Assembly: GCF_028372415.1 (NCBI RefSeq)
Contig: NC_092874.1
Coordinates: forward strand, 240,352,069-240,416,068
DNA from: Notamacropus eugenii
Lineage: Eukaryota; Chordata; Mammalia; Diprotodontia; Macropodidae
Direction of reading: 5' to 3'
DNA: 64,000 nt
Shown: positions 1 through 64,000 of the stretch, piece by piece
Numbering within the stretch: position 1 is the stretch's first letter
How the letters are laid out: each line of letters begins with the position of its first letter
Program-made: the position numbers and the translations under genes
Notes under the pieces: generated by a model
The model's database searches: none
What the model was told of the DNA's origin: nothing
What the model saw: only the letters and a program-made list of their open reading frames with translations

Positions 1-391
1 GCAAAGACTGGATCCTAAAGGATAATAACTAACTAGAGCAGGAGTGGGGAGTCTGCAGCCTTAAGGCCACATGTGGCCTTCTAGGTCCTTAAATGAAGCA
101 TTTTGACTGGATCCAAATTTTACAGAACAAATCCTTTTATTTTTATTGATATGCTTTGTTCATCTTTTATATTTTTATTTTATTTTTTAAATGAAGGTAT
201 TTAAAATACCAAAGAATAAAATAAGTTGCAATGAAATAATCCTCCCAGATTGACTGGCACAATTAGAACATTAGTAAGCCATAAACTAATAACTGCTACA
301 CTCATTATTTAGGTCTAACTTCTCCTTCCTGACTGGCACCACTACCACATAAGGCTAGCTGGCAAGAGTTTATGAGGGTCAAGTATACCAA

Positions 392-1069
392 ATGGTGAAT
401 AATTTCCTAAAATGAAAACTATTTGTTAATTTTAATTTAATTTAATTTTTATTTTATAATTGTATATATATACTATAAACATATATATTTATAATAATTA
501 ATTTTAAGGTTAACTAACCTTTTAATGACTGTTGTATCTGCTTTTTGTTGGAAAATGTAAGCATGGCTTCAAGAATAGGTCATATCAGATTAACTTCATT
601 TCCTCTTTGCCAACTTTTTATGATGGTGCACTGTGTTTCTGTTTGAAGTGGAATTTCTGAATAGATGCACAGCTTGACAGTATTTTTAAATTCTGTCTGC
701 TTGACAGTCCATCATGTCAAAGAAGACCAAGAGAATGCTGAAAGAAGAAAATGGATTTTTTAATGAGGATTAGGAACTGCAATCTTATCTTGTTTTTCTG
801 CTAAAGATAACATGATTTGCTTGCTTTGTGATACTTCAATATCAACATTAAAGAAACTCAATGCTCAACAGCATTATAGCACTCATAAGGACCACTAATA
901 TTTTAAATTAGAGGGAGAGGCACAAAAGTTGGCAAAGATTAATCTGATATGCCGTATTCTTGAAGCCAGCTTTACTTTTTCCAACAAAAAGCCGACACAA
1001 CAAAGTCATTAAAAAGTTAGTTAATTTCAAAATTAACAAATAGTTTTCATTTTTGGAAATTATTAAGCA
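392..1069. repeat. long inverted repeat inside the hAT element
   Basis: The left arm (about 392-618) and right arm (about 910-1069) are reverse complements over most of their length. Shared blocks include atgaaaactatttgttaatt, ctttttgttggaaaa, ggcttcaagaata, catatcagattaa and ctttgccaactttt. The left arm carries an extra AT-rich block near 437-500. The loop is about 290 bp. Confidence 0.7.
812..962 (+). pseudogene. hAT transposase N-terminal zinc-finger relic
   Basis: Reading from 812 gives MICLLCDTSISTLKKLNAQQ, followed within a few residues by an H-x4-H pair. The C-x2-C ... H-x4-H spacing, with the lysine-rich linker, resembles the N-terminal finger of hAT/Charlie-type transposases. The frame is interrupted by stops on both sides, and nothing like the RNase H-fold catalytic domain or the hAT dimerisation region is visible. 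It is a decayed coding relic inside the element at 39-1202, not a host gene. Alternative: a chance reading frame, which the ordered Cys/His spacing and the location inside a hAT element make less likely. Confidence 0.45.
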
Positions 1070-1210
1070 CACAGTAACTACATTTTTACAAAACAATGTA
1101 CATTTTAAAGTATATCAAACTGAAGTTTCTTAAATGAGGCCTAATAGGATTATAGCTAAATATTAATGTGGACTTCCAACATGAAAAGTTTCCCCATCAC
1201 TGGACTAGAG

Positions 1211-2784
1211 GATTGAACTAAGTCTAAGAAGATGAAATTCAATACAGATAAATGGAAAGTCTTACGTTTGGATTCAAATAATAAACTTTACAAGTGAAAA
1301 AATGGGGGAGATATGGTTGGACAGTAGTTTGAAAATTATCTTGGGGTTTTAGTTCATTATAAACTCAATATTAATTTGGCAGCCAAAATAGCCAATTCCA
1401 TCTTGAGCACTAAGAGGCATAACTTCCAAATATAAGGAAGTGATTGTTCCTTTATACTCTGTTCTGGTTAAATCAGTTTCTGGGCCCCACAGTTTAAAAT
1501 GTACATTAGCAGTTTACAGAATATCCAGAGAATAACCAGTAGAAAAAGGTCACACTGACAGTTAGGGAGCATGCACTGGATGATGGATCAACAAAAGAGA
1601 CAAAATTAGTAATGAGACACAAAGGAGGGAAACAAGAGAAATATCATGAAAGACCAGAGATTATAGAGTTTCCACAAGAAAAAGATGATCAGGAGTTTTA
1701 AATATCATAGCTATATTAAGAAAGATATAAGCAAAGGTCATGAGATTCGGCAGTCAAGGGGTCATCAACATCTTTGACAAGAACAATTTCATTTGATTTA
1801 AGTTGAAAGGCAGATTGCAAAGAGCAAATAACAGAGAAGAGGGTCTGAGGAGGGATCAATGTCTTAGGCATCAAGTAAGGATGTGGCTCCTCCAGTGACA
1901 TCAGGAGGAAGATCATCTAGTTATCTTCTGGTGGATGTGAGAAGTGATGTTTGGTGATCTCCCGCTGAGGGATACCAGAGCAACTATCTGCTGACCTGAC
2001 CAAACAATGTTTTACCTTCAAAAAGTGTGAAGGTAAAATCTGATAGAAAAATTTCCAATTCTTGCCAAACCTGACATTCCTACTAGTTCATATGAGAGCA
2101 AATAAATCATAGAAAACGTTGTTAGGAATTATGAAATCCAAGACAGATACCTGAAGACCTTAGGGGAATAGATGACATTTTCATCACTGCTACTGTTAAA
2201 GGGACAGGAGCTTCAGAAAAAGAATTCAGGAATGAACATTTTTGTTTGGTTTTTAAATGGTGTCTAGGATTGACATGTTAGTTTGGTTGAATTACTTTTT
2301 CCCCATCTTTTTTTTAATTCTTTATTCCAGGGATGTTTCCTTGGGTATGGGAGGGGAGAGGAGTCAATCTATTTGGAAATGAAGTCCAAGTTCTTCCCCT
2401 TAATCACTATTATATTTTTACAGCTACAGTTATCTCTTCCACATTGTGACTTTCCCCATCTAGTTTCAATGTATAGCAGTTTTAATACATCACAGGTTGG
2501 CATAAGAAATTAAAAGGAAATTTTGAGGGAGTTTTGCAGAAGCTGCAGATGACACAGAAAGGCCAGCAGACAACACACACACACAAAAATTAGAAACTCA
2601 GAAATGCATAAAACATATGTAACAGTATTGTATAATATCAACATATTTCATCTTTTACTAGCATAACAATTCAGACTTCTTCTCAGGTACAAAGGGAAGG
2701 CCAAAATATTTTACGAAAATTTTCCAGATTATGGGGGTGCTACACCCCTAACCTTCAGGATGTGGAAGGAATAAATACATTTGA
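1211..2784. other. no gene recognised; anonymous intergenic DNA
   Basis: Only short frames without recognisable motifs are present. There are no clear splice-flanked exons and no CpG island. A short CA run lies at about 2573-2584. Confidence 0.5.
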
Positions 2785-2990
2785 CTCACCATGAGCTTGG
2801 CTATTCCATTGGTATGCTTCCTTAGCTATAGAGACCTCTTCAGAGATGAAACTAAGGACAAGGGAAGATGGAGTCAAGGTTGGAACAAGCCTTTTACATC
2901 ACTTTATCAGAGTAGGAGGAGATCCGCTGGTAAAATTACTAGAAACAAGCAATTGCTACCTACCAAAATTCTTCTTCTTCATACCTATGA
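2785..2990 (+). repeat. direct repeat, copy 1 (unknown family)
   Basis: This segment is similar over about 200 bp to 5697-5890 in the same orientation. Shared blocks include gacctcttcagagatg, ggaagatggagtca, gttggaacaagc and cagagtaggag. Similarity is high but imperfect. It is either a dispersed repeat family or an old local duplication about 2.9 kb apart. The short open frames across it are not alike between the copies, so it does not look coding. Confidence 0.6.
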
Positions 2991-5696
2991 GCAAGGCATT
3001 TAAGGTCTTTCCCTTCCTTTTGTCTCAATTGCACCATCTGTAAAGATGATACTTATCTTTGAATGAATTCAATAGTTCATTATGATATTGTGAAGAAAGC
3101 ACTTTTCATTGTGAAGAGTTATATACATGTGAAATATTTTTCATATTTTACTTGGTAAAGAAAGTATAAGTTCCTGTAGAATGGAAGGCAACAAGAAGTC
3201 ACAGCAAAGCCGTCTGCACAAGCCAACCCACCCCTTCACCAGGCTAGCTCTCAGGAGGAGAAGGGGAGAGACAGACCCATTCCCAGGAGCCCTCCTTCCA
3301 TAGCCCAGGTGTTCACATGTCATTTACCGCTTTGCTTATATGCAACTTAATTATCAGGAAGGAAATTGTTTTTAAAGGGGACAGGTCTTTACTCATGTTT
3401 TGTGGACCCAAAATCATTCATTCAAGAATTCTAGGGTGGATTTTTGAAATGTATGCATTTTAGTTAATGGACGTTGCTCACTCCAAACCTGGGATTCTTG
3501 GGCTCCTCCCTGACCCATGGATGCCTGGAATTTCCTTTCATGTTTTTCCATTGATGTGATGCGATATGATATGATGTGATGTGATGTGTGTATTTCTTGA
3601 GTCCTAGCTACTCACAAAGGTGTGAGGAGAGCTTACCCTGTCTGTGCAGACTTAAAGAGGCAATAACTCTGGTAGAAGTTATCAACTTGGGTTTGTCTTT
3701 GGCAAAGGGAGAGGAAACCTAGAATGGCTGGAACTTGAGCAATTGCTGTACTATGGGGACTGTGTTGATGAAAGGAACTTCATGTTCCGCTAGTGAGTGC
3801 ATGACTAATCTGGTTTTTCTCTGATTCCCCCTCTCTGAATTATGGAGAATTGCCACTGAGGAAGTGAGGAGCTCCATTACTACTTATTACAGAAGTTCAA
3901 AGATATTTATGGGCCTGTAAAAGTGGTGCATGCCTCCTTAAAAAGCTTGACCTTCCTCCTTTACTCTATCTAAGAAAGCTAAGGGAATATGGTAGTCTAT
4001 CCACTCTATTACATCCCTCAACAGATACCATTCCAATGAAAATTCAGTAACAACAAAGAGTTGTGGTAAAATAAAGATAGAATTATGCCAATACATAAAA
4101 GTTGAAATAATTAGGCATGCTCCCCAGTGGCATTCCTCAAAACAGGATGAAAGAGAAAATACCAGTTGGTATGGATAGTACTTATTAAGGTTCTTAATAA
4201 TTTTATCTAAGTGCCAATTTGCATACTCAGAGTCAAGAGGTCCTTCTTTAACTCTTAGCATATTCGATCGTGGATTTGCTTAATTTTCCAATGAGAATTT
4301 TAGCATATATGCTCTGACCCCACTCTCTCAAGACCAGGTGTTCTATATCTGTCCCAGAGGGTTTGGGGATACCCCAAGAATATAATGGGGTATCTCTTTC
4401 CTCTGCCATTGTATCAAACCTTCTCTACCTGTATTTCCTCCATTTTTTAGGAAATGGTGACTAGCACCACCAGTCCTATTTAACCACCTAACACCAGGTC
4501 ATTAAATTCAGATATAACACAAACAAATGTTCAAACACTTCCTCCAACAATTGAGGATCATATTGTTCCCTATACTTCCTTGCTCTCTGGGGAGCAGAAA
4601 GTTAGTTCAGTTCCTAAAAAGCATTGGTCTTATCCAGTTCATGTCCAGATGCAGCCCAAGAGCTGGATGAATTTTCTCACTGGCTGGAGTCCTGAAAGCC
4701 ACTCTTAAAAATAATTTCTTGCTCTCCAGGGCATTGAGGCTGCTCTGGTTGAAAAACTTGACCTAAACGCCAGTTTCAGTATTCCTGTGGCTCACTGCCC
4801 CAAGACTGAAGATTCCATCCCCTTAAAGGGATACCATTTTCTTCACTGAAATGCCCATCCCTCCCCCCCCCCACACACACACAGAAATGAAGCAAAATGA
4901 CCACACCTGAAGCTGATGGAATTTTTCAAATGTCCTTGCAGCCAAAGAGCTTTCTTCTCTTCAACAAATCATTAGCTGACTGAAACCCGTTATAAAATGT
5001 CTACCAATAATTCACAGACTGTCTTTGCAAGAAATTTCCTTTACACATTTTCACAATTCTTCCAGAAATAGTTCCTTGGGATCCTGTACTTGGAAAGATG
5101 CCATCTTCTCTCCAGCATCCTCCTCATGGTGATACATCTAAGCCACTCTGGACAAGCAGCATTCCACAATTAAAATGCAGGTCTACAGGAAAATATCTGT
5201 TCATGAATTAGGGGCTTGAGTATATACTTTGTAATGTGTTTATTTGTTCATATGTTTTATTTGCTCATATGTTTTATAACTGCTTCCCAGTAATTTTTGA
5301 CACACATATTGCCTCTACAATCAGATTTTCAAAGATAAGAGATAGTGTCTGCAGTATATGATAAGTATTCATTGTGGCTTGTTGAATGAGCAGAAAATGA
5401 ACAAAAGTATTCAACCACTTCTCCTTTCCACCATACTGCATAAGTATATCACAAACCTTTTTAGGGAAGTCTTTTCAATGTTTATATAATATTTGGAGCA
5501 GGCATATGATTGGAAGATCAAAGGATTTGGAAGGTGGAGGACACCTTATAGAATACCTATCTCTCATTTTACACATTAGGAGATTGAAGCTCAAAGTGGG
5601 TAAGATGACTTGTAGGTAAAGCCTAAGGAAAGTTTAGTGTCACAACCACTAATTACACCCAGATTTCTGGATTCCCCCCAATCTATTGCTTTTGCC
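2991..5696. other. no gene recognised; anonymous DNA with small simple repeats
   Basis: It contains a short GATGT/GATAT-type tandem run at about 3553-3592 and a C-run plus CA tract at about 4862-4883. The 107-codon minus-strand frame at 3938-4261 has no recognisable domain and no supporting splice context. Confidence 0.45.
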
Positions 5697-5890
5697 ACTC
5701 ACTCACCAGGAACTGGGCTATTCTATTTGTATGTTTCCTGAGCTACACAGACCTCTTCAGAGATGTAATTTAGGTCAAAGGAAGATGGAGTCAGTGTTGG
5801 AACAAGCTCTTTACTTCTTTTTACCAGAGTAGGAGAAAGACCTGCTGGTTCAATTATTAGAAACATATAATTTCTACCAACCAAAGACTC
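5697..5890 (+). repeat. direct repeat, copy 2 (unknown family)
   Basis: Partner of 2785-2990, in the same orientation. See the shared blocks listed there. Confidence 0.6.
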
Positions 5891-7675
5891 AAGTGAAATG
5901 AGTATTTTAATTTTCTGCTTCTGAGGTTATAGGCCCTGACTTCCCCACAGTGGCCTTTTCTGGGCCACAGCAAGAGATAGTTTAACCATTAACCCAACCA
6001 CTCAATGGGATAGAGAATTAGAGGAGAGTTTTCTGCCTATCTTTCATGGCCTGATATATTTTATCATTGTGCCCTTTTGAACAAGAAAGAGAGATTGAGC
6101 ACCATGGGAAGAAGATATGGTGCTATAGAAACAGTAGCAATAAAAAGTCACCATTACCCAAATGTCTACATTTCAATTACAAGAACTTTGAATAGGATAA
6201 GATGGCAAACATCAAAGCAAATGATAAAATAAATTCAAATGAATTAGTCATTTGGACTCCATGGTTTTCATGCCTGTGTTATTGGCAAAATTATTCAGGA
6301 TAACTAGAAACTGAAGGGATTTGAATTATGTTCTTGTTAAAATTTTGCTCTAGCTTTTGTGAGGCAATAAAGGTAGCATGCCATGCTTAGAGAATTTGAC
6401 ATCAGACTCTATAATGCATTCAAAATTGATTTAAAGTAAAAATGTATCATTCTGAGTAAAGAAGAGCCATTGCTTTTTGATATTCTTTTTTTTTTTAATT
6501 CACTTACATGAAAGAAATATGTGGTAATGGAAAGAACACTGTGCTTGGGGGCAGGAAACCTGATTTCTCTTCTCAGCTCTATCACCAAGTAGCTGTATGA
6601 CCTTGAACAAATCACTGAAATTCTTTATTTGTTAAATAAAGATGTGGAATTTGATAAACTAAAGTGTTTTTCCAATGTTGAAATTCAGTGTTTTCAAAAT
6701 ACAAATTAGCATACAACTCAGAGCATTACATTAAAGCTTGAAGAGGGTCAAATTTTTTATAGAATCTGTTGGTTCATTTTTTAAAACTTACTCAATGTTT
6801 AAAGGCAAAAATGAGTCCAGTGTGAGGGTGTCAGATTCCTTTTCTTGGAGCGATAATATGAAGAGTTCAAGTAATGCACTGATGGAGTATAGACTCCATT
6901 ACCTCAAAAAGTTCCTTCTCTATTATTTTATAATGATGTCCTTCTGTGGGTCACATCAAAATTTTCAGTTGATTATTTAATTTAACTTCTAGCACACTCA
7001 ATCAGCAAAGAAATGCTAATTTGCCTGGGGAAAAGTCAAATAATAGAAGTTTTGTAATTATGTTGGCACTGCTATGAGCTTCTTAAAACTATTGAACAGA
7101 GCAAATTTGAGCATTGTGTATTTGGTATAAGGAACTTTAGGATAAATGGTTTCTGAACTAAACAGATCTTAAGTCCTAAAATTAACAGGAATGAGAAAAA
7201 TATGTCCAACTGTGTTAGAAGCTGAAAGGCATTTTGGTGTCTTTGTATCTCAACTGGACCCTAGGAATGCTTGCTTCAGCTGCATAATAAGGAATGAAAA
7301 AAAGCCCTGTATGAATACTGATTTAAATTCCATTGGCTTCAGTAGGACCTTTTACTTTAGGATAAAATTGGATCTGAAAAATAGGGTACAGGGCTCAATA
7401 CTCACCTGGATATTATAGTTTCTGAAAGAAAACGTATTCCACCTGGGATTTCATGCAATTGCCCCAGTACTTGATGAAATAGCAATGCTATTCTGAAGTC
7501 ATTTATGTTTATGATCTCATGAAATTGTATAGTTGTAGCATTGAGTGTCGTTAGATAGACAGGACAAGCAGTCCATGACTGGTTCTTTTACTGAGGCAAG
7601 AATCCTCAAGACAAAAACCATATCATAAAAATCCCTGTAACTTGTAGATCATTTACATTTTCTCTCCCCCTCCCC
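5891..7675. other. no gene recognised; one old MIR-like SINE
   Basis: A degenerate CORE-SINE (+) lies at about 6518-6660 ('agtagctgtatgaccttgaacaaatcac...'). Nothing else could be assigned. Confidence 0.45.
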
Positions 7676-7676
7676 A

Positions 7677-7740
<64 letters not shown>
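7676..7740. repeat. (CA)n microsatellite
   Basis: About 60 bp of near-perfect CA dinucleotide, with one CAT interruption at its right end. Confidence 0.95.
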
Positions 7741-8251
7741 AACTATGAGAACACAAAAGGAGCAAAATGGCCACAGGAAACCCAATGGCCTATGAAAGGG
7801 AAAATTGCCCTTTGGAACCCTGTGGCATTTAATATTCTACCAGATTGCAGACCCTGGCTTTTCTGTGGTGACCTTTCCATTTGTTACCTCTTACCTAATA
7901 ACCAGAAAGCTGGAACCTCTTTTTTGAAGTCCCCTCTGTGTTCTACTGTAGAATGTAGAAATAATAAGTAGAATCACTTTGTCAATTTTAGTGGCCAGAA
8001 AATAATTCTTGCTTCTTACACTTTGGAGTTCCAGGAGACCCTCAAGACAAATAATTGGTTGGGAAAGAGGGAGCCTGCCCAGTGACTGTGGAGGAAACAT
8101 TTTCATCAGCAGTTTATCAAGTCAAAAATAGTATATAAATTTGCCAATATTTTTGATCTTGTGTGACATAGACCCTATAACCTCAGTTCTTTTTATGATG
8201 ATACATGCTATCTCTTCTTGACCAGAGAGGTAATGGACTTGGTCACACAGT

Positions 8252-8257
8252 TAGATG

Positions 8258-8315
<58 letters not shown>

Positions 8316-8320
8316 CAGAT
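8252..8320. repeat. (GATA)n microsatellite
   Basis: About 16 tandem GATA units, with one variant (GACA) near the right end. Confidence 0.95.
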
Positions 8321-8605
8321 TTGGAATATGGAACAAGATAAGAATTTGTTTTGCTTGACTAAATTTTTGTGACAAGAGTTTTGTTTTTCTTTTTTTTTTT
8401 CTTAATTAGTGATGCGGAGGGAGGAGGGAAATCAAATTTTCATAAATAAAAAAATTAAATGTTCTATATGTGATGGTCCAACAACCTCTAACTCTGAATA
8501 TCATAAGAGAGAGGAACTGGCTCCAAAAGTACTCTCAAAAATGTAGGTTTAACTAACCTTGTGACAGATTCCTTTCCTCTTCACCCCTTTGGGTATGCTC
8601 AGGCA

Positions 8606-8757
8606 GCACCCTTGTTGTATAAATGAGGAAACTAAAGGCTTAGAGAAATTAAATGACTTGCCCAGGGCCATACAGTTAGTAGTTAAGGCAGGATTCAAAC
8701 CCAGTTCTTCTGGACCAACATCCTATTCACTATACCACTTAGATGCCTCTTAAATTC
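8606..8757 (-). repeat. CORE-SINE/MIR-like, antisense
   Basis: It shows the antisense MIR/Ther-type series: 'atgaggaaact', 'gacttgcccagggccatacag', 'ggattcaaaccca', and a tail 'tcactataccact'. These correspond to the tRNA-like head and core of the SINE read backwards. Confidence 0.75.
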
Positions 8758-8861
8758 TACTTTGTCCTCTGAGCACTTATCCAGTCTGGAAGGGAGGCTT
8801 GAAAGATGATTCCATCAGATACTGAGGAGGACTGACTCCTGTTGTTGAACCTGAAGAATGA

Positions 8862-9128
8862 TGAACTAGGCAGTTAGGTAGCACAGTGGGTAGAGAGCCT
8901 GGCAGGAATTACGAAGACCTAAGTTTAAGTCTCCCACTTTAGACAACTAGCTGTATGACCCTGGGCAAATCATTTAACCTCTGTCTGCCTCAGTTTTCTC
9001 ATATGTAAAATGTGTGTAATAATAGGACCTACCTCCCAGGATTGTTGTGAAGTTAAAATGAGATGATATTTGTAAAGCATCCTGCAGATTTTAAAGGGCT
9101 ATATAAATGCTAGGTATATTATTAATAA
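8862..9128 (+). repeat. CORE-SINE (marsupial MAR/MON type), nearly full length
   Basis: The order is a tRNA-derived head ('gtagcacagtgggtagag', pol III A-box-like), B-box-like 'aagtttaagtc', the core 'tagctgtatgaccctgggca', 'gcctcagttttctcat', and a tail 'gggctatataaatgctaggt'. The order of parts matches the tRNA-headed CORE-SINEs that are abundant in marsupials. Confidence 0.8.
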
Positions 9129-9287
9129 AAGACCTAGCAATTCTTATCCAATCTCTTCTGCCCTAAGGTATCTAGGTAGCCTGCATCACCATTTGAGCTT
9201 AACTGTTCCATCAAGAGTCATGGGTCAGGATGATGACATGTTGGTGCGGGCCCACCAATTGCTTAAACTTAACTGTGCCTGTATTTT

Positions 9288-9348
9288 CATCATCACCATC
9301 ATCATCATCATCACCACTGCCACCACCACTGCCACCATTGTCATCATG
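9288..9348. repeat. ATC/ACC trinucleotide simple repeat
   Basis: A run of imperfect ATC/ACC triplets. Confidence 0.85.
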
Positions 9349-11023
9349 AATTGCTAACATATAATGCTTTAAGATCTGCAAACCATTTTACATGTGTTAT
9401 CTCCTGTTAAATGTTAGAGTTACAAACCCCTGATGCAATTCCACTTGCCATTAATCATACTCACATTCAGATTCTGCATCCATTGACACTCTTGAGCACT
9501 CTCCCATGCAGTGATAAGAACTACGCTGGTCACATATTTATATCTTCCATGACTTCGTCATCACAGTCTCCTAAATCCTGGTATGACTCGCAGGGGATTT
9601 GCACAGCACTCATGTTCCATGGTCACTCCTGTCAATTCTACTGGCTTCAGTTCTGCATTCAAGCCCACTTCTGACATCATGGACTCAGTTCTAAGAATAC
9701 ATACTTGTAGACCCTTCATTCATCTCCAAAATCTGAACATGATCAAGTAATTCAAGAGAATTTTTGTTGCTATCTCCTAGTCCTAGGTGATACTTATCAA
9801 TTTCTTTTCTTTTTTAACCCAAATCCTCTTTTATGTCATTATTGTGAGCTCATTATTTGTAGATAAGAGGAGAAATGTAGTAAATAAAGGGGTGACCCAG
9901 GTTAAAATCCTGCATTTGATAATTATTGGCTGTGTGACTTTCTACAAAACATTTAACCTCTAAATATCCCAAAGAACTCTTTAAAACTAAGTTTCTGATG
10001 AATTGCTTGTCTGCTTTAGTAGAAAGGATTTTCTCATTGAAAATTGTGGACACTGGTATAATCGTAGGTCCTGACTCCCTTCTCCCCCACCAAAAACGAT
10101 ACAGAGCATGTTCTTTAACAACCCTGTGAGTAAGATGGTACTATTATTATTGTCCCCATTCTGTAGATAAGGACACTAAGGCTCAGATCAGTGAAGTGAC
10201 TTAAGTTGCCAAAAATCATGGGGCTAGTAAATGTCAGAATGAGAGCTATCAATTTCACACAGTGCTTTACCTTCTCAGTATTGTCCATAAACTTACACTG
10301 CCAGAAACAGCATCTCACAATCTATGCTTTGCAAATAACTGAGGTAGAACTGTGATTGTTGACACAGTGGATTACTATAGAACCAAGAGTATTTAAGTTC
10401 TTTTGAAAATTTAATTGAGAAGGATTGTGGTGAGGTGGAGGGAAACTATCTCTATCTTCAGATCTTTGCATTGAGACTTGCTCTGCTTCATCCCAAAGGA
10501 TCAATGAGTGAACGCTACAGGGAAGGGGATTTTAGTTCACAGTAAGAACTTGCTAACAATTAGAAGTATCCCCAAATGAAGAGTGATGACATCACTGAAT
10601 TCTCTATCCCGCAAGACCTTTAAGCAGGAGCTGGCTTACCACTTATTCAGATTGTTATAATGTACAGAGGTGTCAAACTTGGGGCCAGTGTGAGCCACAG
10701 AACTCTCAAATTGACCCCAATCTGATTAAAATGTAATTGGGAAATGTTTAACAAAATATAAATAAATGCAATGCAACACAGACAATGTTAATTTGTGGCA
10801 TTCTCAGGCCACATGCAACTTTAGGGATCCCATGACACCATGAAATAGAAAATGTTAATTATTTTGGACAAGCAGCACACTACATGCCCTTTGAAGACCT
10901 TTACATCTATAACAGTATATGAAATGATGAGGCAAAGAAGGTCTCCTCTTAGAATAAACAAAAGACCAATAGGACAAAAATCAATACTGAATCTTAGCAG
11001 TTTCTTAGTCCATTCTCATAGAA
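9349..11023. other. anonymous DNA with an antisense MIR and a hAT-like fragment
   Basis: A degenerate MIR-like SINE (+) may lie at 9890-9970 and an antisense one at about 10125-10285 ('gataaggacactaaggctcag...'). A hAT-like fragment is listed separately at 10665-10830. No host coding sequence was recognised. Confidence 0.45.
10665..10830 (+). mobile_element. short non-autonomous DNA transposon (hAT-like)
   Basis: It begins CAGAGGTGTCAAACTTGG and contains 'aaaatgtaattgggaaatg' followed by 'taacaaaatataaataaatg'. The reverse complement of 46630-46794 carries the same start (CAGAGCTGTCAAACATG) and the same internal block, so the two are members of one family. No clear target duplication was found. 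Confidence 0.5.
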
Positions 11024-11133
11024 CAGTGAGTGGGTTGTGCTAAGTAGCTAGTGTTCTCTTTCACAGGTTTATTGCTTTTAGAATCCATTCCAAGATGCCA
11101 ATCATATGCTTTAGCCAAAGTTTTCATGCAAAT
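11024..11133 (+). repeat. 110-bp segment duplicated into the nearby retroviral gag (source copy)
   Basis: This host-flank segment is identical base for base to 12835-12944. It lies about 240 bp upstream of the older retroviral insertion and outside its target-site duplication, so this is probably the source and the gag copy the product. Confidence 0.85.
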
Positions 11134-11360
11134 TATTCCCAGATGTTCTGCATGTGTACATCACAATGTGATGACAACCTTCAGTAATAACAATGGGATT
11201 TCCCCATAAAAGACATCTTTTATGGCCAGATAATTTATGGTGACAGTTTGTAAATGGCTTGCATTTTTCAGGCAGTTCATCTCTTCACCCATCTTCTTAT
11301 CCAGTTTGCCTCCCACACATGAACACACACACGCCTGCCCTATGTACATACATCCAGGTC

Positions 11361-11376
11361 AAGATATAGGCCAATC
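11361..11376. repeat. 16-bp target-site duplication, left copy
   Basis: AAGATATAGGCCAATC, identical to 24734-24749 directly after a poly(A) tail. The length is typical of LINE-1-mediated insertion and not of retroviral integrase (4-6 bp). Confidence 0.85.
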
Positions 11377-11600
11377 AGCTCAGATTCAATCCAGCTCAGA
11401 CTCTGTCTAGCTGAGATTCTATCTGGCCCACTTGTGAATACAGGTGTTACAAATGCTTAGGCTCCTTAAGAGCCAAGCCAAGATGGCGAATCTTTAATAA
11501 CTTTGTTTTCTTTGGCTTTAAGAAGGCTTGAGTTGAATTCATTCAGGCACGACCCAGACTGTTGGTATTTTGGGGTTCCCAGCACCCCTATACCTCATCA
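11377..11600 (+). other. R-U5 of the older element (5' end, no U3)
   Basis: R spans about 11377-11519 and corresponds to 24580-24722 at the other end. The poly(A) signal seen there (AATAAA) is mutated to AATAAC here. U5 continues to a CA at 11599-11600, four bases before the primer site. Absence of U3 upstream is the key evidence for an RNA-derived insertion. Confidence 0.75.
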
Positions 11601-11604
11601 ATTA

Positions 11605-11622
11605 TGGTTCCCTGTGCAGGAA
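11605..11622 (+). promoter_or_regulatory. primer binding site, tRNA-Glu-like
   Basis: TGGTTCCCTGTGCAGGAA differs at three of 18 positions from the complement of the tRNA-Glu 3' end (TGGTTCCCTGACCGGGAA). It lies immediately after the proposed U5 end, as expected. The primer differs from that of the inner provirus, showing two unrelated ERV families. Confidence 0.65.
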
Positions 11623-12010
11623 AAGCTGTTAATCTCAAGTTCTTCTGCTAAGACTGGAAGGTACATAAGCCTCCCCCTCTCCCTATCCCCTTCTTGCTCT
11701 CTAAGCACCTTGGAAGTGGATTTTCAGACCTGGCTTCAGGTCCCAGTATCAGGCAAAGTCTCTGAACTTCCTGGGCACTAGGGAGTTAGAGACTCTGGTT
11801 GTCAGTCCAGTGGCTGTGTTTGAGGCAGTAGACCTGGGCATACCCTCCAAAAGTGTGTGCCCAATTCTCTGGATTTCCTGGGTGCAAGGGAATCAGGGAA
11901 AACTCAGTTACTTTTTTTTTATTTTTGTCCTCTTGGTTTTTTTTTTTTCTCAAGGCTTACTCCCATGTCCTTCTTTAAGGAGAAGGGGACTTCCAGCCCC
12001 TTGCCAAGTA

Positions 12011-14090
12011 ATGGGGAAATTCTCTTCAGTTCCTAAGAACTTGACTTTGGGTTGTCTCTTACAAAACTGGAAAAAAATTAGCTTCTCTAAAGAACTTAAA
12101 AAGGAAGAGTTGGTGTTCTTTTTGCAACACACTGTGGCAAAGTGTGGCAAACACACTATATCACCTGTATCACCTGAAGGACAACGAAATGTGGCCCATG
12201 TTTGGGACCTTACAATGTAAAACTCTTTTACTTTTAGAATTATATTGTCTCCAAAAGGAAAAATGGCCTTACATAAGGGCCTTTGTCAAACTCTTTCAGG
12301 ACCCCATTCTCAGAAAAGATTGTAAGATGCTTGTAGCTAGAGCCGCCCCACAAAAGGGAAATGGGGGTGAATTGGATGTTTTGGATGATCCCCTGTTTAT
12401 GGCTCCTAGGGTCTGGACCTCACCTCCTTTCTTACCTCCGTTATCGCCATCTGAACCCCTATCCCTTCCCCAATCCTCCCTGAGCCCTCTTCCAGCTCCC
12501 CAACCTCCTACTGCTCCCCTACCTCCCCTAAGCCCTCCTACCTCCCCCACCCCCGGCCACCCCTTCCTTCCCTTGGTTTCCTTTACATTTTCCTTTACCC
12601 CAACACCCCTCAATTCCTGCCTCATTTACCTATATCTCCTCCCATGGCCCCTTTCCCCTTGACTACTCCTGCTCAGTTCCCAGCCACGGGTCTTGCCAAG
12701 GGGTCTCCCTCTGCAGTCCCTCTTGCTGGGGCAACATTCACTCAGGCCTCAGGCCCCACTCCCATGGCACTCCCTGAGGCATGTCCCCCTTTCACCCCTA
12801 CTCTTCCTCAAGTACCAGCAGATCTTTCCCCTGCCAGTGAGTGGGTTGTGCTAAGTAGCTAGTGTTCTCTTTCACAGGTTTATTGCTTTTAGAATCCATT
12901 CCAAGATGCCAATCATATGCTTTAGCCAAAGTTTTCATGCAAATGCAGCCTAATCCAGTTCAGCAGGCATTCACCAGCCCCTCCCTCACAAGAAGTGGAA
13001 CTTTTTATCTCTCTCTAACCAAGCCTCTGCCGCCAAAGCACCTTTGAGGTTTTTTCCCTTGAGGGAAGTGCATGCTCTGTATCTCATTCAGGTTAAAGAG
13101 AAACTGAGGAGATATTCAGAAGACCCTACTAGGTTTACTGAGGGTTTTAGGGACATATCCCTACAATTTGAACTTTCTTGGAAGGATCTGCATATTCTTT
13201 TCTCTGCCTGTTGTACCATTGAGGAGAAGGGGAGTATTTGGAAATATATCCAAAAGTTTGGGGATTGTATGGCTAGCAATAATCCCATAAAATACCCTCC
13301 AGGAACAGCTGCTGTTCCCAGTAGTGACCCAGGATGGGATTATCAAAAGATTGAAGATAGAGGAAAGAGAGACCTTATGGTAATTTGCCTGTTAGAAAGT
13401 CTGAAAACTGCATTTCAAAAACAAGTAAATTTTCAAAATATTAGGGAAATCACTCAGGGAGAAGAGGAAAACCCTGCCCTTTTTCAAGACTGGCTAGTAG
13501 AAGCTATTAAAAAGCATACGAATTTGGATCCTGACTCCACAGAAGGGGCAGCAATCCTTAGCACGTATTTTATTAATCAGTCTGCCCCAGATATTGGAAG
13601 AAAACTGCAGAAATTGGCAATGGGACCCCAAACACCTCAGGCCCAATTACTGGAGACAGACTTTGGAGTCTTTAACAACAGAGGCCTTGTTGCAGCAGAG
13701 GAAAGAGAATGAAGGGGAAGGGCCAGGGCCAGGGAGCATGCTCAATTCTTGGCTTCTGCCTTGACCACGAAAAGACCCAGGTAGCGCTCCTCCAGGGCGC
13801 CCCCTTGGAGGAAGTTTGGCTACTTGGGCAGTGGGGAAACCTGCTTTCATTGCCACGAGGAGGGTCACTGGTCCAAGGAGTGCCCCTCCAGGGCGCCCCC
13901 CCAGAGGGAGCCCTAGAACCAGCACCTGTGGAACCGTGCCCATGTGACCAGGAGGGAAATTGGAGGAAAGACTGTCCTTCAGGTTGGAAAAGTGGTGGAG
14001 CTGCCCCCCAGTACCCCAACCTCCAGTCTTCTCAAGACTTGGAACAACAGGAAAGCCTGGGTGCTGGCAGTGCTCCTACTTTCTCTACCT
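12011..14090 (+). pseudogene. gag: gag of the older ERV (matrix, proline-rich, capsid, zinc knuckles), broken
   Basis: Gag forms the retroviral core. The likely start is the ATG at 12011, whose product begins MGKFSS, a myristoylation-type matrix start. A frameshift near 12140-12180 moves the matrix into another frame (matrix-like to about 12400). Then come a proline-rich stretch with a PTAP late-domain motif (12507-12518), a 110-bp foreign insert (12835-12944) ending in stops, and a capsid frame open from 13044 to 13712. The capsid frame contains a major-homology-type segment (QGEEENPALFQDWLVEA). The nucleocapsid follows in another frame with one perfect knuckle CFHCHEEGHWSKEC (13842-13883). 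A second knuckle near 13938-13975 is decayed: its first Cys spacing is short and His is replaced by Asn. At least three frame changes and the insert make it non-functional. The capsid pattern and single-ORF order fit gamma-like ERVs. Confidence 0.85.
12835..12944 (+). repeat. 110-bp copy of upstream host flank inserted into gag
   Basis: Identical to 11024-11133, same orientation, 1.8 kb away. It interrupts gag between the proline-rich region and capsid and introduces stop codons. There is no poly(A) or target duplication, so it is not an ordinary retroposition. A templated repair insertion or an assembly error would explain it. Confidence 0.85.
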
Positions 14091-14181
14091 CTCTCACCAA
14101 GCCCTGGGCAAAAACAAAGGCTTCTAACATGGCTAAATTCTCTGTTTTAACCAGTTACTCTGACCCTGCCCTACCCATAAC

Positions 14182-14412
14182 TTGACCCCTAGGGTCAGAG
14201 GCATTGAAAGGAAAACTAAGGAATGTCTCCAGACTTATCCCCTCCCCAGCCTACTTGAGGATCTGTTGTTTAAACACTCCTTCCTTATGCCCTCCAACCC
14301 TGTCCCCTTGCTGGGAAGGGACCTGATGGTGAAATTGGACAGCCAATTTTCTCTAGTTAATCTTCCCATCTCCTTTTTCCTCTGTTCACTAAATCTCCCC
14401 ATGTTCACTTGA
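14182..14412 (+). pseudogene. pol: protease C-terminal remnant of the older ERV
   Basis: The frame contains NPVPLLGRDLMVKLD, which matches the conserved end of retroviral aspartic protease (the 'LLGRDLL' block just before RT in gamma-like Pol). The catalytic DTG part upstream (14000-14180) is not recognisable. It leads directly into the RT frame that starts at 14409. Confidence 0.6.
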
Positions 14413-15436
14413 GAATGTGGGAGATAGTCGAGCCAATTGTTTGGGGTCTGGGAATTCTAGGGCAAGCTACTTCTGCCACCCCAGCCATTGTTTGTCTCCT
14501 ACATCCTAAAGTGCTTCCCCATCTCAGCCAGTATCTGATTAAGCCTGAGACCTGGGAAGGACTACAACCTTTAATTGAAAAATTCCTCAAGTGTGGAATC
14601 CTTGTTCTTTGTTCATCTCCATGCAACACTGCAATTGTTCCCACAAGAAAGCCTAATGGAGAATGCTCACAGTTTATTTTTGCCTTAGAATGGACTCTTC
14701 CTGGGAAATCAGGTCCATATCAGCTAACATGGACAGTGTTGCCCCAAGGGTTTCCAGATAACCCTCATTTATTTGGCCAGGCTTTGGGAAGGGATTTAAG
14801 GCACCAGAAACTAGCAGGTAGTAGCTTAATTCAGTATGTGCATGATAATCTTATTTATAGCCCCACTCAGGTGGATTCTTTGGCTGCCGCCACAGAAGCC
14901 CTTAATTTCTTAGGTATTCAAGGCTATCGGATCTCTTTGAAAAAAGTCCAGATAGCATGCCAGTCCATAAAGCTTCTGGGCCAAGAACTCACGCCCACCT
15001 CGCTCTCCTTAGCCTTTAAGGAAAGAAGGACAATCCTGTCTATCCCTGTTCCAGCCACTAAGAAACAAGTTCCAGTGTTTTTAGGCATGATTGGATTTTG
15101 TAGACTCTGGATTCCTAATTTTGGTTTTGTTGCTAAGCCCCTTTATGACCCTACTAAGGGCACTGACTCAGACCAGGCTAAAGCTTCTGAGACTCTGAAA
15201 ACTAATTTGACCACTACCCCATCACTAGACCTACCCAACCTGGGAAAACCTTTTACTCTGTATGTTGATGCAAGGAGAGGACAGGCTTTGGGAGTCTTAA
15301 CCCATTCCTTAGGACCTGACCGCAGGACAGTTGATGTTTTTATTTACTCAAAATATGCTTCCCTTGTTCTACATGCCCATGGAGCAATCTGGAAAGAAAG
15401 GGGATATCTGACAGCAAAAAACTCTCCTATCAAACA
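14409..15436 (+). pseudogene. pol: reverse transcriptase and partial RNase H of the older ERV, catalytically dead
   Basis: RT copies viral RNA to DNA. Visible in order are the fingers (CGILVLCSSPCNTAIVPTRK), the palm block YQLTWTVLPQGF, the active site as YVHD (14835-14846) where the family has YVDD, the thumb/connection (FLGMIGFCRLWIPNFG), then the connection/RNase H block TLYVDARRGQALGVLTHSLG. The first catalytic Asp region is missing through an internal loss after KPNGE. Near 15390 the reading jumps to a mid-RNase H piece (ERGYLTAKNSPIKH), so most of RNase H is deleted. One active-site Asp is replaced by His. The open frame runs on to 15614 but is no longer pol-like after about 15436. Confidence 0.85.
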
Positions 15437-15490
15437 TGCCCTTCTTTGTTTTGGCCTTGCCATAGTCATCTTTAATTCTCTGCAGAGAAA

Positions 15491-15811
15491 TTGTCTTTTA
15501 TGCCAGGGAAATTGTTTTTCTTTATATTCCTTTTGTGCCTGTTTGGTGTGTGTTTGCCTAACGTCATTGCCAGGTTTGTCTTTTCCAGAGAGCAAGCCAT
15601 CAACTTCCGGATGACAGTCCAGGCTATATACCAACCTCCAACTGAATCCAAGGTCTCCAACCCACTGGACCTGTCACCTCTGATAATGTTTAATATAAAA
15701 TTTTGGAATAATCTCTTTGTTCTCTCTGAAGTAAACTCAGAGAGTGCCTCTTCCTATGTCAGCAAAAGCCAGCCAAGGCCGACTCTACACTCCTTAAGGA
15801 GACCTTTAACC
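15491..15811 (+). pseudogene. possible env N-terminal scrap of the older ERV
   Basis: This frame opens with a short leader followed by the hydrophobic run LFFFIFLLCLFGVC, which could be an Env signal peptide. It then reads into a region without recognisable motifs, until the younger provirus interrupts it at 15812. Integrase, which should lie between RNase H and env, is absent. Past the insertion, 23439-24067 would hold the rest of env, but it is riddled with stops. This is an inference from position and hydrophobicity only; a chance frame is possible. Confidence 0.35.
15808..15811. repeat. 4-bp target duplication of the young provirus, left copy
   Basis: AACC, matching 23435-23438. A 4-bp duplication fits gamma-type integrase. 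Confidence 0.8.
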
Positions 15812-16259
15812 TGAGTGGGATAGACTTGGTGAAGACTCCTCAGATTGTGGTTTTCTCCCAAGGGTGAGGTGGGGCCTGGAGGCTCGGGGCTGCAGTGTTT
15901 TTGGAATAGAATAGTTCCATATAAGGCATAAAACTGTGTGGTGTACTGGGGTCTCAATGATTGGACAAAACTTGCGTAATTCCTCGATGTCTTCATTTCA
16001 AAGGGATTGGTTAGATCTCGTGTCTAGAATGTAAGACCATATCCTCAGCTAATGAGGATAATGGTCAGTGGGGGGGAGGAGGGACTTGCGTTAGGGTTTA
16101 TAAATCACTGTCCTGATTTTTATCTTCGGCTTTCCTACTCCAGGTGAACTGCTGTGGGATTGTCCAGATTCTCGAGAATCGAATAAAACTCTTTTCTGTC
16201 ATCACTTTGAGAGGCCTCTGAGTAATTGATTTATGTAGGGACCTGAGCCATCCCACACA
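15812..16259 (+). repeat. 5' LTR of the young provirus
   Basis: 448 bp, starts TGAGTGGG and ends CCCACACA. It contains a TATA-like TTTATAAAT (16097-16105) and a poly(A) signal AATAAA (16182-16187), which place the R region downstream of about 16125. Confidence 0.9.
16097..16105 (+). promoter_or_regulatory. TATA-like box of the 5' LTR
   Basis: TTTATAAAT, about 80 bp upstream of the AATAAA signal at 16182-16187. The spacing is that of a gamma-type LTR promoter. The same element lies at 23272-23280 in the 3' LTR. Confidence 0.6.
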
Positions 16260-16262
16260 GTT

Positions 16263-16281
16263 TGGGGGCACGTACCGGGAT
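16263..16281 (+). promoter_or_regulatory. primer binding site, tRNA-Pro-like
   Basis: TGGGGGCACGTACCGGGAT starts three bases after the LTR end. It matches the complement of the tRNA-Pro 3' end (TGGGGGCTCGTCCGGGAT) except for one substitution and one inserted A. Confidence 0.7.
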
Positions 16282-16566
16282 CTGTGACCTTTCTGAGAGA
16301 CGGCTGACAGCTCAGTCCAAGGACTTGGGCGCCCGTGGGGAGATTTCCCCATTGTCCTTGAAAGGAGCTGCCGGGCCTCCCTCTCTGCAAGGTAACGACC
16401 TGAAGCAGAGGAACTCAGTGAAGACAGAAAAGAATAGAGATAAGGACTCCAAAGACTCCGAAGCTGTGAAGTGTGTAAAAATGCCAACCGGTTGGTGTTG
16501 AAGTTTGCAGTCAGGCAACTTGTACGCGTATACAACCCAGCGGTAAGCGCGGGGGGGGTCTGGGGG

Positions 16567-16877
16567 TCAATTCGTTGAGTCTTAGATAGACTCGGGGAGA
16601 AGGTGACGACTCCCAACCAAATTAGTGGACTGCGGGACCCCAGGGTGAAGGGCCCCCCCAAAAACGTTTGCTGGGTGACTGTTGGTGACGGGCGACCCTC
16701 ACCTGAGAGCTGGCAAGAGAAGCTAGCAAGGGAGCTAGCATAATTCGTTGAGTCTCAGACTCGGAGGTGTTGGCGACAACCCTCGACCAAAGGAGCCAGC
16801 AGGAGAAGCTAGCAAGGGAGCTAGCATAATTCGTTGAGTCTCAGACTCGGAGGTGTTGGCGACAACCCTCGACCAAA
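16567..16877 (+). repeat. tandem repeats in the viral leader, ending at the gag ATG
   Basis: An 86-bp unit occurs twice back to back (about 16706-16791 and 16792-16877). A diverged third piece begins with 'aattcgttgagtct' at about 16569. The two main copies each carry two GCTAGC palindromes. The position, between primer site and gag start, is where gammaretroviruses keep dimerisation and packaging signals. Confidence 0.75.
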
Positions 16878-17140
16878 ATGGGACAAAAGCAGTCCAGGAA
16901 TAGAGCTTCGGAGTGGAGTCAGGAAGAGATACCGGTAAATAGTCCCTTGGGAAACTGATTACAAAATTGGCATGAATTACCAAAATTATAGAGAAAAGAA
17001 TGTAGAAGAAGATGATTAAGTACTGTTGTTTCATATGGGGTGAAAAGACATTGGAGGAGGAGGAGGCACAATCTGGCCCAAATATGGTTCCTTTGAGGAC
17101 TGGGTGTGACAAAAATTTAAACCTATATGTCCTATTCTAT
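16878..17140 (+). pseudogene. gag: gag matrix start of the young provirus, truncated
   Basis: The ATG at 16878 follows the leader repeats and encodes MGQKQSRNRASEW, an N-myristoylation-type matrix start. A TGA at 16956 ends the frame after 26 codons, and a TAG follows at 16989. Beyond these, matrix-like segments continue in shifted frames (MIKYCCFIWG near 17010, and WPKYGSFEDWV near 17075), so the reading is recognisable to about 17140. Nothing like capsid, the major homology region or a zinc knuckle follows. It cannot make Gag. Confidence 0.7.
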
Positions 17141-19942
17141 TCTGTTAAATGTTTGTCTGTATATGTTGTGTTGGTATTTCTGTGTGAATGAAAGTCTGTG
17201 TGTCTCTGTTTTTATCTGATAAGGTTGTAAATTTAGCCAGCCAGCCAGCAGGAGCAGAAAGGCTGAGCTGAACTGTCCTTGAAATTCCTGTTACTCCCTT
17301 TCTTCAACCCCTCCAGACTAGTTTCAGAGGGGTGGAGGGACAAGGAGGGAGAGAAAAAAAAAAAAAAAAATTCTTTTTCCCTCAGACCTAAGAGGCATGC
17401 TAGCAACCAATTAACCATTTCCTGCCTCACCCAAAAGAAGAAATTTTAGTGTAATGGGAAATAACAGAAAGTTAAGTGAATTCATTCTGGTCGTATTTGG
17501 AATTGTGAATAGGTGAAATGTGTCATTCTTAATTTAATGCTTCAGATAGGTTAGAATTTATTAAAGTTTGGTGGAAGTAAGCAGAAGATTAGAAAGTAAA
17601 AAAAAACTCAAGTAAGCAACTTAGAGCTGAGAGTTTTGGATTTAGGTTTAATTAGATCAATATATTTGATGCCAGACAATGTATTTAAAGTAAAAAGATA
17701 ATAAGTTTAGGTTTTTCTTTTTCTTTGCAGGGCGGGGGGCCAGGTGGTCTGGGAGCTCCAGGAATGGTCTTGATGGGAGTGGCCAGTAAACTGGAGATTT
17801 GGACTGATAGAATTAAGAGTGGGAAGTAGAATAGACTTGGGTATAGTGATAAGAGTGGACCTTAGGAGAGCCGGTTCACGTGGAAAAACCAAGGAGTTTT
17901 CAAGGTGAGGTTTTCCAAGGCCTTTAGACAAATGGGACTAAAACTTTTTGGGGTAATGGACAAAGGTCCCAACTTGGAGTGAGATCTTTACAGGTTACAA
18001 AATGATGTAAAAGCAATTAGTATTAAAACAATTAACTGAATTAATTACTGAGACTAAATCAGAGGCATCTTCAGTTTGGGGAAAGAATTTCAGTCTAATT
18101 TTCTTAGAGGTAGGTAGCCTCTGGTAATATTTGGCATTGAAAGTTAAATGATTGTTTTGATTTGAATTCATTACATGAACATAAAAATTCAAGTTAGTGT
18201 TTGAACTTATCACATGTGTAGCTCATTCTTTTAGATTGAGCAGGGTTAGAAAGAGATAAAGTAGTTTGGGAAACAGATATAAATCTATTAGAGCAATGAC
18301 TTATGATTGTTATTCAATCAGGAACTAGAACATGTATAGGAAGGCATGTAGGCTACTTAGACCTGCTTCAAAGATGTTCCTTGGCCAATGTGAAATTAGT
18401 CATGTCTGAAACTGATTATTGGAGCTTGCTATTTTAAGATTTTTGTGGGACTATTAACTGACTGTTCTTCTGAGTCTAACTCCAGGTGTGGATAGCAAGA
18501 GAGGTGGTCTGAGCCACTGATCCATGATGCCAATAAGCCTGTGAGATGCTGGTATGAACTGCAAAAAGGTGATCTCATGGGAAGGTCGGGAGAGCGACTG
18601 TTCAGTCTGGGCTGAGGTAGGATTTTCCTGACTCAATTTCCCCACTGACACCTGGCAGACTTGAAGCCTGGCTGAATGCCAGTTGACAACCTACTCCTGC
18701 CTGGAACTGACGTGAAGTAAGGGAGATGTTTCCCTGCAATGTCCCTACTCTTAGTGGCAAATTCCTAAAATCAGAAGTTTTGTAAGTAATAATACCAGAT
18801 CTGTTGAATAATAGATTGTTGGTAGAGGAACATCTGAGGTTAAGTCTAACATTGAGCTAACAGGTTTAGGACTTTAGAACAACAACAATAAGTTAGGGTC
18901 CTCTAATTCTTAGTAATGGTGTGGAGATGATTAGGTTAAGGGCTTGTGAGGCTAGCATGCATAGTTATTATTTTGTCCTAGTTGGTTAATGCTAAATGAA
19001 AAATGGTTTGTAGACTATATTGTAAATGCTTTAAAAGAAGCATCACATGATCAGAAGTTGGAATTGTTTTATGATGTGATATGCACTGTGTTAAGAATGA
19101 TTATTTATTGTATTTATATAAGTACTGGAGCCTGGTGTTGACTCCTTAGTGAAATCTCATCTTCCTAATGAGGGAATGAATAATGACTTGCTGTGAAATG
19201 TAGAAGCTGCATTTTAACGTGAATTTCTTATTTTTCTTTAAAAAAAAAAATGATAATTTGTCAAAGTTTCAATTTCGATTTTTGTAAGAATGATAGGATT
19301 GGTAATCTAAGATGGTATTAAGTTCAATTCTGTAGGAGAGTGGACATCTGGATTTCTACAAGAAGATAAAGAAAAGAAGATGCTGAGATGCTGTGCTGAC
19401 GACTGTTTGAAGGAGCATCCAGATCAGAAAATTGCATAAGATGATATTTCTCCCCAGACTGCTGTATGAGATGGAACCTCTAAATGGACAGTTCATTAAT
19501 TTAAATCTCTGTATCTGTACTTATGACAAGGGGACTGCCCCCCTGTAATTTGCTAATGCGTCAGTCAACTTTGCTTTCTTCCCATATTCATATAAAAAGG
19601 AAGATAGATGAAGGGAAGGATTCATAAGGGAAAGAATGTGAAGAGGTATTTATTGATTGGATTTAGGTATGGAAAAAGGAAAAATAAGAGGAGGGGAGGA
19701 ATATGGGTAAGTTGAACCTTGAACTATCTATTCCCCCATACCAATTCAGAAAATGTTTAGCATGATTGGGAAGCCAGTAGACAAAGTTATGGAAGGTTAT
19801 TGCATTTAAAATTTTAAAGTTGTTTACTTTCATTTATAATTATTGCTATTAGTTAATAACTCTCAAGCTTCATGCTTGGAGACACACTTTGTCAGTATTA
19901 AAGCTCCATTTGAAGCGTGTGTGAGAACACACAGAATTTGGA
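17141..19942 (+). other. 2.8 kb of unidentified non-coding DNA replacing gag-CA/NC, protease and RT
   Basis: No retroviral motif was found in any frame between the matrix remnant and the RT connection (whose homology resumes at about 19943 with KAWPTCIQAVAATALLVEE). The longest frames here are about 75 codons. The base composition is AT-rich and unlike the flanking viral coding DNA, with A- and T-runs. No LTR, SINE or poly(A) plus target duplication that would mark a later insertion was noticed. A strong acceptor-like site (17709-17731) and a donor-like site (after about 17907) bound a possible 176-bp exon. Possible origins are captured host transcript, recombination with another element, or extremely decayed viral sequence; these cannot be separated by eye. 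Confidence 0.6.
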
Positions 19943-20881
19943 AAAGCATGGCCAACTTGCATACAGGCTGTGGCAGCCACTGCCCTCCTAGTAGAAGAAA
20001 GTAGAAAAATCACTTTTGGAGGCTGTTTGATTGTGAGTGTACCTCATCAGGTGCGATCTATCTTAAATCAGAGAGCTGGGAGATGGCTGACAGATTCAAG
20101 AATTTTAAAGTATGAGGCCATATTATTAGAAAAGGATGATTTAATACTGTCCCAAGACCATAACCTTAATCCAGCTAGTTTTCTGTCAGCCTCACCCGAG
20201 GAGCCTGTAAATTTGGAACACTGCTGTTTGGATATAACTGATTATCAGACAAAAGTGCGGGAGGATTTACAAGAATCCCCTTTGTTTGAGGGAGTGAATT
20301 GGTTTATAGATGGGTCCTCCGGGGTGATAGAAGGAAAGAGACAGAATGGGTATGCCATAATAGATGGAGATAGAAGTTCTCTAGTACAAGCTAGTAGCTT
20401 ACCTAAGACTTGGTCAGCACAAACTTGTGAACTGTATGCTTTGCATCAAGCTTTAAAATTATTAGAAGGGAAAGAAGGATCTATATATACAGACTCTAAG
20501 TATGTTTGGGGAGTAGCACATGTTTTTGGAAAAATTTGGGAAGAAAGAGGAATGGTAAATAGTAAGGGAAAGGAACTAGCTCATACCACCCTACTGACTA
20601 AAGTATTGAGTAGTTTACTGTTGCCCAAAGCAATTGCTATTGTGCATGTGAAAGGACATCAAATAGGGAACACCTTTGAGGCTAGAGGTAATCGCCTTGC
20701 TGATGAGGAAGCGAGGAAGGCTGGGGAAAAGGAACCTGGACAGACTGCAATGTTGGTATTAATTCCTACTTTGCCTCCCAATCTCCCCTCCCCATCCTAT
20801 ACTCAGGAAGAGAAGAAAAAGGCTCAAGATGGGAGCCAAGGAGACAGAAGGAGGGCGCTGGTTTCTCCCAGATGGCCGTGA
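19943..20881 (+). pseudogene. pol: RT connection and RNase H of the young provirus
   Basis: RNase H removes the RNA strand during reverse transcription. The frame begins with the RT connection block ATALLVEESRKITFGG. It then shows all four RNase H acidic positions in order: WFIDGSSGV (Asp), TCELYALHQA (Glu), SIYTDSKYVWG (Asp) and GNRLADEEA (Asp). The linker NPASFL precedes it, as in gamma Pol. No stop interrupts about 300 codons, so this segment is better preserved than the rest. The RT fingers and palm upstream are missing, so no working polymerase could be made. A frameshift near 20830-20880 separates it from integrase. Confidence 0.9.
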
Positions 20882-21660
20882 GGTACTGACCAAGGCAGGG
20901 ATGAGACGAGTCTTGCAATACCTACATCAAGGTAGTCATTGGGATGTCCAAAACCTGTGTGATGCTATATTGACCAAGTTTGTGTCACCGGGCTTATACA
21001 CACTGGCCAGACAATTGGTGGAGGGTTGTCTGATTTGTCGAAGGACGAATAAGACTGCTCAACGCCACCCCCCCCAAAGGGGGCAGGCCCCCGGGATACA
21101 GACCCTTCCAAAGCATTCAGGTGGACTTCACCGAACTACCATCAGTGGGCAGTCTCAAATACCTGCTAGTCATAATAGATCACCTGACCTCATGGGTAGA
21201 AGCCTTTCCCTTATCACGAGCTACTGCCTTCTCAGTTAGTAAGATATTATTGGAACAGATAATTCCACGGTATGGCATGGTGGAGAGGATAGATTCGGAC
21301 CAAGGCACTCACTTTACTGCCAAGGTTTTGCAGTCATTAATAAAAGCACTGGAGATTACTTGGGAGTTTCACACTCCCTGGCATCCTCCTTCCTCAGGCA
21401 AAGTAGAAAGAATGAATCAGGAAATTAAGAAACAACTAACTAGACCATTAGCTCTCTTAAGGATTAGAACAAAACCTCGCAGAGATGTAGGCCTATCTCC
21501 TTATGAGCTTCTATATGGGCATCCCTTCCCCGGGAATACAGGAAGGAAACTGGGATCCAATTGTTGATAACAAGGATAGATTTGTAAGGGAATATGTATT
21601 TGCTTTGATGAAACATTTGCATGAATTACGACTTAAGGGACTTATTGCTCAGACTCCCCC
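20829..21660 (+). pseudogene. pol: integrase of the young provirus, frameshifted
   Basis: Integrase joins viral DNA to host DNA. The N-terminal zinc domain is read from 20829: YLHQGSHW (H-x3-H) followed by GCLICRR (C-x2-C). A frameshift at or near the C-run around 21067 moves the catalytic core to another frame (21121-21567). The core carries VDFTE, DSDQGTHF and GKVERMN, with 35 residues between the second Asp and Glu, i.e. an intact DD35E triad. Just after, about 20 residues of the usual core end are missing (KKQLTRPLALLRI), and the GPY/F-type C-terminal domain is cut by stops from about 21565. Decayed readable pieces extend to about 21660, where env begins. Confidence 0.88.
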
Positions 21661-21689
21661 GTGAGGTTTTGTGGTGCACAAGTTTAACC

Positions 21690-22941
21690 CTAGCTCGTAT
21701 TGATTGTGTCAGTATGCAGATAGATGGGATCAGAACAGTATTACCTGTTCAGATGGTAGTGTGATTCCCTGTACCCATTCATTTTTCCCATCCTCTTCAT
21801 ACGAAGAGAGAACAAAAGGGGAATATCATGAAAGTTGTGGGTATAAGTTTTACAACCCCTCTGATCCCAGAAAACCATGTGAAGGGGGGTCACGACCATG
21901 ACAATTTGTGGAGTTGTATATATATGAATAGTATAAATGGGTATGGAAGTGGGAGAATGGAACACATAAGATGATGTGAAATACTTTCCGGCTGTGGATT
22001 ATAGAGTAAGACTGTTTCTAGAGGAAAATCCTGCTTTGAGAGGGCATTATTGGATATGTGGACAGACAGCCTATACTCACCTTCCGCTTAACTGGAGAGG
22101 TGTTTGTTACATTGGATTGGTGAGACCTAAATTCTTTTTCTTGCCTGAATCAGGGAAACAGCATCTAGGGGTCCCTCTATATGATGATCTAGCAAAAAGA
22201 AAGAGGAACATCGACACCTCCCTCACTCAGACTGAAAATGCAAATGGGTGGGGTGATACTTGGCCTCCTGAGAGGATAATCAGAGAGTATGGGCCTGCAA
22301 CTTGGGCTCAAGATGGGAGCTGGGGTTATAGAACCCCTATATATCTATTAAACAGACTAATCAGACTTCAAGCAGTAGTTGAAATTATAACCAATCAAAC
22401 AGCAAAGGCTTTGGACTTACTGGCTGATCAAGCCACACAAACTAGGGAAGCAGTACTGCAACATAGATTAATCTTAGATTATTTACTTGCAGAAGAAGGA
22501 GGAATTTGTGGGAAGCTCAATTTATCTACATGTTGCTTAAAAATTGATGATAATGGAAGGATAGTGAAAGAGATCACCAAGAATATCAGGAAGGTTGCTC
22601 ATGTTCCCATACAAACTTGGGGCTCCCCTTTCAATACATCCTGGTGGTCCTGGTTTGAGGGGAGCTGGTGGAAGAGGTTACTGTGGTTTGGCCTTATAGC
22701 AATTAGTGGTATTGTATTACTTCCTATTTGTCTACCTTGTTTGATTTCACTAATTACTAAAATAGTTAGAAATTCTTTACTAAAACTTGTTAGAGTAGAA
22801 GAAAGGACTGAAGGAGCCATTCGACTGATGATATTAAAAAAGGAAGGTTGGGTACCTGTGGAGACAAGAGACATGAATGATCCTGATTGGGATGAGGAGA
22901 TTAATAGACAGTGTGAGATTATGTTACAGAACTTTGGTTAA
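21690..22941 (+). pseudogene. env: env of the young provirus: SU largely deleted, TM frame open
   Basis: Env mediates receptor binding (SU) and membrane fusion (TM). Only short SU pieces remain, in two frames (21704-21901, and the start of 21976-22941); no signal peptide is seen. The 321-codon frame from 21976 shows a partial SU disulfide motif (WIC, its first Cys replaced by Tyr), a furin-type site KRKR (residues 74-77), a heptad region, and an immunosuppressive-type segment (about 162-178). It ends with a Cys motif C178-x7-C186-C187, a Trp-rich stretch, a membrane span (about 235-260) and a tail of about 60 residues. No hydrophobic fusion peptide directly follows KRKR. It has three N-glycosylation sequons. 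The Cys spacing is seven, not the six usual in gammaretroviruses. It ends 29 bases before the polypurine tract. Confidence 0.85.
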
Positions 22942-22970
22942 AACATCCGTGAGAAGTCTTCAGGCTGATA

Positions 22971-22986
22971 AAATAAGAGGAGGGAT
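22971..22986 (+). promoter_or_regulatory. polypurine tract of the young provirus
   Basis: AAATAAGAGGAGGGAT, directly before the 3' LTR. It is the plus-strand primer for reverse transcription. Confidence 0.75.
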
Positions 22987-23434
22987 TGAGTGGGATAGAC
23001 TTGGTGAAGACTCCTCAGATTGTGGTTTTCTCCCAAGGGTGAGGTGGGGCCTGGAGGCTCGGGGCTGCAGTGTTTTTGGAATAGAATAGTTCCATATAAG
23101 GCATAAAACTGTGTGGTGTACTGGGGTCTCAATGATTGGACAAAACTTGCGTAATTCCTCGATGTCTTCATTTCAAAGGGATTGGTTAGATCTCATGTCT
23201 AGAATGTAAGACCATATCCTCAGCTAATGAGGATAATGGTCAGTGGGGGGGAGGAGGGACTTGCGTTAGGGTTTATAAATCACTGTCCTGATTTTTATCT
23301 TCGGCTTTCCTACTCCAGGTGAACTGCTGTGGGATTGTCCAGATTCTCGAGAATCGAATAAAACTCTTTTCTGTCATCACTTTGAGAGGCCTCTGAGTAA
23401 TTGATTTATGTAGGGACCTGAGCCATCCCACACA
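22987..23434 (+). repeat. 3' LTR of the young provirus
   Basis: 448 bp, 447 of them identical to the 5' LTR. Poly(A) signal AATAAA at 23357-23362. Followed by the AACC target copy (23435-23438). Confidence 0.9.
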
Positions 23435-23438
23435 AACC

Positions 23439-24067
23439 TAAGACACTATATCTTGAATAATGAGACTTTCCTTTGTATCTTGTTATCTATAGACACATAC
23501 TATGTTATGGCATATTAATGGTAAAGAAAATATAGACATCTTAGGTTGTAATTTCTATTGAACATTGTTTACCCTTTCCTGTGTCAGTTATCTGTTTGGG
23601 GCAGGAAGCCTGCCACTTACTAGTGGTGGGATTTCCGAGACATATGTTTACCCAGCTTGGAATCTCAAGACCTGACTGACATTGCTTTGTTAATTGTCCT
23701 GTCTTACTGAATTTATGATTTGCTTAATTAGGAGAGTTTCTTTCTCACGGCAAAATGTACTTAAGACAGATGATTTCTGTACTAGGTAGTCAGAGTCACC
23801 TCTGACTCCATAGCGCTATGTAACTGTTTTCTTTATGGGGAATTGATTAATTAATTAAATCATAAAATGTATGCATTCAGCCTGTTGCCTTTTCTTCAAC
23901 AAGTTTTCAGGTCAACACCTCCCAGGTTCTGAAATCTGACCCCTTGAACAGGACCCATCAAGGCAGGGACAGCTCTATGCCCCTTGCCAGCAGGAAGCAG
24001 TTTCAGAAGCTGAGACCTTCGCCCTTTACCCCAAAACAATTTGGGTCTAATCTGTTTGAGGAAGGAA
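23439..24067 (+). pseudogene. older ERV downstream of the inner provirus, env-like region heavily decayed
   Basis: This continues the older element after the inner insertion. All frames carry stops. A frame at 23944-24159 ends in a polar, Env-tail-like stretch just before a purine-rich GAGGAAGGAA (24058-24067), the presumed polypurine tract. No TM Cys motif or membrane span could be recognised, so the env assignment rests on position only. Confidence 0.35.
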
Positions 24068-24722
24068 TGATGGGATTCAGACTCAGGGAGCCTCCTAGAG
24101 CTCCTCTTGAGTCTCCCCACTTAACATGGCTTTTCATGCTCAAATTGAATTCTCCTTGAATCTCCCCACATAACCTGGCTTTTCATACCCAAATTGAATT
24201 CTCCTTGAATCTCCCCACTTAACATGGCTTTTCATACTCAAATTTAATTCTCCTTGAATCTCCCCACATAACCTGGCTTTTCATACCCAAATTGAATTCT
24301 CCTTGAATCTCCCCACTTAACCTGGCCTTTCATACTCAAATCTGTGGCCATTATCTGTTACCACTTGATTGCCACACCTGCTTCCACCCAAACCCTCCCT
24401 TGTCTGATATCTCCTGTTTGCCTCTAACTGTCTCCAACCCTCCCGAATCCCCTCCTCCTTGGACTTCTCCTCAGGACCCTCCCTGAACCTCTCCTCCCAT
24501 CACCCTGAACCACCAGACCACCTCCAGATCCCTCTTATAGTCTTTTTTGTATTTAGTTCCATCTCCCCTCCAGGAAGGTACTGAGATTCAATCCAGCTCA
24601 GACTCTGTCTAGCTGAGATTCTATCTGGTCTGCTTGTGAATACAGGCGTTACAAATGCTTAGGCTCCTTAAGAGCCAACCCAAGATGATGAATCCTTAAT
24701 AAACTTTGTTTTCTTTGGCTTT
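24068..24722 (+). repeat. 3' LTR (U3-R) of the older ERV
   Basis: It starts at TGATGGGA, after a purine tract. U3 carries five 49-bp repeats and a proline-codon-like C/T-rich stretch. R begins near 24580 and matches 11377-11519. The poly(A) signal AATAAA is at 24698-24703 and the transcript ends at GGCTTT, after which the copied poly(A) begins. The left edge is an inference. Confidence 0.65.
24112..24341 (+). repeat. 49-bp tandem repeats in U3 (about 4.7 copies)
   Basis: Units start at 24112, 24161, 24210, 24259 and 24308, each beginning TCTCCCCAC. Units 2 and 4 are identical; 1, 3 and 5 share 'cttaac'. The period is therefore also 98 bp. Tandem repeats in this place usually act as LTR enhancers. 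Confidence 0.85.
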
Positions 24723-24735
24723 AAAAAAAAAAAAA
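24723..24735 (+). repeat. poly(A) tail of the retrocopy
   Basis: Thirteen A's, 20 bases after AATAAA, running into the right target-site copy (the last A's are shared with it). Confidence 0.85.
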
Positions 24736-24749
24736 GATATAGGCCAATC
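24734..24749. repeat. 16-bp target-site duplication, right copy
   Basis: AAGATATAGGCCAATC, identical to 11361-11376. Confidence 0.85.
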
Positions 24750-27114
24750 TATCATCACACTTATGAAATTATGCAACTCTCCAGTGGTTCAGAGAGGATT
24801 TCTAATACCAAAGATTCTAGCAGAGTTGGAATGGTCTAGGAACTGAATGACAGATGGCTCTGGGCATCAGCATTAAACATTAATCTTCCAACACTTGTAA
24901 ATATTTAGACATAATCACTGGGCAGAAGAGATATTGTGGTATTTTTAGGATCCTCTGTTTTATTTGCTTTATACTGCGATTTTAGATGCTGGTTGACGCG
25001 CATCAAATTCCTCAATATTGCCCTAATAGGTTTCAAAGTTGACAACTGTATTCACATTCATTAGGAATATTTAAGAGTTGATTTATATATACTGCCTGGG
25101 ATAAATCAGACTTATAAGTCCTCCCCATTCACTGTCAGAAATAGAATATATCACCTTCTATAAGTAGACTAGAGAAGAACAGACTTTTGAAAAATAGTGT
25201 TTTATTATTGCAAAAAAAAAACCCCACCTCTTTGGGCAACCCTAATCCTAAAAATTGCTTAAGCGTGCAACTACAGTTGTTAAAAAGAAACAAAACAATA
25301 AGTAAGGACATCACAGTATTGTAACATTTCTCCCTCCTGTTTCCAAACTGGAAGTGATCAAAATTGATTATGGCAAGTGATCCCCAGAACAAGGAGACAA
25401 TCGGTGTCTAATAGGTCTAGTATTTTTATCAGATACCAGTCTTCCTCTAGAGAAAGTTTGTCTATGATCCCCAGGCAATTTTAATTTACAGGAGAAGAAA
25501 CAGCTTTTAAGGGAAGAGCTTACTTCTCATTTGACCCACTTCATCCAGGAACAAATGCAGAACTGATCTGATCATGGGTAGTGGTTCTTGGTTTCAGAAA
25601 TGGAAAGTGAGGAAGGAGAGAAGAAAGGGGGGCTATGAAGGAGGTTCTCAGAGAAGAAAGAGGGAAGGGAAGCATGCCTGGGACTTTTCTGAGATATTGA
25701 TCTAGGAGGAGCAATGACCAATCAAGAAAGTGAGCCCCTAGGGCAGAAAAGGAAACACAGGTAAGGGACAAAATTCCATAAATTTTAAGATTCTCTCCAG
25801 ATAAGTAACTACAAAATTAATCTTAATAATTAGTATTGATTTTTGACTTTAAAGTTTTTAAAGCACTTTACAAATACAATATTATTTTCTCCTCACAACA
25901 ACCCTTAGAGCTAGGTGTTCTTAATGTACCCATTTTTAAAACTGGGGTTAATAATTCCCCACTAAAGCAGTTGGATTAAATGATTTGGCCAGAGTCACAC
26001 AGTTGATAAAAGTATAAGGCTATATTTGAACTCAGGTCTTCCTGACTCCAGGTCCAACGTTCAATTACAACTACATTGGTGAATGCTCAATTATCATCAA
26101 TGAAGGATGAGTCTTTTGTGTCTTTTAGCATTTCTTTGTATGTACAAAACAAATACCTGTCCTTTACTTGATTCATATTTTACACTGTTCACCTTTCTAT
26201 TTCCCCATTTTGGGGAGACCCTAGACTTGAACCAAAAATCTAAGCCTTGAGCAACTTTCCTCAGGGCACTGAGGTGTGGGTTTAAATGAGTTACAATGTG
26301 AGAAGGGGGAGCTTAAACCCTTCTAAAGACAGACTAGGCTCCCCTAGGAAGCCAGTCCAGACTGTATGACCTGGAGTTTAGAGCAAAGGGCTTCTTGGCG
26401 TAAAAGAAACAAGGGAAGGTGCTAAATCTCTTTCAACCCAGTATGTTTCTTATGCAGACAATAAATGCTTAAAGACAGGAAAGACTGCAGAAGAAATTCA
26501 TCCTTATCAGCAATTAGCTGCTGGAAAAGGCAGCAGCAAAGCAACACATGTGGCCAGAAGGATGAAAGATCACTTTGCATATGCACATGCACATAGTCTC
26601 AATTATACTTGGAAAGTGGGAAAAGAGTCTGTTTTGGAAGAACACAGTCCAGAAGAAAAGGTGAGGACAAACAACAAAGGTACTTTGGAGCCAAATGGTG
26701 TAAGGCTCTGAAAAAAAAATTACCACTACGTGATTTTTCTAAGTTTTTCTGGATTGCATTAGAATAAGACAGTAAGCAAGAATTTAAGGTGGGCAGGTGA
26801 GGAAAAAAACATATGTGATATAATTCACTTTATTCACGTTGGAATGACAGTTTTTTTCCTTGAAGTTATTGTTCAAAGGAAGTACTCAATAGGTGCAAAA
26901 ATAAATTCCTAGAAAACATTTTCATGACAATTGTTTGAAAGATTTTTTTTCAATTCTGAAGAGGGCATGGATATTTTTCTTTTTAAAAAATTGACACATT
27001 TTAACACAAATTCATATACAAACCACCTGCAAAAGTTATATGTACAAAATTAGATTTGTTAAGTGCCTACTATGCTTAAAGCACTGTCCAAGGTACTAGG
27101 AACAAAAACAGGAC
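24750..27114. other. no gene recognised; one antisense CORE-SINE
   Basis: An antisense MIR-like SINE lies at about 25853-26066 ('aaagcactttacaaatac ... gaactcaggtcttcctgactcc'). The rest is anonymous, with short A-runs. Confidence 0.5.
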
Positions 27115-27810
27115 CACTCCTGCTAATAGAGATGGTTCAAAGAAGTTGATGGAATAAGGCAGGAAATTCCTTAGCTCTTCAAAATTCCATAAGTAATTTA
27201 AAATAATGCCTCAAAGTGAACTATCAAGTGGCAGAAATAATTAAAGATTAGGGTAAAAAAGTTGTCCAGCCTAAGTCATCTTGGAAGGACATTAGGAAAG
27301 ATTGACCTCCCTGGGTGGTAGTCTAGCCTGACTGAAGTGCAGATACCTTGGAATCAACAAATAAACCACAGAAGTAGCTGGCAGCAGCCTTAGTTTCATG
27401 AATACTCACCCCACAGACAGTGTGGGCTCAGACAGCTGATTAGGGGAAGATTCCAGGGCCCTCCCCTCACACTAGATGAGCTTCCCAAGTGCTCTGACCA
27501 GATGCTGTTCCAGGCTGTGGATGTGGCTGTGGATATGGATGAGGAGGAGTGAGCTGAAGCTCGTAGCCACTGGAGAGGCCATGCAGAATAAGAACACATG
27601 CAGTGACAGTGCTATTGGGAGCCCTGGTTGAAGCTCAGGGAAGGAGAAGAATACCTGAGATCAGGCCTCCAGATAGAGCTTAGAAAACAGCAGCATGAAA
27701 AACCTGAAACCTAAGACACTATCTGTTACATTTCAGGACTAGAGCCTGACTCTAACATAAAGTTAACAGCCAAGAAAAAGCTATTAAAAACCAAACAAAA
27801 TAAAAAAATA
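27115..27810 (+). mobile_element. L1 5'-leader fragment
   Basis: It shares blocks with the better copies at 28698 and 29990: 'taaaataatgcctcaaa' near the start, and the 'gaaaacagcagcatgaaaa' block near 27685. No ORF2 follows. Confidence 0.55.
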
Positions 27811-28697
27811 CCAGTTCCTGAAATCTGGGAGTTTCCATTCTTTCCAGAGGGATACAACATGTACTTGAGAAACTAAATCAATTTAACATAATCTCTCAAA
27901 GAATAAAGTCCTAATAATTTTGTGGGGGGGGGGGGCAGGGAGAGTCACGTTGATTGATCATGTAAAAAATTAATGCTGACTAAATCTCAGTTATACTTCA
28001 ATTTGGTTTGTATAACAAGGTATTTCAGTGAATGGAAATATCAATTATGTTTTAAAATGCACATTTTATAAGACTTCAAAAATGAATAATTTTCTACTGA
28101 GTTTTCACTTGAAGATAGGAAAGATATACTATCTTTTTGAAAATGCTCACTTATTACCCATTCTTTTAAAAATTATTTAAATAATAGCTAAAAGTGAAGC
28201 ACGTAGTGTTCAAGTAATTTAACAAAAGAAAATTTTCATATCTGAGGAAATTCTACCGGGCAAAACGTCAGTCCAACTTAAATAAATAAATATATATGTA
28301 TAACAATCACACAGAAATAGATAGATACATAGATATGTGAATTGATTACTTAAGCCTTCTTGTCAGGAAAAAAACACAAACTAGGGCAATACTTTTAATA
28401 CCTTACAAATAACTTTTTTCAAATGGAATTGTGTGTCTCTTAGTTTAAGATAAGCTTTTAGAAAAAAAGACTATTATTACAGAATGAAAATCTCAAGCAT
28501 CAAACTGTTGGCAAGTAAAATCTTCATGTGACTTGTTAAAACAAAAATCCACAAATAATGCTTTGCAATGTACAATGGACTTTTATCTATTTTTTAAAAT
28601 CTCATTTTCTCCTTACAATAACTCTGGAAATTAGGAAGGGTTAGTATTTTTCTATATATTTAATAGATGGGAAAACTGAATATAAATTAGCTAATTG

Positions 28698-29989
28698 AGA
28701 GGTAGAGACAAGATGGTGGAATAGGGCAGCCACTTGGCCAAATGCTCTTAACATTGCCCTAAAAATAGCTTTAAAATAATGCTTCAAAATTTGGAGCAGC
28801 AGAGCCCCCCCCAAAAAGGTCAGAGTGAGACATTTTCTCACTCTAAGACAACTTAGGAGGTCAGCAGGAAAGGTCTGTGATCCAAGGTGGGGGCCATCCC
28901 AGGGCACACATGGTTATAGCACCAGCAGTGGGCTTGAAGGTGGCTTCAATGACAACAATATCTTTCAGAGTTCTAAGCCCAGAGAAGATAAGGAGATAAG
29001 GGAGTCAGAAAGATTGCAGGAGATACTTTGCTCACATTAGGTACTGCTGGTACTGATTAGCAATTCTACTACCCATGTGCAGTTCTGGGTCACAGTTATA
29101 GGGCAGAAAGAAGCACTCATGGTTGGTTACAAAGAATTACAAGGAAACAGGGGACCCTGGTCAGAGTTCCAGGGCAGAGAAGAGTGCCAGTACTTGCGGC
29201 TGCAGGGAAACAGTGGCTCTTCCTGGGTAAAGAGTGGAAGGCAGACCAAGAAAGAAGTGATAACCACGCCTTTCTCTATATCATACCACAGTGGAAACAT
29301 AAAAAACTTGCAGACCCCCAGAATGAGCACTGAAAACAGCAGCATGAAAAGGCCTGACACTTGAGATAGTACCTCCTTAAGATAGTACCTCAGGTGAGTG
29401 GAGCCCAATTTTAACATAGTTATAACTCAAAAAAATAGGCTGGAAAAAAATAAGTACACAGAAAAAAATAACTTGACTATAAAAAGCTATTATGGTGGCA
29501 GGAAAGATCAAAATAAAAATTCAGAAGAAGACAACAATGTGAAAATAGCTACAAGCAACGCTGCAAATAAAAATGTATAGCTCAACAAGAATTCCTGAAA
29601 GAATTAAAGGAAAATATAAGTGGTAGAGGAAAAATTGGGAAAAGAAATTAAAGCAATGCAAGAAAATGATAAAGAGAGAATTAATAGTTTGGTAATTAAG
29701 AGCTTGTTTCCTTGTATTTCCTTGTAACAAACCATGAGTGCTTCTCTCTGCCCTATAACTATGACCCAGAACTGCATATGGGTGATGCAAAAAAAAAAAA
29801 AAAAACCCAAGAAAATAACAACTTAAGAAGCAGAATAAGCCTAATGGAAAAGAGGTGCAAAAGTTCACTGAAGAAAATAATTTCTTGAAAATTAGAATTG
29901 GGCAATGGGGAAATAATGACTCCATTAGACATCAAGAAATAATAAAAGTCAAAAGAATGAAAAATAGAAAATATGGAAGAATTTCTCTG
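28698..29989 (+). mobile_element. L1 with 5' leader and ORF1 start, rearranged
   Basis: It starts 'gaggtagagacaagatggtgg', the 5' end typical of marsupial L1, followed by a leader of about 700 bp. A coiled-coil-type ORF1 beginning lies at about 29480-29700. It is then broken by an inverted copy of its own leader (29704-29782) plus an A-run, after which lysine-rich ORF1-like sequence resumes to about 29985. ORF2 is absent. ORF1 would encode the L1 RNA-binding chaperone; here it is full of stops. Confidence 0.65.
29071..29782. repeat. inverted repeat within L1 (arms 29071-29150 and 29704-29782)
   Basis: The second arm is the reverse complement of the first (shared 'agcactcatggttggttac'-type block and 'cagttctgggtca', with a few mismatches). 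It is followed by 16 A's. Confidence 0.75.
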
Positions 29990-30378
29990 GTTGGAGCCAA
30001 GATGGTGGGGTAGAAGGACAGACATGCTTTAGCTCTCCACCCGTAGCCATAAATACTTGTAAAAAATGACTCTAAACAAATTCTGGAGTAGTAGAAGCCA
30101 CAAAATGACAGAATGAAACAGATTTACAGCCCAAGACAGCCTGGAAGTTCAACAAGAAAGGTCTATTACACCGGGTTCAGAGCAGAGCACAGCCCAAAGT
30201 GGGCCACATGGTACAGACAGGACTGGAACAGGCTTCGGGGCACAGAATCACGGGCAGCTGTTGTGGTTCTCAGATTTCTCAACCCACAAATGTCAAAGAC
30301 AGCTTCAAAGGTCAGTAAGAAAACTCTTTCACCTGGGTGAGAGAGGAGCATGGTCTAGCCCCAGCCCTGACCCCAGGT

Positions 30379-30446
30379 TGGCAGTAGCCACTGTGGCAGC
30401 AGTAGCCACTGTGGCAGCAGCAGCCACTGTGGCAGCAGCATCCACT
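30379..30446 (+). repeat. 18-bp minisatellite in the L1 leader
   Basis: About 3.6 units of the type ggcagcagtagccactgt. Confidence 0.85.
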
Positions 30447-31144
30447 TTTGGAACCCTCAGCCTAAAGGCCCTGGGGGAAGCAAGCACCTGATCTCGATCT
30501 CAGTCCTGAGGAGTGGTCCTGGGGTGAGGAGACACGCTGACATGGCAGAGCTGGTGGCAGCTGTGGAGAGGGAATCCTACTCAAAGTTACAGGGCAGAAA
30601 AGAGTGCTTGTAGTTGCTCACAGATCACAGTGCAGGCCAGGAGAGGCCAGGAGAGGAGTAAACATCTCTCCCTTGATTATGGCCCCTGGAGGAACTGAGA
30701 ACTTACAGGTCCCTAGAGATATCTCAGAGAATAGCTGCACAAAACCTCTGAAGTCTAGGGTAGAATACCCTCCACTTGACAAATGACTCAAAAGTTAAGT
30801 AACTGGTTGGGAAAATTCCCAAAAAGGGGGAAAAATAAGACTACAGAAGGTTACTTTCTTGGTGAAAAGGTATTTTTTTCCATCCTTTTGGATGAGGAAG
30901 AGCAAAGCATACCATCAGAGGAAAACAGCAAAGTCAAGGCTTCTACATCCAAAACCTCCAAAAATATATTCAATGGTCTCAGGCCATGGAAGAGCTCAAA
31001 AAGAATTTTTAAAATCAAGTAAGAGAGGTGGAAGAAAAATTGGGAAGAGAAATGAGAGTGATGCAAGAAAATCATGAAAAGCAAGTCAATAGCTTGCTAA
31101 AGGAGACCCCAAAAATGCTGAAGAAAATAACACCTTTAAAAAGA

Positions 31145-31312
31145 GACTAACCCCAACTTGCAGCCCAGGCCACTTGTGGCAGGTCAAAGGATTGCTTCGA
31201 CATACATAGGAAGTTTTCCTCTACATTTTTCATTGGCCACTGGAAAACCTTTGGTGTTTTGCAAGTGACACAAGGGCCACAGGTTGTGCAGACTTGAACT
31301 AGAGGATAGAAT
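31145..31312 (-). mobile_element. hAT-like fragment inserted in L1
   Basis: Read on the minus strand it starts 'caagtctgcacaacctgtggccc', resembling the left end of the hAT element at 51043. It interrupts ORF1-like sequence. No clean target duplication was found. Confidence 0.4.
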
Positions 31313-31811
31313 AGAAAGTGAAAGAATATACCAATCACCTCATGAAAGAGATTCCAAACTGAAAACTCCCAGGAATATTTCAGCCAAATTGGAGTGCTTC
31401 CAGATCAAGAAGAAAATATTGTAAGCAGCCAGAAAGAAACAATTCAAATGTCATGGAGCCACAGTAAGGATCACACAAGATTTAGCCACTTCCACATTAA
31501 AGGAGAAAAGGGATTGGAATATGATATCCCAGGAGGCAAAAGAGCTAGGATTACAACCAAGAATGACCTCACCAGCAAAACTGAGTGTAATTCTTTAGGG
31601 GGAAAATAGATATTTAATGAAATAGAGGGCTTTCAAATAGTCCTGATGAAAAGACCAAAGCTGAAGGGACAATTTGACATTCAAATACAAGACTCAAAAA
31701 AACCAAAAAGGTAAACAAAAGAAAAATCATAAGGGATAAAGATGAACTTTTTACATTTCAATATGAGAAGATATTGCATATAACTTCTAAAAACTTTATA
31801 ATTTTTAGGAC

Positions 31812-31995
31812 AGTTGTTGTTTTTGACCTTCCTTCTCAAAGAGCACCATGACATCAGGGAGGTGATACCATGACATGCAAGTGAGTTGGATTTAAGGGAG
31901 GGAAGGCTGTTCAAAGTGACCAACCTCACTCTTTCCTCAGGACTGATCTGGGTTCAGTGACAAGATACAGATCAGGACAACTGGAGATGACCCTG
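31812..31995 (+). repeat. SINE-like dispersed repeat
   Basis: 'agagcaccatgacatcaggg', 'gtgagttggatttaaggga' and 'actggagatgaccctgg' form a series I associate with a common marsupial SINE. The family name was not verified. Confidence 0.5.
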
Positions 31996-32194
31996 GAAAT
32001 AGTGGGAGAACTTGGCCTTTATTCATATGAAAAGTACTCTTTGGTTATATTCCCTTACCTCTGTGATACACATGGGAAAGGTTCCCACGCACTCCTTACA
32101 GCACCCCTTCCTGAGCTCATGTACAAAACAATGATAAATTCAACAGTGGTGAGAATTATGTGATGGGGAAAACAAAACAAAATTAAACAAAACA

Positions 32195-32345
32195 CTGGTT
32201 TTTTGGTCAGACCCAGGTTCAGATGTTGCATTTACTAATAATATTACCTTAACCAAGTCATTTCTCATCTCTCAGCCTCAGTTTTATCTGTAAAATGAGC
32301 ATCCAATTAGATGATTTTTAATGTACCTTCTAGACTACATGATCT
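32195..32345 (+). repeat. CORE-SINE/MIR-like
   Basis: 'caagtcatttctcatctctcagcctcag' followed by 'tctgtaaaatgagc', the sense core of MIR-type SINEs. Confidence 0.65.
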
Positions 32346-33584
32346 ATGAAAGCTGAAGTAAATGACACTAGTAGCTATTTCTCAGTTATGCTAATAAAGT
32401 GTTTTAATATTTATTTTCTCATTTATATGTCACAAAACCCCTGTCATGTCAGTAATGCAAGTGCTATCACTCCCAGTTTATAGAATGAAAGGTAAGTAGG
32501 TAGGGGGAAAGAGAGACAGAGACAGAGAGAGAGAGAAGTAGATAGGTAGATAAATAGATAATTAGATAACCAGAGAGGTGATAGATAAATACATGCTATT
32601 TTCTTAAATTATTATATGTAATTTTTCAAAAAAACCTTTGATTTCTTCCTATCTTGTTTTTTATAACATGAGTAATCGTCATATGCAGTTCTCCTTCACA
32701 AGATCTCAAGGAGTCTATGATTTTGTAGATAGGTCCTTGGGAAACCTGAGACTCATAAAGGTTAGGTGTCAGAGGTAGGTTTGGAATTAAAATCTTCCTA
32801 ATGCACTAATTGGTATGCCATGATACTTCCATCTTTTATATATGTAGTCCATAATAAACCTTATTATTCAAGTCTCCAATGGAGAAAAAAAGTTAGATAT
32901 ATAAAATAAAGAAGAAATACATTTTCGGTTATCTTTTTTTTTTTCAAGCCCTATGAAACCAAGAATCAATTGGTACTCACAATAAAACCATAAACAAAAA
33001 ATGATTTTTAAATTTGTTAATTGTCTCTCCTTGATGCTAACTTCTTGGGTTCAAACTTTTTAAAAAAGTTGACTGAGAATCAACACCTTATTTGTGCCAT
33101 GTAGACATATCTTAAAAGGCTCGGGGGGGAAGATGGGGTTAATGACTAGATGGATGTAAATAAGGTTGAGAAATGTTTCATTAATCTAAAAGAAAACATA
33201 AGATAAATAAAGATTTTCCAGAAGTTTTGCAAAATCTACTAGAAGAAAATTTTTAAAGACAAAGCAAAGCAATGCAGGAATTTGTTTTGCTTGTAACAGA
33301 AGGTTTGTTTTTCTTGCCTTTTAATTTATTACTAACAGGGGGTTTGGGGGTTTTTTGCCTTCTTAGTAGAGGGGAGAGGAGAGGGAGAGACATTGAATCT
33401 TCATTTGAAAAATAAAATATATTGTGCACAGTTAAAAGCAACAATGTACAGTGACTAACTTTGAGAGATTTAGCTTTAGTCAACAATGCAAGGATCTAAG
33501 ACAGCTCCAAAAGTCTCATGACAGAAAATACTTTCCTCCACATTCCGAGAAAGAGTGGAGTCCGAATGCAGACCAAAGCACACT
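32346..33584. other. no gene recognised; simple GA/GATA tracts
   Basis: A purine-rich GA/GATA stretch lies at about 32505-32570. Nothing else was assigned. Confidence 0.45.
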
Positions 33585-33850
33585 ATTTACTCTTTTTTTT
33601 TTGCTTTGTTTTTTTTTTCTCATGGTTCCTCCCATTGGTTCTAATTCTTCTTTACAACATGACTAATGTGAAAATATGTTTAATATGAATGTATATGTAG
33701 AGCCTATATCTGATTGAATGTCTCCTTGGGGAGAGAGGACAATAGAGAGGGGGAGAAAATTTAGAACTCAAAATCTTGTGGAAGTGAATGTTGAAAACTA
33801 AGAATTAATTAATTTTTTTTTTTAAAAATTAGATTTAATTAAAAAGGAAA
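33585..33850 (+). mobile_element. LINE 3'-end fragment
   Basis: Shares with 47795-47990 the series 'ttcttctttacaacatgactaat', 'aatatgttta', 'gtaga(a)cctatatc...gattg', a G/A-rich 'ggggagag' stretch and 'gaatgttgaaaac'. The same 3' end at two loci indicates one LINE family, probably L1. Confidence 0.5.
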
Positions 33851-35917
33851 GAAAAAGACAAAGATCTTGGGAGGCAAGTCTTGGAGATGGATGTGTAGAT
33901 GAAAGGAAAAATTGTTCAAAGAAATTATTCAAATTTTTCCTCTGTCCTTTTTCCTTAGTTTTCCTTGTTTTCTAAAAATTTATCTGCATTCATCTTTATA
34001 CGTGTCCACATTTTCTCAATTATACTGTACAGAAGAGAGGAATAAGAATGGTGCGTGCTAGGTATGAGTGATCTTCTACACATTACAAACAGGGAATTAC
34101 TTAAGCAAAGCATAGTAAAGGATATCATCCAATTAATTCATGAGAAAAAATATAGCTTGGTCACATGAGGAGCACAAGGATAACTAATAAACAGCTTGTG
34201 TGTTCTATTAGTCCTTATGATTTACAGAAATAAGAAGAGCCCCAGCAAGTTAAGGGGCATCCTTTAGGAAGACATGGACAAAAGTTGAACAGGATGGACA
34301 AGCATGAGTTAGTCATGATATGGATCCTAGGAAGGAAGACCTTCATCAATCAGAACACAGATCTATAGGTGAATTGGAGTATATTGCAGTAAATAGAAGT
34401 AAAAATTCTATGTTCCTAATTCATAACATCAGTAGAATATTAGAGTTTATGTGGGACATCAAATACAAAGTGCAAACTGAAACTCACAGAGGTAAATTGA
34501 TTAAAATATAGATATACATCCCTATAAAATTCTTTAATGTACTGGAAGTTAGGCTCAATTTTTTTCTTATGGAAATATGATTATCATTATCAATATTCAC
34601 TGAATTCTATATAGTGTGCATCCAAATTTAGATCTCCTCTTCCCCCTGCTTCTTACTAACTATATGACCCTGAGCAGGTCACAACTTCAAAGGGCCTCAG
34701 TTTTCTCATCTATAAAATGAGAATCATACAAATTTGCTGCTTAAGGAAAATATGATAGCCAGCTTTAAGAGCATGGATTCCATATAATTTTTTTATTCAG
34801 TCTTTCACCAACATCATTCATTTGGCTTCAGCTTAGAAGGCTCATGAGACTAGGTGAATGTAATCCATTTTTGTAAATGTTTTCTAATTTTAACTTTTCT
34901 GAGTATTTTTTTTTTGGCTTCTCATAAAGAAGTTCTCTTTGCCCATTTGTCTCTGTGATACAAATGGCTCAGTGATACAAATTGGTGGATCAGGATGCAT
35001 GTTCAATTTGGTTAGTGCTGTGTTGTGTCTGGGAGGCTGCTCAGTTCAGGATTTAACTTTCTTGCAAAAGGAGTTTTCCATTAAAGGTAATTGCTTTATA
35101 TCTCCAAATGCAAATATGGCATGTAAAATTCTGTTACTATAATTACTATCTAACTAAATTAAGGTTAATAATGATTCTTTGGGGGGGCATATATATAAAA
35201 CTTATTAGTGCTATTAGGAGAGAGATGGGCACCAAAAAATGACACACAGTAAAATAATGATGCATCCATAAAGATTAATTTCCACAGATTAGAACATTCT
35301 ATCCATCTGGATATTTGTGTGCCAATTTTGGAGGCATTTGCTAGGAAAGAAGGTTATGAAATAAGGACAGCAGGCTAGAGAGGTCCTCCCACTCATAATG
35401 TCATTCTCAGAGAATTAGATTAAGCTAGAAGTAGAAAATAGCACATAGATTCCTCTATTTCCCTACCAGGATGACTGTGAGATTCATTCAGTATTGTTCG
35501 AATGACCAACATGCCAACTACAGGGTTTCTATGGATCTGTCACAGTAGTTCTCAAAGTTTCCTTCTGTTGTTCATTTGGGAGATGGCAACATTATTGTGC
35601 CCAATTTGTCCTTCTAGGTACACACATACACTGGACCAGGCACACATTTGACATAAGCATAAATCCAGTGACATGGAAGTAGACTCTCCTTGGAAGGTAA
35701 ATATATCTGAAGATATGGAGATTGTTGAACAAACAGTATCTTCATCAATGGATGTGCACTGAGTTCAGGACAAGTTCCACATTGGTAAAACGAAGAGGTG
35801 AGATCTTCTCATAACAAAATGTACATGTTGTAAAATAAGGGACCTCATTGATCCCTTCAGCTCTAAATTTATGACGTTTATTTACATCTGAATAAGGGTC
35901 TACATCTGAATAATCAT
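33851..35917. other. no gene recognised; one MIR-like SINE
   Basis: A sense CORE-SINE lies at about 34630-34740 ('tatgaccctgagcaggtcac ... ctcagttttctcatc'). The rest is anonymous. Confidence 0.45.
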
Positions 35918-36362
35918 TGAGTGGGATAGGTTTAGTGAAGACTTCTCAGATTGTAATTCTTCTCCCAGGGGTGAGGTAAGGCCTAAAGGCTCAAGGTTAC
36001 AATATTTTTAGAATAGAATAGTTCCATATAAGGATATAAAACTGTATAGTGTATTAGGGTCTCAATGATTGGACAAAACTCACATAATTCCTCGATGTCT
36101 TCATTTCAAAAGGGATTGGTTAGATTTCGTGTCTAGAATGTAAGATCATATTCTCAGCTAATGAGGATAATGGTCAGTGGGGGAGGAGGTACTTGCATTA
36201 GGGTCTATATAAATCACTGCCCTTTTCTTTGTCTTCGGCTTTCCTACTCCTACAGGTTAGCCCCGCTTCTCAAGAATCGAATAAATCACTTTTCTGTCAT
36301 CACTTTGAGAGGCCTCTGAGTAACTGATTTATGTAGGGACCTGAGCCATCCCACACAATCAT
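35913..36362 (+). mobile_element. solo LTR of the young provirus family
   Basis: The LTR spans 35918-36357 (440 bp, TGAGTGGG...CCCACACA) and is flanked by ATCAT on both sides (35913-35917 and 36358-36362). It aligns along its length with the LTRs at 15812 and 22987 but has many substitutions and a different short stretch before AATAAA (36277-36282), so it is older. It is the product of LTR-LTR recombination. Confidence 0.9.
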
Positions 36363-36489
36363 GATTAACGTTTGTAAGATGCCTTGATTCTTTTTATCAA
36401 GAACTTTCTTTTCTGCAAATCTGTGTTTTAGTGCAAATATTATTCTTATTTTACAAAAGAAGAAGCTAAGTAAAAGAGGTCCAAGGTTC

Positions 36490-36665
36490 ATGAATTTAGA
36501 GTTGAAAGAGATATTAGAAGTCATCTAGTTGCACAAAACTCATTTTGAGGAAAACGAGGTCAACTGGGGCCCAAGGTCACCCAGACAATAAGTGACAGAG
36601 TCAGAATTTGAATCCAAGTCTTGTTCCTTCAAGTCTCGTGCTCTCTCTTCGAGTAAGGTGCCGTT
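36490..36665 (-). repeat. MIR-like SINE, antisense
   Basis: 'gggcccaaggtcacccagac' followed by 'gaatttgaatccaagtctt', the antisense series of MIR/Ther. Confidence 0.6.
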
Positions 36666-36885
36666 CTAAAGTGTCATGCCTTGTCTACTGTCACATAAGT
36701 TTAAACGTCAGTGCTAGCTCTGAACCCAGCTCTTCAGACTTCAGGAACAATGGAAGAGATACTTCATAATAGACTTTTTGCAGGATTCCCAAATTGCATG
36801 GTGAGAAGGAATAGTAGCAATCTGAGAGCAAAGGAATGAAGGGGAGAGTGTAGTTGGAGAAGATCTGTCTCCAGGGAAGCTAAGT

Positions 36886-37140
36886 GACTGTAGAGAATGG
36901 GCTGGGTCTGGAGTCAGGAAGATCTGAGTTCAAAAGCAGCCTTAGACACTTTCTAGCTGTGAGACCCTGAGCAAGTCATTTAACTTCTATTTGCCTCAGT
37001 TTCCTCAACTGTAAAATGGAGGTAATAATAGCGTATCAACCCACAGTTGTTGTGAGAATCCAATGAGATACTAATCATTAAAGCTTAGCACAGTGCCAGG
37101 AACATAGCAGATGCTATATAAATACTATCATCATTATTAT
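36886..37140 (+). repeat. CORE-SINE, nearly full length
   Basis: 'ctggagtcaggaagatctgag', 'tagctgtgagaccctgagca', 'cctcagtttcctcaactgta' and the tail 'gatgctatataaatactat' occur in order. Confidence 0.8.
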
Positions 37141-38179
37141 TAATTAATTAAGATATCACAATGAATTAAAATAAAGAGGCATGTAATTTTATGTTGTTCA
37201 ATCCATTTGGAATTCTTCCTGAGCTTGTGATCCACATGAAAAGCATCAAATATGTGAATGACTTTCATTCTTTGGTCTTCCTCACTTTCATGGGTTGTCA
37301 TTCATTGGAAAGATGTAGCTGACTTTTACTGGAGGTCATTTGGATGGCATTTGCAAGGAATGTCTAACAGTCATCTACGGAATATACTCATCTATTGCTA
37401 CTTTCCAATTTTAAGACAGTACACCAAGGTGTAGAAAATGTACTCAGTTGTTATCATTGATGAGAACTTAACATTTTTCACATTGAACCTAAATGGTCAC
37501 GATTTAAATTGCACATTTAACTTCAATATCACAGTACTAGCGGAAGGTGAATGTCAGGGAACTAGATCCTTTCTTTGTCCAAGCTTTCCCTGTATCATCC
37601 TGGAACCAGGATATAATGCTAAGAGATCATGTTTATTAAGCACTCAGTGCTAACATGCATTAAACATAAAATGGGTTCATTTAAGGTAGTCATAAACATA
37701 GAAAGGATTTATAATTGAGCTCTTAGTAAAGCAACTGGGGAAGACTCTTTCCCTCCTCCCACCTCTAAGAAAACTGTTTTCTTCTTTGAAGGTTCAGCTT
37801 CTGGTCTCCACAAATTTGTAGAACCACTTACTGAAGTCCTTCCCTTGTAAGAGGAAACACAGGGCTATTGGAAGTACAGATTCAGCATCTTTCATCAGCT
37901 TCTGGTGAGTCTGTGTTGTACCAGCAGACCACAAGAGATTCTTTTCTTTTAGATATCTAACAAAGTCCTAGCTACACTGGATAGTGCCCAACCTCACTCC
38001 TACATTTCCCATGTCTCCCTTTGAATGGTTCTTTATCTTCTACTGAGTTCTGTCAAAGTAGAAGCTCCGTTGAACCACCAGGCATTCTAAACATTGAAAA
38101 TATTCATGTAGCAGATGGGGATGAGGTAGGAGAGGGACTGGTTCAAATCTTACATGCCTACATGCTATAATAGTAATAG

Positions 38180-38466
38180 CTCACATTTTACAGTACTTTA
38201 GGGTTACAAATTCATCTTTATAACAATTTTCTGAGATGGGTAAAGCAAATGTTAGCATCCCCATTTTAAAGTTAAGAAACAGTTTTAGAGAGGTAAATTT
38301 TGTTCTTGTTAAGTCATTTTTCGATCTTGTCTGACTCTTTGTGACTCCATATTTGGTTTTCTTGGCAAAGATACTGGAGTGGTTTACCATTTCTTTGTTC
38401 GGCTTACTTTAGAGACGAGGAACCAAGCAGCCTTAGAGAAGTAAACTGAGTTGCCCCAAACCATAT
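38180..38466 (-). repeat. antisense CORE-SINE(s)
   Basis: An antisense MIR tail lies at about 38180-38295. An antisense tRNA-headed SINE follows ('ggttttcttggcaaagatac', 'actggagtggtttaccattt', 'gacgaggaaccaag'). It abuts the sense SINE at 38467. Confidence 0.7.
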
Positions 38467-38700
38467 AACTAGCACAGCTAGGTGGTGCAGTGGATCGAAT
38501 GCTGGGCCTGGAGTCAGGATAACCTAAGTTCAAATATGGCCTCAGACACAAGCTGTGTAACCCTGGACAAGTCATTTAGCCATGTTTGCCTCAGTTTCCT
38601 CATCTAAGCTTGAGAAGGAAATGGCACTCCAGTATCTTTGCCAAGAAAATACCACATAGGGTGACAAAAAGTCAGACATGACTGAAACAACTGAGCATGT
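38467..38700 (+). repeat. tRNA-headed CORE-SINE, full length
   Basis: A-box-like 'aggtggtgcagtgg', B-box-like 'agttcaaatat', core 'cctcagtttcctcatct', and the end 'gacatgactgaaacaactgag'. The family's typical tail is present. Confidence 0.85.
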
Positions 38701-38775
38701 ATGTATATGTGTATATGTATGTGTGTGGGTATATACATGTATATGTGTGCATAAATATATATATATGTGTGTGTG

Positions 38776-38826
<51 letters not shown>
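38700..38826. repeat. (GTAT)n and (GA)n simple repeats
   Basis: Imperfect TATG/GTAT at 38697-38777, then perfect GA dinucleotides at about 38780-38825. Confidence 0.9.
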
Positions 38827-38827
<1 letters not shown>

Positions 38828-39079
38828 CAGATCCAGCTATGCATAACTTGAAATAACTCTGCATGCTGCTTTTCTTTTTCAAAGTCCACATACAGATAAA
38901 TAAAGATAGTTGTAGGAAGAATAGTGAAGTTCATTAAGTTTGTATTTCTACTTCCATCCTCCCTGTCACATTTCTAAATGATATCCTCTCTCCTTCTCCA
39001 GGTAACCAAAGCCTTATGACACCTTTTCCCTAATCACAATTGCAAGGCAAACCACAGCATGATTCTGTGGAAAGAGTAT

Positions 39080-39250
39080 AGGAGAATAGAAGGTGAAACC
39101 TGAGTTCCAATCCTGTCTTGGCCACTTATTAGCTGCGTGACTATGGGCAAATAACTGGATTTCTCTGGTTCTCAATTTTTCTCATCTTTAAAATGAGGAG
39201 GTGGATTAGATAGCTTTCAAAGTCCCTTCTAACCCTACAACTATAGTCCT
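39080..39250 (+). repeat. MIR-like SINE
   Basis: 'ttattagctgcgtgactatgggca' and 'ctcatctttaaaatgagg' are sense MIR core blocks. Confidence 0.65.
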
Positions 39251-41349
39251 ATGAGGATTTGATATTATCATTTCTCTACCAACTGATTCTCTTTTATGTT
39301 GATGGGTTTTCATGTTTAAGTCTTTTATTTCTAATTGTATAATTAAAGGCATTTTTCCTCTCTTAAAATAAGAGATAAAATTAGCAGCTCTCCTCCTAGT
39401 CCCTAACATTGTATTTTGGGGGGGAGGCTAAACTTGAAAATGAATCTGCTTTAGCTGTTATGTGGTGGTTGGGGGTGCTGGGTTAGAAATAAAGGTAATT
39501 GGTGTCTCATACCACTTCTCCAAGCCCTCTTCTTGAAGAGGATGACCTCCAGCTGGTCAAATTGGAAAAAAGTTATATTTTTACTTCCATAGTAACCCTT
39601 ATATCAGAATATTCCTTGTTAACAGAATTTTAAATGTAGCCCAGACTGTACCAGTCTCTAACCTGGGAATGGCCAGAGGCAAAAACATAGTAGGTTAGAG
39701 GCAGGTGTGCCAGGAACCAAGTAGTGATTTAATTAATTTCAGAGTGAGGAAGGCAGTTTGCAAACCATGAAATGTTCCTAGGGAGGACTTCTTTCTCTGG
39801 AGCAAAACAGTGCTTTATATACATAAAAAAAAATCATAAGTGAGTTGGACCATGACATAATCTTTCTTATCTGTTCCCATGGCAGGTTCATGCATGGGCA
39901 ATGCAGGTGTTCCTGGATCATGTGGGAACAGTTCGTAAGTTGATTGTCTTAAGCCTTGGGGATCATGATTACTTGGTGGGGGACAGAACCAAAATTTTGT
40001 GATGGGAACAGATTTTACAGACTTTAATTTGGTTCACTTAACATTCAGGAATATAGGAACTTGGAGCATGTCAAGGATTTCATTGATCATTTTAAACTAG
40101 AGTCTGTCTCTGACTCCCAAGCCAGAATTTCCTGGGAAAATGGGAGTTCTAAAATATCCAGGTAGTTAGTATAATCACTACATACATCAATTAACATGAG
40201 AATCATAAATCCCTTTACAAACCTTTCCTCTCTATTCCCTCTGCAACCATTCCAGGTCAGGCCTTTATCCCTTCTTGCATGGACCATTTAATAACCTCTC
40301 AGTTGATTTTGCCTCCAGTAAATTACCTCTCCTTTAGATCCTCCAACCTGCTGCTGAAATAATATTCCTAAAATACCATCATTATAATCGTCTCACTTCC
40401 TTACTCCATTTTGACCATTCTGAGGATACTTTGGCTTACTTTCTAGTCCTTGGTCACATTATGAGTAGCTGAGATTGTTGCAGAAATAGCTTTTGAATAC
40501 ATGAGGTGCTGCTGCAGCTTATTTATCAATATAAATCCTTAGAATTACAACTTTTACAAAAGTTTATATGAACCCCTTTTGGTCCTTGGAAACTTTAGAG
40601 AATACAGTGTTACCTGTTGCTATCAAAGAAGATAAAATAGAAAAATTGGAGTTCCAGCCCAGCTTATCATAACTCTAGTGAAAGTATAGGCAAGTGTCCC
40701 AGTTCAGATATAAAAAAGCAGAGATAAGCCATGGTGGTAAGTCACATCAGAAAGCATGGAGGAGCTCTCCAAATACCAATACTGATTAGAAGCCTCTGTA
40801 CTACTTTAACATAAAGTTAGAAGATTTTATGGTGAGTAAAAAGCACCATTTGATATTCTTCATTAAAAAGAAAAAAAAAACTCCTGTGGATAATTTCCCT
40901 CCCTTTCAGACACCATTCTAGATAACAATCATTCTACTTCCAAGTGAAGGATAAAAGAATTAAAAAAAAAATTTATTGACATAAAGTTTTTAGATTGCTT
41001 TCATTTCCAAATATTTCCTTCCTTCATTCCTACCTGGAAAGCCAGACTTTATAATAGAAAATTTTTGAAAGTGAGAAAAAAGCATTCAGAAAAAATAACC
41101 AATACATTAGCTTTGTCTGACAGTACATACAACGTTACATAGTCATCATTCACCAACATCTGCAAAGAAGGAAAAGTGGGTGGCTTTTCTTGACTCTTTT
41201 CTAGGGGTAGGTTTGATCATACAATGTTCACTTTTTTGTTTTTGTTTTTTGTTCTTTCCATTTACATTACTGTCAATGTGTATATTGTTTTCTGATTCTT
41301 TTGATCTGAATCAATTTATATGGGCCTTCTCATACTTTTCTATATTCTT
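39251..41349. other. no gene recognised; anonymous DNA
   Basis: Short frames only; several A- and T-runs. No repeat family could be named with confidence. Confidence 0.4.
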
Positions 41350-41690
41350 CATATTGATGGGATCACAAAATCATAGGTTTAGAGTTGGAAAAGACCTTAG
41401 AGGTCCAACCTCCTCATGCTAAAGGTGAGAAAACTGAAGACCAGAGAGATTAAGTGACTTTCCAGGTTCACACAACTAGAAAGTTTCTGAGGTGAGATTT
41501 TTTTCCATTCTATCTTGTTGCCTCTAAAGATCGTAGATTTAGAGCTGGAGGGTAACTGAGAGGCCATCTAATCCAACTCTTTCATTTCATGGTTGAGATA
41601 AATGAAGCTGAGAGAGTTTAAGTGATTGTACAATCTTGATTGCCCAAGATTACACACATAGAGTGGTCAGGATGGGATTTTTACTCAGCA
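41350..41690 (-). repeat. two successive MIR-like antisense repeats
   Basis: 'tttagagttggaaaagacct ... gaccagagagattaagtgac' at 41370-41510 and a second, similar series at 41530-41690. A third copy of the type lies at 43255-43385. Confidence 0.55.
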
Positions 41691-41960
41691 TGCTTTGACT
41701 CCAAAAGAGACAGTGACACACTGTCTCTCAGTTTTCCCATTCTTACAGCCCTATAACATTCCATTACCCTCATGTGCCACAATTTGTTTAACCATTCCTT
41801 GGCTAATGGGCACTTGTAGTGCAGGGTTTTCCTAGCATAAAAAGTGGTGGTATGACTATCTTGGTGTACTTGGGACCCTCCTTTCCATCTTTGCTTTCCC
41901 TCATATATGCACCTCTTAGTAGATCTCCAGGTCAAAAGTAGGATCTCCAGTAACTTTTTA
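41691..41960 (-). mobile_element. antisense LINE fragment
   Basis: 'ccacaatttgtttaaccatt' followed by 'aatgggcacttgtag' is a series common in antisense LINE copies. No open frame remains. Confidence 0.45.
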
Positions 41961-42989
41961 AAACATTATTGCTGTTGTTGCTCTGTTGTACAATCATGTC
42001 CAGATCTTCATGATAAACCATAGTACTCCAGGCCAGCCTATTCTCCACTATCTAGCAGTCTGTCAAGTTCATGTTCATTGTTTCCAAGACATTATCTTTC
42101 CATCTTATCCTCTGCCATCTCTTTTACATTTTGCCTACAATCTTTCCCAACATCAGGGTCTTTTCCAATAAGTCCTCTCTTCTCATATGGCCAAAGTACT
42201 TAACATCACTCTAAGGGGGTAAATATGTATTGTCCTTTTAAAAATAAAGGCAACCTGAATCTGCAAAGTATGCAAATTTCTATGATGTCTGAGTTCACTC
42301 ACAACATTGCTATTTTCATCACTGACAATTTCTGTGAACCTTGCCAAAGGAACCACTCTGGGTATATATATGTATCTTGTAAATCTCTGCTATGCACAGA
42401 AACACTATCAATATGTGATGATAACTTTGGACAAAATATCACTGGCTGCATGGTATTTAGCCTAAATGACGATTACCATCAAGAACTAAAGGATAACACT
42501 GTAGGACTTTCTATTTCACGTCAGCCTAATGAGACAAGTGCCTTTCAAAAGTACTCCTAGATAATCACATGAGTTTTCACAAAAGACTAGATGGGCTATA
42601 CTAAGAAGGAACATAAGGTTTATGAGAACACATCAGCTCCATTAGAACTAGAGTGGGAAATAAACTAGACCATGGCTTTGGTCACTTCTCGCTCCTTGGG
42701 TTGCCTTCTCACTTGGCTTCTTTTTCTCTTTCAACCAGTCCCCTTCAAGGTCAAGAGTTAGACAACTCATTCTCTAATTGGTTTGGACTCTGGTAAAGTC
42801 TTAAATCCCTTAGAACTTAAGAAAATGTACAAAAGGGGTTTGCCTACACATAATTCTATTCCTTTTATCCTTTTCCAATAATTGGGGTGGGGGGAGAGAA
42901 GGTGCTCCAAAAAGTTCAGTTATATGTACTATAAAATCTTTTGATTTTAGAAAAATACTTATCCCATTAAAAAAGATTCTTCTTTATCT
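41961..42989. other. no gene recognised
   Basis: The 111-codon plus-strand frame at 42225-42560 has several Cys and N-glycosylation sequons but no recognisable domain, signal peptide or splice context. Confidence 0.35.
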
Positions 42990-44900
42990 GTGCTTTGTAA
43001 GGTTTTTTAACATGAGTATTATATTTTGTAAACAGCTTTTTTGGTCATCTATATAATCATTTTTTCCATTTTTTGTTTTTTTCCATTTTTTTCCATTTGT
43101 TTTTAATGATTATGTTAATTATTTTCATAATGTTGAATTATCCTTGCATTTTTGATATAAATCCAATTTGATCTTACTGAAGAGTTCTTTTTCAATAAAT
43201 TGCAAAAGAATTTTTGGCAAAGTTTAACTATGAATTCCTTGATATTAAAGAGGATCTAAATCAGAGATTCAGAGTTGGAAAGGACTTTAAAAGAGCATCT
43301 AGTTAACACCCTTATTTTACAGAAGAGGAAACAAAGGATAAGAAAAATTAAGGGATTTTCCCAAGGTTGCATGATGGTTGACTTGGGATTTTATATTAGT
43401 ATTTCTTTATTAGTATCTCTTTCTTTTCCTTATAATTCCTTGTCTAGGTATTAGAACTTATGTTTCCTAAAAGGAATTTGGTAGAGGGTTTTCTTTCTCA
43501 ATATTATAAGTATTAATTGTTCTTTAAAAGTTTGATAGAATTCTCTTGTTAATCCATCTGGACTAGAGTTCTTTCTCCTCCTGGTAATTTTTTTTGTAAC
43601 TAATTAATTTCCTTTTTCTGAAATGATATTAGTTAAGATCTCTATCTGGTAGGTTAATTGTCTAGCTTCTTTTTACTTCTAAGTTTTTGCTATAATGTAA
43701 TTGTATATAGTTGATTCTAAAAACTTTGTATTTCTTTTCTATTGTGATTTAACTAGTTTATTTTCATTTTGTTATGTCTATGTTTCTCCTCTTTTTAAAA
43801 TCAGATTGATGAAAGGTGAATCAGTTTTTTAAGTCTTTCCAAAGAACTAACTTTTAGTTTTATCAGATACATTGTCTTTTTTGTTTATGTATCTTTCCCT
43901 TAATTTCTAATATTTCCTCTTTTGAGCTTACTTCAGATTTCTTTATTTTGGGGGAGTTTCCTGATTTTAAATTGAAAAATACAGCTCATTATTCTCCTCT
44001 TTCAATTTTGTACTTGTATGTTCTTGGGGATGATTTTTTTTCCTCCCAGGAAGTCCAGAAATGAGAATGTTGTCACATCATCATAGTCATTAACAAATTT
44101 ATTGTTTCTATAACTTGTTGTTTGACCCACTAATTGTCCAGACTGTCATAGTCTTAAATTGGGTCTATGATTTTTTTTATGTTCCCTGTAATAAATATTA
44201 TGTTATGATCTACAAAGAATCCCTTCCATGTATCTGCTTTTCGCATTATTTGCAATTTCTTTGTGCCCAAGTATAGTCTATTTTTTCAAAGTTATGATGT
44301 GATACTGAGAAATATGTACATCATTTAGAATTCAGAAAACTACATTTAGTCTTTCACCTCTAAATTTCCCAACAGTTTGTTCAGTTATATATTTTTGCCT
44401 TTCATTTATCTTTCTCTTAAAAATGTCTAGCTCTGAAGCAAGAACATTAAAATCTCCTATCATGGCTGCATTACTATTTAGATATTTTGATAATTAGCTT
44501 TTATTTTATGAATTCAGATGCTATGCTGCTGTGGTGCATAATAACATTTCCTTGCTTATTTATATTAATAATAAAAGTTTTTACATGTTTTGTCTGATAG
44601 CATGATTGTAGCTCCACATTTTTGTACTTCCTTAATATTCACTTTTTATTTCCACTAATATTGTAAATTTTAAACTTTTCTTGTCTGATAGAATGATGAA
44701 ATTCCAGATGTTTTGTGTTTACTTGATATTTACTTTTTATTTCTATTAATAGTGTAAATTTACTTGTTTTATCTGATAGCATAGTTGCAACTCCAAATTT
44801 TTTGTTTACCTGATATCTAAATCTTATCCCAGTCATTTCTCCACAAGCTGTGCCATATCATTTCTATGTCTATGTCCCCTCATGCACACATACACCTTTC
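42990..44900 (-). mobile_element. antisense L1 ORF2 remnant
   Basis: Blocks such as 'gttgaattatccttgcattt' (43133), 'ttgttaatccatctggacta' (43545) and 'aaatctcctatcatggctgc' (44450) lie in the order expected of antisense L1 ORF2, from RT back toward the endonuclease. ORF2 encodes endonuclease and reverse transcriptase; no frame survives. A MIR-like fragment (43255-43385) interrupts it. Confidence 0.6.
44575..44822. repeat. 2.6 tandem copies of a unit of about 95 bp inside L1 remnant
   Basis: The series 'ttgtctgatag(c/a)atga', 'tttttgt(t)tac(t/c)t', 'actttttatttc' and 'gtaaatttt' recurs at about 44597, 44679 and 44769. Confidence 0.6.
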
Positions 44901-45135
44901 TTCATGTCAGTTGTCTCTAGAAGTTCATACATTTCTTTTAATGGGCCAAGATATTGCTAATGGAGTCATTATCCAAAGATAAAATAGCGTATCAATGCAC
45001 CAACTCCTTTGAGATTAAAGCCATCATGGGATCACCATCTCCTATTGTAGGCAAACTTAGCTTTCCCTATGAGAGCGCTCTTCAACAGTGGAACACAGCC
45101 TTTCCTTGAAGTGAGATCTCAACAATAATAACAAC

Positions 45136-45137
45136 TT

Positions 45138-45203
<66 letters not shown>
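45136..45203. repeat. (CTA)n microsatellite
   Basis: About 22 CTA units. Confidence 0.95.
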
Positions 45204-45719
45204 ACTATTATTACTACTGCTACTAGCATTTATATAGAGGTTACCATGTGCTAGGAAATGTGCAAGTACTTTACAAATATTACATTTGAGACTTCCCCTT
45301 CTAATCTCCTATACTCCATCCTTCCTTTCTGCTACTTCTCATTTCCTCCTTCAAGGCCCCCTTCTTGCTGAGAAAGTGTTGGAATTATCCTCTTCTCACT
45401 GGGAGCTTAGCCATGGATTTGTTAGGAATGCATCACTCCCAATTTACCTTCTCCATTTGTGCACCCTCTGACTCTGAAATTTCATCCCACAAAATATAAT
45501 AATTCACCTGTAGGAGAGTCAAGGAAAAGTCTGTAGTACTTTCCTTCTGGTCTTCCACCTTTATTTCTCATGTTTTTTTAAGTTCTACAACCATTTTGTT
45601 CTTTTCCCCCTTCAGGATCCTTTTTTTATTCTTTTTTTTAACCCCAAAGGTCAGTCATTCTTTAAAAAAAAATAACAAAACAAAATTCCAAACATGAGGA
45701 AAGGGAGTTAGTTCAATAC

Positions 45720-45806
45720 ATTCTGCTGGCTTTGCCTCAGATCACTTACATGATTCTTTAAGGCATCAGAGGAAAACTTTGTGGAGAAACATGTTCAATA
45801 ATTATA
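45720..45806 (+). repeat. dispersed repeat shared with 60667-60755
   Basis: 'ttctgctgg', 'ctttaaggcatcagagga', 'tttgtggagaaa' and 'atgtt' occur in the same order and spacing in both. Confidence 0.6.
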
Positions 45807-46629
45807 TATTAGTTTGAATACCCCCTAATACTCTCTATTGAGCAAATGGCAAATAATTATTTATCCTTGGACTTAGGCTAGTTCGTGTGCCAAGATTGAT
45901 TATTTATGTGAGCAACGGGTGATTTGGTAGAACAGTTCCTACATTTCAAGTTTTATGTAGTTATCAAGAAATTTGAAAAGAAATGTTTTGTTTTATTTTT
46001 TTCTATGTAAAAGTCCCAGGATGTATCAATAAAGCCTTTTGAAGGAGAACTCAATATGCATTCTCTGTAAACTTTCAAATTCAAGTAGGCTGTCTCTGTA
46101 TATATTTAGGATTACTTTCTAATGAGATTTTAATTGCATCTTTCCCTTCTCTGCCACAGTTTTGTGTTGTTGTTTTTTTGTATTATACTCTCTTGGGCTA
46201 CTCCCCCAAGTGCATAATGAAGGGATCTGCCTAATTCTTTTAGCAGATTACAAGATGTTTTTTCTTTGGCGTCATTTGCCTTTCATGCAATGCCCAAAGC
46301 CCCATAACTCTCAGGACCTAATTAAGGACTTATTCATATGTTATAGTAATGTAGGAAAATTCCTTAACAACTACCATTTCATTATATTTTGTAAATGTTG
46401 ATTAAGGTGAAGGTAGAACCACCTCCCTCAAATGTATAAATATGGGGAACTTTGAGTTGAAAAGGCTTTTGCCTTTAAAAGTAGAATGATTTAATGTGAA
46501 AATTAGTTGAGTTTCTAATAACCTCATATTTTTTATATAAGTACATATATATTAGTGAGCTGCAGAAAGTGTAGTGCAGTGAAATCAAAGTAAAATAGAA
46601 ACAGAGACGCTAAACCAGTCATAAGGATC

Positions 46630-46794
46630 CCTGCAGGTGCAGAAAATCACATATTAAAATTATCTGTTCTGTTGTATTTTTATTTATTTTGTTAGATATT
46701 TCCCAATTACATTTTAATTTTATTCAGTTTCATATCAGAATGTTGCATGTTGTGGGACATGATGTGCCCCACTGGTCACATGTTTGACAGCTCT
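46630..46794 (-). mobile_element. short non-autonomous DNA transposon (hAT-like), antisense
   Basis: Its reverse complement begins CAGAGCTGTCAAACATG and contains the same 'aaaatgtaattgggaaat' block as 10665-10830. Confidence 0.5.
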
Positions 46795-47559
46795 GATATA
46801 GTGGATTTTGAGGTAAGCTCAGCTAGCACTCAGACATGCACTGTAAGCTGAATCCAATGTAAAAACTGTAGTTGCTCATCTCCCCCAAAATATGTGTCTG
46901 AACTCAAGCAGCTTTAGCACAACTGCAGATCTAAATTAAATAATCCATCATGCCCCCACCAACCCCCACCAATCATTTCTTTAAAACAGACTGGCAGCTA
47001 CATACAAATACAGAGACAAAATGAGAAATGCTCCCAGAGTATTTCTCCCATATTTCTCCAGAGTATATACTTTCATAACCACCACAACTACAAACCTATA
47101 CCACTCCCAGAATTCCTTTCTGATTTATTGTCCTTACACTCTCCTTCAATATCTTTCTTTGAACTATCAGTAATATGTGGCCCAATTTGATTTCACTGAA
47201 AGTGAAAATGCCAGCTATTTTCCACTTGTGGGTATTAGGTATAGCCTTAATATGGAATCTAACCCACACTCTCTTGTACCAGGCCTTATACTTCCTTTAA
47301 CATAACCTAAAAGTGAGCTTCCCCCACTCAGTATCCTATCAAACTATTGACTCATTAAACTCTATTTTCCCCAAAAACTTTTGTCTAGTTATATCTGTAC
47401 CTTTGAAGTTAATTTTCTGAATTCAAATGAAGGACTTTCCATTTATTACCTTTAATTTTAACTTTAAAACATTCAGTCCATCATTCTAGGCTTTTGAGAT
47501 CTTTTTAGATCCTAGTTCTTTCATTCAATAAATTCCTTTCAGCTTTGTAGCATTCACAA

Positions 47560-47700
47560 ATTTGAGATGTATGCTAGCTAGGCCTTCATCCAAGTCACTA
47601 ATAAAAATGTTTAATACAGCAGGGTCAAATACAGACCCCCTTGGCACTACATTAGTCTGGTATCTATCTAATCAGCATCAATTTCCCAAATTGGAATGCT
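47560..47700. repeat. ancient dispersed repeat, similar to 59200-59400
   Basis: 'tcatccaagtcactaataaaaatg' and 'acagacccccttggcactac' parallel 'tcatccaagcagttaacaaaa' and 'acagatccctgtggaattcc' at the second locus. Family not assigned. Confidence 0.5.
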
Positions 47701-47794
47701 CCTTTTCCACACAATGTATATAGAAATTTTGTGAGAAAACGTCTTTGCTAGCAATATTTTTCTTCTAAAATATCAAGTACTTATTTTCTTTTCA

Positions 47795-47990
47795 GTCCAT
47801 TTCTTCTTCTGCAACATGACTAATATAAAAATGTTTTACATGATTGTACATATGTAAACTATATCAAATTGCTTACTATTTTAGGAAGAGGGGAGGTGAG
47901 GGAGGGAGGGAAAAACATTGTCATAATGAATATTAAAATTTGTCTTTACATATAACTAGAAAAATACTATTAAGAAATAATAAAATATCA
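47795..47990 (+). mobile_element. LINE 3'-end fragment
   Basis: Same 3'-end series as 33585-33850, including a G/A-rich stretch and a terminal A-rich run. Confidence 0.5.
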
Positions 47991-50395
47991 AGTCCTAAAG
48001 TCTGTATCAAAGCAAGATAGATTTTTTAAATTAAAACAAAAATTTCATTGGTTTTGTTCCAAAGTTTTCCTTACCTCCACTATTCTAGGACTCCTCATTA
48101 TCCCTGACTAAAAGACAGAACCTACTATGAGTTCAATAAAGGACTTTCAGCCAACATTTATAAGTTGTCAAAATACTTCAAGTCCCAGAGTATAGTGTGA
48201 CTAAATTCCTTTGTGGAATATTGCTCTTAGCTTCTAGCAATATGGCCTGCAAACATTTGGGATGCAGAAATCTACAAGTGGCATCAAGACTCTCAGTACT
48301 TTACAAAGAGGCAAGAATATATTGCCTGAAAAAAATTTTCCCCTATTAGAAAACATCAGTATAGATGCATATAATGTAATCATTTTCCGTGCTCCTGAAG
48401 ATATTTCTCTACAATGATTGATAAAATTTGGCACTGCATGTGATCAATGCCTGAGAAGTTGGCGGTCTACCCATTACTTCTAAAAGATAACTCATATGGT
48501 GGGTCAGGGCATATGTGGATTAAAGTGAAGTATCTCAGAGATGGAATCTCTCTTGTTTGGTTGAGTCCTGAAATTGTCCCATCATCTTTAACTTAAAAAC
48601 TCAAGAAGATGTTCTCAACTGGGCCTTTACAGCAAGAAGACAATCTTTGGCTTCTCCATAATTTGATCTCCATCCCATTCCCCCACAGAAGCTTTTATAC
48701 TAAATTTTCATTTGTCTCCTCAAGCTTCTTATAACACCTCTTCCCTTAGCTCTCAGAGCTGAGAACTTCACTTGATAGCTTACAGGGAAAAAGAGATCGT
48801 CATTCATCAGTTTTCTGACACTTGACCATCACAGACATAGAAAATTATAGGAATTTCTTTGTCTACTACCTATCTGATAGATTTTTTTCTGGACATAGTT
48901 ATATCACACTCCCATGCTCCAGCCTCTACCTCCGACCCAGCAAACAAGATGTGCTAAAGTAGCCCAGATACCCTGTTCTATCTAGCCCTAAGCCAGACTC
49001 TAGTCATCTCCATACCATATTGCCATGCTTATGTACCTTCTCTCTTCGCCTCATCCTTGCTTTCTACCTCTTCCTTTGGACACAGTGATCAAACCAACAC
49101 AAACGTGTCCTGGAAAGGACACGACAATCAATTATCCTATGTATAATTCTACTCAGTCCCTGTGACCTCCCTGACCAAAACGCGTCTCCATTACCACGAA
49201 TCTCCAATATATGCTGGGTTAGAAGGCAGAGGCTGTCTTGTTTTTCACATTTCTCTCTCCAGTCCATCGCATTTGAACTGGCATCATTTGTTTCTTCAGA
49301 ATGGGGAAAGTATTTTTTTTCAGAGTAGAATTATGGAGTGTTTCTAATTTTGTTTAAAGAGTTCATGGAGCAGAAAGCATTAACCTCTAATTGTTTTTCT
49401 GTGTGCAAGTGATGGATCCCATATGCTCCTACTTTTTCTGAAGTGATGATATATATATATGTTTTTTTTTTCTTTGGAGTGACTTTTCCCTAAAGTTATC
49501 AAAGTGGGTTTTACTGTTTCAGAGAAAGATGATTGTATTTCAGATTCTAAAGATGCATTTTTTGCCCTAAAGAGATATACAGAGTGATATTTCAAATGTG
49601 CTTCAAAAGATTGTGTTTGGAAAAGTTTCATTTTCCCCATAAGAATGTAGAATTCCATTATATGCCTCAGAAAGGTTTTGAATGTTGTGATGAAAGTACC
49701 TTAAGCTTTAACTTTGAAAATGGAAGATGTGTGATCAATGTTAAATCAATCAGAGCCTGTGGTAACATTTGAAAATGCAATTTTATATCAAACAATGAGA
49801 AAGGTGAATTTAGAACCTTCATGTTGCTTTGTTCTTAAGTCTTTAGAATTTAGAATCAAACTACAAAAAAAAAAGTATCCCTAGCTTTGAAAAGACAAGT
49901 TTCAACCTTGAGAATTTAGCCTAGTAAAGTAATCAGTAGGCCAGGAGACTACTATTTTTAAGACATTATAGCAATACTTGTCAATATTTTGCTTGTTCCT
50001 TATTACCTAACAGATTATTTCTGTCTTTGAGACAGAGGCAATCAATATTCTTCTGGGTTTTGATGTAGCCAAAACACAGCCCTTTTTCCTTGATTGTTCA
50101 CGTTGCACAATATTTTGAGTTCTTAGAGTTTTTTAAAACTTGGAAAATTAATCAAGCTGAAAATTAATCAAGAATCAGGAATGTACCAGGTTTTTGCTTA
50201 ACAGAAATCCTTAACCTTTTAAAACATGATAATTAAACAATTAACTTCAAAATAATTTTTAAGCATCAAGGATTTTATAAATTTAGGAACAATTTCTATC
50301 TATATAGAGAAGCTGGTCCTTTGGAGTATAGCAGATAAGAAATGATATCAAATGGAATTTTGATGTCAAATCATGAAGTTGACTTATGTGACTTG
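47991..50395. other. no gene recognised; anonymous DNA
   Basis: Short frames on both strands lack motifs. A short AT run lies at about 49449-49460. Confidence 0.4.
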
Positions 50396-50622
50396 TGTTA
50401 TTATTATTTCAGTCATTTTAGTTACACATTCAACTCTTCATGACCCCATTTGAAGTTTTCTTGGCAAGAATACCAGAGTGGTTTGCCATTTCCTTCATTT
50501 TACAGAAAAGGAAACTGAGACAAACAAGGTTAAGTGAATTGCCCAGTAAGTGTCACATCTGACCTCAGGTTGTCCTGACTCCAGGCCCACCCCTCTATTT
50601 TCCGTGCCACATAGCTGCCCAT
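50396..50622 (-). repeat. tRNA-headed CORE-SINE, antisense
   Basis: 'gttttcttggcaagaatacc', 'gtggtttgccatttccttca', 'tgtcctgactccaggcccac' and 'ccacatagctgcc' form the antisense order of the SINE seen at 38467. Confidence 0.8.
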
Positions 50623-51042
50623 TTATGTGATACATAATAATTAGTTTATTTCCTAGACATATAAATCCTACGGCTATAGAATATGTCAATGATCGTCTTT
50701 CTATCACTCTCTTAACTATGTTGTTATGATATGTTTTGCAGTAATGTTTCTCTCTCTGCTTCTTGTGGGCATAGCTCAAAAAAAAAGTAGATTATACTAA
50801 TATAGCCTATATGTAATAATGGTAAAACCAAGATCCAGACAAAGTGCTATAAGAAAATTTGAGTAGAGACAACTTGGAGGTGGGGAGGGAAGTGAGGAAT
50901 AGGACGATTTCATTAGGAATAGGGTACATGAGCAGGGCCTTTAAGGATGACAAGGCTCTAAATAGAGTGTATATTGGAAATGGAAGTTGATCTACATGAA
51001 TGCAGGTAGTAAGTACAAGAGTAGACCAAGCAACATCTAGAA

Positions 51043-51357
51043 CAGGCCTGCACAGCATATGGCCCACAGGCTGCTTGCAGCTTGCCAAAGGATTTCTGGG
51101 AACCTGAAAAAAATGTAGGTTTGCTACTGCTCACTCCCTTCTGTCTGTCACAAGATCCACAGCAACCAACCATCATCAGTCTGTCCAGTCTAACCCCTCT
51201 GTGACCTGAAGAAGTTTAACTTATTTTAATAATTAGCCAATGTGATTAATAATTATCATACATTATAATTAATATATAGTGTTATATATAACATATCTAA
51301 TATAATTAATAATTAGCTAATTTTGGCCCCTACATATTGTCAACTTGTTCAGGTCTA
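51043..51357 (+). mobile_element. short hAT-type element (315 bp) with 8-bp target duplication
   Basis: The left end is CAGGCCTGCACA and the right end read inward is TAGACCTGAACA. ATCTAGAA flanks both sides (51035-51042 and 51358-51365). There is no coding capacity; the right half is very AT-rich. Confidence 0.75.
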
Positions 51358-51380
51358 ATCTAGAACCTTCTTTCCCTAAA

Positions 51381-52440
51381 AAATAGACCATATGGGATCG
51401 AGTGAAATAAGGTTGGAAAACTAGATTTGGAGCCAGATTATAAAAGATTCCAAAGGTGAAACTAAGGACTTTATAGTATCCAAAGTCAATAAAAAATTAC
51501 TGATTTTTTTTTTTAACAAAAGAATAACATGATCTAACCAGTATAGTAGAAAGATTAATTTGGCATTGAATGAACGATGGCTTAGAGAAGGAAGAAGGAA
51601 GGAAACTAATTAAAAAGCTATTGTAATAGCTAAGACCTAAGGTAATGAATTAAGGTGGTGATAATGTGAATGGAAAAATAATAAATATGTGAAGTATTTG
51701 TACAGGGAGAATTAACAGCACATAAAAATTGATTGCCTGCTGATTAGGAGGGGAAAAGGAGAGTTTAAAATGCCACTACGGTTTTAAGAATAGGTGACAT
51801 CATCAAGACGAAGTGCAAAGTTGGGAGAAGGCAAAGGTTTTATTAAGAATATAAAAGTTCCATGTTGAACATGCTGAGTTCGGCACAGCAGTCAAGCAAT
51901 CCTTTGGAAACTGAAATGTGGGTAGTTATAAATGGGTGATTCAAACTCAGGGGTAAAGCTGGGATTGAATATATAGAACTAGGAGTCATTTATATAAAAG
52001 CTGATCATTGAAGCCATGGGAGTATATAAAATCATCAAGAAAAAAGATGGAGAGATAATATAAGAGAGTGGAGCAGAGCCTTAGGGGACAATCATATTTA
52101 GGGCGCAATAGGAGAAAGATAAGTCTCAAAAGACTGGGAAAGATTTCAGCTCATACGAGGTGAATCTAATAAGAAAAATGTCATGTACGCCAAGAAGAAC
52201 AGAAAATGAGGAAGGAATAGGTCAACAGCTTCAAATTCAGCATGTCAAAAGGTCAAGGAGAATAAACACTGAGAAAAAACATTGAATTTGGCCATTGACA
52301 GATGAATGGTGAATCTGAGAGGCAACAGTTAGTATTATGATCATCACGGGATAAGGATCCTCAGTAGAGTGGTAGGGACAGAAATCAGATTGGCTACTGG
52401 GTTTGGAGAGTAAATGGAGAACTGGAGGCAGTGAATGTTA
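51381..52440 (+). repeat. ancient mammalian-type dispersed repeat, family not named
   Basis: The series 'aataacatgatctaacca', 'agctattgtaatagct', 'catgttgaacatgctgagtt' and 'gaagccatgggagta' is one I associate with an old repeat also found in other mammals. A piece of the same kind may lie at about 54650-54760. Confidence 0.4.
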
Positions 52441-52599
52441 ACCCCATTCAGCCTACATACATTTTAAAAATAACCTATGTACATTTAATATTATAAGTTT
52501 GAGAAATATATTCTCCTGTTCTTAAGGAGAAAATTTTATGTGTATATTGTTGGGCACAGTTTTCCAAAGACATACAACAGGTAAAGACAAAAGATGAGG

Positions 52600-53010
52600 A
52601 GTAAAGTCAAGCAAACAAGCATTTATTAAGTCCATACTATATGTTAAGTGCTAAGGATACAAAGAAAGGTTAATAACAGTCCCTGGTGCCAAGTCTAATG
52701 GAGGAGAAAACATGTAAACAAACATGTACAAACAAGACTGGGAAATGTTTAGGATAAATTGTCCACTAAACTGGGTAGTACTGGGAAAGGTTTCTTGCAG
52801 AAGATGAGACATAAGCTGACACTTGAAGGAAAACAGGGAAGCTAAGAGGAAGGAGAGATTTTAGGCATGAATTTATAAGGATTCTATCATTATTCTCATT
52901 TTCAGAGGAAAAAATAGAGGTTAAGCAATTAGCTCAAAGTCACAGAGGCAGCAAGTATCTGAGATAGGATTTGAACACTGCTCTTGCTGACTCAAGTTCA
53001 GCATTTTATC
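52600..53010. repeat. dispersed repeats: 'catttattaag...' family, then antisense MIR
   Basis: 'gcatttattaagtccatact', then 'gttaagtgctaaggatac' (52618-52870), a family also seen at 54965-55050, 59868-59960 and 62080-62400. An antisense MIR follows at 52870-53010. Confidence 0.6.
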
Positions 53011-53024
53011 CTGTGCTTAGATTT

Positions 53025-54640
53025 AGAAGTAGAAGGGTAGTTTAGTTTAATCCCTTTACAAGATAGCATAGGTGATTTGTCCAAGGTCATAGATAGCCAA
53101 GATTTGAACTCAAGTCTTCTGACTCTACATCCTACATCCTCACCATATTACTATATTACTTCCTGAGCTTGAGTTCCTTTAACTGTACTGCTGGAGAACT
53201 TGATCAAGAAATCTTATTAATGCAAGGGCATTTATTCAAATTAGGCTGTGGCTTCATTAATGCTGTTGTGGGGAAACGTACATTTAAGAAAATGCGTTAT
53301 TTGGATTTTATAAAATGACACATGCAATGCAATTTCCTGTTGGTACAAATGCAATTTCTAGATGTTAGACTTGGGTAAATGAGTACTACATAAAAGAGGA
53401 ACTAGAAAGACAGATAAGTTGAAACGATCCTCACCTTTCACAGAGTTAACTGCTAAGATTGGTGTCTTGAATTTCAAATGTGACCATCAGTCTCATAGAT
53501 TTAATTTTACACTTCTGCAAGTTTCCTATTTTCTTCCCCATTTGGGGGAAGGAGGGAGTTCACCCTGAGTAATTATGTAATTTCAATTTACTTTTGCTTC
53601 AGCAAAGAGCAAACACTGTTGGGTTAGTTCAATATCTGCATGACTGAGCAAAGTAAAATAACTCTAATCAATGCAAACTCTCTGGCATTTTGCTGAATTC
53701 TAGGCAAACTGAGTTTCTTCCCACCCAGTTTTCTGTTTTCAGAAGCTAATGGAGGGGCTTCCAAATAACTCAGACCTCTTATCCAAGAGTGGAATCTAAA
53801 GGTTAGAGGGGAAATTACAACCTAGTAGTCTTCTCAGCAATCATCTCATCATCCTTATCTTATACGTGTATAGTGCTTTACAAGCATTGTCTCATTTATT
53901 CCTCACAAAAAAAATCTATGAGGGAGAACATTATTATTATCTTGTTTTTATAGATGTGGCTAAATTAAAGTTGGAAATGAGAAATGACTTGCCCAAAGTC
54001 GCACTACTGGTAAGGAGCAGAACTGGAATGTGAGTCGATGTCTTCTAGCTTTAAATCAGGTGCTTTTCTGCTACTGCTTTGTTGAAAGCTATGTTTCTTT
54101 GATTTTTTTAAGTGATGAAAATGTCCATAGTCCTTCAACTGGAGATTCTGGTAGGGATCTATCCTAAGGAGGCTTCTCAGCAAAAGAGTGACTTAAACAG
54201 ATCTGTGCAAAAGGAAAAGTATTCTGGCAGCATCATGAAGGCTAGCTTCAATGGAAATGAAAGAGACCAGCAATGAGAGGAACTAATTAGAGGACTATTA
54301 TAATTCACCCGATATTAGGTAATGAGGTGTTGAATACCATGGTTTCAGGAAAAGGGTTTGTATTTAGGAGACAGTTCAGAGGTAGAATACCTATCAACTC
54401 ATTTAATGAAACCAGATATCCTATCAACAAAATTAGGAGGTTAAGAATAGTGACATGTTTGAAGGAAAAGACGATCATTGTCATTGTGGAATCAACTGGC
54501 ATTTAAAGGCCACTTTAAGGTTTATAAGTATTTAAAATAATTTATAGCCTTATTATTATTTCCATTTACAAATAAAAGTGAGACTATGAGTCTAAGTGAC
54601 TTGCCCACATTCAGTTTTGAACATACTGCATTTCAGCTGA
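53025..54640. repeat. series of antisense MIR-like SINEs in anonymous DNA
   Basis: Copies lie at about 53025-53160, 53850-54070 and 54520-54630, each with the 'gacttgcccaaagtc'-type block. Confidence 0.55.
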
Positions 54641-55064
54641 TGGTAAAATGTTGATGTTGAGATGTCTGATAGGCAGTGGAAAATGTGGGACTGAAACTCA
54701 AAAGAAAGGTCAAAGTTGAAATAGAAATTTGGGAGATCCAAATTTGGGAGTCCAAAGAGAAGATAATTGAATTGGTGGGAACAGAGGAAATTGCCAAGGG
54801 AGAGTGTGTAGCAACAGAAGAGAAATGGGTGAAAAAGAGAACTTCTGGAGACAGCCACAATTAAAAGGTGGGCAGTAAGAAGAGGGAATTGAAGAAGCCA
54901 TTAAACAGGTTGAGAAAAAACTGGAGAATGTACATTCATTCTTCTGTGAGTAAAACAAGAAATAATCAGTGTTTATTAACAATTTATTTACTATTAAGCA
55001 CTTCTTATGTGTCAAACATTGGGTTAGGTGCTGGGGATACAAAGATAGAAGTGAAAAAGCCTAG

Positions 55065-55212
55065 AGCAGGTAGGTGGCACAGTGGATAGGGCACTGGCCC
55101 TAGAGTCAAGAGGACCTGAATTCAAATTTGACCTTAGACACTAACTGGCTGTGGGACCCTGGGCAAGTCGTTTAACCCCAATCACCTCCCAAAAATCCTT
55201 TAAAAAAAAAGT
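55065..55212 (+). repeat. tRNA-headed SINE (marsupial WSINE/Mar1-like)
   Basis: A-box TGGCACAGTGG, B-box-like 'gaattcaaattt', 'gctgtgggaccctgggca', then an A-rich end. The best-preserved pol III head in the window. Confidence 0.8.
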
Positions 55213-56360
55213 GAAGCATCACCCTCCCTCCAAAAAAGGGAGCTTTTAGCCTATCAGGGGAGAAAACAGATACAAGTATACATAAAATATGTACGAAATA
55301 TGACTAAAGATATTAGGGGAAGGAGCTGCATTAGCCTTTGTTAACCCTAATGTCCTGATAAGTGAAAAGATTGTTGATTTATTTCAAGATGTACATTGCT
55401 TTAACAAATTCTATCTAAATCTTAAGACCCTCAAGTAATTAGCCTCTACCTAAGATACACAACCATAATGCCAAGAGTAATGAAACTTTAAAAAAAACAG
55501 CATTTTATTTTTAAAATTCAAGAACAAGTTATCAAACACATTCAGAACAAGAGTTAAAGTTTGTGTAAAGACAGGAAAAGGTGGATCCATAAGGAAGGGA
55601 AGATGGGGAAGGAGTATATTACTACCTACCATCTCTTTCTCCTTCAGAGGGATACTGCTACTGAATTTTGAGTCTTTGTTCAGGGTATATAGTGAAGCAC
55701 ATAAAAAGTCAGGGAATCTACATGAAGTTCACAGGGACCCAGTTTTAAAAATATATCTAAGAGCAGCCACAATCATAACATCCCAACCTAAATTCAGGGG
55801 CTAGGAACTGCCTTGGATCAACAGCTCTGTTCTTTTTTAGGGAATTAAATGATAAAAGTTTGATGAGTTCCATTTGACCTTTTCCAGTTCTCATGAGACA
55901 CTCTTGTAGGTAAAGTCTATTCTAAAGAGTAAATTAATTCTATCTTTGCTACTCTAGCTCCTTATGCTCCGCTACTAGTTTTTTTGAATATACATCCAAT
56001 TTGTAGACTGACTTCTCAAGGGCTGAGACTTACTCCTCAATTAAAGTGAGCTGATGCATTCAAGACCCAAGTCCTAATTCATTCTTTGAGTTTGTCTTTC
56101 AGGTTTATACTAAAGTTTTACTGTAATGTTTTTCATTTCTAAATACTTCCAGCTCATTGGTTTGTTGACATTTCCCAGAACATTGTAATCTTCTCTGGTG
56201 GCTGTCAGCAGTTAAGTGGCCATTTTGGAGACTATGTCTTGGTGTACGTCCACCAGGTAGTCTATGGCCTTTTCAGTCATTTGCAGCAAAATCTATACTG
56301 GAGAAAGAAAAAAGGGGAAAGGATGGAGAAAAAGGAGGAAATGAGGTTAGGGAATGAGAC

Positions 56361-56472
56361 AGAAGGGAAAGAAAAAGAGGGGAGAAGAAGAGAGAAAGGA
56401 AAAGGAGGAAAAAGAGAAAGGAAAAAAGAAAAAAGGAAGAGAGAAAGGAAAAGGGAAAAGGGAAAGAAAAGG
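56361..56472 (+). repeat. uninterrupted 112-bp polypurine tract
   Basis: Only A and G from 56361 to 56472, inside a wider purine-rich block (about 56300-56600). The gaaaag/ggaaaa units give it mirror-repeat character. Confidence 0.9.
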
Positions 56473-58027
56473 TGAGTGGAAACAAGAAAAGAGGGAAAGG
56501 GTGAAGAATAGAAGAGAGTAGAGTGAGAGGAAGGGGAGAGAAGGAGGAAAGGAAAAGAGGGAGAGGAGAGGATAGAGGGGATAGAGGAGGAAAAAGGGAA
56601 AGCGATCAGGCAACAATGGGACTTTGAAAATATTCTGCAGTCTGGTGATTTTCAAAATCTGAAAGCAATTATAAGACATGGTGCAAGGAGTATGTTTCTT
56701 TGATATTAATATTAAAAGGATTCCTATGTGATTATTACACTAAAATTAATTTGTTTTGACTGACCATTTTATCTTCCTGTTCAAGTTTCTCAAAAGAAAA
56801 TCTTGAAAGTACTAGAAGAGCTGATTTTAATTTTTGCTGGTATAATGAACAGAACACTAGAAAGACAATGGGTAGCCTCCACTTCTTATAGGAGCATCAT
56901 CAATGTTATATACATTTTTGGAGCTTGGATGTATGACTAACTAGAATTATCAATAGATTAATGAACTGTATCCAGGAAACTATTTAGCAGGCCAGTGGCC
57001 AAATTGGTGAAAAAGGTCAGAATAATAAGTCTAGTGAAGGAAAACTCTTAAGCATCTCAATCTACTCAACTTAATTTGGTTCAATTGGTGTTTTGTTATG
57101 TTTTTTTACAGAATCCACATGACATTACAGCAGCCTACTTTCTTAGTATAACTCATGGGAACTTTGACCCATGAAGTTCACAGAATTTGAAAATTCTGTG
57201 TTTCATTTTCTTCACCTGTTAAATGAAAATAGCACTTAACTCTTTGCCAACTGATCTTTGATCTTGCAGAAAGACAGCAACAGGAGATCTTGAATGGATA
57301 TTTCCTAATTTCCCTAAGAGAACTTAAAAACTGCTGGAAGGGGTTGGGGGGGGAGGGGGGAGGTATAAATTCATTTGCACAATCTACTTTATTTAAATTG
57401 CTCATGTTTAGCCACTTCTGAAAATCCAATTTCCTTCATATTTGTGGTTTCTGGATTTTTTTAATCTAGATTTTTTCCCTTTGGATTTCATGTGAAACTT
57501 TTCTTTCTTATACATTTTATTCATATCACTGACATGCCCTCTGTTTTATAGACTGATGTCTGCTGTGCTATTCATTTTGATAATTCTGCTGGCTCTTCCC
57601 TTGACACGTTGTTTTCTAGGAGGAAATTGTCTTAAAATTGTCCATGGACTAATGTTCCTTTTTTTGATGTCCCTGTTTTCCTAGTGGGGGAATACTTAAA
57701 AATTGAGAGAGAAAACAAGTTAACAAGGTGATTTGTAGTAGATAGAGAACTATGTTGGGCTTTAGGAAGATTCAAGTTATAACTCAAGTCTGTGTCATGT
57801 CATCTTTGTGATCAAGGGTAAGTAGCAACCTCAGTGCTCACTACCCTCTACTCCCCACTAAGCTCCGTGTTTATCAGGCTGTTCAATACTCCATGGGTCT
57901 CCTTAATTTCCTCCCCTACCCTTATTTGTTCTCACAGATATCTCCCTGAATCTTTCTCACAGAGTTGGAAGTCTAAATCAGCAAGAATAAATGACTTAAA
58001 AGTACACACAGACAGATCAGACCCCAG

Positions 58028-58099
<72 letters not shown>
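58028..58099. repeat. (GA)n microsatellite
   Basis: About 36 GA units with one AA interruption. Confidence 0.95.
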
Positions 58100-58101
<2 letters not shown>

Positions 58102-58904
58102 TAATACACCTCTTGATAGCTGTCATTACTGTGGCTCAACATGGGCTTATTCAGCTCCATACTTTCATCTCTCTTTGGTGCCCTGAGATAAAGTTGAGGG
58201 TACAATGTGAGGATTCAGTAGTAAATGTTACACAAAGAACTTCATCCAATTATCATTCAACAGATAACTATTCAGTGTCTAATATGGGTCTAGAATTGAA
58301 CAGGAGAAAGAGCACTTTCCAGGTAGGTCATAATGAGAATTCTTTTTATGCATGGGATAGACTAGATGACCCATGAGGTCTCCTCCATCTCTTCAGTTCT
58401 GTGATTTTGTGAACCTGTGAAAATAGCAGATTGGTTTGCAGTTGGGGAGCTTCATCACACTTTCAGTGATTGAAAGAAACCCTATGACACAAATCTTTCT
58501 TTTTTTGAATATTTTATTTTCCCCAACTATGTTTAAAAATAATTTTTAATATTTGTTTTAAAAATTATGAGTTTTAAATTTTCTCCCTCCCCCCAGACAG
58601 CAAGGTGATAAATGTATAATCATATAAAAAATATTTCCATGCTAATTAAGTTGTGAAAGAAAACACAGACCCTCCCCCCAAAAAACTCATAAAAAAAGAA
58701 AGTAAAAATAGCATACTTCAAACTGCATTCAGCCTCCATCTGTTCTTTTTTCTGGAGGAGGACAGCATTTTTCATCATGAGTCCTTTGGAACTGTTTTGG
58801 ATCATTGTATTGAAAAGCCCATCTTTTTTAACACCAATATTCTTCAGGTAAGATTATATGTATTATCTAAACTTCTTTTTATCATTACTTCTGCAGCACC
58901 TGAT

Positions 58905-59400
58905 AATAATAACAGTAGCTCATATAGGAGGAGTGCTTTGAGGTTTGCAAAATTCTTCACAGCCATGTTTTTCTTTTGAGCCTCAAAAAAACCCAGGGAG
59001 GTAAGCATTACTATTATTTCTACTTTACAGTTGAAGAAACTGGGGCTTGTTATAGAGTTTTAAGTAACTTGGCCAATCACACAAAAGTAAGTATCTAAGG
59101 CGGGATTCAGACCCAGAGCTTCCTGACTCTAAGTCCAACACTACGCATCGCTCTCTGCAAATCATAGGTGTTTAATAAATGTTTATTGAATTGAAATCTG
59201 ATAAACAAGCCATCGATGCCATCATCCAAGCAGTTAACAAAAATGTTGAACATGAAAAGGTCATGGACAGATCCCTGTGGAATTCCACTAGAAATATTCC
59301 TCCAATATTCATAATGGCACTTTTGGTGCAGTCATTCAACCATTTCTGAATCCACTGATCTGCAATGTCTTCTAGTCTAAACCTTTCTATCTCATCTATG
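58905..59400 (-). repeat. antisense CORE-SINE followed by an ancient dispersed repeat
   Basis: Antisense CORE-SINE at about 58905-59165 ('aggtttgcaaaattcttcac', 'agcttcctgactctaagtcc'). The repeat at 59200-59400 parallels 47560-47700; its orientation was not determined. Confidence 0.6.
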
Positions 59401-60137
59401 AGAAGCTACAGGGGTATACATAAAAAAAGAATATGAAATATTATCACCATAAGTAACTCATTATGTCCAATGCCTATCAATTATTTTATTGAAGATAGTG
59501 TTAATAATGTTGACTCATGAGGCTTCTATGTAATCTCCAAAATTTTGGCCACTCTCAATCTTTGTGATCCTTGTTTTCAGGAGTGTGCAGGTAAATGTTT
59601 AAAAACCAGATTCTGGAAGAAAAAAAATTGTATGCACATGCATTTTAAAATTTAACTTGCATTGTTAACTCTTTCTTCAATCTAGACAATTAACAAAATA
59701 ATAAATCAAGCCCTGATTTGTAGCAATTATCTATTTCTGAATTGTAAATACTCTCACTGAAAATTTAACAACCAGCTTTCACAAGCCAATTAGAGTTGAC
59801 TCCAGCAAATATTTCAATCAACCTCACATATTCTTTCACTTACAGTACAGTCATTGCCAGGTGAAATCAATAAGCATTTATTAAGCACCTATTATGTGTC
59901 AGACATTGTGCTAAGTGCTGGGGATACAAAGAAAGACCAAAACAATCCCTGTTTTCAGGGCTTTCACAAACTGAATATCAACATGTGTTTTGATTTAATT
60001 CAGATGGACTTATCAAGTTCTTCATAAATCTTTTTATCTCTTCATCCCTTTTACGAAATATGGAAATTATTACCATGGTAGTCTTTTTGCAAATACTTGC
60101 TATGATCATTACAATATGAGATATAACATGCAATTTT

Positions 60138-60475
60138 TCATGTTTTCTTTAAAAGCAGGGTAATGTCTCCACTAATTGCTTTATTTGCCTCTGCAAGGAA
60201 GATATGTAAACTAACCTTCCATTCAGCTGCAACTTCCTTCTGTTCTCTGCTTTTGCTTATGGCAAGATTATTACGATTCCGTTCCTCCAGTAGTACATTT
60301 ATTTGTTGGTCATTGGATAAGATTCCCACAGGATACAATCAAGTTAAGGGTTTACAGGGGTAGTCTAAAATCTATTTGATTTTTAGCACTTTCTGCAACC
60401 TTTTCTGCCACATTTTCAACATCACTGGAGAAGATAAAAGGGCTGCCCAAGTCTGAGATTTTCTATTTTCCTGTG
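60138..60475 (-). pseudogene. protein-like relic or candidate exon, unidentified
   Basis: On the minus strand, 60330 down to 60216 reads as a polar, helix-prone segment (ILSNDQQINVLLEERN, then NLAISKSREQKEVAAEWK). It ends exactly at AAG before GTTAGT, a good splice-donor sequence (GT at 60214-60215). Just upstream, in another frame, 60475-60345 contains FSSDVENVAEKVAESAKNQ, also protein-like, ended by a stop. No acceptor with a proper pyrimidine tract was found. It could be a decayed gene piece, two exons, or coincidence. I do not recognise the protein. Confidence 0.3.
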
Positions 60476-60666
60476 TTTCATGGGTTGCCAGAGTCAAAGA
60501 ATTTATTACTGGATGTTACTAATGGTAAGCCTTTCCATTCAAAGCTACTAGTTGGGAATCTCTCTATTCATGTCTAATCTGGTCCGCTGAGAGCAGGCTC
60601 AATCTGTTGCCAAGACAACTCTCAAAATTTTTCCAGCACCGTAGATCTGTCTAGAGCTTACGTTCT

Positions 60667-60755
60667 GCTGGTATAACCTCAGGTCACCTCCATTGTCACC
60701 TCTTTAAGGCATCAGAGGAAGACCTTGTGGAGAAATATGTTGATAACTATGATTA
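60667..60755 (+). repeat. dispersed repeat shared with 45720-45806
   Basis: See the partner entry. Similarity extends over about 90 bp with a small indel. Confidence 0.6.
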
Positions 60756-61190
60756 ATGCCAGATATTTTTATAAAAGTGAAGTGACTGATCTACTCCTCT
60801 CTACTTCCTCTCAAAGTAAGTAATATGATGCTTAATGTTAATTCAGTCATAGACCTTAGAGTGTGAAAAGACCTTTGAGCTGGAATGATACTGCAGGCAT
60901 TAGCCTAGAAAACTTGAGGTTGCAGAAAGGGCACAAAGCAAAGTTCTATCACAGTAATTTAATAATAAAAATAGAAAGAGGACAACAGGAAAAGGTAGAA
61001 GGGAATCTGCAGAGATTTTTATAACAATTTTTACCATCTCAGACAGTATAATTACCATGTGTACTCTAGCCTCACAATCTCAAATATACTTGAAGAGATA
61101 GAAATTGTTTGAAAGAGAACCAAGATAGAAAAAAAGCATCAAGATTAGACACAGTTTGATTAATTAATTAACTGACTAATTAATTAATTT
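60756..61190. other. no gene recognised
   Basis: Anonymous A-rich DNA; a TTAA/TAAT-type AT run lies at about 61159-61192. Confidence 0.4.
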
Positions 61191-61192
61191 AA

Positions 61193-61430
61193 CCATGAAG
61201 GTGGTACAGTGGATAGAGTTCCAGGCCTGGAGTCAAGAAGACCTGAATTCAAATCTAACCTCAGACATTTATTAGCTGTGTGACCCTGAGCAAGTCACTC
61301 AATCATTTTTGCCTTGGTTCTTTATCTATAAAAATGGAGAAGTAAATGGCAAAACACTACAGTATCTTGCCAAGAAAACACCAAATGGTGTCATGAAGGG
61401 TTGGACATGACTGAAGCAATAACTTATTGA
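61193..61430 (+). repeat. tRNA-headed CORE-SINE
   Basis: 'aaggtggtacagtggatag', 'tagctgtgtgaccctgagca', 'tatcttgccaagaaaacacc' and 'ggacatgactgaagcaa' match the element at 38467. Confidence 0.85.
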
Positions 61431-62079
61431 AGATATCTATGCTGGATACCACACAATTATGATGGCACTCAAAGATTGATTCTTAATGTATGTAAAGGAG
61501 AGGAAGATAAGAAAAGTGCTAATAAAATCTCAACTCCAATAAAATTTAAGAGAATGACAGAGAACATAAAAAACAACTACCTGTGTGTGCATATTTTCCC
61601 ATCTATTTAAAATTTTATGAGCATTTTTAGAGGAGCATTGAGGGCATCCTTGTTGAGGGAACAAGCAGGTTTCACAGGCAGTATTCTGAAATAGACTATA
61701 TCTTTACCATCATAAAACTGTCTGAAAGATTTAGAAACTACAAAATGCTACTGTATCCATTATTGGTCTATAATAAGAAAGCATCCAATTCAATAGAGCA
61801 AGATTCCCTATTAAAGTCTCCTTATTGACAAATATCAAAATCATTCAAGATTCTTTGAAAGATAAAACACCAGAAAAATTTTGTTTGCTTTCTGATGATA
61901 AACATCAGGTAACGTATAAAACAAGTAAACACATAATCACTAAATGTAGTAGAGGGGACTCAGGGCAGACTCTAAAAGGAAGAATTCCCTACTGATTGCA
62001 AGATCCTCCATAACCTTTTAGTTTTACATAACATCAGACTGCTTGCATGAAACCCTGGTCCATTTCATTTTGTCAGTCA
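61431..62079. other. no gene recognised
   Basis: No assignable feature; possibly old LINE (A-rich, no frame). Confidence 0.35.
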
Positions 62080-62420
62080 ATTAGCATTTATTAAACATTC
62101 TACACTCAACACTTTGTTTAGAGCTATTTGTGTCATCTATGTGCCAGTTACTATGTTAAGAGCTGGGGATCCCCCCCAAAAAATAAAACAACAACCCAGT
62201 CCTTGTTCTCAACAAACTCACAATTGAGATAAGATGTATGCAGGATAAATTGGAGGTAATCTCAGAGGAAAGACACTCAGAGGAAAGAGGACTGAGAAAG
62301 TCTTCTTGCAGAAGCTAGGACTTTAATTGAGACTAGAGAGAAGCTAGGGAAGCTAGTAGAGCAAGATAAAGAGGGAGAGCAATTCAAGTGGGGTGACAGG
62401 AAGGAAAAACCTCCTGAGTC
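62080..62420 (+). repeat. common dispersed repeat ('catttattaa...' family)
   Basis: 'agcatttattaaacattcta', 'gttaagagctggggat' and 'cttcttgcagaagctaggac' parallel 52618-52870. Confidence 0.6.
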
Positions 62421-62784
62421 TGGAGATGGAGTGTCTTATTTAAGAAAGACCAATGAAGCCCTTGTTGCCTCCAGGATCAAATATAACATCTGATGCTTGG
62501 CTTTTATTTTTTTAAGTTTTTTCAAGTTAGTTTATATGATGTTTATAGCTTTTAAATCCCTTGATAACCTTGCCACTTCCTACCTTTCCAATCTTTTTAT
62601 ACCTGAAACTTAAGGAAAAGGTAGTTGGCAAAGCAATGTAATGAAAAAGAAAAGTTAAAGGGAATATATTAGTAGAGTGCATGGGTGTGGGGGGCAAATG
62701 GGTGACTTAATGAGGAGATGACTGGGGGAAGGAATTGTCAGGGTTGTGCAGTTGTTAACTTATGCTGACTCGACATAGCTTTCA

Positions 62785-62930
62785 ACAAAGATGTAAAGTT
62801 AGAAAACCTGGACTCACATCCCAGTTCTGCTCCTTAGCAGTATCGGACTTTGGGCAAGGCATTTCTCTTTTTCAGCCTTAATTTAGCCACATCCCTTAAA
62901 ATGGGATAATAATAATATATTACCTAAATA
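62785..62930 (+). repeat. MIR-like SINE
   Basis: 'cggactttgggcaaggcatt' and 'tcttaaaatgggataat'-like sense core. Confidence 0.5.
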
Positions 62931-63224
62931 AGAATAACATACTATCTGAATAAGGAAAAGAAGACACTGGTGTCTTGTCAGATTCCTACGGGCAAGAGCA
63001 AGAGGGCCCAAAGAATGAGCAGGTAGGTATCACATGCCCATATTAGAGATCTGAAGCCTTGTTTGGGAGGAATATGACCCAACACACAATTCCTACATCT
63101 AATGTGTACTTTGCAATACCATATGTACTATATGTATTTGCACAAAAAATGTCTACTGTCATTTGTTAGAGATATGATCATATTACATGCTCAGGTCAGG
63201 CTGGTGTTAGATTTTCTGACTGAG

Positions 63225-63395
63225 GATTTGAAATTGTAGTCAATATTCACATTTGAGTATAAGTTGCTTAACCCTGTTTGCCTCAGTCTCCTCATCTGTA
63301 AAACAAACTGGAGAAGGAAATAGTAAACTCCAGTACCTTTGCCAAGAAAACCCAAAACGGGGTCATGAGGAGTTGGACACCACTGAAACAACTGA
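63225..63395 (+). repeat. CORE-SINE, partial
   Basis: 'gcctcagtctcctcatctgt', 'ctccagtacctttgccaaga' and 'gttggacaccactgaaacaa' match the SINE type at 38467. Confidence 0.8.
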
Positions 63396-63479
63396 ACAAT
63401 TGCATGAGATCCATTGTGAAAAATTCTGGAAGAAGAAAATGTGATATGTCTCTTGTCCTCCAGGACTCTTTAATGTAGT

Positions 63480-63710
63480 CAAGATTAGAGTTCAAATCTG
63501 GCCTCAGAAATCTATTAGCTGCCTGACCCTGAGCAAGTCACTTTACCTCTGTTTGCCTCAGTTTCCTCATCAATAAAATGGAGATGATAATAGCACCTGC
63601 CTCCCAGCGTTGTCAAGAAAATCAAAGGAGATAATAGTCATAAAGTGCTTAACACAGTGCCTGGCACATAGGAAGTGCTATATAAATGTTAGCTACTATA
63701 TGAAAAATAA
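63480..63710 (+). repeat. CORE-SINE, nearly full length
   Basis: 'ttagctgcctgaccctgagc', 'cctcagtttcctcatcaata', 'cacagtgcctggcacatagg' and 'gtgctatataaatgttagct' occur in order. Confidence 0.85.
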
Positions 63711-64000
63711 AATGTTGAAAGTGCATTGTGGCTGTTATCACCAGGAGACATGAACAATGTGAAAAACCATCATATTCTCAATTAGTATTGAATTCTTTAG
63801 AATAGAACGATTCAAATAAATCTGTATTTTGGTATTAGGTCACATTTTTCTCCCAGTGCTTTGATGTAATTACATTGTTATTTATAATCTCTATCAATAG
63901 ATTCATGCTGATACATCCCAAAGAAGTGTAACTGCTGATTCATCGAATGCTGAATCATAATGCCCTGTTTTAATAATGTTTCCATCTTCTGCTACATATA
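63711..64000. other. no gene recognised
   Basis: AT-rich anonymous DNA to the window end. Confidence 0.4.

What the first reader, a model, noticed from the sequence alone, without database searches (positions are those of the whole stretch)
17141..19942. A young provirus carries 2.8 kb of unidentified DNA where capsid, protease and RT should be
Seen: matrix-like coding fades at about 17140 and RT-connection homology resumes at about 19943. Nothing retroviral is recognisable between, yet both LTRs, the primer site, leader and polypurine tract are present. Known: mouse ETn and rat/mouse VL30 elements lost coding regions, in some cases to unrelated sequence, and still spread using helper proteins. 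Inference: this may be an undescribed marsupial ETn-like non-autonomous ERV lineage, or a one-off capture of host RNA.
Basis: partly seen in the sequence, partly recalled or inferred. Interest (0 to 1): 0.75.

Follow-up and report, generated by a model that had tools for sequence, protein, structure and literature searches.

The report
Gene-less endogenous retrovirus family
The odd DNA in this provirus is shared by at least 40 places in the same animal genome (probably a wallaby): it marks a family of young retroviruses that lost most of their genes to unrelated DNA and still spread, most likely by borrowing proteins from gene-bearing relatives in the same genome.

Summary
The provirus (15812-23434; 448-bp LTRs, 1 difference in 446 bases compared; 4-bp duplication AACC) shows no recognisable retroviral sequence from 17131 to 19941. 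It is not a one-off: in the window's own genome all 40 scored matches (of 5056 loose candidates) are 95-100% identical, and the 20 fetched next in rank are all proviruses with the same LTR, LTR-identical in 12 of 21 pairs, nearly all with their own target duplications. This is a recently active gene-less ERV family. Three related proviruses carry protease and RT (one also shown to carry capsid) where the window has the unknown DNA. Against them the foreign DNA resolves into two pieces: 0.6-0.8 kb after matrix, and 3.3 kb inside RT between two copies of the 8-bp target AAAAGGAT, as an insertion would leave. The window belongs to a sub-branch that later lost 1.2 kb including the left junction. 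LTRs of gene-bearing and gene-less copies are intermixed, which fits mobilisation by relatives; that step is inferred. The kind is known (ETn/MusD, bovine D-type, koala recKoRV/PhER); I found no description of this family. The source of the foreign DNA was not found. Host: probably tammar wallaby.

The parts
15808..15811 (.). target-site duplication AACC, left copy
   Evidence: read; matches 23435-23438
15812..16259 (+). 5' LTR, 448 bp, TG...CA
   Evidence: same LTR in 20 of 20 sister proviruses
16263..16281 (+). primer binding site, tRNA-Pro-like but imperfect (relative L032 has TGGGGGCTCGTCCGGGAT, a recalled Pro-type site)
   Evidence: sequence; tRNA assignment recalled
16260..16877 (+). untranslated leader, with an 86-bp tandem duplication at 16707-16877 (1 to 3 units in sister copies)
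16878..17130 (+). matrix (gag 5' end) remnant; reading frame stops after 26 codons
   Evidence: 81-86% DNA identity to relatives L032-L034 up to this point; no Pfam hit of its own
17131..17729 (+). foreign piece A: non-coding, no match to gag-pro-RT of relatives; L029, L035, L036 have about 210 bp more at its poly-A run
17730..17741 (+). G-rich deletion scar of the short form; long forms have about 1.23 kb more here (95 bp of RT, left AAAAGGAT, first 1.1 kb of the insert)
17742..19941 (+). foreign piece B: right 2.2 kb of the 3.3-kb insert in RT
19942..19949 (+). right copy of the duplicated RT target (AAAAGCAT here; AAAAGGAT in 19 of 21 RT-joined copies read)
19943..20881 (+). RT connection and RNase H (open for 303 codons from 19970; no sign of protein constraint among copies)
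   Evidence: PF00075 E 1.9e-21; PDB match
20829..21567 (+). integrase remnant in two overlapping frames
   Evidence: PF17921 E 2.8e-07 and PF00665 E 3.2e-15
21704..22941 (+). env remnant (TM part open, 321 codons from 21976); the env 5' part present in L029-L031 is missing here
   Evidence: PF00429 E 2e-10
22971..22986 (+). polypurine tract
   Evidence: sequence
22987..23434 (+). 3' LTR
23435..23438 (.). target-site duplication AACC, right copy

Best explanation
The provirus is one member of a young, multi-copy, non-autonomous class I (gammaretrovirus-like) ERV family. An ancestral gag-pro-pol-env provirus received a 3.3-kb foreign insert in the RT connection region (8-bp target duplication AAAAGGAT), and the rest of gag, pro and most of RT were replaced by a second foreign piece of 0.6-0.8 kb. 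The result keeps what is needed in cis (LTRs, primer site, leader, polypurine tract) and codes for no complete set of replication proteins. It is transcribed, packaged, reverse-transcribed and integrated by proteins of relatives that share its LTR and leader. The window copy belongs to a sub-branch that later lost 1.23 kb at a G-rich micro-repeat. Shown: architecture, copy family, target duplications, youth, gene-bearing relatives, the junctions. Inferred: helper action, order of the two foreign acquisitions, DNA-level insertion.
For: 40 of 40 scored matches in the own genome at 95-100%. 20 of 20 loci have LTRs at both ends (3' LTR cut by the fetched end in L009 and L011), leader, MA remnant, foreign pieces A and B, and env. 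LTR pairs: 0 differences in 12 of 21 proviruses (two of these cut), at most 5 of 446; of 19 with both flanks readable 17 have a 4-bp and one a 5-bp duplication, L018 has 3 of 4. Relatives: Gag_p30, RVP and RVT_1 in L034; RVP and RVT_1 in L032 and L033, where only one frame each was scanned. Target repeat: left AAAAGGAT in 18 of 19 copies read, right in 19 of 21 RT-joined copies, uninterrupted AAAAGGATGGCC in 3 of 3 relatives. LTR of gene-bearing L032 is 7.3% from gene-less L029; L029 is 12.1% from the window. L034's LTRs differ by 6 substitutions and 2 gaps over 451 columns, L029's by 6 of 450, so both kinds integrated in a similar period. Short form lies on one side of a branch, support 96/91.
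Against: Helper action was not tested. Only 4 candidates for gene-bearing relatives were among the 40 scored loci, 3 were fetched, their frames are interrupted in places, and none has an LTR near the youngest copies (13.8% for L032, 21.3% for L034, 25.5% for L033 from the window), so the helper of the latest burst may be another, unseen element. The 8-bp repeat could be microhomology at a template switch; the insert shows no terminal repeats or poly-A tail. The total copy number is not known.
Confidence: 0.82

Rival explanations
1. The foreign DNA comes from an older non-coding marsupial ERV of the PhER type (koala), so the family is a recombinant between two retroelements, or the local counterpart of PhER itself, not a capture of host RNA. 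(Rival on the source, compatible with the main account.)
For: PhER is described as an 8-kb element with 478-bp terminal repeats, a primer site, limited env similarity and no coding capacity (PMC5696478 passages), close in plan to L029/L030. The recKoRV central region is reported to match loci in koala, wombat and opossum (PMC8161083 passages). The cattle ERVK paper states that bovine C/D, MusD/ETn and KoRV-A/recKoRV all swap a central segment for an old piece of retroelement (PMC10924933 passages).
Against: No PhER sequence was available, so no alignment was made. The foreign pieces show no retroviral domain and no internal direct repeat.
Confidence: 0.35
2. The foreign pieces were taken from a host RNA by template switching during reverse transcription, and the AAAAGGAT repeat is microhomology. 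(Rival on the source.)
For: CpG observed/expected of the foreign pieces is 0.06-0.15, host flanks 0.08-0.10; piece B has more G over C (+0.26) than any of 241 host windows of its length. Piece A ends in a splice-acceptor-like stretch (sequence).
Against: CpG does not separate the pieces from env (0.14) or RT/RNase H (0.19), and G over C is also high in MA, RT/RNase H, env and LTR (+0.19 to +0.33), while piece A (+0.22) is within the host range. The 3.3-kb piece leaves and re-enters RT at one site with an 8-bp repeat, which two independent switches would not favour. No source locus found.
Confidence: 0.3
3. The segment is decayed gag-pro-RT of this same virus.
For: It lies in the right place, and 95 bp of RT remain in the long forms.
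Against: Apart from that scrap, blastn and tblastx of pieces A and B against L032-L034 gave only short stretches at E 0.036 or worse, while MA and RT/RNase H on either side are 81-90% identical.
Confidence: 0.02
4. One-off capture or later insertion in this single provirus.
For: None found.
Against: At least 40 loci hold the sequence; 20 of 20 loci have it in the same proviral frame.
Confidence: 0.01

Closest known systems
ETn / MusD (mouse)
   Same: LTR element without coding capacity, amplified and mobilised by a coding relative (PMC6466679 passages)
   Different: MusD is class II; this family is class I; other host, other foreign sequence
VL30 (rodents)
   Same: class I non-autonomous element co-packaged with MLV (PMC6466679 passages)
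   Different: rodent; sequence relation not tested; foreign DNA here sits between MA and RT connection
Bovine ERVK[2-1-LTR] D-type
   Same: central segment swapped, LTRs and gag/env ends kept, defective copies outnumber competent ones (PMC10924933 passages)
   Different: ERVK group, cattle
PhER and recKoRV (koala)
   Same: PhER 8 kb, 478-bp repeats, env trace, no coding capacity; recKoRV a KoRV with its centre replaced (PMC5696478 passages)
   Different: sequence relation not testable here; recKoRV has KoRV ends, this family has an LTR shared with its own gag-pol-bearing relatives
MEGrv 1-3 (marsupial gammaretrovirus-like ERV clades)
   Same: class I marsupial ERVs, LTR 281-486 nt (PMC11334065 section 7)
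   Different: those clades were defined by gag/pol/env genes; relation to L032-L034 not tested

Membership tests
non-autonomous LTR retroelement | paired LTRs, primer site, polypurine tract, target duplication | tested here: met
non-autonomous LTR retroelement | many copies at independent sites without coding for its own replication proteins | tested here: met
   no capsid, protease or RT core found
non-autonomous LTR retroelement | mobilised in trans by a coding relative | not testable with these tools
   coding relatives with related LTR and leader exist; action not tested
ETn | derived from MusD, a class II element | tested here: not met
   RT/RNase H best matches are MLV-type and L034 carries Gag_p30, class I features
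VL30 | sequence relation to rodent VL30 | not tested
   no VL30 sequence searched
PhER | about 8 kb, LTR near 478 bp, primer site, env trace, no coding capacity | tested here: met
   spans 7.1-9.0 kb in 21 proviruses, LTR 448 bp, env trace; PhER description; plan only, no sequence
PhER | sequence homology to the koala element | not testable with these tools
   no koala genome or PhER sequence available
recKoRV | KoRV LTRs and ends | not tested
   no KoRV sequence fetched; the LTR is related to that of its own gag-pol-bearing relatives

The most novel reading that the evidence does not exclude
The gene-less centre is an old marsupial lineage of non-coding retro-DNA (shared by descent with koala PhER) that has outlived several sets of LTRs and helpers by recombination: between sub-branches here the LTR differs by 10-12% while the non-coding centre differs by about 2-5%, as if the ends were exchanged with successive gag-pol helpers. 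Against it: MA (5.4-5.5%) and env (6.7%) are also less diverged than the LTR.
Probability: 0.2. Interest if true: 0.75.

Novelty: new member of a known kind. Interest (0 to 1): 0.52.

Why it matters
It adds a young gene-less/gene-bearing ERV pair, probably in a wallaby, next to the mouse, cattle and koala pairs, which likewise replaced the centre and kept the ends. Here gene-bearing relatives, intermediate forms (long and short centre, with and without RNase H and integrase) and the original junctions are still present in one genome, so how such parasites of retroviruses arise can be read step by step. Identical LTR pairs suggest that it moved very recently.

Tried and rejected
Intron retention: the insert starts with a splice-donor-like AG/GTATTTG, but cutting at GT...AG would not give back the relatives' RT sequence; rejected by inspection. 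Nested LTR element: no direct repeats within or between the foreign pieces, only a 16-bp self-palindrome. Common repeat: no match of pieces A or B at E 0.01 in 89,461 bases of host flank; elsewhere in the window the best is E 0.043 for the segment and E 0.002, 32 bp, for the 1.23-kb part. Rfam, phage and viral-contig searches: nothing. Constraint on the centre: piece B differs by 4.66% and the env part by 6.71% between window and L029, too close to argue for selection. Protein constraint on RNase H: against the window, 0-3 synonymous and 1-7 replacement codons per copy in 19 copies, a stop in one (L022), and 11 of 19 have lengths that break the frame. Nearest named proteins of the RNase H frame and of L032 pol are reptile, bird, echidna and shark entries at about 50-65% identity, which names no family. 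Not achieved: total copy number, independent copies of the insert, more gag-pol-bearing copies; the whole-genome search answered 4 requests and was unreachable for the rest.

Full report
WHAT IS THERE. The provirus runs from 15812 to 23434, with 448-bp LTRs that differ at 1 of 446 compared sites and a 4-bp target duplication AACC. After the 5' LTR come a tRNA-Pro-like but imperfect primer site (assignment recalled), a leader with an 86-bp duplication, and a matrix remnant whose frame stops after 26 codons. From 17131 to 19941 no retroviral family is recognised (one window piece gave a sub-threshold OTU hit, E 0.13). RT connection and RNase H follow (PDB match E 1.2e-56; PF00075 E 1.9e-21), then integrase in two frames, an env TM remnant and the 3' LTR.

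IT IS A FAMILY. The window's own genome is held (3.45 Gb, 254 contigs). A search with 17141-19942 gave 40 matches out of 40 scored, from 5056 loose candidates: 7 over the full length, window included, and 33 from about position 590 on, at 95-100%. All 20 have LTRs of the same type at both ends (the second cut by the fetched end in L009 and L011), leader, MA remnant, pieces A and B, and env. LTR pairs are identical in 12 of 21 proviruses including the window (two of these the cut ones) and differ by at most 5 sites in the rest; of 19 with both flanks readable 17 show a clean 4-bp duplication, one a 5-bp one, and L018 matches at 3 of 4. At a recalled rate of about 2e-9 per site and year this means integrations up to about 3 million years old for these 21, and about 7 for the older-branch copy L030 (12 of 441). 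The copies are independent and young.

LONG AND SHORT FORM. Fourteen of the 20 have about 1.23 kb more between pieces A and B. The window and L009-L014 lack it; on the tree of piece B (21 rows) they form one side of a branch (support 96/91), and the junction is a G-rich micro-repeat (GGGCCAG on both sides), so the short form is most simply a later deletion.

GENE-BEARING RELATIVES. A search with the RT-RNase H DNA gave 40 scored loci out of only 104 candidates: 36 at 97% or more (two of them partial) and 4 at 88-90%. I fetched 3 of those 4 (L032-L034). All three have a related LTR (71-83%), leader (72-85%), MA (81-86%) and RNase H (88-90%). Between MA and RNase H, L034 has Gag_p30, zinc knuckle, RVP and RVT_1; L032 and L033 have RVP and RVT_1 in the one frame each that I scanned. 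Their frames are interrupted in places; I describe them only. L034's LTRs differ by 6 substitutions and 2 gaps over 451 columns. The primer site of L032 is the recalled Pro-type site; the window's differs from it.

THE JUNCTIONS. Set against these relatives, the left break is at 17130 in MA; piece A (17131-17729) has no convincing similarity to their gag-pro-RT by blastn or tblastx (best E 0.036 and 0.098). In the long forms piece A is followed by 95 bp of RT (84-88% to the relatives), which ends at AAAAGGAT; then come 3.3 kb of foreign DNA; then AAAAGGAT again and RT continues. In the relatives AAAAGGATGGCC is uninterrupted (3 of 3). The left copy reads AAAAGGAT in 18 of 19 proviruses that matched the probe (L030 has one change), the right copy in 19 of 21 RT-joined ones (the window and L031 have one change each); L023, L035 and L036 did not match the right-hand probe, and the short forms have no left junction. 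An 8-bp repeat at both ends of a piece that sits at one point of the gene is what a DNA insertion leaves. The insert has no terminal inverted repeats, LTRs or poly-A tail that I could see, so the kind of insertion is open.

OLDER BRANCHES. L029 and L030 have LTRs 9.6-12.4% from the window's but pieces A and B only 1.7-4.7% away; MA (5.4-5.5%), the env part (6.7%, L029) and L030's leader (5.7%) are also closer than the LTR, L029's leader (12.1%) is not. They lack RNase H and integrase: the insert's right end is joined to the stretch just before env. As they hold the RT scrap and the left repeat, I infer that the form with RNase H is the older design. L035 and L036, picked as low-ranking matches of the 1.2-kb part, have the same plan up to the fetched end, with the right end of piece B, RNase H and integrase missing. 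LTR distances mix gene-less and gene-bearing copies: L032 (with genes) to L029 (without) 7.3%, L029 to the window 12.1%. This is what sharing of templates and recombination with helpers would give; it is not proof, and no gene-bearing copy seen has an LTR near the youngest gene-less ones.

HOW IT WORKS. Cis signals are kept, trans genes are gone, copies are many, young and independent, and relatives with genes share LTR and leader type. The simplest account is complementation in trans, as reported for ETn by MusD (PMC6466679, passages). The RNase H frame, though open in the window, shows no protein constraint among 19 copies. Helper action itself was not tested.

COMPARISON. The pattern of replaced centre and kept ends is known: a cattle paper states it for bovine ERVK C/D, MusD/ETn and KoRV-A/recKoRV (PMC10924933, passages). 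In koala, PhER is an 8-kb element with 478-bp repeats, an env trace and no coding capacity (PMC5696478, passages), like L029/L030 in plan; I had no PhER sequence to align. What I saw of papers: PMC11334065 (outline with abstract, passages, section 7); PMC6466679, PMC10924933, PMC5696478, PMC11703332, PMC8161083, PMC12032406 (passages). In the listings (no paper), 35, 45, 71 and 80 no title or shown start of an abstract describes this family; the library lacks most subscription journals.

HOST. PMC11334065 Table 2 gives the tammar wallaby assembly mMacEug1.pri an N50 of 489.7 Mb and 3.4 Gb, in 314 scaffolds; contig C4, where the window lies, is 489,668,034 bases and is the N50 if no larger contig than those I saw exists; G000 has 254 contigs. 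Tammar wallaby is therefore likely, not proven.

SOURCE OF THE FOREIGN DNA. Not found. It is AT-rich, CpG-poor like the host flanks but also like this virus's env and RNase H, with G over C on the sense strand as in most of the virus, matches nothing at E 0.01 in 89 kb of host flanks, and has no coding signal.

Noticed in passing
window 13044-15614: Remains of an older ERV (RVT_1 at 14409-15611, E 3.1e-09; a gag-like frame at 13044-13712, by eye only) end just upstream of the young provirus, which seems to have landed in or beside it.
   Followed up: partly
window 24106-24341: 49-bp tandem repeat, 4.8 copies, strongly C-rich on the + strand.
   Followed up: no
G000 C26:1.25-2.63 Mb (L031 and four others): Five copies within 1.4 Mb of a 14.3-Mb contig, 98% to the window segment; perhaps a Y-linked amplified region.
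   Followed up: no
window 16707-16877 and L012, L014, L020, L021: The 86-bp leader unit is present once, twice or three times in different copies.
   Followed up: no
P0001: A 303-aa protein 99% identical to the window's RNase H frame is held from an ENA source, on a 3478-base contig, so the family also turns up in another public data set.
   Followed up: no
L016 8946-9308: A second, opposite-facing LTR (90%) lies about 10 bases from the 5' LTR of this provirus.
   Followed up: no
L010-L013, L015-L028: Recurrent deletions in integrase and env, and a 108-bp stretch of env missing from the window, mark further sub-branches.
   Followed up: partly
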